Positions 1 through 64,000 of a DNA stretch of 64,000 nucleotides are shown piece after piece; the first letter of the stretch is position 1; each line of letters begins with the position of its first letter. Origin of the DNA: Bacteroidales bacterium. GTDB taxonomy: Bacteria; Bacteroidota; Bacteroidia; Bacteroidales; GWA2-32-17. The notes beneath the pieces were generated by a model. That model was given only the letters and a program-made list of their open reading frames with translations, did no database searches and was not told the origin of the DNA. Where the stretch lies: positions 1 to 64,000 of the forward strand of contig JAOAFV010000021.1 of the NCBI GenBank assembly GCA_026416095.1, given 5' to 3'. Made by a program: the position numbers and the translations under genes.

Positions 1-312
1 CAGATGGAATTAGAGGACGAGATAATAGAGGAGTTTCGGATATGGGAAAGGACACAGATGGAGTTAAAAGAAATGGTGAAGCAAAAAGAGGAAGAATTAG
101 AGCAAAAAGAGAAAGAACTTGAACAAGAACGACAACGGGCCGAACAAAAAGAAAAAGAACTCGAACAAGAACGGCAACGTGCTGAACAAGAACGACAACG
201 ACTCGTAAACATAATTAAATCGATGCATGAAAGTGGCTTAAGTGTTGAACAAATAGCCCGCATTACAAAGATTGAGGTAGAATTAATCATGAAAGTTCTT
301 GAAAACAAATAA
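1..312 (+). CDS. C-terminal fragment of a coiled-coil protein, resembling the tail of Rpn/PD-(D/E)XK family putative transposases (5' end outside window)
   Basis: Frame open to the window edge (CAG before ATG); KEKELEQERQRAEQ repeats followed by a short helical tail (GLSVEQIARITKIEVELIMKVLE), typical of Rpn-family C-termini. Confidence 0.5.
   Translation, partial: QMELEDEIIEEFRIWERTQMELKEMVKQKEEELEQKEKELEQERQRAEQKEKELEQERQRAEQERQRLVNIIKSMHESGLSVEQIARITKIEVELIMKVLENK
100..207 (+). repeat. 42-bp in-frame tandem repeat (two units plus a partial third) encoding EQKEKELEQERQRA
   Basis: Units 100-141 and 142-183 nearly identical; 184-207 partial copy. Confidence 0.8.
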
Positions 313-550
313 TATTATATCCCTTTGACACTAAAATTTAATTTACAACATAAGAAGTTTTTAGATAAAACTTATAAAAAACATGTAAATGACCCCTTTT
401 TATCACCCAAAATTTTTTAAGAACTCAAAATAATTGTAAAAAAAATTAATTTAATTAATAAAAATTCTCTTTTTTCAATAACATTAAAATTATCATTCTG
501 AACAACAATGATTTAACAGCTAACCAAAAAACGTTTTTTATTTTTAATGT

Positions 551-1201
551 TTAATTTACTTTTCTCATTATTTTTATATCACCTCTTTTTATTCTTTTTT
601 CAATTGGTAACCCTGGAATATAATAAGAACTATAAATATTAATTTCATATCTTTCAATCATGCCAACATTTTGAGCATACTTTTCATAAACATAATACTT
701 ATCTACAAGAGTTTCTTTATTTTTGTGAACTATTTTACACGTTCTTACATTATTATTTTCAACGATACTATCAATCACGTAAAATTGAGGACCGATATTA
801 TTCAAAGCATTACCATCCCACCTTAAACCTTCTTTTGCAGGAAAAACGAGTTTAATATATGAGATATTTTCTTCGGTTTTAATAAAACGATTATTATATA
901 AATAGCAGCTCCATACATCGGTTAATTGCCAATTATTAGCTACATATTTATATCGTTCAATTCTATATATTTTTGTATTATTATAATTGTAAAAAAAAGT
1001 ATCTATTCTTTCTTTTATTAAAAATTTAATTGTATCGTATACATTTATTTCTGCATCTATGTGAATTGAATCGACCTGATAAAGTGTTTCATAGCCATAA
1101 TTTAAATTTACATAAGAATAATCGATCGTAGTTAATTTTAGGCTTTCCTTACGACAAGAATAGAGTAATATAGCAAAAATGCATAAAAAAATTCTAATCA
1201 T
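551..1201 (-). CDS. Putative lipoprotein of unknown function
   Basis: ORF with signal peptide and lipobox-like LLYSC; start chosen at internal MIRIF; overlaps the 3' end of mnmA. Confidence 0.6.
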   Translation of the reverse strand: MIRIFLCIFAILLYSCRKESLKLTTIDYSYVNLNYGYETLYQVDSIHIDAEINVYDTIKFLIKERIDTFFYNYNNTKIYRIERYKYVANNWQLTDVWSCYLYNNRFIKTEENISYIKLVFPAKEGLRWDGNALNNIGPQFYVIDSIVENNNVRTCKIVHKNKETLVDKYYVYEKYAQNVGMIERYEINIYSSYYIPGLPIEKRIKRGDIKIMRKVN

Positions 1202-2303
1202 AAACAATATCAATTATTCCACCTGCCACAACTTCTTTTTCATCGTTATAAAAGACTATCGATTGTCCAGGAGTAACTGCATATACATCTTCAATTGGTT
1301 CAATAATAGCTTCATTATCGTCAACTTCAGAAATTTTTACTTTTACTGGTGCTGTTTTGTAACGGACTTTAGCAATAAACACGTCGTTTTTATGAAAATT
1401 TTTTTGAGAAATAAAATTAATATTTTTCACAGAAAATTTTTTTGTTTTTAAATTTTCATATTCCGACAAAATAATATTACCCGTGATAAAATCAATTTTT
1501 TTTACATACATTCTTTTACCAGTAGCTATATTTAATTTCTTTCTTTGTCCTATTGTGTAAAAAGCTATACCTTTGTGTTCACCAAGAACTTCGCCATTTT
1601 GAGTTATAAAATAACCTTTTTTATTTTCAATTTGATAATTCTTTAAATATTTACTAATAAAGCTTCGATAATCATTATTAGGAATAAAACAAATTTCCTG
1701 ACTTTCATATTTGTTAACAATGCTATCTAAGCCATTAGCCTTAACAAGTAACTTAACATCTGATTTTAACATACAACCTAAGGGGAATAATGTTTTTTGA
1801 AGCATTGTTTGAGAAAGCATCCATAAAAAATAGCTCTGATCTTTTTTTTCATCTAATCCTGAAGCAAGTACATATCTGTGGTTTTTACTATAAACACGTG
1901 CATAATGACCTGTAGCAATGTAATTGCAGCCTATTGCATTAGCATACTCAAGTACTTTATACCATTTAATTTCATAATTACATAAGACACACGGATTAGG
2001 TGTCCTGCCAGATGAGTATTCTACGACAAAATTCTTAATAACTGTATCTTCAAAATGCTGTCGGTAGTCAAGTATATAATGTTCAACATTAAGTTTATTG
2101 GCAATTTCTTTAGCTGTTAATATTGAATCATAACTACAACAACCCACAATTTTTGAATTACAACCTTCTTGTATTTTGTCGAAAATTCTAAATGTAGCTG
2201 TAACAACATTATATCCTTGTTTTTTAAGTAACAACGCTGCAGCAGTGCTATCGACACCACCACTTAAACATACAAGCACTTTATTATTTATATTTTTATT
2301 CAT
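1194..2303 (-). CDS. mnmA: tRNA-specific 2-thiouridylase MnmA
   Basis: VCLSGGVDSTAAALLLK PP-loop, TPNPCVLCNYEIKW, ATGHYAR, GLDEKKDQSYFLW, SQEICFI. Confidence 0.95.
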   Translation of the reverse strand: MNKNINNKVLVCLSGGVDSTAAALLLKKQGYNVVTATFRIFDKIQEGCNSKIVGCCSYDSILTAKEIANKLNVEHYILDYRQHFEDTVIKNFVVEYSSGRTPNPCVLCNYEIKWYKVLEYANAIGCNYIATGHYARVYSKNHRYVLASGLDEKKDQSYFLWMLSQTMLQKTLFPLGCMLKSDVKLLVKANGLDSIVNKYESQEICFIPNNDYRSFISKYLKNYQIENKKGYFITQNGEVLGEHKGIAFYTIGQRKKLNIATGKRMYVKKIDFITGNIILSEYENLKTKKFSVKNINFISQKNFHKNDVFIAKVRYKTAPVKVKISEVDDNEAIIEPIEDVYAVTPGQSIVFYNDEKEVVAGGIIDIVYD

Positions 2304-3135
2304 TTATATACGGGTTAAAATTATCTTTGAAAAAATCTTCGGGACGAGGTTCTGGTATTTTTCCCTTCATTTTATCCCATTCCTTTACCTGGCGGGCAAA
2401 TTCTCTATCTACCTCTTGTTGATTTTCTAATTCCCCTTTTACATATTTATATTCTTTTTCGATATTTCCATTTCTATCGTATTTGATCCATTTCCCTTCG
2501 GGTAAATCGTTTTTGTAATAACCTTCTATATATTTTTTTCCATTATCATAATATACGGTAATGGGGCCATTACGAACTCCGTTGATATAAGTAATTTCTA
2601 ATTTTACTAATTTGTTTTCGAAATATTCTCTATAAATACCATTTAATTTACCATTTTTATATATAGCAACTCTCACTGGAGAATGTTCCTTATTGCGATA
2701 ATAAGATATTGATTTACCCTCGAGTACGCCATTTCTGTAGTTCTCTTTTACCATAAGGTAACCATCTGTACCATAAAATTCCCACACACTATCTTTAATA
2801 TTTTGATTAATGTACTTTCCTTTAGCCATAATTTTTCCATTATCCCAATATAACTCCGCATAGCCGACTGAACCATCTTTATTGTATAATATTCGGGCTT
2901 TTAAAGCCCCCGATTTATACCACCTTTTATATTCTCCTACAATTTTATTGTCTTTAAAATAAGCAACATAAGCAATTTTATCTTTATCGTACTTACGCAC
3001 CCACCATCCCTGACGCATTCCATTAATATCGATATAATTTATAACACTATCTTCTTCCCATGGTTGCCCAACATTTTGTGAAAATACAAATTTATTTATT
3101 GTTAAAATTAATATTACTACACCAATTATTCTCAT
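2296..3135 (-). CDS. MORN-repeat (YwqK-like) secreted protein
   Basis: Repeated Y.(N/D)G...G....Y..(N/G) motifs (WYKSGALKARILYNKDG, YYDNGKKYIEGYYKN); signal peptide after internal Met. Confidence 0.8.
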   Translation of the reverse strand: MRIIGVVILILTINKFVFSQNVGQPWEEDSVINYIDINGMRQGWWVRKYDKDKIAYVAYFKDNKIVGEYKRWYKSGALKARILYNKDGSVGYAELYWDNGKIMAKGKYINQNIKDSVWEFYGTDGYLMVKENYRNGVLEGKSISYYRNKEHSPVRVAIYKNGKLNGIYREYFENKLVKLEITYINGVRNGPITVYYDNGKKYIEGYYKNDLPEGKWIKYDRNGNIEKEYKYVKGELENQQEVDREFARQVKEWDKMKGKIPEPRPEDFFKDNFNPYINE

Positions 3136-3605
3136 TTTCTTAAAGTTGCAATAATTCTTAATGGGTTCAAGCATAATTCAAAAGCATCGAAAATAGAAGT
3201 ACAAATAATTTTAGCAGATTGCAGGGCTTCTAAAGAAATACCTTCGTTTTGAATAACAGCAATACTTATAACTGCCTTCGAAAGCATAAGTACATCGTTT
3301 GAACCATTACCAATAGTAATACACTTATCTTTTCCAAGTTGCTCAAGATATAAAAGTTTTTGTTGTCGCTCATAACCATCTTTAATAATTGTTAATTTAA
3401 CACCATAATCTTTTATTTGTTCTTCCACCTCTTTAAAAGTGTCGGCAGTAATAACGTGAAGCATGTATTTTTCTTTTAGTTTCTTTAAATAATCTGTAAC
3501 ACCTGGAATTAATTTACCATCTATTGCAATAGTGCCATTATAATCCATTATTATGTGTTCAATCGAATATCGTTCTAATGGATTAAAAACAAATTCTACT
3601 GCCAT
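3132..3605 (-). CDS. HAD-superfamily hydrolase, soluble P-type-ATPase-like
   Basis: DYNGT motif I, ITAD motif II, GNGSNDVLML motif IV. Confidence 0.8.
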   Translation of the reverse strand: MAVEFVFNPLERYSIEHIIMDYNGTIAIDGKLIPGVTDYLKKLKEKYMLHVITADTFKEVEEQIKDYGVKLTIIKDGYERQQKLLYLEQLGKDKCITIGNGSNDVLMLSKAVISIAVIQNEGISLEALQSAKIICTSIFDAFELCLNPLRIIATLRK

Positions 3606-4209
3606 AAAATTTTTTATTTTTTAAATTACTAATTCTAAAAAAAGTTTTTAAAATTACCAACAAGTCTGAAAAAATAGTACGATTTTTAAGATAATTTAAA
3701 GAAGTTTCAATTTTTAAAGGCATAATTTTTTCTATGTAAAATTTATGAGGATCGAACGAATTACTTAAAATTTCTGACTCGTTGTAAAAGAGTAACGAAG
3801 CTTCATCGGTAATTCCTGGTTTGTAGTTAAAAATTTCCTTTTGCGAATCTGAGTAATATTTAGTGTAATCTGGCACTTCGGGTCGCGGCCCCACAATACT
3901 CATATCGCCTTTTAGAACATTAAAAAATTGTGGCAATTCATCTAACTTGTACTTCCTAAGGTATTTACCTATTTTTGTTATGCGCTTATCGTTGCCTATG
4001 GTAAGTTTTCCAAATTGCTCTGCATTTGTATACATTGTTCTGAACTTATACATAATAAATTCTTTCATTCCTTTTCCAACTCGTATTTGTTTAAATATTA
4101 TAGGACCTTTACTATCGAGCTTTATTAAAATTGCAATAATCACCATAAAAGGGGAAAAAACAATCAATACCACAAGTGAGATTATTATATCCATTAATCT
4201 TCTTATCAT
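3583..4209 (-). CDS. Bacterial sugar transferase (undecaprenyl-phosphate glycosyl-1-phosphate transferase family)
   Basis: KLDSKGPIIFKQIRVGK, YKFRTMY, LRKYKLDELPQFFNVLKGDMSIVGPRPE. Confidence 0.92.
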   Translation of the reverse strand: MIRRLMDIIISLVVLIVFSPFMVIIAILIKLDSKGPIIFKQIRVGKGMKEFIMYKFRTMYTNAEQFGKLTIGNDKRITKIGKYLRKYKLDELPQFFNVLKGDMSIVGPRPEVPDYTKYYSDSQKEIFNYKPGITDEASLLFYNESEILSNSFDPHKFYIEKIMPLKIETSLNYLKNRTIFSDLLVILKTFFRISNLKNKKFYGSRICF

Positions 4210-4216
4210 AAGTTAA

Positions 4217-5446
4217 TTATACAAATTTAGTTGTCGACTTAATTACAGCTTCAATAACTTGTTGTTGCATATCTTCGGTTAAATCGTAATAAACTGGCAA
4301 AGAAATTTCGCAAGAATATGCCGCGTATGCTACAGGATAATTCTCTATAGTGTAACCTCTTTTTTTATATGCCGACAATAATGGAAGTGGCTGAAAATGG
4401 ACGTTTACTGATACATTATTTTTATATATTTCATCGATAATGTTGTTTCTTATATTTTCAGTAATTCCCCTAATTCGTAGGCAATACACATGATAAGACG
4501 ATTTACGGTTAACATCTTCGTAAAGTGGGACAATTGCCCATTCATATTTCACGAAATTATTAGTGTAAGTATCAAAGATTTTTTTTCTTTTAACAAGGGT
4601 GTCATTTTCGTATCTATCAATTTCTACTAGGCCAATAGAAGCATGAATATCTGTCATATTACATTTAAATCCAGCATCAATAACATCGTATTGCCATTTA
4701 CCTGTAAGAGTTTTAGAAAAAGCGTCTTTTGTTTGTCCATGTAAAGCCATAATACTAAAAAACTCATAAAGTTCGTCGGCTTCAAATTGAGGGAGGTTAA
4801 AAGTTATAGCACCTCCTTCGGCAGTTGTTAAATTTTTTATTGCATGAAACGAAAATACGGTAATATCGGCAACCGATCCTATTTTTTTACTTTTATATTC
4901 AGCACCAAATGAATGAGCAGCATCGGCAAGTATTAGTATTCTTCCTAATTTTTGTTGAATTGGATTTAATGGGGTAAAATATTTCTTTATTTGAGGATCG
5001 TTAACTATTTCAAATATTTCATCGTATCGGCATGGTAATCCTGCTATATCGACAGGAATAATGACTTTTGTTTTAGGAGTAATAGCTTTTTTAATTTCAT
5101 CAACATTAATTGTTAAGTCGTCGTTATAGATGTCTACTATAACTGGTCGTGCGCCACAATGAATAACAACATTAGCAGTGGCACAATAAGTATAGGCAGG
5201 AACAATAACTTCGTCATTTTTTTTAACACCAAACCATCTCAAAACTAATTCAAGTCCTGCAGTAGCACTATTAACTGCTACACATTTTTGAACACCACAA
5301 TATTTGGCTATTTTTTTTTCAAATAATTTAGTTTTTGGGCCAGTTGTAATCCAACCAGATTTTAATGTATCAACAACTTCGTTAATTACTAAATCATCAA
5401 TGCGTGGTGGCGAAAACGGAACAAAATCGCCTTTTTTCCAATTCAT
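4217..5446 (-). CDS. DegT/DnrJ/EryC1/StrS-family PLP-dependent aminotransferase
   Basis: SGWITTGPKTKLFEK, AVNSATAGLEL, VIVPAYTYCATANV, FSFHAIKNLTTAEGGA. Confidence 0.92.
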   Translation of the reverse strand: MNWKKGDFVPFSPPRIDDLVINEVVDTLKSGWITTGPKTKLFEKKIAKYCGVQKCVAVNSATAGLELVLRWFGVKKNDEVIVPAYTYCATANVVIHCGARPVIVDIYNDDLTINVDEIKKAITPKTKVIIPVDIAGLPCRYDEIFEIVNDPQIKKYFTPLNPIQQKLGRILILADAAHSFGAEYKSKKIGSVADITVFSFHAIKNLTTAEGGAITFNLPQFEADELYEFFSIMALHGQTKDAFSKTLTGKWQYDVIDAGFKCNMTDIHASIGLVEIDRYENDTLVKRKKIFDTYTNNFVKYEWAIVPLYEDVNRKSSYHVYCLRIRGITENIRNNIIDEIYKNNVSVNVHFQPLPLLSAYKKRGYTIENYPVAYAAYSCEISLPVYYDLTEDMQQQVIEAVIKSTTKFV

Positions 5447-6701
5447 AATCAAGTAAATTTATACAATAAAAAAAACTAAATAATACAACTCCAGCTTGTG
5501 TATTGAGCATAGATTCAAAGAAAAAGTTAGCAAAAACAAACAAAGTAAAAGCAAAAAAGAAAACATTTTTTGTTTTCAAATTTAAATAAAATAATAATCC
5601 AAAAATACTTAATAAAGACAGCAAACCTAAAATTCCTTGAGCTAGCAACGTTTCTAAAAATTGATTATGAGCATTAAGTTTTTGCTCAAATGCATAAACA
5701 AATTTTTTTTCTTTGTATTTCTTAACTAATTCATCTTTAATATCTCCAGTTCCAACACCAAATAACAAGTTTTGTTTTATCAGTTCAAGCGTGGTTTTCC
5801 ATATTAGAATACGCACAGGTGTACTCGCATGATACTTAGAATAATCGAAGTTACTTTCTTTAATTATGTTAATATTTTCACTATAAAGCATTTTTTCTAC
5901 ATAAATTCTTGGATTATATTTCATAATTGCTAATATGAATATTAAAATCATAAAAAAATAAGATAGCACAGCTTTAAACTTTTTTTCTTTAAATTTTAAA
6001 TACAACAATAAAAAAAACATTAAAAGCAACGAAACAATGCCAGCTTTCGATGATAGTAAAAATAGAAATATATAAATCATTGATAAAAATACTACTCTCC
6101 ATAACGAATAATGATTCATTTTATAAAATGTTACTAGCCCAAGCATAGTGTATAAACTTAAATAAGCAGGATGATATGGTTTAGCAATGTAAACATAAAA
6201 CATAGGATAAATATCTTTTACTTTAAAAACGTTTATTAACCCTATAATTACATGTATCAATATCATTGCTAATGTACTAATAAAAATAATATAGTAAATA
6301 AATTTAATACTACGATCATGAATTATTTCGTTATCATTTTTAACAATGAAAAAAACTATTGGCATTAATAAAAGTGAAGCTTTGACTTCTAAGTCAAAAT
6401 ATCCACTACGCATGTTAGATGTGTTAATTAAAAATATAAAATGAATAAAATAAAATAATGGTAAAGCAAACCAATATATTTCTTTTTTAAAAATTACAAT
6501 TTTCTTTTTTTCTAATAAAAAGTATAAAAAAGCAAAGATTAAAAGGACGGCAAAATAATAAGTATAAAATTTAAAATTTATAAATATAGCTACTGGAAAA
6601 AAAACAATAAGATATTTCAAAATTGGTTTCAAAAGTAATAGCATCAACCTAACATAATTTAGCAAATATCGAAAAAAGAGATTAAAAAAAGAAAAAAGCA
6701 T
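5397..6701 (-). CDS. O-antigen ligase (WaaL/Wzy) family polytopic membrane protein
   Basis: Many predicted TM segments; large loop with LLFGVGTGDIKDELVKKY and AHNQFLETLLAQGILGLLSLL. Confidence 0.8.
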   Translation of the reverse strand: MLFSFFNLFFRYLLNYVRLMLLLLKPILKYLIVFFPVAIFINFKFYTYYFAVLLIFAFLYFLLEKKKIVIFKKEIYWFALPLFYFIHFIFLINTSNMRSGYFDLEVKASLLLMPIVFFIVKNDNEIIHDRSIKFIYYIIFISTLAMILIHVIIGLINVFKVKDIYPMFYVYIAKPYHPAYLSLYTMLGLVTFYKMNHYSLWRVVFLSMIYIFLFLLSSKAGIVSLLLMFFLLLYLKFKEKKFKAVLSYFFMILIFILAIMKYNPRIYVEKMLYSENINIIKESNFDYSKYHASTPVRILIWKTTLELIKQNLLFGVGTGDIKDELVKKYKEKKFVYAFEQKLNAHNQFLETLLAQGILGLLSLLSIFGLLFYLNLKTKNVFFFAFTLFVFANFFFESMLNTQAGVVLFSFFYCINLLDYELEKRRFCSVFATTH

Positions 6702-6774
6702 TAAAACCTTTTTAATTAACCAATAACAATGAGTTTAATTTTTTTGGAAATATCTACTTTTTCTTTAATCACTT

Positions 6775-7134
6775 TTAGTATTTCGTCTTAATAGAAATAA
6801 TATGTATAGTTACAACAAGAGCAATAGCTAATAGAAGTAATCTGATAATCCACATTTCAACCAAGATAACTGAAAACAAAATTGTTAACCATAAAAATAA
6901 TAAGGTGAAAATCTTAATCTTTAATGGTATTCCTTGTTTTTCTATGTAGCTTTTAATATAATATCCAAACCATTTGTTGTTTAACACAAAATTGTATAGC
7001 TTTTTTGAGCTTCGAAGGTAACAAGCAATTGCAACTAAAAATAAAGGAGTGGTAGGTAATAATGGTATAAAAATACCAATAATACCTATAACCAAAAATA
7101 TACTACCAATAAGCATAAGGAATATTTTATACAT
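6775..7134 (-). CDS. YbaN/DUF454 family small membrane protein
   Basis: GIIGIFIPLLPTTPLFLVAIACYLRSSKKLYNFVLNNKWFG. Confidence 0.85.
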   Translation of the reverse strand: MYKIFLMLIGSIFLVIGIIGIFIPLLPTTPLFLVAIACYLRSSKKLYNFVLNNKWFGYYIKSYIEKQGIPLKIKIFTLLFLWLTILFSVILVEMWIIRLLLLAIALVVTIHIISIKTKY

Positions 7135-7222
7135 AAACCAAAAAAAATAAAAAAGTGAATAAGTAACTGCGAATATGCAAAAATAGCATTTACTAGCATA
7201 TGAAAAGATAATATATTTTTAT

Positions 7223-7813
7223 TTATGAATTTTTAATAAAAATATTCATTCCTGCCGAAAAATTTATGATATGAGGGAACCCTGGAATTATAGTAAAGAC
7301 AAACTCGTAGACTTTGTTTATTTTATATTTCAACTCTATTTCACCTGCATATAAAATAAACTTATATTGCCACATATCATCTACATCGCCTTTAAAAAAA
7401 TTTGGGTTATAATAACCTTCTAATTTCATCCAATTACGACGAAAAACTAAAGTAGGACCACAACCAGCCCATATTGAAAAATTATTTATTTTACAAATTC
7501 TACCTCTAAAACCAATATGAGAAAATCCGCCAAGACGTGCTGCACAATCGGAATAAAGAGCTTGCACCAATTTTAAAGTAAAAATATCTTTGTGCAATTT
7601 TTTTTCATAATGAACAAGAGCACCTAAGTTAATAACAAAATACGCATTTTTATCAAGCTTGAGAGGCATTAAATGGGCATTTCTTTCCTCCCCTAACGGA
7701 TGAATAGTAAAACCAAAAATTTTTATACCTATGTTGTCGTGTGGATAGACAATAAATAAATTAAGAATTAATAATAGACTAAATATTATTTTTTCAACCA
7801 TATATCGAGCCAA
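7223..7813 (-). CDS. Hypothetical secreted protein
   Basis: ORF with N-terminal hydrophobic segment, overlaps 3' end of the S9 peptidase; no recognised family. Confidence 0.55.
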   Translation of the reverse strand: MARYMVEKIIFSLLLILNLFIVYPHDNIGIKIFGFTIHPLGEERNAHLMPLKLDKNAYFVINLGALVHYEKKLHKDIFTLKLVQALYSDCAARLGGFSHIGFRGRICKINNFSIWAGCGPTLVFRRNWMKLEGYYNPNFFKGDVDDMWQYKFILYAGEIELKYKINKVYEFVFTIIPGFPHIINFSAGMNIFIKNS

Positions 7814-9885
7814 GCAAAAAATTCACGTTGCCATAGAATACTATTTTGGGGTTTTAATACAAAATGTGTTTCATCTGGAAAGATAAGCAGTTTTGCAGGT
7901 ACATCTCTTAATCGCGCACAATTAAAGGCCTGTATGCTTTCTGTATAAGGTATTCTAAAATCATTTTCGCCAGATATAATAAGAATTGGAGTATCCCATT
8001 TATCAACAAATTTATGAGGACTATTCTGATAGGTTCGTTGTGCAATTTTATTATTTTTATCCCAGAAGGGGCCTCCAAAATCGAAATTAGTAAAAAAGGT
8101 TTCGTCGGTAGAAGCGTATTGGCTTTCTAAGTTAAACATTCCACAATGAGCAATAAAAGCTTTAAATCGTTTGTTATGATTACCTGCAAGCCAAAATACG
8201 GAAAATCCGCCGTAGCTTGCTCCAACACAAGCTAGACGCTCTTTATCAATGTATGGCAAGGTACAAGCGTCGTCAATTGCAGTAAGATAATCTAGCATAT
8301 TTTGGCCAGCATAATCGCCTGAAATTTGTCTTACCCATTCGTATCCGAAACCAGGTACGCCTCTCCTATTTGGAGCAATAACAATATAACCATTAGCAGC
8401 CATAATTTGAAAGTTCCAACGAAAACTAAAAAACTGACTAACCATGCTTTGTGGGCCTCCTTGACAATATAAGATTGCCGGATATTTCTTAGTAGAATCA
8501 AAGTCTGGTGGGTAAATGTACCATACTAGCATCTTTTTTTTATCGGTAGTAGTAACCCATCTTTCTTTTACTTCGCCCATTTTAACTTTTTCGTATATTT
8601 TATTATTTATATTAGTTATTTGAGTAAGACTTCCATCTTCAATGTTAATTTTAAACAATTCTGTAGCTCTTTTCATTGAAGTAATAGAAGCTATAATTGT
8701 ATTTCCACCTTTAACTATTTCATTTATATCGTGAATTCCGTTAGTAACTGCTTTTATAAATTTATTTTCTAAATTTATTGAGTATACTTGCTTTGTTCCT
8801 CTTATTTCAGTTATGAAATAAATTTTTTTATTATCGTTCGACCATATATAATTGTATGCATTCAAATCAAAACTATCGGTATAATTTTTGATGGTTTTAG
8901 AATTAATATCGTAGACAACAATATTCATTTTATCAGATTCGTACGATGGTGTTAACATTCTCATCCAAGCAATTTTCGATGCATCATTAGAAAATACCGG
9001 ATATCTATCGTAACCATGATTATCGGCACTAATGTTTATTGTTTCTTTTGTTGTCAGGTTATATAAATAAATATCACTATTTGTGCTTATTGTATAATTT
9101 TTCCCTTCGAGTTTTTTACAAGTATAAGCCACATATTTTTCGTCGGGGCTCCAGTTTATTTCCGACATTTCAAAATATGGTGATAGTGGGGCATCATAAG
9201 GTTCATCTTTCATAATATCAATGTCATTAATTAAAGAATCGCCTTTGCGTTCAGCAATAAAAATATGTGAATAAGCACCATCTTCCCACCGATCCCAATG
9301 GCGATACATTAAATCATCAGCAATATAAACTTTAGCAAGTGGTAAATCGGGGTATATGTCTACGATTGATTTTTTTACTTTAACATCTTTTGTGTATAAA
9401 ATAAAGTTTCCCTTAGGGCTATATTTAAACGAATTAATTCCACCCTTTATTTTAGAGATCATAATTGGTTGTGTTCCATCTATGTTAATTTCCCAAATTT
9501 GAGGTTCACCACTTTCGTCGGATATAAAGCCAATTTTTTTTCCATCGGGTCGCCATAATGGATTATATTCATTACCAGCAAAGCTAGTTAATTTAAATGT
9601 TTTTTTGTTTACAATATTTGTTAAAAATAAATCAGAAAAACCCTTATTATGTGTTACAGAAAATCTTTTTACAGTATATACTACATATTCACCATTAGGC
9701 GAAACATCAAATTCTGTAATTCTTGCAAATTTCCATAGTAATTCGGGGGTGACTTTATTTTCGGTTATTAAAACTCTTTCAAGAGAATCAAAAATATTTT
9801 TATTATAAATAACCTTTTGTTCAGTTTTTCTATTACAGCTATAAAACACTAATGCAACTGTAAAGTATAATAAACTTTTTTTCAT
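7786..9885 (-). CDS. S9 family peptidase (prolyl oligopeptidase), lipoprotein
   Basis: Lipobox FYSC; WD40-like/PD40 repeats; GASYGGF nucleophile elbow, SGENDFRIPY and DETHFVL catalytic Asp/His. Confidence 0.93.
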   Translation of the reverse strand: MKKSLLYFTVALVFYSCNRKTEQKVIYNKNIFDSLERVLITENKVTPELLWKFARITEFDVSPNGEYVVYTVKRFSVTHNKGFSDLFLTNIVNKKTFKLTSFAGNEYNPLWRPDGKKIGFISDESGEPQIWEINIDGTQPIMISKIKGGINSFKYSPKGNFILYTKDVKVKKSIVDIYPDLPLAKVYIADDLMYRHWDRWEDGAYSHIFIAERKGDSLINDIDIMKDEPYDAPLSPYFEMSEINWSPDEKYVAYTCKKLEGKNYTISTNSDIYLYNLTTKETINISADNHGYDRYPVFSNDASKIAWMRMLTPSYESDKMNIVVYDINSKTIKNYTDSFDLNAYNYIWSNDNKKIYFITEIRGTKQVYSINLENKFIKAVTNGIHDINEIVKGGNTIIASITSMKRATELFKINIEDGSLTQITNINNKIYEKVKMGEVKERWVTTTDKKKMLVWYIYPPDFDSTKKYPAILYCQGGPQSMVSQFFSFRWNFQIMAANGYIVIAPNRRGVPGFGYEWVRQISGDYAGQNMLDYLTAIDDACTLPYIDKERLACVGASYGGFSVFWLAGNHNKRFKAFIAHCGMFNLESQYASTDETFFTNFDFGGPFWDKNNKIAQRTYQNSPHKFVDKWDTPILIISGENDFRIPYTESIQAFNCARLRDVPAKLLIFPDETHFVLKPQNSILWQREFFAWLDIWLKK

Positions 9886-9897
9886 AGTATAAAATTT

Positions 9898-10893
9898 TTA
9901 TTTTAAAGCTTCATCTATTCTATTTAAACCATCGATTGCTTTTTGAAAATTAGGGACAATAGCCTTTGCTTTAATATAACAACTTCGAGCTCGAGTAAAA
10001 TCCTTTATTTTTTCGTAACAATAACCCATGTTGTAAATTGCATCGACGTTATTTGGATTTATTCTAATTACTGTATCAAAATAATTTATTGCTTTAACAT
10101 AGTCGTTTAAATAAGCCGCATAAATGTATCCCATGCCATAAAAGGCATTTTCGTATTTATTATTAATTTTACGTATTATATGATTGTACAAGTTCAATGC
10201 TTTTTCATATTGTTTTTGTTCTTGATAATAAAAAGCTAAGTTGTAATAATATTGTGGTTCATTTGGTTTTAAACGTATCGCTGCTCTATAGTAACTTGCA
10301 GCAAGTGTATCGTCTAATTCATGATGCAAAATACCAAGCATATTATAAGCTTCGTAATTTTCTGGTTCGTAATTAACAACTGTTTGAAAAGCATTTATTG
10401 CTTCTTTAGGCTGATTAGTTTCTATTAAAACCATTCCCTTTATAAAATGCGCACGAGAATAATTTTTATCAATTAAAAACACATTGTCTAAATATTCCTT
10501 TGCTTTCCTATAATCTTTTAAGATAAAATAACAATTAGCTAGTTGAGTTAAGTTTAAAACATTATCGGGTTTTCTATTAATATACTTTTCTAACCATTGT
10601 ATAGCATCTTTTACCTTTCCAGAGTAAATTAAATATTCGCTCAAAATAAAAGTTACCGAATCTGATAATGAATCGATCCTTGCTGCTATAATTGCGTCTC
10701 TTATAGCACTATCTTTTTGATTATGTTGCCAAAAAAGTTTTGCTCTTTTTAAATATAATTTACTATCGAATGGTTTTTTACGTATTTGCTTTGTTATTAA
10801 AGCAATTTTGCTTGTGTCGCTTATTTCAGTACTTGTATTACCAACTCTTTGACAAGAAAAAAAAGCAAATAGTACAACAAGTATTAAAATCAT
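9898..10893 (-). CDS. Tetratricopeptide-repeat lipoprotein
   Basis: Serial TPRs ([39 protein letters not shown]); lipobox FFSC. Confidence 0.85.
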
Positions 10894-11915
10894 GACTGTT
10901 TAGAAGTATTGAATAAAGCTTCTCTTACTTTCGATGCAATTTCATTAAGCAGTTCAGGATTTTCTTTTAGCATTTGTTTAACGCTATCGCGGCCTTGTCC
11001 AAGTTTAATTTCATTATATGCATACCATGAACCACTTTTCTTTATAATATTTTTCTCAACACCAAGATCGATTACTTCTCCTACAAAAGAAATACCTTCA
11101 CCAAAAAGAATATCGAACTCAGCACTTTTAAAAGGTGAAGCTACTTTGTTTTTAACTACTTTAACTTTAACTCTATTTCCGTATGTTTCTTCGCCTTCTT
11201 TAATTTGACTTATTTTTCTAATATCTAAGCGAACAGATGAGTAAAATTTTAAGGCATTGCCCCCTGTAGTTGTTTCAGGATTACCAAAAAGTACACCTAT
11301 TTTTTCGCGCAATTGGTTAATAAAAATACAGCATGTTTTAGTTTTACTTATACTTGCATTTAGCTTACGAAGAGCTTGCGACATTAGCCTTGCTTGTAAA
11401 CCTAGTTTAGCATCGCCCATTTCACCTTCTAGCTCTGCTTTGGGGGTAAGAGCTGCAACAGAATCTATTACTATTACATCTATTGCACCACTTCTAATTA
11501 AGGAATCGGCTATTTCTAAAGCTTGCTCTCCAAAATCGGGCTGAGAGATAAAAAGATTATTTAAATCAACTCCTAATTTTTCGGCATAATTTCTGTCGAA
11601 AGCATGCTCAGCATCGATATATGCAGCAATTCCGCCTGCTTTTTGAGCTTCGGCAATAGCATGTATTGCAAGAGTTGTTTTACCCGACGCTTCCGGACCA
11701 AATATTTCTATAATTCTTCCTCTGGGGTATCCTCCAACTCCCAAGGCATAATCGAGAGATAAGCTACCCGATGGTATAACTTCGACTTCGGCAAATCGCT
11801 CATCGCCAAGTTTCATTATGGAACCTTTTCCATGTTCTTTTTCTATTTTATCAATCGCTGCATTTAAGGCTTTTAATTTTTCTTTTAGTTGGTCTTTTAG
11901 TTGGTCTTTGTCCAT
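10890..11915 (-). CDS. recA: Recombinase RecA
   Basis: [14 protein letters not shown] Walker [34 protein letters not shown]. Confidence 0.98.
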
Positions 11916-11933
11916 GTTAAATTATTTTACTTT

Positions 11934-11941
11934 CAAAAGTA
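11934..11941 (-). promoter_or_regulatory. Candidate Bacteroidota -7 element (TACTTTTG) upstream of recA
   Basis: Matches TAnnTTTG on minus strand just upstream of the recA start. Confidence 0.45.
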
Positions 11942-12108
11942 ATCGAATTTTTCATATTATAAAATGATCTTATTATAAATTCCTTGTATTATGAATTTTT
12001 GTAACATAATAGATAGTTAACTCGAAAAAAGGGGTATACTATTTATTCCCGCAAAATTAAAATATGTACTTACAAACATAAATTCATTTAATCAAATCTC
12101 TATGAAGA

Positions 12109-12570
12109 CTATTTTATTATCTCAAAATTTTCTTGAGTTGTTATTTTTTCGCAATATTTACATTTTAGTGAAACATTTTTTTTATCGATAACATAAAAAA
12201 AAGTTCTAATTTGTTCATGATTTGTAATACATTTAGGGTTCATGCATTTTACAATTCCTTCAATAGTATCGGGTACTTCTACAATTTTTTTCTCAACTAC
12301 TTCGTAATTTCTAATAATATTTATTTTTGCTTGAGGAGCAAACAGTGCAATTTTATTTAAATCGTGTTCATCTGGGAATTTTTCAGAAATTTTAATAATT
12401 CCTTTCTTACCAAGTTTTTCGCTTCTCAAATTACAACCAATAGTGATAGGTGTATCAATGTTATGTAAATTTAAGATAGATAAAACTTTAAATAAACTAC
12501 GTGCTGGAATATGATCAATAACAGTACCATCTTTAATTGCACTTACAATTAATTCTTTTTTAGAATCCAT
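12109..12570 (-). CDS. pyrI: Aspartate carbamoyltransferase regulatory subunit
   Basis: VSAIKDGTVIDHIPA; zinc site CMNPKCITN...CKYCEK; adjacent to pyrB. Confidence 0.95.
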   Translation of the reverse strand: MDSKKELIVSAIKDGTVIDHIPARSLFKVLSILNLHNIDTPITIGCNLRSEKLGKKGIIKISEKFPDEHDLNKIALFAPQAKINIIRNYEVVEKKIVEVPDTIEGIVKCMNPKCITNHEQIRTFFYVIDKKNVSLKCKYCEKITTQENFEIIK

Positions 12571-12584
12571 ATTATATGTAAGTT

Positions 12585-13499
12585 TTAATTTAATCCAAGT
12601 ATTATGCTAATAATAGCCATTCTTGTAAACACACCATAAAGAGCTTGTTGAAAATAATATGCTTTGTCTGTTTCATCAACATCTACACTAATTTCGTTAA
12701 CACGAGGTAATGGGTGTAATATTTTCATATTCTTTTTAGTATTTTTAAGCATATCTGCTTTTATTATATAAGCATTTTTTACTTTTTCATATTCCATGGG
12801 GTCGGAGAATCGTTCTCTTTGAACTCGTGTAACATAAACTATATCTGACACTGGCAAATATTCATTAATGTCGCTACTTTCGTAATATTTAATATTTTTT
12901 TCTTCGATAAAGATTTTATATTCGTAAGGTAGTTTTAGTTCTTCAGGTGAAACTAAATAGAAAGTAGGATTAAAATAAGAAAGAGCTTGTATAAGAGAAT
13001 GGACAGTTCTGCCATATTTAAGATCGCCTACTAATGTTATAGAGAGGTTTTCGAGGGTAGCTTGTGACTGTTTTATTGTAAATAAATCGAGTAAACATTG
13101 TGTTGGGTGCTGATTAGCACCATCGCCAGCGTTAATAACAGGCACAGGAGAAACTTCTGCTGCCCATCGGGCACTCCCTTCCAGCGGATGACGAATTACA
13201 ATTAAGTCGGCATATTGAGCTACAGTTAAAATAGTATCTTTTAATGACTCGCCTTTCTGAACACTTGAAGACGAAGGATCGCTAAAGCCTATTATTCTAC
13301 CTCCCATTCTTTGCACTGCACTCTCAAAACTTAAGCGAGTACGTGTTGATGGCTCAAAAAAAAGAGTAGCTATTATTTTGCCTTTTAAAACATCATTATA
13401 TGCTTCTGGATTATTGTAATAATATTCGGCAAGATTAATAATCTGTAAATATTCTTCTTTTTTAAAATCACTTATCGAAATAAGATCTTTACCTTTCAT
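12585..13499 (-). CDS. pyrB: Aspartate carbamoyltransferase catalytic subunit
   Basis: FFEPSTRTRLSFESA, HPTQCLLDLFTI, HPLPRVNEI. Confidence 0.97.
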   Translation of the reverse strand: MKGKDLISISDFKKEEYLQIINLAEYYYNNPEAYNDVLKGKIIATLFFEPSTRTRLSFESAVQRMGGRIIGFSDPSSSSVQKGESLKDTILTVAQYADLIVIRHPLEGSARWAAEVSPVPVINAGDGANQHPTQCLLDLFTIKQSQATLENLSITLVGDLKYGRTVHSLIQALSYFNPTFYLVSPEELKLPYEYKIFIEEKNIKYYESSDINEYLPVSDIVYVTRVQRERFSDPMEYEKVKNAYIIKADMLKNTKKNMKILHPLPRVNEISVDVDETDKAYYFQQALYGVFTRMAIISIILGLN

Positions 13500-13506
13500 A
13501 ACTTTT

Positions 13507-14412
13507 TTATATATTTAAGTTATTTAATGCTAATAGGTAAATTGCGTTATACATTTCAGTAATATCATAAAGCGATGCAACTTCAAGAGGAGAATGATTA
13601 TTTTGAACAGGAATACCAATGAAAGCCCATTCTATTGGGTAAGGACATTTAGCAATTAAAGCGCCATCGCTTTGCCCAAAATCTTCTATTTCACGTTGAA
13701 GTTTTACATTATTCATTTTCAAAAAATGTTCAATTTTCCTAACAAAATTAATAGACGGAATAGCTTCATCTTTATAAGTTAATGCTATTCCATTAGATAG
13801 TTTAACTCTTGGTGTAGCTATTGTTGCATCGCATATTATTGCTTTTCTAATTTTAAATTCTTCAAAAATAAATTTACTTAATTTAATTGTTGTTCCACCG
13901 CATATTTCTTCATCGGTTGAAAACGCTAACAAAATATTTTCTACATTCTCTAATGCTTTAAGTGCAAGAAATAAACAGATTCTGTTATCTATATATGTAC
14001 TATATAATAAATCATCTTTGATGTGTGTTTTTTGTTTATAAGTAAAAAAAACTCCAGGTTCAATAAATGTTTGCGAGAAAGAAATTTTATACTTTGGTCC
14101 ATACATTAATGCATAATAATTTTCGTTATTTTCAGAAACAATTTGAAAAGGTTGTTCATCAACATTAATATGACCAATATTTAATAAAATATTTTCATGT
14201 TGCGAAATAAATCCTACTGTATCTACATGAATAAAAAAAACAAAAGAAGGATTTCCTTTTCGAATCACTAATGAATCGCCAACCCTGTATTTATGTAAGG
14301 AATTATTCACGTGTTTTTGAATATAATTAATTATTTTTTCTGCATTTCCCGAAGGTGCATGAACCGAAGATACTTCATAAATTAAATTATAATCTTTATG
14401 AAAATCTAACAT
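13507..14412 (-). CDS. M42/M20-like metallopeptidase (aminopeptidase)
   Basis: Metal-ligand pattern HVDTVG ... YIDNR ... STDEEICGGT ... CDATI ... NNHSPLE. Confidence 0.75.
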   Translation of the reverse strand: MLDFHKDYNLIYEVSSVHAPSGNAEKIINYIQKHVNNSLHKYRVGDSLVIRKGNPSFVFFIHVDTVGFISQHENILLNIGHINVDEQPFQIVSENNENYYALMYGPKYKISFSQTFIEPGVFFTYKQKTHIKDDLLYSTYIDNRICLFLALKALENVENILLAFSTDEEICGGTTIKLSKFIFEEFKIRKAIICDATIATPRVKLSNGIALTYKDEAIPSINFVRKIEHFLKMNNVKLQREIEDFGQSDGALIAKCPYPIEWAFIGIPVQNNHSPLEVASLYDITEMYNAIYLLALNNLNI

Positions 14413-14973
14413 TAAATACCTTAACTTTATTTAATCTAATAATTTTTCTATTTAAAGGTACACTAATACACAAGTTTACGATAAAATCTACTATTTTGTA
14501 ATAATAAATTATGTACATTTCATTAATATATTACACATAAGGTATGAATGCTTTGTAAGCATATTAAGTTTATATTTACTGTAAAGTTTTAATTTTTTTA
14601 AATAACAAAAACATTTATAATTCCACTCTCTATTAACACCTATTAAACCTGATGTACTTGAACTAATTCCAATAAAAAATAATGTTTTATTATATTTTCT
14701 TGATGAATTATTAATATTTTCTGAATTATTTGGATCTATTGTATTGTTAAAAAAAAATTTAATTTGAAAATTCATTTTATTTTGTTTTAAAAGAGGTATA
14801 CATAAAACATCTACTATTGGTTTCACCATAATTATAATTTATGTGGAGTAAAACTTCACCATCACAATTAAGAGTTATTCCATTAAAATTATCATTCTTA
14901 ATTTTGCATTTACTCATTTATTATCAACTTTAAACATTCTTTATAAATAAAATACCACTTTAAAGCTTTTAAA

Positions 14974-16401
14974 TTACAATTTTAGTTTTCTTTCAATCTC
15001 TTCGATTTGTTGTTTAAATTTTTTATTTGTTTCCATTAAATTTTTAATTGCTTTACATGCATGAAGCACAGTAGCATGGTCTTTTCCACCGACTATTGAA
15101 CCAATTACACTCAACGATTTTTTAGTATACATTCGTGCAAAAAACATTATTATTTGACGAGCTTGTACTATTTCGTGTTTACGAGTTTTCTGTTTTAACA
15201 TTTCGGGGGTTATATCGAAGTATTCGCAAACAACTTTCTGAATAAAATCGATAGACATTTCGTATTTGGTATTTTTTACAATTTTATCGACAATGCTTTT
15301 AGCAAGATCGAGGGTAATGGCCTTTCTATTGAGGGTAGATTGAGCAAGTAAAGATATTAGAGCACCTTCTAACTCTCGTACATTAGTTGTAATGTGAGCA
15401 GCAATATATTCAAGTACTTCATCTTGTATATCGATACCATCGTTATAAACTTTTCTTTTTAAGATGGCTAAGCGGGTTTCATAATCTGGTATTTGCAAGT
15501 CGGCAGCGAGGCCCCACTTAAAACGTGACAAAATTCGTGGCTCAAAACCAGACAATTCGGCAGGAGGTCTGTCGGCTGTAAATACAAGCTGTTTATTAAA
15601 CTGATGTAAATAATTAAAAATTTGAAATAATATTTCTTGGGTTTTATCTTTACCTGCTAAATCATGAACATCGTCTATAATAAGCACATCAATTATTTGG
15701 TAAAATTGAACAAAATCAGTGAATTTATTATTTTTTACAGCATCTACATATTGAGTATAAAACTTATGCGAAGGAACATATAATACAATTTTATCGGGAT
15801 GACGACGTTTTGTTTCTATTCCAATTGCTTGACATAAGTGTGATTTTCCTAATCCATTTGCACTATATATGAATAATGGATTAAAATGAGTTGAGCCAGG
15901 GTTAGTGGCAACAGCATAGCCAGCTGCTCTTGCCAAACGATTACAGTCGCCTTCAATAAAATTTTCAAAAGTATAAGCAGGATTTATTTGAGGATCTATA
16001 TTTATCTTTTTTATGCCAGGAATTAAAAAAGGATTGGGTATATTTTTTTCCGAAATATCTAATGGATATCTAACTTCTTGATTATGTATATCAACCTTAT
16101 TTTGGGTTGGCATTTTGACAACATAAGGTTGCGAATTTTTATACATTACTATGTTATATTCAAGTTTTGCATCTTCTCCTAATTCTTTTTTTAAAATTTT
16201 ACTTAAAATGTGTATGTATTTTTCTTCTATAAATTCATAAAAAAACTGACTTGGTACCTGAATTGTAAGAACATTATTTTCAAGCTTAACAGGTACAATT
16301 GGCTCGAACCATGTTTTAAATGCAACCGCATTTATATTATCCTTTAATAAAGCCAAACATCTATTCCATACTTCAATATGATTTTTCTTTGTCATTTTCA
16401 A
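14974..16401 (-). CDS. dnaA: Chromosomal replication initiator DnaA
   Basis: NPLFIYSANGLGKSHLCQAIG Walker A, VLIIDDVHDLAGKDKTQEILF, ITTNVRELEGAL, KDHATVLHACK DNA-binding signature. Confidence 0.97.
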   Translation of the reverse strand: MKMTKKNHIEVWNRCLALLKDNINAVAFKTWFEPIVPVKLENNVLTIQVPSQFFYEFIEEKYIHILSKILKKELGEDAKLEYNIVMYKNSQPYVVKMPTQNKVDIHNQEVRYPLDISEKNIPNPFLIPGIKKINIDPQINPAYTFENFIEGDCNRLARAAGYAVATNPGSTHFNPLFIYSANGLGKSHLCQAIGIETKRRHPDKIVLYVPSHKFYTQYVDAVKNNKFTDFVQFYQIIDVLIIDDVHDLAGKDKTQEILFQIFNYLHQFNKQLVFTADRPPAELSGFEPRILSRFKWGLAADLQIPDYETRLAILKRKVYNDGIDIQDEVLEYIAAHITTNVRELEGALISLLAQSTLNRKAITLDLAKSIVDKIVKNTKYEMSIDFIQKVVCEYFDITPEMLKQKTRKHEIVQARQIIMFFARMYTKKSLSVIGSIVGGKDHATVLHACKAIKNLMETNKKFKQQIEEIERKLKL

Positions 16402-16658
16402 TAACTTATTTTAAGGGGGAAACGCAAATTTTTTCTTTACAATATTCACAATTTTTTCCTTAAAAAAAAAATTTTTTCATATTGATTTTTTAAAAAAGTT
16501 TTTTATACAGCACTCTACTATTAGGCATTTCAGTATATCTTTTTACAAAATTGATTTTTTGTCGCATCAATTTAGTTACTTCTATAAAAACTTTAAATTT
16601 TTCTTCAATTATGTAATTACACAAAAAGAAACTTTGTTAGAAAGATATAACAAACCAT

Positions 16659-17936
16659 TTAATAATAAAAATTTTCTCCTTTTGTTTTAACTACAAAAGC
16701 ATCGGGAAATAAATGTATAATGTTCTTTCTTAAAGAATCTGCATCATGTTTATTATAAAACTTACCAACAGTATATTTATACCTGTTATTGTGAAAAAAA
16801 ACTTTAACATCTTTTATTCCCTTAAATTCTTCTTCATTTATTATTTGTTTTTTTGAACTACGAATTTGCACTCTATAAACTAAAGTAGTATCAGATTCAA
16901 CATTAATATAGGAAGTTGAATCAGGAATATTTTTATTATATTTTTTTTTGTTTTGAGTATTTTCATCCAATATTACTGTTTTGCCAAAATCGAATATACT
17001 AAAATGTACATAACGTTTTGGATTTTCTCTTATATCTTTTAGCAATTTATCTAAATCGCGAGCACTTTTTTCTAGTTGAAAATATAATTCTTCATTGTGA
17101 ACAAGTAATCCAAGGGTACCTTTACCTTTTTCTATTTTTTCGAGAATATTATTTGCTCTTGCAAGTGATTGCTGCGCATTATAAATTACACTACTTATAT
17201 TTGCTTTTCTTAATGTATCTGTAATACTCGATAAGTTAGCAATGATGTTATTAATTAGATCATTATTTTTTTGAAAGTTGTAAGAAATAGATTCTATATT
17301 TGAAATAATTCTAACCAATGCATATTTTTCACTTGCCACGAGGGTATCTAGTATTACAGCAGAATGTTCTATACTCGATAATGTTTTTCGTAAAGAAGCA
17401 ATCGAGGTTGAAATATTATAGCGAGTATTTGGATCTAAAATACTTCTCACAGCTACTACCATTGAATCGATCGATTTAATTAGATTTTCAGCTTTTATTT
17501 TAAGAGGCAAGACTTGAGCACTAACTTGTTCTTTTAAATCAGCTTCAACCTGCGAAATAAGAGTATCTCCTTCTTTGTAATATTCTTTTTCGTTCGATAA
17601 AATTATTCTAATAGCTCTGTTACCCATTATATCTGCACTATATATTTCGGCAATACTTGAAACTGGTATTAAATATTTTTTATCAATTTTTAATTCAACT
17701 ATAATTCGTCTGTAATCGTTTTTAGAAAAATCTATCTTACCTACTCTACCTATTTCTATTCCATTTAAGAAAATAGAAGACGATTGTTTTAATCCTTCTA
17801 TAGAATTATATAATGCATAATACGAACAGTCTTTTTTAAGAATATCGAGCCCCTTTAGAAAATTATAACCCCATATAAAAAGGGCAAGAATAATAATAAA
17901 AACAATAGCTATTGTTATTTCTTTAGGTATTTTCAT
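16659..17936 (-). CDS. MCE/MlaD-domain protein with C-terminal SPOR-like domain
   Basis: N-terminal TM then YNSIEGLKQSSSIFLNGIEIGRVGKI (MCE); C-terminal VQIRSSKKQ...DAFVVKTKGENF aligns with the neighbouring amidase SPOR tail. Confidence 0.85.
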   Translation of the reverse strand: MKIPKEITIAIVFIIILALFIWGYNFLKGLDILKKDCSYYALYNSIEGLKQSSSIFLNGIEIGRVGKIDFSKNDYRRIIVELKIDKKYLIPVSSIAEIYSADIMGNRAIRIILSNEKEYYKEGDTLISQVEADLKEQVSAQVLPLKIKAENLIKSIDSMVVAVRSILDPNTRYNISTSIASLRKTLSSIEHSAVILDTLVASEKYALVRIISNIESISYNFQKNNDLINNIIANLSSITDTLRKANISSVIYNAQQSLARANNILEKIEKGKGTLGLLVHNEELYFQLEKSARDLDKLLKDIRENPKRYVHFSIFDFGKTVILDENTQNKKKYNKNIPDSTSYINVESDTTLVYRVQIRSSKKQIINEEEFKGIKDVKVFFHNNRYKYTVGKFYNKHDADSLRKNIIHLFPDAFVVKTKGENFYY

Positions 17937-19240
17937 TACTTTCTTTCATTAACTATTCTCAATGCTTCTTTAATAGGAATTTTTATTCCGTTTTTAATTG
18001 ATACAATAAAAGCATCTTCGTATTGTTTACGTATTTCTGATATTCTATTTAAAGCTTCGTTATAACTTCTTGTTCTACAACACATGTATTTATATGCGTT
18101 ATCAAAATAAAATTCTTCAACTTTAATATTTTCCTGAAATTTTTCTTTAGGTACCCTTTTTACAGAAGACATTATTTGTATTAAAAAATATACAGTATCA
18201 TTGTATATAGCACTAACTAATTTTTCAAGCGACTTCTGAAATTTATCTTCTTTATAAATAGTATCCATATTACATATTGCTTTTTTGGCTGTATAATCTT
18301 TATAAATTAACGAATCATTCAAAGTTTTATTTTCGATTTTAGAATCTTCTTTTTTAGAATCTTCTTTCTTTAAACTCTTGCTTTTATTAATTATATTAGC
18401 TTCTAATTTACAATTTATTATACTATCTTTTTCAATATAATCTTCATTTTCTGCTAATAACTTATAATTAGCATTTTCGATATAATTTTTATATCTAACT
18501 ATAGCATTGTATAAACACCTTGCATACTTGTAATGATTTTTCTCATCTTTCAAATAATTTCTTTCACTTTCATTGGTTATAAACCCTATTTCGGTGAGAA
18601 CGGCTGGCATAGTAGTTTTCCATAAAACAAGAAAGCCTGCTTGTTTTACACCTCTTTCTTCAAAATTAAGTTTTTTATACTCTTCCTGAATAAAAGAAGC
18701 AACACTTATGCTTAAGTCCATATTTGCACTTTGGTATAAGGTAAATATTATATAGGCTTCTGGGGAATAAGGATCAAAACCATCGTACTCTTCTTTATAA
18801 TTATCTTCTTTAAGTATAACAGCATTTTCGGCTATAGCAACTTCCAGATTCGACGACGATTTTGATAATCCCATTATATAAGTTTCTGTACCATATATTT
18901 CACTCTTTTTACTGGCATTTACATGTATGCACAAAAATAAATCGGCTTTATTTTCATTTGCAATTTTCGCCCTTTTGTGTAATTCGACAAACTCATCGGT
19001 ACGACGAGTATAAATAACCTTAACATCTGGTAAATTTTTTTCTATTAACTCCCCTAACTTAAGAGCAACTGAAAGAGTAATATCTTTTTCTTTTATACCA
19101 TTATATGTAGCGCCAGGATCTTTTCCGCCATGACCCGGATCAATAACAATAACATCTACTTTTTTGTCGATAATCTGACAAAATAATTTATTTATTAAAA
19201 TTAAGTTTATTATAACCAATTTTATATATAAAAAATTCAT
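17936..19240 (-). CDS. N-acetylmuramoyl-L-alanine amidase (Amidase_3) with C-terminal SPOR-like domain
   Basis: VIVIDPGHGGKDPGATYNGIKEKDITL; CIHVNASK; AVLTEIGFITNESE; C-terminal IQIMSSVKR...DAFIVSIKNG. Confidence 0.93.
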   Translation of the reverse strand: MNFLYIKLVIINLILINKLFCQIIDKKVDVIVIDPGHGGKDPGATYNGIKEKDITLSVALKLGELIEKNLPDVKVIYTRRTDEFVELHKRAKIANENKADLFLCIHVNASKKSEIYGTETYIMGLSKSSSNLEVAIAENAVILKEDNYKEEYDGFDPYSPEAYIIFTLYQSANMDLSISVASFIQEEYKKLNFEERGVKQAGFLVLWKTTMPAVLTEIGFITNESERNYLKDEKNHYKYARCLYNAIVRYKNYIENANYKLLAENEDYIEKDSIINCKLEANIINKSKSLKKEDSKKEDSKIENKTLNDSLIYKDYTAKKAICNMDTIYKEDKFQKSLEKLVSAIYNDTVYFLIQIMSSVKRVPKEKFQENIKVEEFYFDNAYKYMCCRTRSYNEALNRISEIRKQYEDAFIVSIKNGIKIPIKEALRIVNERK

Positions 19241-19277
19241 TAAATTTAATTAGTTTTGGCAATTAATTTTCTAAATT

Positions 19278-21800
19278 TTGCACAAATATACTAAAATATT
19301 AATTCTTTGTCTAATAATAAAAAACTATATTTTTTCGCAAAACGATACTACATATGTTAACATCGACACTACTTTAAAAAAGAATGAAAAGAAAAAAAAT
19401 GTTATAGAAGAACCGATAACATACAAGTGTTCCGACTCATTAATATTTGACCTAAAAATTTCTAAAGCATATCTATATAACAATTCTGAAATTAAATACA
19501 AAGATATGGAACTAAAATCTTATTACATTGAAATTGATTTAAATAAAAACGAAGCATATTCCACGGGTAAAATAGATTCAAACAATATTATTAAAGATAA
19601 ACCAGTTTTTAAAAGCTCAGACGACGAATTTACATCGGAATGGATGAAGTATAACTTTAAAACCAAAAAAGGTTACGTTTACAATGTGTTTACAGAACAG
19701 GCAGGTGGATACTTGCATAGTTATATAACCAAGAAATTAGAAAATAACGACATATGCGTAAAAAATGCAAAATTTACAACCTGCAATTTAGAACATCCAC
19801 ATTTTTATATAAATTTAACAAAAGCCAAGGTAATCCCTAACGATAAAATTGTAACTGGACCTGCTTACCTTGTTATCGAAGATGTGCCACTACCATTAGG
19901 TATTCCTTTCGGTTTTTTTCCTCAAAAGAAAAAAAACAAATCGGGTATCGTATTACCAGAATACGGTGAAGAAGAAATAAGAGGCTTCTTTTTAAAAAAT
20001 GGTGGTTACTATTTAGCAATAAATGATTACAGCGATATAACTATAACTGGCGATATTTACACTAATACATCGTGGGGCGCCACTATTCTTAACAGATATA
20101 AAAAAAGATATAAATTTGATGGTAACCTGTCATTTTCATATAGCATAATTAAAATTGGAGAAAAAGATTTGCCAAATTATCAAGAAAATAAAGCTTACTA
20201 CATAAGATGGAATCACAATCAAGACAGTAAAGCACATCCCTACCACAGATTTAGCGCTAACGTAAATATTGGATCTCAAACTTATAACCAGTTCAACACA
20301 ATTTCTTATGAATCGCGACTAAGAAGTTCAATGCAATCAAGTATTTCATATCAACAAAATTTTCCAAATTTACCTTTTAATTTATCAATCAACCTCCGAC
20401 ACAATCAGAATTATAGCGATTCAACTATTTCTTTAATCATTCCCGATTTATTTTTCTCAATTAACAGGCAAAATGTTTTAAAAAAAATATATTTCTCTGC
20501 CAATAGCTCATTTCAAAATACCTATAATACAAAAGAAAAAGACTTTATTAAAAACCTTCGTTTAAAAAATATGAATAATGGAATAAAGCACAACATACCA
20601 ATAAGTACAAACATAAAATTGTTTAGATACTTTACATTATCGCCAAGCTTTAATTATACCGAACGGTGGTATTTTAATTATATTCAAAAAAATTGGTACA
20701 ACAAATATTTCCTTCAAACCGATACAATTAATGGTTATTTAAAAACCGACACAATTCAAAGATTTATGAGAGCAGGAGAATGGACTTTTGCAACACCATT
20801 AAATACACAAATATATGGATTCTATATGCCAACTAAAACACATGGATGGTTCCAAGGAGTTCGACATTTAATTATTCCCACAATAAATTTTATTTATCGT
20901 CCCGATTATTCAAAAAAATGGTATTATAAGCAAGTTCAAATCGACACAACAGGTAGAACTCAAACATATTCAATATTTTCAAACAATATTTTTGGTTGTC
21001 CTCCGGCTGGAAAATATGGAGTACTTTCTTTTTCATTAAATAACAGTATTGAAATGAAATATAAAAGTAAAAACGATACCTTAAATAAAATTAATAAGTA
21101 TTCTTTATTAGATCAATTATTAATAAGTACAGGTTATAACATTGCAGCTGACAGCATGAAAATGCAACCACTAAGTATAATTGCAAGAACAAATCTTTTA
21201 CAAATACTTAATATAAACTTCAGTTCTTCGCACCAGTGGTATACATACGATAACACGGGCAAGTTTATAAACAAACTACAATGGCATAAAAATAAAAAAA
21301 TAGCTAACCTAACAAATGCAAACTTATCGTTTAACATTACAATAAATCACAACACACTTAAGAAGCAAAAAAAAGAAGAAACTTCATATAAGTCCATTGC
21401 AAAATACACCGACATTACCGAAGAAGAACTAAATAAGTTTATCGATTTTTCTGTGCCATGGTCATTTAACATATCTTACTCTTTAAATTACTTAATTGAT
21501 AAGTATAATTCAGAGAAAGATCTTTATAATTATAAAACTGTTAAAAGCTTACTATTTTCAGGCGATATAAATATAACTAATAAATGGAAACTTTCTGTAT
21601 CTACAGGTTACGACTTTGCCACAAAAAAATTTACATATACAAACCTAAATATTTATCGCGACCTACATTGTTGGGAAATGCGCTTATCGTGGGTGCCTTT
21701 TGGATACTATAAAAGCTATTATTTTCAAATTAATGTAAAATCGTCAATATTACAAGACCTTAAACTAATGAGAAAAAAACCTTTTATAGATTATTTCTAA
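19278..21800 (+). CDS. LptD-like outer-membrane LPS-assembly protein
   Basis: 840-aa beta-barrel-like protein with OstA-type N-terminus (ELKSYYIEIDLNKNEAYSTG...FTSEWMKYNFKTKKGYVYNVFTEQAGGYLHS) and GIPFGFFPQKKKNKSGIVLPEYGE; TTG start. Confidence 0.85.
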   Translation: MHKYTKILILCLIIKNYIFSQNDTTYVNIDTTLKKNEKKKNVIEEPITYKCSDSLIFDLKISKAYLYNNSEIKYKDMELKSYYIEIDLNKNEAYSTGKIDSNNIIKDKPVFKSSDDEFTSEWMKYNFKTKKGYVYNVFTEQAGGYLHSYITKKLENNDICVKNAKFTTCNLEHPHFYINLTKAKVIPNDKIVTGPAYLVIEDVPLPLGIPFGFFPQKKKNKSGIVLPEYGEEEIRGFFLKNGGYYLAINDYSDITITGDIYTNTSWGATILNRYKKRYKFDGNLSFSYSIIKIGEKDLPNYQENKAYYIRWNHNQDSKAHPYHRFSANVNIGSQTYNQFNTISYESRLRSSMQSSISYQQNFPNLPFNLSINLRHNQNYSDSTISLIIPDLFFSINRQNVLKKIYFSANSSFQNTYNTKEKDFIKNLRLKNMNNGIKHNIPISTNIKLFRYFTLSPSFNYTERWYFNYIQKNWYNKYFLQTDTINGYLKTDTIQRFMRAGEWTFATPLNTQIYGFYMPTKTHGWFQGVRHLIIPTINFIYRPDYSKKWYYKQVQIDTTGRTQTYSIFSNNIFGCPPAGKYGVLSFSLNNSIEMKYKSKNDTLNKINKYSLLDQLLISTGYNIAADSMKMQPLSIIARTNLLQILNINFSSSHQWYTYDNTGKFINKLQWHKNKKIANLTNANLSFNITINHNTLKKQKKEETSYKSIAKYTDITEEELNKFIDFSVPWSFNISYSLNYLIDKYNSEKDLYNYKTVKSLLFSGDINITNKWKLSVSTGYDFATKKFTYTNLNIYRDLHCWEMRLSWVPFGYYKSYYFQINVKSSILQDLKLMRKKPFIDYF
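19283..19290 (-). promoter_or_regulatory. Candidate -7 element (TATATTTG) for the amidase-mce operon
   Basis: TAnnTTTG on minus strand ~45 bp upstream of the amidase ATG; lies inside the first codons of the divergent lptD-like ORF. Confidence 0.5.
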
Positions 21801-21806
21801 AATGAG

Positions 21807-21814
21807 TATATTTG
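21807..21814 (+). promoter_or_regulatory. Candidate -7 element (TATATTTG)
   Basis: TAnnTTTG 14 bp upstream of the internal ATG at 21829. Confidence 0.45.
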
Positions 21815-21828
21815 CAAAAATTCATATT

Positions 21829-22155
21829 ATGAGAGCATTAATAATTAATTTTCTATTACTTATTTTTTGCAGATTCTTGATAGCACAAACTTTTCCTGAA
21901 TTTAAGGTTAAAACTTTTTTTCATTGTGTTAATGGAAAAATTCAAATTGAAAAGGAATTGTCAAAAATAGAAGGTATAACATACGTAAATGCCGATATAA
22001 ACACAAAAATAGTAACTGTTAAATACGATAAAGCAAAATGCGATACAAATAAAATAATTAATGAAATTGAGAGAATTGGCTATTACACGCAATATTCCGA
22101 TAAAAAGAAAAGAATTAAAAGAGCATGTCCTCACGATAGCAAAAAAGCAGAATGA
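21829..22155 (+). CDS. Exported heavy-metal-associated (HMA)-like domain protein lacking the second metal-binding Cys
   Basis: Signal peptide then FFHCVNGKIQIEKELSKIEGITYVNADINTKIVTVKYD: HMA fold pattern with CxxG instead of CxxC. Confidence 0.7.
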   Translation: MRALIINFLLLIFCRFLIAQTFPEFKVKTFFHCVNGKIQIEKELSKIEGITYVNADINTKIVTVKYDKAKCDTNKIINEIERIGYYTQYSDKKKRIKRACPHDSKKAE

Positions 22156-23258
22156 AAAAAATAAACATTGTATCTTTTAACATTCCCTACCCTCCTAATT
22201 ATGGAGGAGTAATTGATGTTTATTATAAAATTAAAACACTAAAAGAATTATCTTACGATGTTTTTCTTCATACTTTCAGTTATGGACGAAAGCTAAACGA
22301 AGAATTAAAATATTTATGTAACAAAATATATATTTACGAGAGAAAAAAACATTTAAGATACTTTTTCTCAACTTTGCCTTTCATAGTAACAACCAGAAAC
22401 AGTAATGAATTACTGAAAAATATTTACAACAACAATTACCCTATAATCTTAGAAGGCATACATACAACCTACCATTTATTTAATAACAACATTCCCCAAG
22501 AAAGATGTTACATTAGAACTCATAATATTGAAAAAAATTATTATTGGACGTTATTTAAAAACAGTAATTTATTTGAAAAATTTTACTTTTTACCAGAATT
22601 TTTAAAATTAACTACATACGAAACGAAGGTAGTTGCTAAAGCAAATGCTATTTTAACCATCTCTGAAAGAGATAAAGATTATTTTGAACATTTTAATAAT
22701 AATACACATGTAATTTATCCATTTCATAAGTATTCTGATATTGAAAGTATTCCTGGCAAAGGAAAATACATCTTAATTCATGGTGATTTTACAATAAAAC
22801 AAAATATTAAGTCGCTATATTGGCTTTTGAAAAATGTAATTTCAAAATTGAATTATAAGGTTATAATAGCAGGTAAGATGAATAAAACTGTAAGTTATAA
22901 CAAAAATGTAGAAGTTATACCCAACCCTTCTGAGGAAGAAATGCACCAATTAATAAAAAATTCTCATATTTGCATAATTCATAATTTTAATTCTGAAGGT
23001 TTTAAGATAAAAGTACTACACTCACTATTTGCAGGAAGATTTTGCATTTGCAATAACAAAAGCATTTCTGATACTTTGCTTAATAAAGTATGCATTATTG
23101 CCAACACTACAGAAGAATACATAAATGCTATAAATGAACTTTTCAACAAAGATTTTAATGAAACTGACATCAAATATAGAAAACAAATGTTAAAAAAATT
23201 TAACAACATTGAAAATGCAACTAAACTTGTAAATATTATAAATGGGTGTAATACGTAA
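22152..23258 (+). CDS. Glycosyltransferase (GT-B, group 1-like)
   Basis: FNIPYPPNYGGVIDVYYKIKTLKEL N-terminus; VIIAGKMN, VEVIPNPSEEEMHQLIKNSHICII C-terminal donor-site pattern. Confidence 0.8.
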   Translation: MKKINIVSFNIPYPPNYGGVIDVYYKIKTLKELSYDVFLHTFSYGRKLNEELKYLCNKIYIYERKKHLRYFFSTLPFIVTTRNSNELLKNIYNNNYPIILEGIHTTYHLFNNNIPQERCYIRTHNIEKNYYWTLFKNSNLFEKFYFLPEFLKLTTYETKVVAKANAILTISERDKDYFEHFNNNTHVIYPFHKYSDIESIPGKGKYILIHGDFTIKQNIKSLYWLLKNVISKLNYKVIIAGKMNKTVSYNKNVEVIPNPSEEEMHQLIKNSHICIIHNFNSEGFKIKVLHSLFAGRFCICNNKSISDTLLNKVCIIANTTEEYINAINELFNKDFNETDIKYRKQMLKKFNNIENATKLVNIINGCNT

Positions 23259-24747
23259 ACAAACAATATTAGGCACAATTTATACTTATCTGGGGGCAGG
23301 GCTTGGTGTTTTTACAAACCTAATTTTACTTGCTTGGTTTTATACACCCGAACAAATAGGCCTATTAAATGTACTTATTTCTTATTCTTTAATATTTGCT
23401 CAATTTGGAAATCTTGGGTTCGATAATGTAACTACACGTCTTTTTACATATTTTCGAAATAAAGAAAAATATCATTTTGGTTATTCAAAATTACTTTTTA
23501 GTGTTAACATAATTGGTGGGTTAATAGCAACAGTTATTTTTTTCATTTTTTACAAAACAAGTAATTTCAAAGATGAATTGTTTGTAAGATTAGGAATTCT
23601 TACTGTACCGCTAATTTGGGCAACATTATTTTTTAATACTCTTGATACTTACTCCAGAGCACTTTATAAAAGTGTTAGAGGCACATTCTTAAAAGAAGTT
23701 ATACAACGAATTCTCATTATAATAGCAATGATATTATTTGGCCTTACAATAATCAAATCATTCAGTTTGTTTGCAGTAATATATGTGATTTGCATTATGA
23801 TACCAACTTTGGTGTTATTTTTATTACTTATTTATGAAAAAGAACTATCATTTAAAGGAAATTTATCGTTAATTATATCAAAAAATCTCAAAAATGAAAT
23901 AATTAATGTTTCGTTGTTTGGTATAATAACAATTTTCTCAAGCACAATTGTATTAAATATTGATAAAATAATGTTACAGCATTATATAAACTTAAAAGCA
24001 GCTGGAATTTATTCAATAGCTTATTATTTTGGCACAATAATGTTAATGCCATCGAGAGTACTAAACAAAATTGCCTCTATTATAATTGCCGATGCTTGGA
24101 AAAATAATGATTATAAAACAATAAATTCAATATATTACAAAAGTTGCATCAATCAGTTTGTTTTTTCACTTTTTCTCTTCATTTTAATATATGCAAATCT
24201 CAACTCTATACTAAAACTTTTACCTTCGCAATATAATAACATTCAAACTATTGTATTCTGGATTTTACTTGGTAATTTTATTGATATGAGTACTGGTATC
24301 AATAATAATATTATTGCCACATCACCCAATTACAAAATGCAAAGCTTATTTATGAGTATTTTTGTAATAATAATAATATTAACAAATGCCATCTTTATAC
24401 CTATATATGGTATTGTAGGAGCAGCATTTGCAAGTGCAGTATCATTATTTTTATTTAATTTTATAAGATGGTATTATCTTTACAAGAAATACAAATTTCA
24501 ACCGTTTAATCATAAATTCGCAATAGGAATAATTTTGGGTTTAATAATATATTTGATTCAGTCATTAATTCCAGAATTTAAAAATTTTCTAATAGATATT
24601 TTTGTAAGAAGTAGTATTATAACTATTATTTTTCTTTATGTATTTTACAACCTTAAAATTTCAGAAGATATGAACGAAAGATTTTACGTATATCTAAAGA
24701 TAATTAATGATAAATTAAAGAATTTTTCTTCTTTTAATAAAAAGTAA
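23242..24747 (+). CDS. Polysaccharide biosynthesis flippase (Wzx/MATE-like)
   Basis: ~14 hydrophobic segments; TILGTIYTYLGAGLGVFTNLILLAWFYTPEQIGLLNVL. Confidence 0.88.
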   Translation: MGVIRKQTILGTIYTYLGAGLGVFTNLILLAWFYTPEQIGLLNVLISYSLIFAQFGNLGFDNVTTRLFTYFRNKEKYHFGYSKLLFSVNIIGGLIATVIFFIFYKTSNFKDELFVRLGILTVPLIWATLFFNTLDTYSRALYKSVRGTFLKEVIQRILIIIAMILFGLTIIKSFSLFAVIYVICIMIPTLVLFLLLIYEKELSFKGNLSLIISKNLKNEIINVSLFGIITIFSSTIVLNIDKIMLQHYINLKAAGIYSIAYYFGTIMLMPSRVLNKIASIIIADAWKNNDYKTINSIYYKSCINQFVFSLFLFILIYANLNSILKLLPSQYNNIQTIVFWILLGNFIDMSTGINNNIIATSPNYKMQSLFMSIFVIIIILTNAIFIPIYGIVGAAFASAVSLFLFNFIRWYYLYKKYKFQPFNHKFAIGIILGLIIYLIQSLIPEFKNFLIDIFVRSSIITIIFLYVFYNLKISEDMNERFYVYLKIINDKLKNFSSFNKK

Positions 24748-24807
24748 AAATTGCGAACAAAAAATAATACTTCAAAAGCCAAAACATCATTTTATGGAAA
24801 TAAATCT

Positions 24808-25896
24808 TTAATTTTTAAATTTAGAGAGGTAATGTTTTGAATCGCCCAATTCTCCGTAAGCTATTTCACAGCCAACATTTCGAATTTTTCTTTCAATACA
24901 TAAGGAGCAATTTTCAGGTTCTTCGGTATAACATGGTTTATTTTCGTAAAGAAAATACTTATCTCTATATTTAACAGGAGTAATATTAGGCATAATTATA
25001 TTAGCGCCAACAGCAATAGCCTTCTCTCGCCCCATTTTATCAAGTGCTTGAAGAGCAGTAGTTGCTGCAATATTAATATCTTTCATCATAATACGAAGCA
25101 AAGCAATCATCTTTAAAGAAAGATTAAAACGCAATTGTGGTGATGGAATTTCATTTACTTTTTTAAATAAAGGAGTATTTGAATGTTCAATATATGGTCC
25201 CATTCCGCACATATCAATATCAAATTCTTTCATAAAAATTAAATCGTTTGCAAGATGTTCTAATGTTTGAAAAGGCAAACCAATCATTACTCCTGTGCCC
25301 ACTTGATAACCAATTTTTTTTAATGCATACAATGATAATAATCTATTTTCAAAATCATGTGTTTGATTATTTGGATGTAATTTTTTATATAACTTTTTAT
25401 CACTTACTTCTATCCTTAATAAGTATCTTGATGCACCAGCCTTGTACCATTGCTCATATATTAATTCCGATTGTTCTCCAAGAGACAATGTTATGGCAAG
25501 TTTTGAATTAGTCTTTCTTCTTATTTCTCCTATAAGATATGTTATGTTATTTACAAAAAAATCAGAATTGTTTTCACCTGCTTGAATAACAATGCTTCCG
25601 TACTGCTTGTTATATGCAAAAAGAGCTGCATTTATTACTTCTTCATTGCTCATAGTATAACGTTGTACCTTCTTATTACCACGTCGTATTCCACAATAAT
25701 AACAATTTTTCCGACAAATATTTGAATACTCTATTAAACCTCGAAAATATACTTTATTACCTACATATTTCAGTTTTATTTCGTTAGCTTTTTTAAATAG
25801 ATATTGCTGATCGAAATCTTTTGATTGTAGTAATAATACTATTTCATTGACAGGTAAAATCTCGTTTTTTATTAGTTTATCAACTAATGCTTTCAC
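24808..25896 (-). CDS. hydE: [FeFe]-hydrogenase H-cluster radical SAM maturase HydE
   Basis: CRKNCYYCGIRRGNKKVQRYTMS (Cx3Cx2C), VIQAGE, GVMIGLPFQT, GPYIEHSNTP; C-terminal Cx7Cx2C (CYTEEPENCSLC) as in HydE. Confidence 0.88.
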   Translation of the reverse strand: MKALVDKLIKNEILPVNEIVLLLQSKDFDQQYLFKKANEIKLKYVGNKVYFRGLIEYSNICRKNCYYCGIRRGNKKVQRYTMSNEEVINAALFAYNKQYGSIVIQAGENNSDFFVNNITYLIGEIRRKTNSKLAITLSLGEQSELIYEQWYKAGASRYLLRIEVSDKKLYKKLHPNNQTHDFENRLLSLYALKKIGYQVGTGVMIGLPFQTLEHLANDLIFMKEFDIDMCGMGPYIEHSNTPLFKKVNEIPSPQLRFNLSLKMIALLRIMMKDINIAATTALQALDKMGREKAIAVGANIIMPNITPVKYRDKYFLYENKPCYTEEPENCSLCIERKIRNVGCEIAYGELGDSKHYLSKFKN

Positions 25897-26130
25897 AATG
25901 TAAAGTTAAGATTACCTAAAATATAAACACATGATATATGTCAAAATGTTTACAATTAATTTTTTTACTATTTATTATCTAATATTGTTAAAAAAAGTAA
26001 TTCATGCGGGTAAAATATTAATAAAAATATACTATTGAATGAAAAAAAACTTTTCACATAAAAGAAAAAAATATTAAAAAATAAAAAGTTGACTATTAAA
26101 AAATCATTAATTATTTGGTATAGAAATAAA

Positions 26131-26658
26131 TCAAATCCTAAAATAAAAGCTAAGCAAAAGTATAACCAAAATCATTAAAAATAAAGCACTTGTTATGTAT
26201 AAATATTTAATAAACATTTGTTTGTAATGTTTTACTTTAATTTCGCTAATTATGTAATTTATGTGATTTTGAAGCTGTAAAAAGGCACTGTCGTTTTTCT
26301 TAATGATAGCTGAAACACCTTTTTCATGTGCTTCTACATAAAACGAGGTTTCGTTACCATCGGTGAGAATAATAAAGTGAGTTGAAGGAAATATTTTTTT
26401 TATTTTTTCTATGTAATAAATACCTTTTTTTTCATTTTTTCCGTATGGATCTTTAAATATATAATCCATTATTACTATATTAATTATTTTAGGCGAAAAT
26501 TTTTGCCTTTGCAAAAAGGCAATCAATTCTTCACCTTTTGGAAAAGCATGAATGTGATAGTTTGTAGTTTTAGTAAATTTTGTGTATAACATATTACATA
26601 ATAATTCATCATCGTCAACTATAAAAACATTAACATTTTTATCTTTAAGTTTAAACAT
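26131..26658 (-). CDS. Receiver-domain protein with C-terminal transmembrane helix
   Basis: VFIVDDDELL, NIVIMDYIF phosphoacceptor, FIILTDG, IIKKND receiver residues; C-terminal YLYITSALFLMILVILLLSFYF hydrophobic segment; no effector domain. Confidence 0.8.
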   Translation of the reverse strand: MFKLKDKNVNVFIVDDDELLCNMLYTKFTKTTNYHIHAFPKGEELIAFLQRQKFSPKIINIVIMDYIFKDPYGKNEKKGIYYIEKIKKIFPSTHFIILTDGNETSFYVEAHEKGVSAIIKKNDSAFLQLQNHINYIISEIKVKHYKQMFIKYLYITSALFLMILVILLLSFYFRI

Positions 26659-26692
26659 GTTATAAATTTAATTATTGTAAAACAAATATAGT

Positions 26693-26700
26693 AAAACAAT
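26693..26700 (-). promoter_or_regulatory. Candidate -7 element (TATATTTG) for the receiver-TM gene
   Basis: TAnnTTTG on minus strand upstream of 26658. Confidence 0.4.
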
Positions 26701-26719
26701 TTTAAATTAAAAAAATAAG

Positions 26720-27550
26720 CTATTTTTTAATATCGGTACCTAAAACTTTTATGTTTTTTTTCAAATACCACTTTCCTTTTGAGTAAAAATAAGCATCGTA
26801 TGTTCCATCGGGGCCGTAAAATTCATACATTCCTTTAAATTCTGGCTTTATAGGGCACAAGTAATCAAAAACTATTGCATTCATATCGGTACGGAACTGA
26901 CATAAAAATTTTGCCTTTTCGCTATATGTAAAAACCAATCTATTTTTAACAGAATTATGATCATAAAAAACAGGAGCACCAAAGCATATTTTATTACCCT
27001 TAAAATACAAGACATCTACAATTTTTCGGGTTACGTATTTATTATAATCATCAAATCCAAATAGAATATAATAAATCTTATCTTTATACTTACAAACATG
27101 CACATAAGTATATATACTACCAATCCATTTGCCGTTACACAATACTTCATTAAGCCTTGTTGTATCGTTATACTCTATTCTCATATCGTCCAACACATAA
27201 AGTTTATAAAAATCGTTGTTCATTTTTCTTATTACATATCCATAGTATTTATAATTTTCTTGTAATCTAACAAACCACGTAATTATTCTTAAAGAACTAT
27301 CGATAGCATATATACTACTTATATATTTTTTTAATGAATCGAATTTATAATAAAATAAATCATTTATGTTTAAATTTCTATACAAAAAATTGATACTATC
27401 GGCTAAAACTAATTTTTGAGTATCGGACAACGAATTTGAAAAATACAAAGTTTCATAATAAAATTTCAATTTTTTTTCTACTTTATACAAGGTATCGGGA
27501 TTAGAAAAAGCAATGTAAAAAGGTAATATAAGTAGTATTAATTGTTTCAA
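26720..27550 (-). CDS. Hypothetical secreted protein
   Basis: Signal peptide; coding composition; preceded by TATATTTG at 27560-27567 (minus). Confidence 0.6.
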   Translation of the reverse strand: MKQLILLILPFYIAFSNPDTLYKVEKKLKFYYETLYFSNSLSDTQKLVLADSINFLYRNLNINDLFYYKFDSLKKYISSIYAIDSSLRIITWFVRLQENYKYYGYVIRKMNNDFYKLYVLDDMRIEYNDTTRLNEVLCNGKWIGSIYTYVHVCKYKDKIYYILFGFDDYNKYVTRKIVDVLYFKGNKICFGAPVFYDHNSVKNRLVFTYSEKAKFLCQFRTDMNAIVFDYLCPIKPEFKGMYEFYGPDGTYDAYFYSKGKWYLKKNIKVLGTDIKK

Positions 27551-27848
27551 TTTTTTTCACAAATATACTTACATAATGTTTTATGTGAAAGATAAAATAA
27601 TTCTTTTTATTAAGAAAAACAATAACTATTAATAGTTAATTAGTTACAGTATACACTTCAAAATACACTCCAAAAATCTGTAGAAAAAATAAAAGAAGTA
27701 GAACTTTTTATATGTTAAATCATATATTTCAAAAATCCAAATGCAATTGAAATTAAAGTAAAGTATTCTAATGAGAAAAGATTTAAAGAAGCTCTAAATA
27801 GTAAATATTGGTATTTTGTTTTGAATTTGTTGAACGAATATAAAACCA

Positions 27849-28448
27849 TTAAAACGTTTTTCCTAATGAAAATATTGGTGAAAAAAATAATGTTTTAAAA
27901 GCATTTCTATTATGCACAATATCTAACGATGAAAGAAATCCTATTTTAAAATTTATTCCTCCGTCGGGTCGTTGATGTCTTATTCCAATAAAAAGAAAAG
28001 GACTTAAAAATTTACGTGTAATAAAATTATACCATCCAAATCCAATATCTAAATTTTTAAAACGTGTTAACCTATCCATTGCCCTTACATTATATCTTTT
28101 CATTCCTCCTACTTGGGTATTCACTCTTGTTAACTGAAAATGAAACGCTGTTGGTATAATAACATTATGCATAATTAAAGAATCTTTTTGTTTTGCAAAA
28201 GAAAAACCTATTCCCCCTCTTAACGAAACAATTAAATGTTGGAATGTTTTTACTATACCATCATAGTTAATAGTTGAATGTGGTCCATAATAATTAGAAA
28301 AGAAAAAACCTGCTTCGCAAAATATTGAATGAGAATTTTCGTAATAATATTTAAACTTCTTTGATTGTGAATAAGTATAATTAAAACTTACAATTAATAC
28401 TAACAGGTAAAATTTTCTAAATTTCACTTTACAAAAGTATAAACTCAA
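27849..28448 (-). CDS. Hypothetical secreted protein, possible small outer-membrane barrel
   Basis: N-terminal hydrophobic segment, alternating hydrophobic/glycine pattern (HLIVSLRGGIGFSFAKQ, NLDIGFGWYNFI). Confidence 0.55.
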   Translation of the reverse strand: MSLYFCKVKFRKFYLLVLIVSFNYTYSQSKKFKYYYENSHSIFCEAGFFFSNYYGPHSTINYDGIVKTFQHLIVSLRGGIGFSFAKQKDSLIMHNVIIPTAFHFQLTRVNTQVGGMKRYNVRAMDRLTRFKNLDIGFGWYNFITRKFLSPFLFIGIRHQRPDGGINFKIGFLSSLDIVHNRNAFKTLFFSPIFSLGKTF

Positions 28449-28463
28449 AATAAAAAATAAAAA

Positions 28464-30917
28464 TTAGAAGTCAATCATTTCATTATACATTTCTTGTTCA
28501 CTTTGACGTTTTCTTTCTTTTTGTTTTATTCCTTCATTTATTTTATAAGTAAAAGATATATATATTACTCTTGTTTCACGTTTAAACTCCATTGTTGCTT
28601 TCATATTTATATCATTAGTTTTTACTCTAAATTTCATTGTATTAAATATGTCACTTGCTCTTACAGATATATTTGCTCTTTTATTTAAAATATCCTTTCT
28701 TAAACCAATATCAATTGTATAAAAAGCTTCTCTTCTTGCCCGAGCCATTATAGATGGACCATTAAACATACCGTTAATTTGAACTACAAAGCTTTTTGGA
28801 AGTGTTATAAAATTATTTATTCGAAAATTATAGGTATATGTTGAATTGGAAAGATCATAATTGTTTGCTGAGCCATAAATATTTTGCTTATAATACGCAA
28901 ATGTACCTGTGCTTCGTATAATCCTGAAAAAAGTTTTATTAAAAACTATTTCAAAGCCAATATCTTCTTGTTTGTCCATGTTAAAAGGGTAAACGGTTAC
29001 AATATTTGTTACTGTATCTATTTTACGGTACCTATTAATAACGTTATTAGTAAACTTATAAAAAATTGATGCTGTTATAGAAAGTGTGTTCCAGTCTTTA
29101 AGGTAACTTAATTCATATGAACCAGCATATTCTGGTTTTAAATCTGGATTTCCTGTATGCCATGTCATTGGATCAGACTTATTAACAAAGGGATTGTATT
29201 CTCGCGCCCATGAGCGATTAATTCTTTTACTATAACTTATCTGAAGTTTATTTTTGCCAGGTAATTCATAATTTAAATGTACTGTTGGAAAAATATCGAA
29301 GTAATCTCGGTTGAATTTATAATTTGTAGTTTTCTGATTACCTTCAATTTGAGTATATTCAGCTCTAATACCTGTTTGGAAACTAAATTTTTTTAACTCT
29401 TTCCCAAACGTTAAATAGCCCGCATAAACATAATCGCTAAATTCAAAATTATTTGTTCTTGTAGTGTCGATAAGATAAGAATAAAAAGCATCGGAATAAA
29501 TATAATAAATATAATCGTTATTGTTATTTCTATTCATTAATTTTATGCCTGCTTCAATTTTTGCTTTTCCATTAATAGGATTTACATAATCTAATTGCCA
29601 TGTAATGTTTCTATCTTTATCTTTATCTTCCAATTTTTCAGGTGGAATAGTTAAAATAGGGAAATAATTTATTTGAGTGAATTTTTCATTTTTTGCTCTA
29701 TCGCTAAACGACAATAAAAAATCAGAAGTTAATTCATGACCCTGTTTGTTAAATTTTCTTCTACCGCCAATGTTTACATCTATATTATTCATTGGATTAT
29801 TATTATCTTCATCACGTCTGTAATAACTTGTGGGTATACCTTTGTAATCATAGTTTTTATATATAGTTGAATCAACACCTTTTCTTGAACCCACTCGACC
29901 AGAAAAATTTATATTTAATGTAGTATTTTTATCTAAGCTATAATCAGCCCCTACTTTAAAGGAATGTGAAAAATGATAACCTAAATTATTTGCATTCACA
30001 ACACTTCGCGATGTCACAGTATCACTCTTAATGAAATATCTGTCAATATTTCTGTATCCTATTCTATCTTCAATCCTATAATCGTAAGATACAAAAGTAG
30101 CTAATTTATTAAAGCTTTTATTTAATGTTATACCTCCACCAAATTTTCTTAGAGTACCATAACTTACAGATATTTGCCCATTTAAACTTTGTTTTATACT
30201 TTTTTTGGTTATGATATTTATGATTCCTGCAGTACCTTCAGGATCGTATTTTGCCGATGGATTTGTTATTATTTCAATTCTATCGACTGAATTTGCAGGT
30301 ATTTGTTCAAGAGCATTACTCCTATCACTTCCACTTAGTAATACCGAAGGTCGCCCATCTATAAGTATAGTAACATTTGTATTACCTCTTAAACTTATGT
30401 TACCATCCATATCTACATCAACCATTGGAGTATTTCTAAGTACATCAATAACACTTCCTCCTATAGTTGTAATGTTTTTATCAACATTAATAACTTTTTT
30501 ATCAAGTTTGAATTCAATTTGTGGTTTTTCTTCTACAATTTCTATTTCAGCTAATTGATGAGAATAAGGTTTTAAATATATATTTCCTAACTCAATATAT
30601 GAATTCTTTGGTGTTACTAAAATCTCTGTTTTGTATGTATTAAAGCCAATATAATGCACTTTTAAGATATATTTTCCAATATGAACCTTATCAATAAGAA
30701 AATAACCTTTTTCATCTGATATTGCTCCATTTACAATCATAGAGTCTCTACTTCTTATTAAAACTATATTAGCATAGTTTAAAGGAGTTTTTGTTTTTTC
30801 TTCTAATACATAGCCGCTAATTTTTGCTTCAAAGTTTGTTATTTCTTGTTTCTGGGAAAAAACTTTTACGTTACCTAAGAAAATAAGAAATAAAATAAAA
30901 AGTATTGTAGTTTTCAT
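28464..30917 (-). CDS. TonB-dependent-receptor-like outer-membrane beta-barrel protein with carboxypeptidase-regulatory-like N-terminal domain
   Basis: ISGYVLEEKTKTPLNYANIVLIRSRDS; VIDVLRNTPMVDVDMDGNISLRGNTNVTILIDGRPS plug; PSAKYDPEGTAGIINIITKK. Confidence 0.9.
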   Translation of the reverse strand: MKTTILFILFLIFLGNVKVFSQKQEITNFEAKISGYVLEEKTKTPLNYANIVLIRSRDSMIVNGAISDEKGYFLIDKVHIGKYILKVHYIGFNTYKTEILVTPKNSYIELGNIYLKPYSHQLAEIEIVEEKPQIEFKLDKKVINVDKNITTIGGSVIDVLRNTPMVDVDMDGNISLRGNTNVTILIDGRPSVLLSGSDRSNALEQIPANSVDRIEIITNPSAKYDPEGTAGIINIITKKSIKQSLNGQISVSYGTLRKFGGGITLNKSFNKLATFVSYDYRIEDRIGYRNIDRYFIKSDTVTSRSVVNANNLGYHFSHSFKVGADYSLDKNTTLNINFSGRVGSRKGVDSTIYKNYDYKGIPTSYYRRDEDNNNPMNNIDVNIGGRRKFNKQGHELTSDFLLSFSDRAKNEKFTQINYFPILTIPPEKLEDKDKDRNITWQLDYVNPINGKAKIEAGIKLMNRNNNNDYIYYIYSDAFYSYLIDTTRTNNFEFSDYVYAGYLTFGKELKKFSFQTGIRAEYTQIEGNQKTTNYKFNRDYFDIFPTVHLNYELPGKNKLQISYSKRINRSWAREYNPFVNKSDPMTWHTGNPDLKPEYAGSYELSYLKDWNTLSITASIFYKFTNNVINRYRKIDTVTNIVTVYPFNMDKQEDIGFEIVFNKTFFRIIRSTGTFAYYKQNIYGSANNYDLSNSTYTYNFRINNFITLPKSFVVQINGMFNGPSIMARARREAFYTIDIGLRKDILNKRANISVRASDIFNTMKFRVKTNDINMKATMEFKRETRVIYISFTYKINEGIKQKERKRQSEQEMYNEMIDF

Positions 30918-31032
30918 ATTATTTTTTTTGTTTGACAAAAAATAACCTCTAAAGTTTAAAAACAAATAACACTTTAAATAGTAACAACTCAGTGACTATA
31001 AAAATATTTTTTTATGTTTAATAAAAATGTTA

Positions 31033-31040
31033 TACCTTTG
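31033..31040 (+). promoter_or_regulatory. Candidate -7 element (TACCTTTG) upstream of the sphingolipid-type operon
   Basis: TAnnTTTG 19 bp upstream of ATG at 31060. Confidence 0.45.
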
Positions 31041-31059
31041 AAGCTTGAAAATCTATATT

Positions 31060-32262
31060 ATGATTAGAGAAAGTGTTTTACAAAAAAAATTTGTATCATA
31101 CACAGCTCCTCAAGAAGTAATGAAAGCAGGTATTTATCCTTATTTTAGAGTATTAGAGTCGCCACAAGAACCAGAAGTAATATACAAGGGCAAAAAGTTA
31201 CTAATGTTTGGATCGAATAGTTATCTTGGTCTGACAAATCACCCAAGAATAAAAGAAGCAGCCATTAAAGCAATACAAAAATACGGGACAGGTTGTGCAG
31301 GTTCGCGTTTCCTTAATGGAACTATTGATTTACACATAGAACTAGAAAAAAGATTAGCTGAATTTGTCCACATGGAAGATGCCCTTGTTTTTAGTACAGG
31401 TTTTCTTACTAATTTAGGGGTTATTTCTTCTATAACTGGCAGACACGATTATCTTATCATTGACGATTCAGATCATGCTTCAATAATAGAAGGTACAAGG
31501 TTAAGTTTTTCAAAAGTGTTAAAATATAAACATAACAATGTAGAATCGTTAAAAAACATACTGGAAGACTTGCCTCCTGAAGCAGTTAAACTAATAATTA
31601 CCGATGGAGTATTTAGTATGGAAGGCGATATAGCTCCCCTCCCAGAAATTGTTGAGTTAACTAAAAAATACAATGCTGCTGTACTTGTTGATGATGCTCA
31701 TGGTCTTGGTGTATTAGGAAAGAATGGAGCAGGTACAGTAAACCACTTTAATTTAGATGGTCAGGTAGATTTAATAATGGGTACTTTTAGTAAGTCGCTT
31801 GCTACAGTTGGGGGGTTCATAGCAGCTTCTAAAGAAGTTATTAATTATCTTAAACATAATGCTCGCTCGTTGATATTTAGTGCTAGCCTACCTCCTGCTT
31901 CTACTGCCGCAGTAATTGAAGCCTTAAATGTTTTACGCGACGAACCAGAACGTATACAAAAATTATGGGATAACACTCATTACGCAAGAAAATTATTAAA
32001 CGAAGCTGGTTTTGACACAGGAAATAGCCAAACTCCCATAATACCAATTTATGTACGAAACGATCATTTAACGTTCACATTTACAACACTATTAGCAGAA
32101 GAAGGTGTTTTCGTTAATCCCGTAATAAGCCCTGCTGTTAAACCTTCTGATAGTTTAATACGTTTTTCTATTATGGCAACACATGAAAAACATCATATAG
32201 ATCAAGCCGTTGAAAAACTGGTTAAAGTAGCTAAAAAACTTAATAACATACTAAAAAAATGA
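31060..32262 (+). CDS. spt: Serine palmitoyltransferase (alpha-oxoamine synthase family)
   Basis: [79 protein letters not shown]; resembles Bacteroides SPT more than BioF/Kbl as I recall those sequences. Confidence 0.85.
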
Positions 32263-33389
32263 TCGAAATTATACCTGTAACAAACTCTATACTACTAAAT
32301 AAGTTTATTAATTTTCCACATTTTTTATACAAAAATTGTAAGTATTATGTTCCACAATTAAATGTTTCTCAAAAAAGGTTATTAAACATAAAGAAAAATC
32401 CTTTTTTTAAACATGCCACAGCTCAATATTTTCTTGCTTATAAAGACAAAAAAATTGTTGGTAGAATTTCAGCTCATGTTAACTACGCTCACAATGAGTT
32501 TTCAAAAGTAAACGATGGTTTCTTCGGTTTCTTCGATGTAATTAACGATAAAGAAGTTGCTTTTAAACTATTTGAGGCTTCTATATCATTCCTAAGATCA
32601 AAAGGTGTAACTCGTATTATAGGACCAGCCAATTTTAGCACAAACGAAACAGTTGGACTACTAATAGAGGGTTTCGACTCTCCTCCTTATGTAATGATGC
32701 CTTATAATTACAGTTATTATGTAGAACTAATAGAAGATTATGGCTTTCAAAAATACATAGATTTATGGGCATACTCAATCCACCTTAAAGATATACCTGA
32801 CAAAGTCTTTAAAATTACCAATGAAATAGAAGATCGATTAAAAAAAAATAATATCAACATCCGCAAAATAAACCTTAAAGATTTTAACTCTGAAGTTAAA
32901 AAAATACATTTTATTTACAATAATGCATGGGATAAAAACACTGGTTTTATTCCAATGAACGAAGAAGAATTTTTCTTTGCAGCTAAAGACTTAAAACTAA
33001 TACTCGACAAAGATTTTGCCTTTATTGCCGAAAAAAATAATGAACCTATTGGCTTTATTCTTGTCATTCCAGATATTAATGTAATTTTGAGAAATATAAA
33101 TAATGGAAAATTATTTCCTTTTGGTATTTTAAAATTCTTGTTATATAAAAGTAAAATAAAACAATATAGAATAATATTAATGGGTGTCATAGAACAATAC
33201 AGAAAGCAAGGCGTTGAATTATGTTTTTATGTTAAAGTTGCAAACGAAGCTAAAAAGAAAGGTATATATGTTGGCGAAGCTTCATGGGTTTTAGAAAATA
33301 ATGACATGATGAATAAAGCTCTACTCAATATAAATGCAAAAAAATACAAAACGTACAGGCTATATTGGAAATTTATCAACAATGAATGA
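32259..33389 (+). CDS. GNAT-like N-acyltransferase family protein
   Basis: [18 protein letters not shown] and [31 protein letters not shown]-like segments; 4-bp overlap with spt. Confidence 0.75.
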
Positions 33390-34023
33390 GTGGAAAAAAT
33401 TTATAAATACAAAAAAAAATATTATTTTTTTAATTATTATTGTAATAATATTTGCTACCGAACTACTTACAGTTCTTAAAGCATTATCTTTTGTAGAGAT
33501 GAGAAAAGGCGCTCAGCTGGACGATCCCATTTTAAAATTAATACCTTCGTACGATGTGTCAAAAATTCTATTTTTTTTAACTTACACCGGTTCAATTGCT
33601 GGAATTATGTTAGCTATAAAAACTCCAGATACTTTTATTCTAACTCTTATAACATATGCAATATTGCTTTCATTGCGGTTTATATGTATGTACCTAACTC
33701 CTTTAGATCCTCCGTTGAATATTATTCCACTGCGAGATTGGGTTTTAGAATTAACATTTTATCAAGGCGAACCAAATCTTAAAGATTTGTTTTTTTCGGG
33801 TCATACTGCTACAATGGTGATGTTCTATATAATATTTAAACACTCTAAATTGAATTATTTTTTTTTAATTTACAGCATTTTAATAGCGGTGCTTTTATTA
33901 ATTCAGCATGCACATTATACTATTGACGTTTTTATTGCACCATTTATGGCTTTTGTATCTTATACCCTTTCAAAAAAAATTATTATAATATTAAAAAATA
34001 AAAAATTGTATTATGTGGACTGA
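33382..34023 (+). CDS. PAP2_C / sphingomyelin-synthase-like membrane phosphotransferase
   Basis: Polytopic; KDLFFSGHTATMVMFY and HAHYTIDVFIAPF match the SMS-type SGHT and HYTIDV motifs. Confidence 0.78.
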   Translation: MNEWKKFINTKKNIIFLIIIVIIFATELLTVLKALSFVEMRKGAQLDDPILKLIPSYDVSKILFFLTYTGSIAGIMLAIKTPDTFILTLITYAILLSLRFICMYLTPLDPPLNIIPLRDWVLELTFYQGEPNLKDLFFSGHTATMVMFYIIFKHSKLNYFFLIYSILIAVLLLIQHAHYTIDVFIAPFMAFVSYTLSKKIIIILKNKKLYYVD

Positions 34024-35473
34024 AAAAGATCTTATTCTTTTTAAAGAAAAAGGTCTTTCAATACAAGACGTAGAAAAACAAATTCAAATATTTAAACATG
34101 GTTTTAACTACACAACATTAGTAAGGCCTGCAACAATAGACGATGGTATAATACATTTAAGTTATAATGAAGTAGAAAAACTTGTAAAGTATTTCGACGA
34201 CAATAAGGATAAATATTCTTTAATTAAGTTCGTTCCAGCTTCTGGAGCAGCAACAAGAATGTTTAAAGAATTCTACGAGTTTCTTAATTCAAATAAACCA
34301 TTATCCGAATATCCTAAAGTCAATAACTTTATAAAGACCTTTAAAAACACTCACTTTTATAAATTACTGAAACAAAAAAATATAGACCCCGATAATCTTG
34401 AACCAAAAGAATTAATAAACTATATTTTAAAACCAAATGGTTTAAATTATGGTAACTTGCCAAAAGCTCTTATACATTTTCATGATTATAACTACGAAAT
34501 AAGAACTGCATTTGAAGAGCATATTGTAGAAGCAATAAATTATTTAAAAAATAAAACTAATATTGTAAAAATTCATTTTACTATAACTCCCGAACACTAC
34601 ACAAGTTTTACCAATATAGAAAAACAAGTAGTACCTAAATACAACGAAAAAGGTAAAATTATAATTGAATATTCAGAACAGAAGCCATTTACCGATACTA
34701 TTTCTGTAACCTTAGAAAATGAACCATTCAGAAATAGTGATGGTACTTTATTATTTAGACCGGGTGGCCATGGCGCTTTAATTTATAACCTTAATAATTT
34801 AGAAGAAGATATTATATTTATAAAAAATATCGATAATGTTTGCCCAGATAAATTAAAAGATGATACTATTAAATACAAAAAAGTTTTAGGTGCTTTCTTA
34901 ATGAAAATAATTGAAAATATTTTCTTTTTTCAGAAAAAAATAGATAACTCAGAAATTGATGATACTTTAATATTACAAATAAAAAACTTTTACAAAGAAA
35001 ATTTCCATATAAGCATATCAAACAAAATTGAAGAAATAAAAGAATTACTTTTTAGACCAATTAGAGTATGTGGAATGGTTCGAAACACTGGCGAACCAGG
35101 AGGTGGCCCATTCTGGGTAATAGATGGAAAAAATAATGTATCATTACAAATTGTTGAATTATCTCAAATTAACATTAATGATCCCAAGCAAAACGAAATT
35201 GCTTTCAAAGCAACTCACTTTAATCCAGTCGATATTGTTTGTTGTATAAAAAACTACAAAGGTGAAAAATATAATTTAAAAGAATTTATAGATCACAATA
35301 CTTGCTTTATTTCTGAAAAATCTAAAGATGGGAAACCATTAAAAGCTCTAGAATTACCAGGCTTATGGAATGGTTCTATGGCATATTGGAATACTATTTT
35401 TGTTGAAGTACCTTTATCGACTTTTAACCCTGTAAAAACTATTTTTGACCTTTTAAAAGAAAACCATTTATAG
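34013..35473 (+). CDS. DUF4301 family protein, putative UDPGP-like nucleotidyltransferase
   Basis: FVPASGAATRMFKEF near N-terminus; LLFRPGGHGALIYNLNNL..DIIFIKNIDNV resembles the UDPGP P-G-GHG...N-DN signature; 11-bp overlap with PAP2_C gene. Confidence 0.78.
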   Translation: MWTEKDLILFKEKGLSIQDVEKQIQIFKHGFNYTTLVRPATIDDGIIHLSYNEVEKLVKYFDDNKDKYSLIKFVPASGAATRMFKEFYEFLNSNKPLSEYPKVNNFIKTFKNTHFYKLLKQKNIDPDNLEPKELINYILKPNGLNYGNLPKALIHFHDYNYEIRTAFEEHIVEAINYLKNKTNIVKIHFTITPEHYTSFTNIEKQVVPKYNEKGKIIIEYSEQKPFTDTISVTLENEPFRNSDGTLLFRPGGHGALIYNLNNLEEDIIFIKNIDNVCPDKLKDDTIKYKKVLGAFLMKIIENIFFFQKKIDNSEIDDTLILQIKNFYKENFHISISNKIEEIKELLFRPIRVCGMVRNTGEPGGGPFWVIDGKNNVSLQIVELSQININDPKQNEIAFKATHFNPVDIVCCIKNYKGEKYNLKEFIDHNTCFISEKSKDGKPLKALELPGLWNGSMAYWNTIFVEVPLSTFNPVKTIFDLLKENHL

Positions 35474-35495
35474 TTTTTTTTTTATTTTTTTAATG

Positions 35496-35503
35496 TAACT
35501 TTG
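35496..35503 (+). promoter_or_regulatory. Candidate -7 element (TAACTTTG)
   Basis: TAnnTTTG 17 bp upstream of ATG 35520; shares TTTTTTAATGTAACTTTG with the tRNA promoter region. Confidence 0.5.
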
Positions 35504-35519
35504 TAAAAAAATACAAAAT

Positions 35520-38500
35520 ATGAAAAGGTTATTTTCTTTTTTTACATTAAATATTGTTTTACTATTTGAGGCAATAAGCCAAACTGTTACAGTTCAAATT
35601 GGTACAGGTACATTAACTAATAGTACAACAACTTACCCTGCACCATATGGCACATGGTACAAAAACTCCAGACATCAAATATTATTACTTGCTTCGGAAT
35701 TACAAGGAGCAGGTTTAACAGCAGGAAATATAACAGCAATAGCTTTTAATGTTGCTTCTGTTAACAACTGTTCAGCTATGCCAAACTATACAATTAAAAT
35801 GAAACATACTTCAGCTACTTCTGTTACTTCTACATTCGATAATTCTGGATTTACAACTGTTTATACATCACCATCTTTTATGCCAACAACAGGTTGGAAT
35901 ACTCATACATTTAATACTCCTTTTACTTGGAATGGTACTTCAAACATATTAATCGACATTTGTTTTAGTATGGTATCTAATTACACGCAAAATGCTTCTA
36001 CATATTATACATCAACTCCTACTTCAATGACTGTTTATTATGCGAGCGATACTTATACTGCATGTGGAACTACCAGTTCAGGAATACCATTAAATTCCAG
36101 ACCAAATATTCGAATAACAGGACAAGCTGCAAGCTGTACGCCTCCTTCTAATATAAATATCACTCAACTAACCTCAAGTTCTATAACCTTTAACTGGTCG
36201 TCAAATGCACCTCAGTTTCAAATAGAATACGGTCCTCAAGGTTTTACACAAGGTAATGGAACTCTAATTAACAATGTAACAGATTCTACATATACTATTA
36301 CAGGATTAAACCCGACTACCACTTACGATATATACATAAGGTCGATTTGTAACGCTGGCGATACAAGCTCATGGGCATTAATTACAATTACTACTCAATG
36401 TTTAGAAATCTCTACTTTCCCGTGGTTAGAAAACTTCAATGGTGGTACTTTTCCTCCAAGTTGCTGGTCAAGAGCCAGAGGCCAACTAACACAAAATGTT
36501 ACATTTACATCAAACACATCATATTGGACAACAAAATATTTTGCAAATCAAGGAAACGATATTTCTGCAAGAGTTAATAACTATGGCACTGGACGTTATG
36601 AGTGGCTAATTACACCACCTATTAATTTAGGCGATGGTTCTACTAATTACAAACTAGAATTTGATCTTGCACTTACAGAATATAATGATCCTTTACCCCC
36701 ACAACCTGCAGCTGACGATAAGTTTGCAGTAGTTATTTCAACCGATAATGGCTTAACATGGTCATCACTTAATACCTTGCGACAATGGGATAATCAAGGT
36801 TCACAGTTTGTTTACAATAATATTTCATATACAGGCGAGCATGTCATTATACCACTAACTGGTTATACAGGAATTGTTAAAATTGGTTTTTACGCTGAAT
36901 CTACTCAATCTAATGGAGATAATGATCTTTTTGTAGATAATGTAAAAATAAGCTTATTAACTAATTGTCCTGAACCGATTGGTTTAAGTGCCTCAAATAT
37001 TACAGGAACATCAGCATTATTAAGCTGGTTACCAACAGGTAACGAAACTAGTTGGAATATAGAATATGGACCTCAAGGGTTCACACAAGGAACAGGGACA
37101 ATAATAAATAATGTTACTAATCCTTATTTACTTCAAGGCTTACAACCTAATACATATTACACTTTTTATGTGCAAGCAAATTGCGGAAATGAAACAAGCC
37201 CTTGGTCGTCACCAAAAAATTTCATGACAGCACAAATTCCAGCAACGCTACCTTTTTGTACAGACTTTGAATCAGGAGCAAACGATTGGACTATTGTAAA
37301 TGGTAATCAAACCAATAAGTGGTACATAGGGAATGCTACAGCATATAATAGTCAAAAAAGTATATATATTTCAAACACAAATGGAGCTACAAATGAGTAT
37401 TCTACAACTAGCAGTAGTGTTGTACATTTTTATCGCGATGTAACTTTCCCTTCAACAACATATCCACTATATCTTGATTTCAACTGGAAAGCATACGGCG
37501 AAAGCTCTTACGATTATTTAAGAGTTTATATTTTTAACACCACAGAAGTGCCTATTGCTGGAACACTTCCTTCATCAGGATCAATTGGCAGTAATTTTAA
37601 TCTACAAAGTAATTGGCAATCTGCTTCATTATTATTACCTGACTCTCTAAAAGGAAAAACTAAACGTATTGTATTTACATGGCGTAACGATGGCTCAATT
37701 GGAACTCAACCTCCAGCAGCTGTTGATAATATATGTTTTTATGCTTTAACATGTCCAAAACCTACAAATTTAAATGCCCAAAATATAACATCAACCACAG
37801 CTACAATAAGTTGGCAACCTGGAGGAACAGAAACAACATGGCAAATAGCATATGGTGTCAGTGGTTTTTCTCTTAACAATGCTACTTATATTATCACAAA
37901 TAACAATAATTATAATTTAACTGGATTAACTCCTGCAACAAATTATGCGTTTTATGTAAGAGCAATTTGTGGTCAGGGTGATACAAGTATATGGTCTGGG
38001 CCATTTTCATTCTGGACAGAATGTGCTTCGTTAAATGCTACTTATTCACAAAACTTCGACGCTGTGTCGGTACCCTCACTCCCAAAGTGCTGGAATAAAA
38101 AAGTAGTAGCTTCTTCTGGCTCTCCAGAAGTAAAAACAGTTAATTCAACATATTACTCATCGCCAAATTGTGTTCAATTATTTAATTCAACAGCTTCTGG
38201 ACCATCAACTTATATTATGCTAATATCACCTGAATTTGCCGATTTAACATCGCATTCAACTCAAATTACCTTTAAAGCTAAATTTAGCGGTAGTGGAACT
38301 CCTGTATTGTACATTGGAACAATGACCGATACAACTAATCCTGCAACTTATACCAACTATCAAACAATTTCTAATTTAACAAACGAATGGTTAGATTTTA
38401 CAGTTTCTTTTGCAAACTACAATGGAACAGGACGATTTATCGTTTTTAAACATGGAACCTATGGTAATAACCAATACATTTATCTCGACAATTTTATTTA

Positions 38501-41500
38501 TGAACCTATACCTTCGTGCCCCAAACCTACTCAATTTACTTTAACAAACATAACCCCCACCTCGGTAACACTAACATGGATTCCAGGTGGAAACGAAACT
38601 TCTTGGAATATTGAATACGGACCAACCGGCTTTACTCCAGGAACTGGTACTATCATAAATAACATTAATACGAATACTTATACACTTACTGGGCTAGTGC
38701 CAACTCTAACTTACGACGTTTATGTTTCAGCCCAATGTAATCCGAATAATTCAAGCACTTGGACTGGACCAATAACATTTACAACTCCTCAGCAACCAGC
38801 AACTTTACCATTCACCTGGAATTTCGAACAAGGTTTTGAAGGGTGGACAGTTGTTAATGGCAATCAAACAAATAAATGGTGTGTTGGAACAGCCACTTTC
38901 TTTTCTCCAGACAGTGCTGCTTATATTTCAAATAATAACGGTATCTCTAATCAATATAATGTATCATCGGCAAGTGTGGTCCATTTATATAAAGATATTC
39001 AATTCAACGATGCTTTAGAATTTGCTATTATTTTCAATTGGAAAGGACAAGGTGAAAGCACCTACGATTACATGAGAGTATTTTTGCAAGATCAATCTTT
39101 TATTCCACAAGAAGGTGTATTACCTTCTACTGGCCAAATTGGAAAGCAATATTATAATTTAAGTAACACATGGAAAACCGATACAATATTTTTAACTTCA
39201 AATGTTACAAACACAATAAAACGTCTTATTTTCACTTGGAGAAATGATGGATCTATAGGTACACAACCCCCTATTGCAATAGACGATATTAATATAATTC
39301 CTATATATTGTGCACGACCCCAAGATTTAGGAGTTGCTTCTGTTACACCTACATCGGCAGAAGTATATTGGAATCCAGTTGGCCCTGAATCTCAATGGCA
39401 AGTACAATATGGCTTGCAAGGTTTCCAATTAGGAAGTGGTACAACATTTACTACTAATGAATACCCCGTACTAATTACAGGATTACAAGGAGGCTATAAC
39501 TACAGTTTTTATGTGAGGGCTATTTGTGGGCCAGGCGATACAAGCTTTTGGGCAGGGCCTTTTACCTTTTCTGTTCCTTGCAGCCCCTTTACTGCAACTT
39601 ATTCAGAAAATTTCGATAATGTTACTGCACCCAACTTACCATTATGCTGGACTAAAATTGTTGTGGCTACTTCAACATACGCAACAGTGCAAACTTCTAC
39701 TTCTTCTCCTTATTCATCTCCTAATTGCATTTATCTTTATAATTCAAGCTCAAGTGGTTCAAATACAAATATATTATTAATAACACCTCCTTTCAGCGAT
39801 ATACAAACCAATACAACCAGAATTAGATTCAAATACAAAGGCACTGCTGGTGAAAAATTAATAATAGGAACCATGTCTAACAATCAAGATTATTCAACTT
39901 TTGTACCTTTCGATACAATAACAATGACTTCTTCAACAACATGGAATAGCTATTTGTACAACTTTATCAACAATAATTACAATCAATATATTGCTTTCAA
40001 ACATGGTGCAACAATAACATATTCTTCAATTTATATCGACGATTTCATTTATGAAAATTTACCTCCTATTGACTTAAAAATTTTATCTATTACTAAACCC
40101 TCTACTTATTGTGGTTTGACGTCAAACGAAAGAATTGGCATATTAATACAAAATGTCGGCACCAGTATTGTCACCAATTTTAATGCATATTATAAAATTA
40201 ACAATCAACAAGTAATTGTAGAAACAGTTAATTATACTTTAAGCCCCGGCAGTACATATGAATATGAGTTCTTAACTCAAGCAGATTTGAGTCAATATAC
40301 AACATATAATATTAAAGCATATATATATACTAACAATGACGTCGATCAAACGAACGATACAATAATAAAAATAATAAATAATTCACCTCTAATTAATACA
40401 TTTCCTTACGTCGACAATTTTGAAACTAATATAGGTTGGGTTTCAGGAGGCATAAATTCTACTTGGCAATGGGGAACCCCCGCCGGTACATATATTAACT
40501 CTGCAGCATCTGGTACCAAATGTTGGGTAACTAACTTAACTGGGTACTACAATAACAACGAAAATAGCTACGTAAAAGGACCTTGTTTCGATTTCAGTGC
40601 TCTTACTAATCCTCATGTAACATTAAAATATAACGTACATGCCGAAAATAGCTGGGATGGCGCTGCATTACAATATTCAATCGATGGCGGTAATACTTGG
40701 CAACATGTTGGAGCTTACTTAGATCCTAATAATTGGTACAACGATAATACAATAAGCGGCCTTCAGTTTAGTGGCTCCCAGCACGGATGGACAGGTAATT
40801 CTAATGGCTGGAAAACTGCTTTACATTCATTATCTAATTTAGCAGGTAATTCATCAGTGCAATTCAGAATAGTCTTCGGCAGCGATGGTATAATAAATTC
40901 TTACGAAGGCTTTGCTTTCGACGATTTCATTATTTTTGAACCCTACGATTTATCTATCGTATATCCACAAGATAGTTCTACATCATATGCTTGCGGACTA
41001 ACCAACCAAGAACAATTATTTATATGGGTAAAAAATATCGGTGGCTCACCAATACCTGCTGGCGAAAAAATTTATGCTTGGTATAAACTAAACAATAATT
41101 CGCCAATAAAAGATTCTTTGGTCTTAAGTAACACTTTAAATGCCAACGATTCAGTTAAAATAATATTTAGTCAAACTGCTAATTTATCGGCATTAACAAC
41201 TTACACTATTTTGTATTGGATAAAATTCGCAGGTGATTTTGAACCATCAAACGATACTATAATAACTACTATTCAACATATTCAATTAACTGTCAATATA
41301 CAAGGTGGCGATACTGTATATACAAGTTCTATATTCCTACCATACACTCTTACTCTTGAATATAGTCCATATCCTTATCAATCTTATTTTTGGAGTAATT
41401 CAACAGGAACCCTTACTGGTACTTTACCATATTTTAATGCACCCCAATATGGTTGGTATTATGTTACTGTTACGTACGACGATTGCTCAGCTTCCGACTC

Positions 41501-41786
41501 TATTTTTGTAACATATCCTCTTTCTGTGTCTTTCTCTAATAATAACTTTATATCTGTTGTTCCATCAAAATTTAACGACTTTATATATATAACTTCAACC
41601 GACAAAATCGACAACGACATCTACATGTATTTAAGCTCTATTGAAGGTAAAGTTTTAATTAAACACCATTACCACAAAGGTTATATTATAAATCATAAAA
41701 TAAATACTGAAAGTCTAAAGCCAGGCATTTATATATTAACTCTTAATTCCATTAATAATACTTATAAATTTAAGCTAGTTAAATAA
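35520..41786 (+). CDS. Giant T9SS-exported multidomain protein (fibronectin III and choice-of-anchor/MAM-like modules, type A sorting domain)
   Basis: Signal peptide; five Fn3 modules (e.g. CPKPTNLNAQNITSTTATISWQPGG...); C-terminal VVPSKFNDFIYITS...LKPGIYILTLN...FKLVK type A signal. Confidence 0.92.
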   Translation: MKRLFSFFTLNIVLLFEAISQTVTVQIGTGTLTNSTTTYPAPYGTWYKNSRHQILLLASELQGAGLTAGNITAIAFNVASVNNCSAMPNYTIKMKHTSATSVTSTFDNSGFTTVYTSPSFMPTTGWNTHTFNTPFTWNGTSNILIDICFSMVSNYTQNASTYYTSTPTSMTVYYASDTYTACGTTSSGIPLNSRPNIRITGQAASCTPPSNINITQLTSSSITFNWSSNAPQFQIEYGPQGFTQGNGTLINNVTDSTYTITGLNPTTTYDIYIRSICNAGDTSSWALITITTQCLEISTFPWLENFNGGTFPPSCWSRARGQLTQNVTFTSNTSYWTTKYFANQGNDISARVNNYGTGRYEWLITPPINLGDGSTNYKLEFDLALTEYNDPLPPQPAADDKFAVVISTDNGLTWSSLNTLRQWDNQGSQFVYNNISYTGEHVIIPLTGYTGIVKIGFYAESTQSNGDNDLFVDNVKISLLTNCPEPIGLSASNITGTSALLSWLPTGNETSWNIEYGPQGFTQGTGTIINNVTNPYLLQGLQPNTYYTFYVQANCGNETSPWSSPKNFMTAQIPATLPFCTDFESGANDWTIVNGNQTNKWYIGNATAYNSQKSIYISNTNGATNEYSTTSSSVVHFYRDVTFPSTTYPLYLDFNWKAYGESSYDYLRVYIFNTTEVPIAGTLPSSGSIGSNFNLQSNWQSASLLLPDSLKGKTKRIVFTWRNDGSIGTQPPAAVDNICFYALTCPKPTNLNAQNITSTTATISWQPGGTETTWQIAYGVSGFSLNNATYIITNNNNYNLTGLTPATNYAFYVRAICGQGDTSIWSGPFSFWTECASLNATYSQNFDAVSVPSLPKCWNKKVVASSGSPEVKTVNSTYYSSPNCVQLFNSTASGPSTYIMLISPEFADLTSHSTQITFKAKFSGSGTPVLYIGTMTDTTNPATYTNYQTISNLTNEWLDFTVSFANYNGTGRFIVFKHGTYGNNQYIYLDNFIYEPIPSCPKPTQFTLTNITPTSVTLTWIPGGNETSWNIEYGPTGFTPGTGTIINNINTNTYTLTGLVPTLTYDVYVSAQCNPNNSSTWTGPITFTTPQQPATLPFTWNFEQGFEGWTVVNGNQTNKWCVGTATFFSPDSAAYISNNNGISNQYNVSSASVVHLYKDIQFNDALEFAIIFNWKGQGESTYDYMRVFLQDQSFIPQEGVLPSTGQIGKQYYNLSNTWKTDTIFLTSNVTNTIKRLIFTWRNDGSIGTQPPIAIDDINIIPIYCARPQDLGVASVTPTSAEVYWNPVGPESQWQVQYGLQGFQLGSGTTFTTNEYPVLITGLQGGYNYSFYVRAICGPGDTSFWAGPFTFSVPCSPFTATYSENFDNVTAPNLPLCWTKIVVATSTYATVQTSTSSPYSSPNCIYLYNSSSSGSNTNILLITPPFSDIQTNTTRIRFKYKGTAGEKLIIGTMSNNQDYSTFVPFDTITMTSSTTWNSYLYNFINNNYNQYIAFKHGATITYSSIYIDDFIYENLPPIDLKILSITKPSTYCGLTSNERIGILIQNVGTSIVTNFNAYYKINNQQVIVETVNYTLSPGSTYEYEFLTQADLSQYTTYNIKAYIYTNNDVDQTNDTIIKIINNSPLINTFPYVDNFETNIGWVSGGINSTWQWGTPAGTYINSAASGTKCWVTNLTGYYNNNENSYVKGPCFDFSALTNPHVTLKYNVHAENSWDGAALQYSIDGGNTWQHVGAYLDPNNWYNDNTISGLQFSGSQHGWTGNSNGWKTALHSLSNLAGNSSVQFRIVFGSDGIINSYEGFAFDDFIIFEPYDLSIVYPQDSSTSYACGLTNQEQLFIWVKNIGGSPIPAGEKIYAWYKLNNNSPIKDSLVLSNTLNANDSVKIIFSQTANLSALTTYTILYWIKFAGDFEPSNDTIITTIQHIQLTVNIQGGDTVYTSSIFLPYTLTLEYSPYPYQSYFWSNSTGTLTGTLPYFNAPQYGWYYVTVTYDDCSASDSIFVTYPLSVSFSNNNFISVVPSKFNDFIYITSTDKIDNDIYMYLSSIEGKVLIKHHYHKGYIINHKINTESLKPGIYILTLNSINNTYKFKLVK
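36969..40062 (+). repeat. Intragenic duplication of a ~515-aa four-module super-repeat
   Basis: Unit 1 36969-38519, unit 2 38520-~40062; same module order Fn3 - NGNQTNKW jelly-roll - Fn3 (YVRAICGxGDTSxWxGPF) - ATYSxNFDxVxxPxLPxCWxK. Confidence 0.8.
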
Positions 41787-41816
41787 AGATTTTCTTTTTA
41801 AAAATTAAATACAAAA

Positions 41817-42188
41817 ATGATACCTATAAATCAGTATAGTAATAAAGTAAAAGTGTTTGACATAGCATATATTAATGTTATGTCTGTTTTAAACCTTAAG
41901 AAAGAAAAAGATTCAGAAGAAAATTACGAAGAATTTGAAGATGATGAATATGCTGAAGAAAATTATGAAGATTTTGAGAAAGTAGACGACGATTTTTATG
42001 ATGAAGAAAATTACGATTTAAATGAAACTTATTCTTATGATGACGATTTTGAAGAGTTAGGAAACGAATATGAATCTTATCAAGAAAATATTGAATATTA
42101 TGACGACGAATTAGAAAATTATTTTAGTGAAGAAGATTATGAAGATAGCGATAATATTTCAGATTTCGAAGATACCGAAGAAAAATGA
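41817..42188 (+). CDS. Highly acidic, Tyr/Phe-rich low-complexity protein
   Basis: About half of the C-terminal ~90 residues are Asp/Glu; recurrent EENYE(E/D)FE motif; start uncertain (41817 or 41880). Confidence 0.6.
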   Translation: MIPINQYSNKVKVFDIAYINVMSVLNLKKEKDSEENYEEFEDDEYAEENYEDFEKVDDDFYDEENYDLNETYSYDDDFEELGNEYESYQENIEYYDDELENYFSEEDYEDSDNISDFEDTEEK

Positions 42189-42230
42189 ATCATTTAATGA
42201 ACGAAATTTTTTTCTCACGTTTTTTTAATG

Positions 42231-42238
42231 TAACTTTG
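42231..42238 (+). promoter_or_regulatory. Candidate -7 element (TAACTTTG) for the tRNA
   Basis: TAnnTTTG ending 11 bp upstream of the tRNA 5' end. Confidence 0.5.
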
Positions 42239-42249
42239 CAACATCATTT

Positions 42250-42323
42250 GGCGAGATAGCTCAGGTGGTTAGAGCGCGTGATTCATAATCACGAGGTCGA
42301 GGGTTCGATTCCCTCTCTCGCTA
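42250..42323 (+). tRNA. tRNA with CAU anticodon (elongator Met, or Ile2 if lysidine-modified)
   Basis: Cloverleaf: GGCGAGA/TCTCGCT acceptor (G1.U72), CGTGA-TTCATAA-TCACG anticodon arm, GAGGG-TTCGATT-CCCTC T arm; CCA not encoded. Confidence 0.93.
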
Positions 42324-42354
42324 TTTTTTTATTTATCCAATATCAGTACATAAT

Positions 42355-43878
42355 ATGAAGAACGTAAGAGTACGTTTTGCACCAAGTCCCACAGGTCCTT
42401 TACATATAGGAGGAGTTAGAACAGCTTTATACAATTATCTTTTCGCTAAGAAGCATAACGGAACATTTATACTACGAATTGAAGATACCGACCAGGAAAG
42501 ATTCGTAAAAGGTGCCGAAGAATATATAATTAATTCGCTTACATGGGCTGGTATTGTATTCGACGAAGGCGTACACGTTGGTGGACCATATGCCCCTTAC
42601 CGACAGTCAGAAAGAAAAGCAATTTATAAACAATTTGCTTTAGATCTAATTAAAAAAGGGCATGCATACTATGCTTTCGATACTATTGAAGATTTAAAAC
42701 AAATACATGAACATTACGCAAATCATGGTAAATCATTTCAATATGACTCAACAACTAGAGACTCAATGAAAAACAGTCTTACTCTTGGCGAAGAAAAAAC
42801 TAAGGAATTATTAAGTAAAAACATTCCATTTGTAATTAGATTTAAAGTTCCTGAAAATAGAAATTTAAAATTATACGACCTGATAAGGGGAACAATTGAA
42901 ATAAACACTAATGTATTAGACGATAAAGTATTATTAAAATCGGATGGAATGCCAACTTATCACTTAGCAAATGTTGTTGATGATTATCTGATGAAAATAA
43001 CTCACGTAATAAGAGGAGAAGAATGGTTACCTTCCTATCCCCTTCACTTTTTATTATACGAAGCATTTGGTTGGCTTGACGTTATGCCACAATTTGCTCA
43101 TTTACCACTTATCTTAAAACCAGAAGGACATGGTAAACTTAGTAAACGCGACGGAGATAAACATGGCTTCCCTGTTTATCCATGTCAATGGGAAAATGAA
43201 AAAGGTGAAAAAATAATTGGATTCAAAGAATGGGGTTTTTTACCCGAAGCATTTATTAATATGATAGCACTAATTGGGTGGAATCCCGGTAATAACAAAG
43301 AAATTATGTCATTAGAAGAAATGATAGAAGAATTTTCACTGGATAAAATTAACAAAGCAGGTGGACGTTTCGACCCCGAAAAAGCAAAATGGTTTAATCA
43401 CCAATACATTCAAAAAACCGATAACACAACTTTACTGAAATTAATAAAAAATTACAATACCCATTATAATGTTGATGATCACACCCTGCTAAAAATAATT
43501 GAACTAACAAAAAATAGAATTAACATTTTAAGCGAATTTTTTATAATTAATAAATATTTTTTCGAACCACCTACAAGCTATAACACTGACTTAATTCAAA
43601 AAAAAATAAAATCACACGTATTTAACCATTTATTAGAGATCATCAAATGTTTTAATAACATAAAATGGGAAAAATTATTGATTGAAGAAGCAATTAAAAA
43701 TTATTGTCAATTACAGGGTGTAAGATTAGGTGATTTAATGACTTCTCTGAGAATAGCAATTGTAGGCGACGCAAGTGGTCCACATTTGACAGACATAATG
43801 GAAATAATTGGAAAAACTGAAACAATAAGTCGTATTCAAAATTTCTTCGAGTTCGCTAAAACCAATTTACTTAATTAA
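42355..43878 (+). CDS. gltX: Glutamyl-tRNA synthetase
   Basis: RFAPSPTGPLHIGGVRTALYNYLFAKKHNG; GKLSKRDGDKHGFP KMSKS-type motif. Confidence 0.97.
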   Translation: MKNVRVRFAPSPTGPLHIGGVRTALYNYLFAKKHNGTFILRIEDTDQERFVKGAEEYIINSLTWAGIVFDEGVHVGGPYAPYRQSERKAIYKQFALDLIKKGHAYYAFDTIEDLKQIHEHYANHGKSFQYDSTTRDSMKNSLTLGEEKTKELLSKNIPFVIRFKVPENRNLKLYDLIRGTIEINTNVLDDKVLLKSDGMPTYHLANVVDDYLMKITHVIRGEEWLPSYPLHFLLYEAFGWLDVMPQFAHLPLILKPEGHGKLSKRDGDKHGFPVYPCQWENEKGEKIIGFKEWGFLPEAFINMIALIGWNPGNNKEIMSLEEMIEEFSLDKINKAGGRFDPEKAKWFNHQYIQKTDNTTLLKLIKNYNTHYNVDDHTLLKIIELTKNRINILSEFFIINKYFFEPPTSYNTDLIQKKIKSHVFNHLLEIIKCFNNIKWEKLLIEEAIKNYCQLQGVRLGDLMTSLRIAIVGDASGPHLTDIMEIIGKTETISRIQNFFEFAKTNLLN

Positions 43879-44997
43879 GTGCTATCTGTTTACATACATA
43901 TTCCATTTTGTAAAACTAAATGCAGTTACTGTAATTTTTACTCAATCACAAGCATCGAAAATGTCCATAATCTGATAGAATGTGAAATTAAAGAATTAAT
44001 AAATTTTTCAAATAATTTACCTAATTATAAAGTTCAAACAATTTACGTTGGTGGTGGTACTCCAAGTGTTTTAAATGCCAAATACATTGAAAAAATTATT
44101 GTAGAAATTTTTAAATTATTCAAAGTATCAAAGAACCCTGAAATTTCTATTGAAGTTAATCCCGACGATGTTACATACAATGTACTTAAAGACATACGAA
44201 ATATAGGATTTAATCGCATAAGTATTGGTGTTCAATCGCTTGATAATAAAATATTAAAATTTTTAAACAGAAGACATACTAAAAAACAAGTATACATTGC
44301 TATTGATAATTCTGTTAAGGTGGGTTTTAAAAACATAAGCGCCGATCTTATATATGGTATACCAGGATTATCAAACGAAGCATGGGAAAAAACTTTAAGC
44401 GAAATTTTAACATTACCTATTACTCATATCTCAGCTTACCATTTATCGTACGAAAAAGGAACTAAATTATATAGTTTACTAAAAAATAATATAATAAAAG
44501 AATTATCTGAGGAAGACAGCTTAACACAATACACTACTCTTTGTCAGATACTTAAATCCAATAATTTTATTCATTACGAAGTTTCAAATTTTGCTAAAAA
44601 AGGTTTCATTTCAATCCACAATAGTAACTATTGGAATGGAACATTCTATATTGGTATTGGCCCTTCTGCACATTCATACTTACCTAATTACCGCCTTTGG
44701 AACCCATCGAATATTAAATGCTATATTGACTCTTGGAAAGTTAATAAACCTTGTTATAACTACGAGAAAATATCAAAACGTAAACTATTTAATGAATATT
44801 TAATGACAAGATTAAGAACTAATAAAGGAATAAAAATCAATGATTTAAAAAAGATCGATAACAAATTATTCAATTTATGGTATAAAAATAATTTTTCAAA
44901 AAATTTGTCTTTTTTCGAAAAATACAAGAATGCATACCGAATAAGCGAAGAAAAATGGTTGTTACTAGATTATCTTTTAAAAAAAATATTTATTTAA
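43879..44997 (+). CDS. hemW: HemW-like radical SAM protein (coproporphyrinogen oxidase-like)
   Basis: VYIHIPFCKTKCSYCNFYS, TIYVGGGTPSVL, RISIGVQSLDN, DLIYGIPG; GTG start abutting gltX stop. Confidence 0.93.
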   Translation: MLSVYIHIPFCKTKCSYCNFYSITSIENVHNLIECEIKELINFSNNLPNYKVQTIYVGGGTPSVLNAKYIEKIIVEIFKLFKVSKNPEISIEVNPDDVTYNVLKDIRNIGFNRISIGVQSLDNKILKFLNRRHTKKQVYIAIDNSVKVGFKNISADLIYGIPGLSNEAWEKTLSEILTLPITHISAYHLSYEKGTKLYSLLKNNIIKELSEEDSLTQYTTLCQILKSNNFIHYEVSNFAKKGFISIHNSNYWNGTFYIGIGPSAHSYLPNYRLWNPSNIKCYIDSWKVNKPCYNYEKISKRKLFNEYLMTRLRTNKGIKINDLKKIDNKLFNLWYKNNFSKNLSFFEKYKNAYRISEEKWLLLDYLLKKIFI

Positions 44998-45552
44998 TCT
45001 CTATCTTTAATAATATTAAAAATCACTCGACCTATATTTTATCTTTCAAATTTTTTCTTAATTAGCACAATTGAAAACTTCGTCTTTTCTACTATGAAGA
45101 CTTTGCTAAGATTACCAAAAAAATAATTTTTTCAAGTAAATATATTTAAAAAATTTTAAATTTCTACATTAAAATTTAATTAAGTCTTTCAAATTTTTTA
45201 ACTTTTATTGTTATAAATAACAAAATAGCCACTTACCCTTAAATTTCATTTTATTTTTAATTAATTTGGTGACATCCTAAATGTTATTCTCCAATTACAA
45301 TAATCACTAACTATTACAATTTTGTTTATTTTCGATTAATAGTTACTCCTAAGCAACGCTACTTACAATTTTTTTATAACAAAGCAATTCTAAAAACAAA
45401 TCTATGTGTTTAGTTTATTGTGCAACAGCATCTTATAGTGTAAGATTATCTCAAAACACAAAACATATAAACATACGCAAAAAGAAAAACAAAACTTTTA
45501 AAATTTTTTGAAAAAATAATTATTAACTTTATAGACTTAAAATCCCTATATT

Positions 45553-45572
45553 CAGTAGTTTAGAAACTACAG
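45553..45572 (-). terminator. Possible terminator hairpin downstream of the type B T9SS protein
   Basis: GTAGTTT-AG-AAACTAC inverted repeat (45555-45570) 3 bp past the stop codon; weak U-tract. Confidence 0.35.
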
Positions 45573-45573
45573 T

Positions 45574-48500
45574 TTATTTTTCTTTTAATAAGTGAAAATA
45601 ACCTTCGTAATTATGAATTTTATTTTTCCTATCTTTTGCTTTTATTACTATATAATATACGCCATCAGAGGCTTCGATACCATCAATTTTGCCATCCCAA
45701 CCTTTGTTTATATCGTTCCACTCGTAAATTTTCCTTCCCCAGCGATTATAAATTATTGCATTGAACTCTTTTATAGACTCGCCATGAACAATAAATACAT
45801 CATTTATGCCATCGTTATTTGGAGTAAAAACATTTGGTACTTCAAGCAAAGGTGCTTTACTTACACATAAGTAAGCATAACTTGCCGTATCGGTACAACC
45901 TTCTTTACTAGTAGCTACAAGCACTATCTTATAACATCCTTCTTTATTAATAGTTATTATTGGCATTGCCCCATTATAGGTAGCTACCAAATTTCCATTT
46001 TCATCGTAAATTCGCCACGAAAACTTTTTACCATTTATGCTATTATTAATAATTTGAAATGTATAAGGCACAATAGGATCATCGTTAAATGAAGTTGTAT
46101 CGAATGCCGCAATTACTTTACCCGTATCTGCAATGTATATACTTATGGTATCATGGCATATTGTACCTGGTGCTGCATCGGGGCTCTGCGATTCTCCATG
46201 AACCACCAGAGAATATATACCTGGACATAAATTTTCTCTTACCATAGTATCGGAAGGAGTAAAGCCATCTAGCCAAGAAAAAGTATAGTAATTTGTGTGC
46301 ACATTACCTTGATTATCTATGTAATCTGGAGATAATACAATCTTACCATTACAATTACCACATTTTGCGTGTTCGAGCACTTTATTTGGTTTAAAAGGAT
46401 CGGGTTCTTTCACAATAACAGTAACAATACCACTATAGCAATTCCATTTATTTACAGTGAATAAACTCACAGTATGCTGGTCGCCTGAGTTCCATGAAAC
46501 ATAAATAGTATCGCTATGCAATGGATCTGTTATAACACTGCTTAAAGTACCTCCTGGATATTCCCAATGAAACTCAGTTATTCCATAATCTACATGGTTA
46601 GGTAAAGGCCAAGTATGAGCAATTATCATTGAACTATCATACCGGCATGGTGGCATTGTTGCTGTAAATTGACCAGATGGACGCGGTGCAAAATATAATC
46701 GAAGTGTATCGCTATCTATACAGTAGCCATGATTAACTTCTTGCCATACAAATTCCCTATAAGGCTTAACAGGGTTAAAGACTGAATAACAGGCAGAACA
46801 AATTAAATACAAGCTATCATTAGCAACATGCGATATATACGATCCTGTACTAGCAAAGTACACATTTTGTTGATCAATAGAATACCACGTTCCTGTAGAA
46901 CCTACAACAGATGGTTGAGCATTCATCATATATTGAAGTCCACATACAGTGTCGGTCTTAATATCGCTATTAGTTCCGAAAAGCCCTGGCCAATAATTTC
47001 CGCCAGCATTTGCAACTGGTTGTTTAATAAAATTAACATATAATGGAGGACTTGTATCTCTACAATTACCATTTACTGTAACCCAATGGAAATAATGAGG
47101 TCCATAATACGAATCGCTTCCCTGACCTATTGTTGCTGTTACTTGCGTAGATGCGAATGGTGAAGGCGAAAAAGTTGTATTAGGAACTTCATCATACCAG
47201 TAACCATATCCATTAACAGGTTGTTGAGCATTTAAAAACGAAAACGACGGACCACAAACTAAAGAATCGGCAGGATTATTTAATATAATAGCTGGTTCTA
47301 ATGCAGCAAAATAAATACTCACAGAGTCCATTCCATAACATATGCCATTAAATTCTACCCAATATAATTTTATAGTGTCATTTTCTGAGGGCCATCTTAC
47401 CCATGTACAAGGTGAATCTGCATAAGCTGGATTGTATTGACCAGTTGGAGGAGGACCATCATAAAAAGCAATACCTGTTGGCCCGCTCCAGTGCCCCTGC
47501 AAACCACCACCAGGAGTTGCACATATATATGCAAACTTTCCACATACTTCCTGATCTAAGCCAGCATCAGGCTCTGGAGCTATTAGAAATTCTATCTTTA
47601 CGGTATCTTTATCATTACAAGCAGGCATGTGAGCATTCATTTCGGTCCAAATATAATTATATGTACCATACTGTGAAACATAAGCCATTGTTTGTGGTTG
47701 CGTAGCATTTGCGAATGTTGTGTTGCCAGGCCCATTTAATTGGACCCATATACCAGTAGAGTTATTTAAGCTTGGATGAGCATTTAAAAAAACATGTTTA
47801 CCACAAACAGTTGTATCATGCCCTGCAAAAGCATTTGGTATTTTATGAAAAGTAACAAGCACTGAATCATAATCATTACAGCCGGGGCCAGAACTTACAT
47901 GCCAGTAAAAGTATACAGATACATAATCTGTTGTATCAAAATAATTTTGACTAATTGTTACCTGTGGGTTCCATGGTAAAGGGTCTGTTCCATTATAAAT
48001 TATGGATACCCCTGGTAAGGAGCTTGTCCAATATCCCGTAAGTGCAATGCTCCCAAGAGTATCGGCATGTAAATTAGTAACGTAACCACAAACTGATTGA
48101 TTAGCACCAGCCTCTGCATGAGCAGTTTTAGCAAAATAAACAAGTAATGTATCATAATTTGTACAATATTGACTTTGAGCCATAAAAATAAACGTATCTA
48201 CCACAACATTTTGTGTTAATATTATTGTAGCAGTAACTGTTGTTGAGGTATCAGATGGCCAAAATTGAGCTGTGGGATCGGTAGAGAACCAATGTCCAGG
48301 ATAAGTAGTATTTACATGCAATTGAATTGAATTTCCGCATGTTTGTAGATCAGGTCCAACATCTGGTTCTGGCATTTCATGAAATGTTAAAACAATTGTA
48401 TCTTTTGATATACAACCCATATTATTTTCAGTCCACACAAGGTAATATGAAGTATAACCCGATCCAATGTTGAAAGTTGCATTTGGTAAAGTGTTATTAG

Positions 48501-51186
48501 GAGTAAAATAACCTATTTGAGGAGGTAACAATTGCCAAGAGCCAACTGAACCGTTTACACTAAATTGGGCATTAAGATTGTAACTTGTGCCACAAACATC
48601 AACATGCGATGGTCCTGCCTGGGCTTGTGGTTGAGTAATAAATGTTATTGCTACCGTATCAAGTGTATCGCAAACATGACTGTAATGGTGCCATGCAAAA
48701 TAATATGTACCTTGCTGAGTTACCATAACACTCGAATTTGGTGACCCGGGTAAGTTTATTATTGCATTACCAGGGCCACTTAACAATTGCCATACAGCTG
48801 TAATTCCTGGTGCTGGCTGATTACCCTCAAATTGAGTTATGTAACCACACACAGTTTTATCAGGACCAGCATTAGGATAAATACAGCAATGTGGCACCTG
48901 AGGTATAGTATAAGTTTGTACTAATGAACAACCCTGACTATCATATATTGTAAGAGTATATGTTCCAGAAACTACATTTACAAGATCTTGAGACATTGAT
49001 CCTGTGCTCCACAAGTATGTATAACCTGGCGTACCTCCAAGAGGAGTGATATAAATAGCACCAGTTGCTTCTCCGAGACAAGCAACAGAAACAATACTAT
49101 CTATATAAACTGAAACGTAACTAGCCGGTTGAGAAACATTTACAGTTGCAGTAGTTGTACAACCAATCGCATCGGTTATGGTAACCACGTATGTTCCTGC
49201 AGCCAAAGAATCGGCAGTTTGAGTATTATCACCATTACTCCATTGGTAAGTATATCCAGGGGTACCTCCGCTTGCTATTACTGTTACAGACCCATTAGAA
49301 AAACCATAACAAGATACATTATTAACATTAAATTGATAAGTTATTTGTGGATTTGTGGCAGTAACAGTATATGAATCGACAAGAGAACAACCATTTGCAT
49401 CTGTTACGGTTACATATTGTGTACCAAAACCAAATCCTGTTTGAATATTAAAAGTATCGGTTGTTGTAACCACTACACCATTCGACCATTGATATGTGTA
49501 AGGTGGTCGACCATGCGAAACGGTTACTGTATAAGTTGCAGTATTATCTTCGAAACATTTTTTTCCTGTTAAATTTATGCTCATTTCTGGCAACGAATAT
49601 AACACCTCATGAAAATAACCGCACGTGTCATCCATTCCTTCTAATTCCCATGTTTGATTAAACCAAGTAATTGGTAAATAACCTAAAGGGATACTATAAG
49701 AAAGTAAAGGCCCTATATGTATTGTGCTCCTTGTATTTGCGATATCAATTAATATGCTATCGGGCAATTTACTAAGCAAACTATCTACATTAAAATAATT
49801 TTTTTCTGGAATTGTTTTTAAGTTTATTAATCTTACAAGTTCTTTTAAACTATCTAGCATAATGGGAGGAATACTCTGCGGAATAATCTCAAGTTGGTTA
49901 TTATTACTACTATCATTTGTAATTTTAAAAAATGGTAAGTTTATCCAAAATTCAAAAGCATTTACTTGCAATGTAAATGCAACGCTATCCCACGTATGAT
50001 TTGTAAATTGATTAGATAGTGTATGATAATAATTTATAGTAAATTGAGGATAGCCAAAACATGGGTATTTGAAGTGTAAATCATGACAAGCTTTCCACAC
50101 TATATAATTAGAATAACCAGAATCTACAACTGCATTATTATTTGTAGGGTCGGTAACATAATAAGGTACTGCTACAGGCATGTGAAAATGATTCCATATA
50201 GTAGGATTAAATGTAAAATCTTGTTGTAAAGTATTTGTTATAAGTAAATTCGCCGTTAATAATTGATAAGTAATTGAAATTCCTCCTCCAATGTTTATAG
50301 TACCATTTAATTGATTAATAAAGTCGATCAATGGTTGACCTGAAGAATCGGGTAACCACGTTGCCACTGCCGTTAAAAACTGAATAATATCAAGATTAAA
50401 GTTTGCATATAAACTATCGCCCTGAGCAATTATTTTTTTATGACATTGATTTGTTGTGTCCAGATGATCTGTAGTTGTAACATAGGGTAAAGTTATATAA
50501 CCAGATAACCCTGTGCCAAATAAATCGTTAAATACAATTGGCAATATTGTATCATGACAAAATGTAAACTGTCCATTCTGCATACATGGGTAAGTAATAT
50601 CTCCATTTTGATAGTTTATATTTATTATTGAAATACTATCGTTTGGTACTCCAAGATTTAGAAAGTTATAATTAGTACAACCGCCAAAACAAATGGTAGC
50701 AAAAGCATCTATTCCAAAGCCATATTCTAGATCAAGATTAATTATGCCATCTTGAGGGAATTGAGTTGATAAATTCCATCCTGGTTGTACATAATATTTA
50801 GAATTTATTGTAAGCCAGTCTCCTGGCATAAAAGTATAGGGCATAGGAAATGTAAGATCAATCCTTACAGGATAATCTACATCTACCCAACCATTATGAA
50901 ATCCTTGTACAATAAAAGTACTACTTAATAATAAGTGTGGATTTATAGTAAATAAAGCACCAAATTGTAAACCAAATATATTTTGAATAGAACCAAATGT
51001 AATGGTATCATTATAATTTATGTTAAATAACGGTTGTTGTATATTCAAATAAAAAGGATTACTATTTGGCCCCCACATACTCTGATGATGCGCACTCCAA
51101 GAACAAAAATGACTAACTGTGTAAGTTTGAGAAAATAATAAATTAAAATATAAGCAGCCTAAAACCAAATTCCTCACGCCTTTCAT
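45574..51186 (-). CDS. Giant T9SS-exported PKD/SprB-repeat protein with type B (gliding-motility) C-terminal sorting domain
   Basis: Signal peptide; SprB repeats (NGSVTVIASGGTPGYTYQWSNG); eight AGxDxxVCG modules; C-terminal VPNVFTPNNDGINDVF...NRWGRKIYEW..GWDGKIDGIEASDGVYYIVIKA. Confidence 0.93.
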   Translation of the reverse strand: MKGVRNLVLGCLYFNLLFSQTYTVSHFCSWSAHHQSMWGPNSNPFYLNIQQPLFNINYNDTITFGSIQNIFGLQFGALFTINPHLLLSSTFIVQGFHNGWVDVDYPVRIDLTFPMPYTFMPGDWLTINSKYYVQPGWNLSTQFPQDGIINLDLEYGFGIDAFATICFGGCTNYNFLNLGVPNDSISIININYQNGDITYPCMQNGQFTFCHDTILPIVFNDLFGTGLSGYITLPYVTTTDHLDTTNQCHKKIIAQGDSLYANFNLDIIQFLTAVATWLPDSSGQPLIDFINQLNGTINIGGGISITYQLLTANLLITNTLQQDFTFNPTIWNHFHMPVAVPYYVTDPTNNNAVVDSGYSNYIVWKACHDLHFKYPCFGYPQFTINYYHTLSNQFTNHTWDSVAFTLQVNAFEFWINLPFFKITNDSSNNNQLEIIPQSIPPIMLDSLKELVRLINLKTIPEKNYFNVDSLLSKLPDSILIDIANTRSTIHIGPLLSYSIPLGYLPITWFNQTWELEGMDDTCGYFHEVLYSLPEMSINLTGKKCFEDNTATYTVTVSHGRPPYTYQWSNGVVVTTTDTFNIQTGFGFGTQYVTVTDANGCSLVDSYTVTATNPQITYQFNVNNVSCYGFSNGSVTVIASGGTPGYTYQWSNGDNTQTADSLAAGTYVVTITDAIGCTTTATVNVSQPASYVSVYIDSIVSVACLGEATGAIYITPLGGTPGYTYLWSTGSMSQDLVNVVSGTYTLTIYDSQGCSLVQTYTIPQVPHCCIYPNAGPDKTVCGYITQFEGNQPAPGITAVWQLLSGPGNAIINLPGSPNSSVMVTQQGTYYFAWHHYSHVCDTLDTVAITFITQPQAQAGPSHVDVCGTSYNLNAQFSVNGSVGSWQLLPPQIGYFTPNNTLPNATFNIGSGYTSYYLVWTENNMGCISKDTIVLTFHEMPEPDVGPDLQTCGNSIQLHVNTTYPGHWFSTDPTAQFWPSDTSTTVTATIILTQNVVVDTFIFMAQSQYCTNYDTLLVYFAKTAHAEAGANQSVCGYVTNLHADTLGSIALTGYWTSSLPGVSIIYNGTDPLPWNPQVTISQNYFDTTDYVSVYFYWHVSSGPGCNDYDSVLVTFHKIPNAFAGHDTTVCGKHVFLNAHPSLNNSTGIWVQLNGPGNTTFANATQPQTMAYVSQYGTYNYIWTEMNAHMPACNDKDTVKIEFLIAPEPDAGLDQEVCGKFAYICATPGGGLQGHWSGPTGIAFYDGPPPTGQYNPAYADSPCTWVRWPSENDTIKLYWVEFNGICYGMDSVSIYFAALEPAIILNNPADSLVCGPSFSFLNAQQPVNGYGYWYDEVPNTTFSPSPFASTQVTATIGQGSDSYYGPHYFHWVTVNGNCRDTSPPLYVNFIKQPVANAGGNYWPGLFGTNSDIKTDTVCGLQYMMNAQPSVVGSTGTWYSIDQQNVYFASTGSYISHVANDSLYLICSACYSVFNPVKPYREFVWQEVNHGYCIDSDTLRLYFAPRPSGQFTATMPPCRYDSSMIIAHTWPLPNHVDYGITEFHWEYPGGTLSSVITDPLHSDTIYVSWNSGDQHTVSLFTVNKWNCYSGIVTVIVKEPDPFKPNKVLEHAKCGNCNGKIVLSPDYIDNQGNVHTNYYTFSWLDGFTPSDTMVRENLCPGIYSLVVHGESQSPDAAPGTICHDTISIYIADTGKVIAAFDTTSFNDDPIVPYTFQIINNSINGKKFSWRIYDENGNLVATYNGAMPIITINKEGCYKIVLVATSKEGCTDTASYAYLCVSKAPLLEVPNVFTPNNDGINDVFIVHGESIKEFNAIIYNRWGRKIYEWNDINKGWDGKIDGIEASDGVYYIVIKAKDRKNKIHNYEGYFHLLKEK
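46680..48880 (-). repeat. Eight tandem PKD/Ig-like modules within the type B T9SS protein
   Basis: Recurring (A/D)xGxDxxVCG...A....GxW......Y..W......C.D.V.F...P. Confidence 0.8.
48890..49560 (-). repeat. Three tandem SprB-type repeats
   Basis: PPYTYQWSNG / TPGYTYQWSNG / TPGYTYLWSTG with GTYxxTxxDxxGC. Confidence 0.85.
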
Positions 51187-51565
51187 TAAAAAACTTTTTT
51201 ACAAATATATAAATTTGTTATAAGATAAGACATAAATTCTATAAAAAAGTTGCCTGGATTTAAACATTTGTTTTAATGAAAATAAAAAATTCTTTTTTAG
51301 CTTATTTTTCTTATCTAAATTTTATATTTTTTATTAAAATTATTAGCAGATTTAAAATTGCCAAATTCGAAAACCAGGAATCATTAAAATAGCATATTAA
51401 CAAATATTACAGTAATTTATTTTAAAAGCTTTTTTGCCGATACACTCTTTAATTAAAAAAATAAAAACAACAAAAACTTTTACTCACTTTTAACCCTTAT
51501 GAATGTAAGCTAAAACACCAAAAAGAAGTTAAATAACGAACAATTTTTTTTGAAGTAAATAATTC

Positions 51566-52396
51566 CTATAAAACAACAGAACATCTGTAAAATTTAATTA
51601 CTTTTAAATCTTTATCATTACTTTCCAAATATTGTCTAACAGTAATTTTATTGTCCATAATAAATTGTTGATTCAAGAGAGTAGCTTCAGTGTAAAATTT
51701 ATTTAATTTACCTTCAGCAATTTTATCAATCATATTGTCGGGTTTTCCCTCTTTTCTAGCTTGCTCTTTTGCAATTTCTAGTTCTTTATTAATAATATCT
51801 TGTGGTACATCATCCTTATCAATCGACACAGGGTTCATAGCAGTTATTTGCATTGCTATGTTTTTACCAATTTGATCGTTGATAGGGGCTTTATTAAAAC
51901 CAACAATTGCTCCTATCTTATTACCAAAATGTGTATAGTAAGCGACATATTCAGCATTTAAAAAACGATAATAAACAACATCTATTTTTTCGCCAATTGC
52001 AGCAACTTTGTCGTTAATCAAATCTGCTATGGTTAAATTATTAACCTTTAACTCTTTTAATTGCTCAATACTTTCTGGTTTATTTTCAAGAACTGTTTTA
52101 GCAATGATATCGGCAAGAGTGATAAAAGATTCGTTTTTAGCAACAAAATCTGTTTCACAACCAAGAGCTAGCAAAATGCCAAATTTATTATCTGGTGTAA
52201 CAAGGGCTACAACACGGCCTTCGTTAGTTACCCGATCGGCTCTTTTCATTGCTACAGCCTGACCTTTTTTTCTTATTATCTCTATGGCTTTATCTATATC
52301 GCCATTCGCTTCAATAAGAGCATTTTTGCAATCCATTAAACCCGCACCTGTTAATGTTCTCAATTTTGTAATTTCAGCTGATGTAATTTGTGCCAT
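51566..52396 (-). CDS. tsf: Translation elongation factor Ts
   Basis: ITSAEITKLRTLTGAGLMDCKNALIEANGDIDKAIEIIRKKGQAVAMKRADR. Confidence 0.97.
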   Translation of the reverse strand: MAQITSAEITKLRTLTGAGLMDCKNALIEANGDIDKAIEIIRKKGQAVAMKRADRVTNEGRVVALVTPDNKFGILLALGCETDFVAKNESFITLADIIAKTVLENKPESIEQLKELKVNNLTIADLINDKVAAIGEKIDVVYYRFLNAEYVAYYTHFGNKIGAIVGFNKAPINDQIGKNIAMQITAMNPVSIDKDDVPQDIINKELEIAKEQARKEGKPDNMIDKIAEGKLNKFYTEATLLNQQFIMDNKITVRQYLESNDKDLKVIKFYRCSVVL

Positions 52397-52448
52397 AAAC
52401 ATTTAAATTTTAAAATTATAACTTACTATCTAAAACATAAAGAAAACT

Positions 52449-53258
52449 TCATGCTTCAGGATTCTTTTTTCTATGTCTTATCTCTTCTTTTTTTCTAACA
52501 AAACGAATTCTAGATCTTTCTTTCGAGTCTTTAATTTCTTGTTGTACTTGTGTTTCTGCCTTTTTTTCACCTTCTCTTTCTTCCAAACCTTCTTTAACTG
52601 CTTCTGCTATAGTATTTATAATTAATGCAATACTATTAGAAGCATCATCATTGGCTGGAATTGGAAAATCAACAAGATTTGGATTACAGTTAGTATCTAC
52701 AATAGCTATAATAGGAATTCCTAAACGACGAGCTTCTTTTACAGCAATATTTTCTTTTCCAATGTCAACAATAAATAAAGCTGCAGGTAATCTGGTTAAA
52801 TCGGCAATACTACCAAGATTTTTTTCAAGTTTTGCTCTTTGTCGTTCTATTTGTAAGCGTTCTCGTTTAGATAATTTATCGACAGTACCATCAAGTAACA
52901 TTTTATCGATTTGCTCCATTTTTTTTACTGCTTTTCTTATTGTAGGAAAATTAGTTAACAAGCCACCTGGCCAACGTTCTATAACATAAGGCATTTTTAA
53001 TGGCTTAATTTTTTCTTCTATAATTTCTTTTGCTTGTTTTTTTGTAGCAACAAATAATATTTTTTTTCCCGATTTTGCAATTTGTTTTACAGCATTACAA
53101 GCTTCTTCAAGTTTTGCTCTTGTCTTGTATAAATCAATAATGTGAATCCCATTTTTCTCCATAAAAATATAAGGAGCCATTGCGGGATTCCATTTTCTAC
53201 GCAAGTGTCCAAAGTGCACACCTGCTTCTAACATTTGTTCAAATGTCGGTACATTCAT
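52449..53258 (-). CDS. rpsB: 30S ribosomal protein S2
   Basis: MLEAGVHFGHLRRKWNPAMAPYIFMEKNGIHIIDLYKT; RWPGGLLTNFPTIRKAVKK. Confidence 0.97.
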   Translation of the reverse strand: MNVPTFEQMLEAGVHFGHLRRKWNPAMAPYIFMEKNGIHIIDLYKTRAKLEEACNAVKQIAKSGKKILFVATKKQAKEIIEEKIKPLKMPYVIERWPGGLLTNFPTIRKAVKKMEQIDKMLLDGTVDKLSKRERLQIERQRAKLEKNLGSIADLTRLPAALFIVDIGKENIAVKEARRLGIPIIAIVDTNCNPNLVDFPIPANDDASNSIALIINTIAEAVKEGLEEREGEKKAETQVQQEIKDSKERSRIRFVRKKEEIRHRKKNPEA

Positions 53259-53274
53259 AATCATTATTTTTAAC

Positions 53275-53318
53275 AACTATCAGGTAGTTCTTTTTTAACA
53301 AAAGAAGTCCTGATAGTT
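53275..53318 (-). promoter_or_regulatory. Hairpin in the rpsI-rpsB intergenic leader
   Basis: Perfect 10-bp outer stem AACTATCAGG/CCTGATAGTT plus inner stem TTCTTTT/AAAAGAA; 17 bp upstream of the rpsB ATG. Confidence 0.6.
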
Positions 53319-53332
53319 TAATTATACACAAT

Positions 53333-53719
53333 TTAACGTTTAGTAAACTGGAAGCGACGACGTGCTTTCTTTCTTCCAGGTTTTTTTCTTTCTACTTGTC
53401 GTGGGTCTCTCTTAAGAAGCCCTGCACTCTTTAGAACAGTTCTATACTCTTCATTAATTTCAACTAATGCACGCGCAATTGAATGTCTAATAGCCTCGGC
53501 TTGGCCATTTGGCCCTCCACCATGTACATTTATTTTAATATCATATTTTCCTTCTAAATTAAGTAATTTTAATGGCTGTTCAACCTTTGTATAAAAATAA
53601 TCGTTAACAAAATACTCCTTATATGGTTTACCATTTATTATTATATTACCTTTTCCTGGTTTTACAAATGCCCTCGAAACTGCACATTTTCTTCTTCCAA
53701 CAGTATGTATTACTTCCAT
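53333..53719 (-). CDS. rpsI: 30S ribosomal protein S9
   Basis: VGRRKCAVSRAFVKPGKGNIIINGK; C-terminal ERKKPGRKKARRRFQFTKR. Confidence 0.98.
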   Translation of the reverse strand: MEVIHTVGRRKCAVSRAFVKPGKGNIIINGKPYKEYFVNDYFYTKVEQPLKLLNLEGKYDIKINVHGGGPNGQAEAIRHSIARALVEINEEYRTVLKSAGLLKRDPRQVERKKPGRKKARRRFQFTKR

Positions 53720-53722
53720 ATA

Positions 53723-54181
53723 CTATTTCTTTATATCCTCAAAAGTTATTATTTCAGGCTTTTGAGCTTTATGTGGATGATTTTCACCCACATATACTTT
53801 TAAATGAGTAAACATTTTTCTTCCAAGTCGATTTTTAGGTAACATACATTTTACAGCATGTTCTATTATTTTTTTGGGATTTTTTTGGAGTAATATTGAT
53901 GGAGTAGTAAAACGTTGCCCTCCTGGATATCCTGTGTATTTTACATATTTTTTTTCAGTCATTTTCTTACCTGTAAAAACAACCTTCTCACAGTTAATAA
54001 CTATTACATTATCACCACAATCAACATTTGGTGTAAAATTTGGCTTATTTTTACCTCTTAAAATAAATGCAATTCTCGAAGCTAATCTTCCAACAGGAAT
54101 ACCTGTTGCATCAATTAAATACCATCTTTTTTCAACTTTCTCTTTTGGTAAAAAACTAGTCTTATAACTTAATGTATCCAC
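53723..54181 (-). CDS. rplM: 50S ribosomal protein L13
   Basis: WYLIDATGIPVGRLASRIAFILRGKNKPNFTPNVDCGDNVIVINCEKV. Confidence 0.98.
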   Translation of the reverse strand: MDTLSYKTSFLPKEKVEKRWYLIDATGIPVGRLASRIAFILRGKNKPNFTPNVDCGDNVIVINCEKVVFTGKKMTEKKYVKYTGYPGGQRFTTPSILLQKNPKKIIEHAVKCMLPKNRLGRKMFTHLKVYVGENHPHKAQKPEIITFEDIKK

Positions 54182-54201
54182 TTACCATTAAATTTAGATC
54201 G

Positions 54202-54209
54202 CAAATATA
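54202..54209 (-). promoter_or_regulatory. Candidate -7 element (TATATTTG) for the rplM-rpsI-rpsB-tsf block
   Basis: TAnnTTTG on minus strand ~20 bp upstream of rplM start. Confidence 0.5.
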
Positions 54210-54383
54210 CAAAATAATAATTTAGTAAAAAAATTTTTTTATTTTTTTGTTAGACGAATTAAAAAGGAAAATAATATATTTAACATCATTTTTCTCCTTA
54301 TAACCAAATTTATTTAGTCATTGAATTAAATAAAAAAGCAAAATTTTCCACTAAATTAACTTTTTTAAAACTATTTTTATATT

Positions 54384-55094
54384 TTATAGGCCGAAAAAAA
54401 CCATGCCAGCCCCACATAACAAAATAGTGGCTCCAATTATAAGATTGTTATAACGAATGTATTTATTTATAAACTTTAAGTTTAGGCCTTTATAGATTGC
54501 AAATACTAAGATCATCATTGTTAATATAGTTATGAGTGCAAATAATGATGTTACAAAAATTAATAAAAATATATTATTATTAGCAGCCGGATACATAACT
54601 AACGGTATTAATGGTTCACAAGGCCCAAAAATAAAAATTATAAAAAAAATCCACGCTGTTAATTTACTTTTCTCTTCATCATGAAAATGAATATGTTCTT
54701 TATTGTGAACATGTTCGTGTTCATGAAAAGTACCATCATTATGGAAATGTGAATGTTTATGTGGTTTATTTTTTACTGCACTTATTATTCCATATATAAA
54801 ATATATAAAACCGAAGCTAAAAAATAAAACCGATACAATGCTACCGCGTACTTCTTCCCATATATTTATTTTATTAATAGAAATACCTAATACAATTCCC
54901 ACAACACCAATAATTACTGAACTTGTAATATGCCCCAGTCCAGCAAAAAAAGTAAACCATAGTGCCTTTTTTAAATTCCATTTCTTTAACTTTGCAAAAA
55001 CACCAATAGGTACATAATGATCTGGTCCAGTTATAGTATGAATAAAAGCAATAAAACAAGTACTTAAAATCACAATAGATTCATTTGTATTCAT
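54384..55094 (-). CDS. UreH/NiCoT-like putative nickel permease with His-rich cytosolic loop
   Basis: TGPDHYVPIGVFAK, GHITSSVIIGVVG; loop HKHSHFHNDGTFHEHEHVHNKEHIHFHDEE; adjacent to nikR and hyp genes. Confidence 0.8.
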   Translation of the reverse strand: MNTNESIVILSTCFIAFIHTITGPDHYVPIGVFAKLKKWNLKKALWFTFFAGLGHITSSVIIGVVGIVLGISINKINIWEEVRGSIVSVLFFSFGFIYFIYGIISAVKNKPHKHSHFHNDGTFHEHEHVHNKEHIHFHDEEKSKLTAWIFFIIFIFGPCEPLIPLVMYPAANNNIFLLIFVTSLFALITILTMMILVFAIYKGLNLKFINKYIRYNNLIIGATILLCGAGMVFFGL

Positions 55095-55165
55095 ACGTTA
55101 TGGTATAAATAAAATTGCAACATACAAAATTTAATAATAAAAAAAACTTATATATTTTTATACAT

Positions 55166-57574
55166 CTAAAAATTAAAACTTATTCCAAATTGGAAATTGC
55201 GAGGGTTACCAGGAGTAAAGCAAATTTCGGTAATAGGAGTAGTTTCATGTTTTAATTTTGTTTCGGTTGCAAATTGAGCTTCGTTCCAATCCACGTTAAA
55301 TATATTTTCAACAAATGCAAACAGCTGAAATTGTTTAAATTTGTATGAGATACCAGAATTAAAAATCAGGTGCCCTGGTGCAACTATTGAAAAATCTTCG
55401 TTTCCAGGTCTATCACTTACATACCGATATTGTAAGTCAAAAGTAATGTTTTTAAAATTTATTAAGCTAATTCCTCCTGTAGATACAATTCTTGGCGATA
55501 GAGGTACAAAATCGTTACCTTTACTTGCTCCTATAATTCTGGCATTTGAAAAATTAAAATCAATATTTGTCCAGATCCATTTGTATATTTTCCATCGTAA
55601 TTCAAGATCAACACCTATTCTTTTAGTAGGATCGTTTAATTCAGTGAATCCACCATCACCAGCGTATACAAATTCCTTTTCAAGAAATAAATACCAAAAG
55701 CTACTACTAAGTAAAACTTTATTTTTAATATTTGTTCTTAATCCAAGTTCACTTCCAATGCATCGGGGTATAGTTGTAACATTTTTTTGCTGAGGATCAT
55801 AATTTTTACTAATTAAAATTGAATCGATTGCTTCTTCAGAATAATTATGACTTTGATAATATTTTACTATTTCATTAATAGCTTTGCTTATAATAATACA
55901 TCTGGCATCGTTAGAATGAAAACTTGTTCCTGCATTAAAAAATAAATCTAAATGTTTTAACGGACTAAAAATTATATTAAATTTAGGCGATGCAATTACT
56001 TTATGTTCAAAACCAGAGGCATGCGGAAGTTTCATGTACACTGAATCATTTATTGGCTTATTATCAACATTAAAAGTAAAGTAATCGGCTCTTAAACCTG
56101 CATTTATTTTAAACTTTTCTGAAAAAATAAAATCTTCTGAGGCAAACAAATAAAAATTTCGCTGGTAAACAATGTCGTCGGCAAAAGCATTTTTAAACAC
56201 TCTATTAGGACTATGATATAAGGCTACATTAATATTATCTGCTCTAAATCCTCCGCCAAAGGAGGTTTTTAAAATAGAATTAATAAGTTCTTTATAAAAG
56301 GAATATTTTACATTCAATCCATAAATATCTCTGTTATCTTTTTGTTCAATCATATCGCCATCATCAGGATCAAATAAAAAGAAAGTGAAATTTGAGAATA
56401 GCTTAAAATTATACTTACTAAAATAACTTTGTACTACAAATGTATTTTGGTCGGTACCCTTTAATGTATATTCTACATTTACATTTTGACGGCCAGTCGT
56501 TCCTCCTTCAAGTGGATCAATTGCTCCGAATCTGCTAATAATACCTTGTTCAACAGCTCTTGTTGGTATTTGGCCAGAAGCATCCCAACAACTTGTATAA
56601 GAGCTAAACGAAAGGGAAATCTTACTTTTAGCCGACAAAAGGTTAAAATATTTTGCAAAAATATTTAAACGCTTAAAATTTTGAGGGTTAATAAAAGGCC
56701 CATCAGTAGTATAATATTGACCAGCAAAATATGCATTTTGTTGTGCTCCTCCATCTTTTATTTGATATAACAAGGTTGTTTTGTATGTATTAAATTCGCC
56801 TACTTCAAATCTAATAAAATTATTGTCAATTATATCTTTAGTTTTAAAGACTACTGTAGCAGCTGTTGAAAAGTCGCCGAATTCGGCAAAATAAGGGCCC
56901 TTATAAACTTCTATATCATCGATTGTTTCGGCTATTAAAAAATGAGTATCGGCATATCCTTGGCCATGAGCATGAGTAACCATGTTGACAGGTATTCCAT
57001 CGGCTAAAATATTAATATCTGTGCCATGATCGCAGTCGAAACCACGAATAAGAATTTGTTCAGCTTTTCCACCTCCTTGATGTTGTGTTATTATTAAACC
57101 TGGTACACGCTGTAATAAATCTTGAGTACTTCGATTTTGTTTTACTTCTAAATCTACCAATCTTATTTCTTTCGAAGAGGCTGCCGACTTTGGCCTTTCT
57201 GAGTATATTAACACTTCTTTCATTTCCAAAGTAGTGGGTTTTAATTTTATTGTTATAAATGTTGGTTCTTCAGCTTTAACTGAAACTTTTTCTGTATATG
57301 GTTCATACCCTAAATGCAATACTTGAATCTCATAATCTCCTTTTTTTAAATTTTTTAACTTAAACATACCATTTATGTCTGTTGTAGTACCTATTATAGT
57401 TCCTTTAACAATAACATTTGCAAGTGGAATTACCTCATTACTTTCACTATCCCTTACTGTACCAATAATAACACCATTTTCATAATTCTGACCTAATATT
57501 TTAAAGAATAAAACATTAAAGATTGCTACACAAAACGCCATCTGTAATAACCTATAAATCCCTTTTGTTTTCAT
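55166..57574 (-). CDS. TonB-dependent receptor, probable nickel (complex) uptake
   Basis: IIGTVRDSESNEVIPLANVIVKGT CarboxypepD-reg-like; plug QDLLQRVPGLIITQHQGGGKAEQILIRGFDCDHGTDINILADGIPVN; downstream of nikR. Confidence 0.88.
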   Translation of the reverse strand: MKTKGIYRLLQMAFCVAIFNVLFFKILGQNYENGVIIGTVRDSESNEVIPLANVIVKGTIIGTTTDINGMFKLKNLKKGDYEIQVLHLGYEPYTEKVSVKAEEPTFITIKLKPTTLEMKEVLIYSERPKSAASSKEIRLVDLEVKQNRSTQDLLQRVPGLIITQHQGGGKAEQILIRGFDCDHGTDINILADGIPVNMVTHAHGQGYADTHFLIAETIDDIEVYKGPYFAEFGDFSTAATVVFKTKDIIDNNFIRFEVGEFNTYKTTLLYQIKDGGAQQNAYFAGQYYTTDGPFINPQNFKRLNIFAKYFNLLSAKSKISLSFSSYTSCWDASGQIPTRAVEQGIISRFGAIDPLEGGTTGRQNVNVEYTLKGTDQNTFVVQSYFSKYNFKLFSNFTFFLFDPDDGDMIEQKDNRDIYGLNVKYSFYKELINSILKTSFGGGFRADNINVALYHSPNRVFKNAFADDIVYQRNFYLFASEDFIFSEKFKINAGLRADYFTFNVDNKPINDSVYMKLPHASGFEHKVIASPKFNIIFSPLKHLDLFFNAGTSFHSNDARCIIISKAINEIVKYYQSHNYSEEAIDSILISKNYDPQQKNVTTIPRCIGSELGLRTNIKNKVLLSSSFWYLFLEKEFVYAGDGGFTELNDPTKRIGVDLELRWKIYKWIWTNIDFNFSNARIIGASKGNDFVPLSPRIVSTGGISLINFKNITFDLQYRYVSDRPGNEDFSIVAPGHLIFNSGISYKFKQFQLFAFVENIFNVDWNEAQFATETKLKHETTPITEICFTPGNPRNFQFGISFNF

Positions 57575-57714
57575 AGTTTTATTTTTTATCACATTTACTT
57601 CGGTCTTTATATGATTTATGAAATATAACAAAACATATTCACCAATATTTTTAACCTGCAACATAAATAGTGTTATGATATTTAAATAAGGTGTTACCAT
57701 AAAAATAAAAAAAA

Positions 57715-58116
57715 CTAACTTATATCAGTAAAAACGAGCTTTCCATGTAAAATACCTTTAATGTTCAAAATATTTTTTGATAGATTAATTAAATCTATTG
57801 CCTTACCTTTTAAAGCGATAATTTCGAGGCATAAATTATGAGAAATATGTATATGTTGAGTAGCCAAGATTATTTTATTATAATCGTGCTGAATATTAAG
57901 TAATTTATTAACTAAAAGTCGTTTATGATGATCGTAAACTATAACCATTGCTCCAGCCACTGTTTTATTTTCATTTACTTTTTCTTCAACAAGATAATCT
58001 TTTATTAGTTTTCGTAATGCCTGAGACCTGTTAGGAAAGTTATTTTTCTTTACATAAGCATCTAATTCCTTTAAAATATCATCTTCCAGTGATACACCAA
58101 AGCGCTTAAGCTTCAC
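57715..58116 (-). CDS. nikR: Nickel-responsive ribbon-helix-helix regulator NikR
   Basis: RFGVSLEDDILKELDAYV RHH; Ni site residues in LNIQHDY and TQHIHISHNLCLEIIALKG (HxH...C); GTG start. Confidence 0.92.
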   Translation of the reverse strand: MKLKRFGVSLEDDILKELDAYVKKNNFPNRSQALRKLIKDYLVEEKVNENKTVAGAMVIVYDHHKRLLVNKLLNIQHDYNKIILATQHIHISHNLCLEIIALKGKAIDLINLSKNILNIKGILHGKLVFTDIS

Positions 58117-58177
58117 TATGTCACGAATTTATAAAAAGTTGGCACAAAATTAAATATGTTTTTAATAACAAAAAAAA

Positions 58178-58966
58178 TTATTTTATGTTTTTTAACCAAT
58201 TAAACCAATTTTCTAAGCCTTCGCCAGTTTTTACTGAAACTTCAAAGAATGTTAAATGATGATTAATTCTTAAAGCATACTCTTTTGCTTTATCAATCGA
58301 AAATTCGACATATGGTAATAAATCAATTTTATTTATTATGCAAATATCGGATGATCGAAATATTGTTGGATACTTTATAGGTTTATCATCACCTTCTGTA
58401 ACACTGTATATCAAAATTCTATATTTTTCTCCTAAATCGAATAAAGAAGGACAAACAAGGTTACCTACGTTTTCTATAAACAGAAATGAATTGTCTGTAA
58501 TATTAAGTTTTTTAATAGCATTGTTTATCATAGTACTATCGAGATGACAACCATTACCTGTGTTAACCTGAATAACTGGAACATCAGTAGCTTTTATTTT
58601 ATTTGCATCGTTTAAAGATTCTTGATCCCCCTCAATAACAAAAATATTTTTTTGAGTTTTTAAAGCATTAATAGTTCTAATAAGTAAACTTGTTTTACCT
58701 GCACCTGGTGCACTAACAAAATTTAAGGTTATGATGTTTTTTGCCTCAAAGTACCCACGATTTCTTTCGGCTATTAGTTTGTTCTTGTTTAATATATCTT
58801 CTTGTATTTCAATTGACCTGTGAGAATGTTCATGGTTATGATGATCATTCTTATAGCTATCTACATGAGTATTATCATGTAAATTTAAGTGCTTTTCATT
58901 ATCCGAATCTAAAATTTGATATTTTACTTGGTTATTGCTTTCTCCGCAACCACATGTATTGCACAT
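58178..58966 (-). CDS. hypB: Hydrogenase/urease nickel incorporation GTPase HypB
   Basis: N-terminal MCNTCGCG; His-rich stretch; VSAPGAGKTSLLIRT P-loop; IENVGNLVCPSLFDLGE; INKIDLLPY. Confidence 0.96.
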   Translation of the reverse strand: MCNTCGCGESNNQVKYQILDSDNEKHLNLHDNTHVDSYKNDHHNHEHSHRSIEIQEDILNKNKLIAERNRGYFEAKNIITLNFVSAPGAGKTSLLIRTINALKTQKNIFVIEGDQESLNDANKIKATDVPVIQVNTGNGCHLDSTMINNAIKKLNITDNSFLFIENVGNLVCPSLFDLGEKYRILIYSVTEGDDKPIKYPTIFRSSDICIINKIDLLPYVEFSIDKAKEYALRINHHLTFFEVSVKTGEGLENWFNWLKNIK

Positions 58967-59125
58967 AAGCTTAATTTTTTTAGCAAAATAATTCAAAATG
59001 TTTAATTAATTCAAAATTTTTTGTTATGTTTTTTATTAATGCCACTTCATGTGCTAAGAATGCTTAATAAAAGGACATTTTATTTTTATTGTATAAAAAA
59101 AATGAATTTATAATAACAAATTGCA

Positions 59126-59467
59126 TTAATCAACGACTATTGCCAGAACTTTTAATTCATTTCCTTGTAAAACTGTAAAATCGAAACTTTTACATAGAGT
59201 ACACTGAGATAGTAAGTTTTCTATTTCAAATTCATGGCTACATTTATTACATTTAGCTTTAGCCGGAATTTTTTTAATTTTTAGAGTGGTATTTTCAAAC
59301 AAATTATTACGTTCAATACATTGCATAGCAAACTCAAGAGCTTCTATGCTTACATCGCTTAATTGACCTATTTCGACTTCGATTTCGTGTACTTTAACTG
59401 CATTGTATTTTTTTGCGTAATTTTCGGCAATTTCTAAGATATTTTGTAATATGTAAGCTTCATGCAT
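59126..59467 (-). CDS. hypA: Hydrogenase maturation nickel metallochaperone HypA
   Basis: MHEAYILQNILEIAE; CNKCSHEFEI...CTLCKS zinc site. Confidence 0.94.
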   Translation of the reverse strand: MHEAYILQNILEIAENYAKKYNAVKVHEIEVEIGQLSDVSIEALEFAMQCIERNNLFENTTLKIKKIPAKAKCNKCSHEFEIENLLSQCTLCKSFDFTVLQGNELKVLAIVVD

Positions 59468-59479
59468 AAATAAAAAGAA

Positions 59480-60502
59480 TTAGCATATTCTTGGTATTTG
59501 TTCGCCTGAAAGCATATTAATAATTCTTTTTCCACCTACTTTAGTATTTAAAACAACATTACCTTTTTGGTATTGATTTACTTTTACAATTTCGCCGATT
59601 ACGGCAGCTTGTTTACCATATTGGTTTCTGTGCATAATTTCAAGTACTTTTTCAGTATGGTTTTTATCGCAAACTATAACTATCTTCCCCTCATTAGCGA
59701 TATAAAGAGGATCGAAACCAAAAACTTCGCACATAGCGGCCACATTTTCACTAATTGGTATAAGCGATTCATCTACAATAATATTTACCTTGCATTTAAG
59801 TGCTATTTCGCATAGAACCGTTGCTAAACCTCCTCGTGTAGCATCACGCATAAACTTAATATTGCAATCACTTTCTAAGATTTCTCTTATCAAATGATTA
59901 AGAGATGCACAATCTGAAGTAATTTCTGATTTAAAGTTTTGAAAATTCCTTGCTAAAATAATTGCCATGCCATGTTCAGCAATAGGGCCATTTATAATAA
60001 TTTTATCACCGCAGCCAATATTTATGCCTGAGCTTATATGATTAAATTTTTTTTCTAATATTCCAATACCGGTAGTAGTAATAAAAACCTTATCGCAATG
60101 ACCTTTTTCTACTACTTTAGTATCGCCTGCAACAATTAAAACACCAGCATACCGTGCCTCTTCGGCCATTGAAGATACAATTTCTTCAAGATCGGCCAGA
60201 GGTAAACCTTCTTCTAATATAAAAGAAGCACTAATATATTTAGGTATAGCTCCCGCAACAGCAAGGTCGTTAATTGTACCGCAAACCGCCAATTTCCCAA
60301 TATTACCTCCAGGAAAAAAAATTGGAGTTATTACAAACGAATCGGTAGTAAAAGCTATATTATTTGTTTCTAGGTTAATTATAGCAGAATCTGATTGAAG
60401 AGCCAATAGGGGGTTGTAAAAATATTTTACAAACAACTCGTTAATAAGTTGATGAGATAATTTTCCACCGCTACCGTGCTCAAGTAATATTTTTTTACTC
60501 AT
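59480..60502 (-). CDS. hypE: Hydrogenase expression/formation protein HypE
   Basis: LLEHGSGGKLSHQLI; MRDATRGGLATVL; C-terminal GEQIPRIC. Confidence 0.97.
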   Translation of the reverse strand: MSKKILLEHGSGGKLSHQLINELFVKYFYNPLLALQSDSAIINLETNNIAFTTDSFVITPIFFPGGNIGKLAVCGTINDLAVAGAIPKYISASFILEEGLPLADLEEIVSSMAEEARYAGVLIVAGDTKVVEKGHCDKVFITTTGIGILEKKFNHISSGINIGCGDKIIINGPIAEHGMAIILARNFQNFKSEITSDCASLNHLIREILESDCNIKFMRDATRGGLATVLCEIALKCKVNIIVDESLIPISENVAAMCEVFGFDPLYIANEGKIVIVCDKNHTEKVLEIMHRNQYGKQAAVIGEIVKVNQYQKGNVVLNTKVGGKRIINMLSGEQIPRIC

Positions 60503-61580
60503 ATTTATTTAATCTGTAATATATGTTACAAGCTCCTTCGTGCGACACCATGCAAGCACCTACGGGGTTATCGGGAGTACAAGTTTTAGCAAAAAGCTTA
60601 CAATCGTTTGGAGTTTTTAAGCCTTTAAGAATTTGCCCGCAAATACATGCTGGGTCTTCATCGACTTCTTCAACCATAATATTGAACACTTTTTCAGCAT
60701 CAAAGCAAGAGTATTCATCATTTAAGCGCAAACCACTGTTTGGAATAACACCAAGTCCACGCCACCAATCGTCTCTCAAAGTAAAAACTTTACACATAAG
60801 TTCCTTAGCTTTCATGTTTCCTTCTGGTTTTACAGCTCTTCGATACTGGATTTCAACTTTAAAATCATTATTTATAATTTGCTGAATTAACATATAAATA
60901 GATTGCAGCATATCTAAAGGTTCAAAGCCCGAAATGACACAACCAACTCTGTACTTTTTTACCAAATTTTCGTATATATAGGATCCAGTTATGGTACTTA
61001 CATGGCCCGGAGCAATATATCCATTTATTTTTATGCCTTCGTCGATTAAAGCAGCCATTGCTGGTGGCATAATTTTGTGTGAGCTTAGAATAAAAAAATT
61101 TCTCAATTTTTTTTGAGTAGCTGTTAAAATTGCAGCGGCTGTAGAAGGTGCTGTTGTTTCGAAACCAATAGCTAGAAATATTATTTGTTTCGATGGATTA
61201 AGTTCAGCAATGTTTATTGCATCGGTTATTGAATATACTATTCTAACATCGTTACCTTTACTACGTTCGTAATAAAGAGAAGAAAAAGAACCTGGTACTT
61301 TTATTAAATCGCCAAATAGAGTAATTATGGTGTTTGGAAGGTTGGATAGTTTTATTGCATAATCAATAAATTTTTTGCTTGTTACACAAACTGGGCATCC
61401 AGGTCCAGAAATTAAGCGAATGTTAGATGGCAACAAAGAAGGTAAACCAAACTTTTGAGAACTCCAAGTATGCCCTCCACAAACTTCCATTAAAGTAATT
61501 TCTTGATTGGTTAAATTAGATATTTTATTAGCGAGTTTTTGTATAAGTTCTTTATTTCTGTATTCGTCGATGTATTTCAT
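60495..61580 (-). CDS. hypD: Hydrogenase formation protein HypD
   Basis: MEVCGGHTWSSQKFGL, GPGCPVCVTS, AIGFETTAPSTAAA, GFEPLDMLQ. Confidence 0.97.
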   Translation of the reverse strand: MKYIDEYRNKELIQKLANKISNLTNQEITLMEVCGGHTWSSQKFGLPSLLPSNIRLISGPGCPVCVTSKKFIDYAIKLSNLPNTIITLFGDLIKVPGSFSSLYYERSKGNDVRIVYSITDAINIAELNPSKQIIFLAIGFETTAPSTAAAILTATQKKLRNFFILSSHKIMPPAMAALIDEGIKINGYIAPGHVSTITGSYIYENLVKKYRVGCVISGFEPLDMLQSIYMLIQQIINNDFKVEIQYRRAVKPEGNMKAKELMCKVFTLRDDWWRGLGVIPNSGLRLNDEYSCFDAEKVFNIMVEEVDEDPACICGQILKGLKTPNDCKLFAKTCTPDNPVGACMVSHEGACNIYYRLNKYE

Positions 61581-61591
61581 AAATTTATAAC

Positions 61592-61834
61592 TTAGCTTTT
61601 GTTATTTATTGATGTATCATCTAGTTCGCAAATTTGTTTAAGTAATTCGAATGTTTCGTATGCTTCGTCTTCATTAAGTTTTTGAATAACAAAACCTGCA
61701 TGCAACAAAACATAATCGCCAACCTTCACATCATCTACAAGTTGAAGCGATGCTTCATATAAGTTCCCTCCTATCGAAACAACAGCTTTATCGTTTTCTA
61801 TTGAAACCACTTTACATGGTATACTTAAGCACAT
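61592..61834 (-). CDS. hypC: HypC/HybG/HupF family chaperone
   Basis: MCLSIPCKVVSIENDKAVVSIGG; VGDYVLLHAGFVIQKLNEDEA. Confidence 0.96.
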   Translation of the reverse strand: MCLSIPCKVVSIENDKAVVSIGGNLYEASLQLVDDVKVGDYVLLHAGFVIQKLNEDEAYETFELLKQICELDDTSINNKS

Positions 61835-61893
61835 ACGAACAAAAATATTTTTTTAAAATTATTATTCTTTTTAAAAAAAAAGTAAAAAGTTAG

Positions 61894-64000
61894 TCATAAA
61901 TTTTTATTTACTGCTCCAAATACTAATTGTCCTAATGCAATACCTCCATCGTTCGAAGGAACTTTTTTATGAGAGTAAACGTCGAATTCATAACTAGAAA
62001 GAATACTCTCTACTTTTTCTAGTAAATATTTATTTTGAAACGAACCGCCAGACAAAACAACTTTATTGATGTTATATTTTTCACGTAAAATTTTAACAAT
62101 AGAAATAATTATGTTAATCACCGTATTATGGAATTTTGTTGAAATTATGCTAGAAGGAACGTTATTTTTTAAGTCGACAATGATTTCATAAAAAGTATTT
62201 TTAAAACTAACTAAGTTGTCGTAAATATTATAGGAATAAGCTTCAGTAATTGATTCATTTATAATTGATTCTAAGCGCATAGGTGCTTCGGCATGAAATT
62301 TTGCATGAGTACAAAGATTAATTAGAGCAGAAACAGCGTCGAAAAGACGACCTGCACCACAAGTAAGTGGGCAATTAATTCTTTTATCTATCATCGATAT
62401 TATCATATTAAGATGTGTAGGATTAACATTTTTTAAAAACGACAAATTGAATTGCAAAAACTGTTGGTTGAAATATTTATAAAGGTAAGAAACTGCCGAT
62501 CTCCAAGGTTCGTAAGTAACTTTGTCGCCACCAGGTGCAGGAATATACTCAAAATGAAAAGCACGTTTAAACTCTCTAAGGTTGCAAATCATAAATTCAC
62601 TGCCCCAAATATTGTTATCGATACCATATCCAGTTCCATCGAAAGCTACTCCAATAACATTTTCATTTAGTTTATGTTCAGCCATACACGCTACTATGTG
62701 CGCATGGTGATGTTGCATTTTTAAATGTTTTATACCACTTTCTTCTGCATAACGAGTAGATAGGTAATCGGGATGCATATCGCTAACAATAATTATTGGT
62801 TTAAAATTAAATAGCTCTTTAAATTTTTCGATAGTAGACAAATAAAATTCATAAGTTTCAATGTTTTTTAAATCTCCAATATGTTGACTAAATATTGCTT
62901 GATTACCTTTGCCTATACAAAAACAATTAGATAATTCTGCTCCAGTTGCTAAAATTCCTTCAACATTAAAATCTAACAATAAAGGCGATGGCACATAACC
63001 TCTTGACCGGCGAATAATTCTTTCTTGGTTATTAATTACTCTTACTACAGAATCGTCGACTCTATTATAGATTTCTCGATTATAAACTAATATAGCATCG
63101 GCGATGCTGGTTAATTTATTTAGTGCCACTTCATTATCTGTTACAATTGGTTCGTCTGAGATATTACCACTTGTAAAAATAATTGCATCGATATTAAAGT
63201 TTTCGAATAATAAATAGTGAAATGGCATATAAGGTAAAATAGCACCAATAGTGTTTAATCCAACATTTACAGAATACGGAAGATCCTTTTTTTGCTTAAG
63301 AATGACAATAGGTTTTCTATATGATTGAAGTGCTAATTTTTCTTTTTCGTTAATAAAAGCATATTTTTCTAATATCTCGATCGAAGGGAACATAACAGCA
63401 AACGGTTTACCTTCTCTTTTTTTCCGTTTCCTTAAGCGCGAAACAGCTTCTTCGTCTAAAGCGTTACATGCTAAAAAAAAGCCTCCATATCCTTTAATAG
63501 CAACAATTTTTTTGTTTTTCAATAAGTTTCTTACGTTATTAATAACTTCGTTAATGTTTTCAAATGTTTTATTATTATAATGCAATGTATAATGCGGCCC
63601 ACAATTACTACAAGCAATTGGTTGTGCATGAAACCTGCGGTTAAAAATATCGGTATATTCCTTAAAGCAATCATCACACATTTTAAAAACGTTCATTGTA
63701 GTATTAATTCTATCATATGGAATTTTTTTTATTATAGTAAATCGCGGGCCACAGTTTGTACAATTTACAAATGGATAATTAATACGATTTATTTGATTTT
63801 TAATGTCGTTCAAGCAATCTTCACAAACAGCAATATCGGGGCTTATTTGTGTTACTTCGTCAGAAACAGTTTTGCTTTTTTTTATTTCAAAATCTGTAAA
63901 TATTTCGCTACTGGTTTCTATAAAGTTAATAGACTCAATATCGGAAACAGGTGGTGCATTTTTTTTTATGTTTTCGATAAATTCAAGTAATTTATTCTCA
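61894..64000 (-). CDS. hypF: Carbamoyltransferase HypF (5' end truncated by window edge)
   Basis: Zn fingers (PDIAVCEDCLNDI...CTNCGPRFTI; CDDCFKEY...CSNCGPHY), AIKGYGGFFLACNALDE, MQHHHAHIVACMAEH, VAFDGTGYG; frame stays open upstream of the TTG-called ORF start to the window end. Confidence 0.95.
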   Translation of the reverse strand, partial: ENKLLEFIENIKKNAPPVSDIESINFIETSSEIFTDFEIKKSKTVSDEVTQISPDIAVCEDCLNDIKNQINRINYPFVNCTNCGPRFTIIKKIPYDRINTTMNVFKMCDDCFKEYTDIFNRRFHAQPIACSNCGPHYTLHYNNKTFENINEVINNVRNLLKNKKIVAIKGYGGFFLACNALDEEAVSRLRKRKKREGKPFAVMFPSIEILEKYAFINEKEKLALQSYRKPIVILKQKKDLPYSVNVGLNTIGAILPYMPFHYLLFENFNIDAIIFTSGNISDEPIVTDNEVALNKLTSIADAILVYNREIYNRVDDSVVRVINNQERIIRRSRGYVPSPLLLDFNVEGILATGAELSNCFCIGKGNQAIFSQHIGDLKNIETYEFYLSTIEKFKELFNFKPIIIVSDMHPDYLSTRYAEESGIKHLKMQHHHAHIVACMAEHKLNENVIGVAFDGTGYGIDNNIWGSEFMICNLREFKRAFHFEYIPAPGGDKVTYEPWRSAVSYLYKYFNQQFLQFNLSFLKNVNPTHLNMIISMIDKRINCPLTCGAGRLFDAVSALINLCTHAKFHAEAPMRLESIINESITEAYSYNIYDNLVSFKNTFYEIIVDLKNNVPSSIISTKFHNTVINIIISIVKILREKYNINKVVLSGGSFQNKYLLEKVESILSSYEFDVYSHKKVPSNDGGIALGQLVFGAVNKNL

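Follow-up and report, generated by a model that had tools for sequence, protein, structure and literature searches.

A compact Bacteroidales operon that probably joins ceramide synthesis to the attachment of a phospho-head group

Introduction

Ethanolamine phosphoceramide is among the two most abundant sphingolipids in the outer membrane vesicles of Bacteroides thetaiotaomicron, and a search of the proteome of this species with the animal enzyme found no ethanolamine phosphoceramide synthase (PMC8791184). The sphingolipid steps past serine palmitoyltransferase (SPT) have been described as uncharacterised in Bacteroidetes (PMC9246714), and no gene for a ceramide phosphoethanolamine synthase was found named in the Bacteroidota literature that we examined. 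Four overlapping genes in a Bacteroidales genome raise the question of whether a single operon could make ceramide and then attach its head group, and whether all four genes belong to that pathway, as a sequence-only reading of the window (the whole stretch of 64,000 nucleotides that was analysed) had proposed.

Results

Layout of the locus

The features of the locus are as follows (basis of each assignment in brackets).

28464..30965, - strand: TonB-dependent-receptor-like gene, divergent and outside the operon, marker of the syntenic locus (Pfam)
31033..31040, + strand: TACCTTTG, candidate Bacteroidota -7 promoter element upstream of spt (sequence reading)
31060..32262, + strand: spt, predicted serine palmitoyltransferase of the Bacteroidota (CFB) type (NF047600, identity to Sphingobacterium multivorum, PDB matches, trees)
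32259..33389, + strand: cerS, predicted GNAT-type bacterial ceramide synthase of the YghO/CC_1154 family (homology, tree, tandem-GNAT fold)
33382..34023, + strand: membrane protein of the PAP2_C family carrying SGHT and HYTID, candidate transferase of a phospho-head group to ceramide (PF14360, synteny)
34013..35473, + strand: DUF4301 protein, predicted nucleotidyltransferase with a UDP-sugar-pyrophosphorylase fold (PF14134, AlphaFold2 model, Foldseek)

The open reading frames and the sequence confirmed the successive overlaps of 4, 8 and 11 bp (spt/GNAT, GNAT/PAP2_C and PAP2_C/DUF4301) that had been reported for these four genes, all on the + strand. The spt gene begins with the ATG at 31060 and its stop codon ends at 32262, the first overlap being the sequence ATGA; PAP2_C starts with the ATG at 33382, and an alternative upstream ATG at 33334 would give a protein of 229 aa. 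The locus is syntenic in relatives, and seven of them carry an orthologue of the TonB-dependent-receptor-like gene (46-51% identical) at the matching position. Three consecutive overlaps among conserved families are not explained by chance, and the four genes are presumably co-transcribed. The proposed promoter fared less evenly: the motif TACCTTTG lies about 20 bp 5' of the spt ATG. Over the whole window, however, TANNTTTG is no commoner than chance predicts (110 copies observed, about 126 expected), so that the motif by itself is weak evidence. A further copy, TAACTTTG, at 35496-35503, lies 5' of the gene after DUF4301, which agrees with an end of the operon at 35473.

SPT and CerS form the ceramide-making pair

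Judged from its sequence, the first gene is a Bacteroidota-type SPT and not a Kbl or BioF, and its predicted activity is that of an SPT. It exceeds the cut-off of NF047600 (667.8 bits against 640), whereas its matches to the Kbl and BioF models each fall below their own cut-offs; it is 56% identical to the SPT gene of S. multivorum and matches 8guh/3a2b in the PDB (E about 1e-150). In the trees it groups with SPTs and outside the Kbl-like clade, so that the closer affinity to BioF/Kbl that might have refuted a sphingolipid-type enzyme was not found.

The second gene encodes a GNAT protein (PF00583, 25.1 bits against a cut-off of 20.7) with a tandem-GNAT fold, which is homologous over its full length to E. 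coli YghO (35.7% identity) and to the Roseomonas cerS product (31% over 379 columns), the latter encoded in the order LptF-LptG-cerS-nucleotidyltransferase as in Caulobacter CC_1156-CC_1153. It is 50% identical to the CerS of S. multivorum, the gene of which directly follows spt, and in the CerS tree it shares a clade (support 100/99) with those CerS from other orders that lie next to SPT, while the other Bacteroidales GNATs branch elsewhere. SPT lies upstream in 72 of the 80 CerS loci in Bacteroidota and CerR comes next after CerS in at least 62 of them; SPT-CerS-CerR operons occur almost throughout in the related orders, and the SPT/CerS pairing is also present in Actinomycetota. The GNAT, regarded so far as a candidate N-acyltransferase, is by phylogeny and synteny a ceramide synthase orthologue, i.e., a member of the bacterial ceramide synthase family (CerS, YghO/CC_1154), with that activity as its predicted function. 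SPT and CerS being the known ceramide-making pair, the ceramide half of the operon is solid as a sequence-based assignment. The CerR of this genome is encoded on another contig (G000:C33); it is a full-length match of 48% identity that scores 306 bits, against 35 bits for the next best. Bacteroidales can thus carry the CerS type of other orders. A candidate Bacteroidales-type GNAT paralogue was also noted, with SPT present in 12 of its 13 carrier genomes; it opens the ceramide synthase step of gut Bacteroides to testing, the Bacteroides orthologue of B. finegoldii WP_007747535.1 being a candidate for that enzyme.

The exact order SPT-CerS-PAP2_C-DUF4301 was found in this genome only, among the relatives compared. 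Two sister species (G001 and G002) have SPT-PAP2_C-DUF4301 with the GNAT missing from the operon, and a sister genus (g2) has PAP2_C-DUF4301 with neither SPT nor GNAT at the locus; conserved co-occurrence of all four genes was therefore not observed. The window SPT and the window CerS are each sister to the homologue from a Rikenellaceae MAG (L248). The simpler reading is thus that the two sister species lost CerS, and a recent insertion of the GNAT into the operon was dropped. A hidden SPT in the sister genus was likewise dropped, since its third alpha-oxoamine synthase has a low, non-SPT score; that gene lies in a run resembling a biotin operon, judged by gene sizes alone.

The PAP2_C protein as head-group candidate

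The best Pfam match of the third protein is the SMS-type family PF14360 (32.5 bits against a gathering score of 27). The sphingomyelin synthase motifs claimed for it were recovered, SGHT at residues 139-142 and HYTID at 178-182, and the His-His-Asp triad of these enzymes corresponds to H141, H178 and D182, invariant in a seven-sequence alignment. The phmmer match to the solved SMSr is marginal (E 0.07-0.14), and in the hydropathy profile the hydrophobic peaks overlap, corresponding to some four to six segments. PAP2_C directly follows SPT in the two sister species, and the order SPT-CerS-CerR-PAP2_C occurs in two other lineages (G104 and L252); elsewhere in Bacteroidota, MIPS-PgpA or CDP-alcohol transferase-GtrA genes take this place behind CerR. 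With this independent synteny with SPT, the proposed role as a phospho-head-group transferase is plausible. The possibility that all SPT-linked PAP2_C proteins descend from one ancestor was considered and found no support in the tree, in which the window protein does not join the clade of the other two lineages and the deep branches are weak.

This genome encodes a phosphatidylserine (PS) decarboxylase, and a search of it for an inositol-phosphate synthase found none, which points to an ethanolamine head group. PAP2_C is, on these sequence features, a good candidate for a phosphoethanolamine transferase, and the head-group half of the operon is likely. We propose more tentatively, at somewhat less than even chances, that it acts as a bacterial ceramide phosphoethanolamine synthase of the SMSr type and that, throughout the class, head-group genes can be swapped as modules downstream of a constant SPT-CerS core.

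The alternative that survives best, although we consider it unlikely, is that the first two enzymes make ceramide whereas PAP2_C works either as a phosphatase of lipids (with PGP, DAG-phosphate, undecaprenyl-phosphate or ceramide-phosphate as possible substrates) or as a head-group transferase acting on diacylglycerol and not on ceramide. PAP2 folds include phosphatases, the protein weakly matches plant AtPDCT, an enzyme acting on diacylglycerol, and its family is not tied to sphingolipids everywhere: the PAP2_C-DUF4301 pair stands without SPT in the sister genus, CFB-type SPT is missing from 27 of the 33 PAP2_C carriers in the class sample, and in other families PAP2_C adjoins LytTR response regulators. 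These points are opposed by the SMS-type family as its best Pfam match, by the three separate contexts in which an operon joins it to SPT and by the slot that it fills, which normally holds head-group genes.

DUF4301 probably lies outside the pathway

The fourth protein matches PF14134 with 641 bits (cut-off 27). Its AlphaFold2 model (pLDDT 91) retrieved UGPase/UAP1 as top Foldseek matches (E down to 5e-13, TM about 0.5; GT-A pyrophosphorylase fold), so the predicted fold is like that of the UGPase and UAP1/AGX pyrophosphorylases; a profile search of the PDB gave no match, and PF01704 did not match the window protein at E 5. Only one relative's DUF4301 reached as much as 21.7 bits with PF01704, against a cut-off of 22, and DUF4301 was therefore not filed as a UDPGP member. 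Its motifs PASGAA(S/T)RMFK and PGGHGALI..IFIKNIDN presumably resemble the loop motifs of UGPase/UAP1. From the model, DUF4301 looks like a sugar-nucleotide enzyme with a predicted fold of the UDP-glucose/UDP-GlcNAc pyrophosphorylase type.

Its membership in the pathway, as claimed in the sequence-only reading, did not hold up. DUF4301 is single-copy in Bacteroidales whether SPT is present or not, occurs in 37 of the 41 relatives from the order independently of SPT (Fisher p 0.63), and was never found together with SPT in a genome outside Bacteroidales among those sampled. Elsewhere it forms a fusion with a NadR-type kinase next to PnuC or lies beside RelA/SpoT; no recurring pathway was seen among its pooled operonic neighbours, and in the literature searched the name turned up in rumen proteome work alone, which was not informative. 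DUF4301 is probably not sphingolipid-specific and not in the pathway. That all four genes form one dedicated pathway, in which a nucleotide-activated sugar or alcohol made by DUF4301 would decorate ceramide or its phospho-head group, is quite improbable: the 11-bp overlap with PAP2_C, the retention of the PAP2_C-DUF4301 pair in two genera, the predicted nucleotidyltransferase fold and the phosphoglycerate cytidylyltransferase that works in Caulobacter sphingolipid synthesis (PMC12275187) speak for it, but the independence from SPT and the neighbours elsewhere speak against it.

Discussion

A probable reading of the locus is that of a compact sphingolipid operon in which ceramide is made, a phospho-head group is then attached by PAP2_C, and DUF4301 is probably a housekeeping gene. 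SPT would condense serine and acyl-CoA to 3-ketosphinganine, CerS would N-acylate this product or sphinganine, and CerR, encoded on the other contig, would reduce the keto group. PAP2_C would then move a phospho-head group onto (dihydro)ceramide, most likely phosphoethanolamine from phosphatidylethanolamine, yielding ceramide phosphoethanolamine and diacylglycerol like animal SMSr. DUF4301 would be a UDP-sugar-pyrophosphorylase-like nucleotidyltransferase that rides on the shared transcript because the family has the PAP2_C-DUF4301 pair whether or not SPT is there. That the first gene is instead a Kbl/BioF-type enzyme and the operon unrelated to sphingolipids is scarcely credible: SPT, Kbl and BioF share the alpha-oxoamine synthase family, as the sub-cut-off matches reflect, but only the SPT model is exceeded, the genome has two more alpha-oxoamine synthases of a lower-scoring kind elsewhere, and a CerS partner stands beside this one. 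The SPT-CerS-PAP2_C operon offers a concrete small protein as a candidate for the missing ethanolamine phosphoceramide synthase step.

Comparison with known systems

Animal SMSr and SMS (ceramide phosphoethanolamine and sphingomyelin synthases) have the SGHT and H-Y-T-x-D active-site motifs and PF14360 in common with the window PAP2_C, which is shorter, lacks a SAM domain, is only marginally similar in sequence and has a predicted activity. The inositol phosphoceramide operon BT1522-1526 of B. thetaiotaomicron, also from Bacteroidota, likewise includes a step that adds a phospho-head group to ceramide (PMC8791184; PMC9246714); BT1522 was identified via yeast AUR1, whereas the best family of the window protein is SMS-type PAP2_C, and the window genome differs in its lack of a detectable inositol-phosphate synthase. 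The Caulobacter/Rhodobacteria ceramide cluster (CC_1165-CC_1162, with cerS CC_1154) has a GNAT-type CerS that is a full-length homologue of the window CerS. There, spt and cerS belong to different transcription units, and the pathway needs an acyl-ACP synthetase as well as an acyl carrier protein (PMC11324152); the window cerS, in contrast, overlaps spt, and the operon has no ACP gene. In the SPT-bCerS-CerR operon of Sphingobacteriia, Cytophagia and Chitinophagia (e.g., S. multivorum, L309, and Mucilaginibacter), CerS directly follows SPT as in the window (identities to S. multivorum as given above), but CerR of the window genome lies outside the operon, and PAP2_C and DUF4301 stand instead of CDP-alcohol transferase/GtrA or MIPS/PgpA. 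The SPT-CerS pair is already known; what varies is PAP2_C in place of the usual head-group genes behind it.

Layout of the operon

The four open reading frames proposed as a sphingolipid operon were confirmed on the + strand throughout, with overlaps of 4, 8 and 11 bp, and Pfam and NCBIfam agreed with the family identities (Bacteroidota-type SPT above the curated cut-off, GNAT, PAP2_C and DUF4301):

28464-30965, -, divergent TonB-receptor-like gene
31060-32262, +, serine palmitoyltransferase (SPT)
32259-33389, +, GNAT protein, predicted ceramide synthase (CerS)
33382-34023, +, PAP2_C protein
34013-35473, +, DUF4301 protein
35520-41786, 3' of the operon, secreted-looking repeat protein of 2088 aa (related to a 1899-aa open reading frame 3' of DUF4301 in the sister species G001)

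The candidate promoter TACCTTTG is present, but in this AT-rich window its motif is no more frequent than expected by chance. Two features suggest that DUF4301 is the last gene of the operon: the next gene does not overlap it, and a motif like this one lies at 35496-35503. The enzymatic roles of all four proteins are predictions, not biochemical assignments; the relatives' genomes are fragmented assemblies, and homology thresholds vary between searches.

The probable ceramide core

The window SPT shares 56% identity with the SPT gene of Sphingobacterium multivorum, and solved SPT structures are among its matches, with E about 1e-150; in trees it clusters with SPTs, apart from lower-scoring Kbl-like copies, and not with BioF/Kbl. 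It is sister to that of a Rikenellaceae MAG (L248), the closest kin of the SPTs of its genus together with SPTs of other orders. Constraining this genus into the main Bacteroidales clade was rejected (AU p 0.006 with L248 included, 8e-10 with L248 left out; the tested group was picked after a tree had been seen). Inter-order transfer or an old duplicate would explain this SPT, which is not of the main Bacteroidales type, and either fits.

In a tblastn search against plasmids the GNAT hit E. coli YghO, a ceramide synthase homologue (35.7%), as well as a counterpart in Roseomonas and further ones in Rubrobacter, Streptomyces and Aureispira that immediately adjoin SPT. With a Bacteroidota CerS alignment as query, 80 loci (47-54% identity) were found in 84,980 species genomes; SPT lies immediately upstream at 72 of them, and a CerR-type NAD-dependent reductase comes next at at least 62. 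The window GNAT is nested in this SPT-linked group with full support, again sister to L248, and a tandem GNAT fold is predicted for it. Because homology, synteny with SPT, tree placement and fold agree, the protein read as a candidate N-acyltransferase could be shown, by sequence and synteny, to be a ceramide synthase orthologue, from which we infer the corresponding activity. CerR, the third step, is absent from the operon and is encoded on another contig of the same genome (48% identity to CerR of G104, a genome of another lineage).

The GNATs common in Bacteroidales form a separate, more distant branch. In the sister species G001-G003 a Bacteroidales-type GNAT paralogue occurs at another locus, in place of the operon CerS; the type (loci L152, L154, L156, L057, L160, L170:3995-5131 and others) adjoins SPT in three other genomes (G021, G029 and G150). 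G029 has a tandem pair of GNAT genes directly after SPT (L160:8998-11276). Across 41 genomes the type, which was sorted after the tree was seen, is not one supported clade and leaves G037 unplaced, tracks SPT (12 of 13 carriers, p 9e-6); it is a candidate for the ceramide synthase of gut Bacteroides.

The PAP2_C protein

The SGHT and HYTID motifs are present, and H141, H178 and D182 are invariant across seven aligned family members. Sequence similarity to SMSr, the animal ceramide phosphoethanolamine synthase, is marginal, and gene context is the main evidence for the proposed phospho-head-group transfer. PAP2_C directly follows SPT in G001 and G002 and ends an SPT-CerS-CerR operon in G104 and MAG L252, of other lineages. 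The slot after SPT-CerS-CerR is filled in Mucilaginibacter by inositol-phosphate synthase and PgpA (L246:8128-10282) and in S. multivorum by a CDP-alcohol phosphotransferase and GtrA (L309:8121-9211), which looks like a constant ceramide core with interchangeable head-group genes. Since the window's own genome has no inositol-phosphate synthase and has phosphatidylserine decarboxylase, the candidate head group is most likely phosphoethanolamine, derived from phosphatidylethanolamine.

Against this role, most PAP2_C carriers lack the CFB-type SPT, and the sister genus g2 retains PAP2_C-DUF4301 without SPT; in the class sample enrichment with SPT is modest (6/33 vs 9/165, p 0.02). The family may therefore use more than one kind of acceptor. 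Homologues in two other families directly follow LytTR-type response regulators (L113:767-1486, L118:2161-2877, L137:2121-2837).

History of the locus and DUF4301

The TonB-receptor-like gene identifies this locus in the two genera of the family:

window: receptor / SPT-CerS-PAP2_C-DUF4301
G001, G002: receptor / SPT-PAP2_C-DUF4301
genus g2: receptor / PAP2_C-DUF4301

The exact four-gene set is not conserved: the complete order was seen in the window's genome only, in a comparison that leaves out G003, whose contig terminates within SPT and makes gene order there unreadable.

Nor does DUF4301 behave as a pathway member. It is single-copy and near-universal in the order (above cut-off in 37 of 41 relatives), independently of SPT (p 0.63); outside the order, 22 DUF4301 carriers and 9 SPT genomes do not overlap. 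It adjoins RelA/SpoT in Bacteroides and Parabacteroides records. In one family outside the order it is fused with or adjoins a NadR-type kinase domain (PF13521) behind PnuC, a nicotinamide riboside transporter (L216:7769-9886, L217, L218; L219:8298-10402). Its model, a confident one (pLDDT 91), matches UDP-glucose and UDP-GlcNAc pyrophosphorylases, and its conserved loops look similar to those of these enzymes. The window protein gave no match to the Pfam family of UDP-sugar pyrophosphorylases, and the sole sub-threshold match to that family in 41 genomes lies inside another genome's DUF4301. We conclude that DUF4301 is a predicted pyrophosphorylase-like nucleotidyltransferase; its role is probably housekeeping, and it is not an established sphingolipid gene. 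Because no GlmU-type protein (TIGR01173, E <= 1e-30, a search for complete, typical enzymes) was found in the 41 Bacteroidales genomes or a control Bacteroides, and DUF4301 is near-universal with a UDP-GlcNAc-pyrophosphorylase-like predicted fold, it may fill that place in Bacteroidales.

Comparison with a known ceramide synthase locus

The Roseomonas counterpart, 31% identical to the window GNAT in a full-length alignment, lies in the order LptF-LptG-cerS-nucleotidyltransferase, the same order as Caulobacter CC_1156-CC_1153, in which CC_1154 is cerS (PMC11324152).
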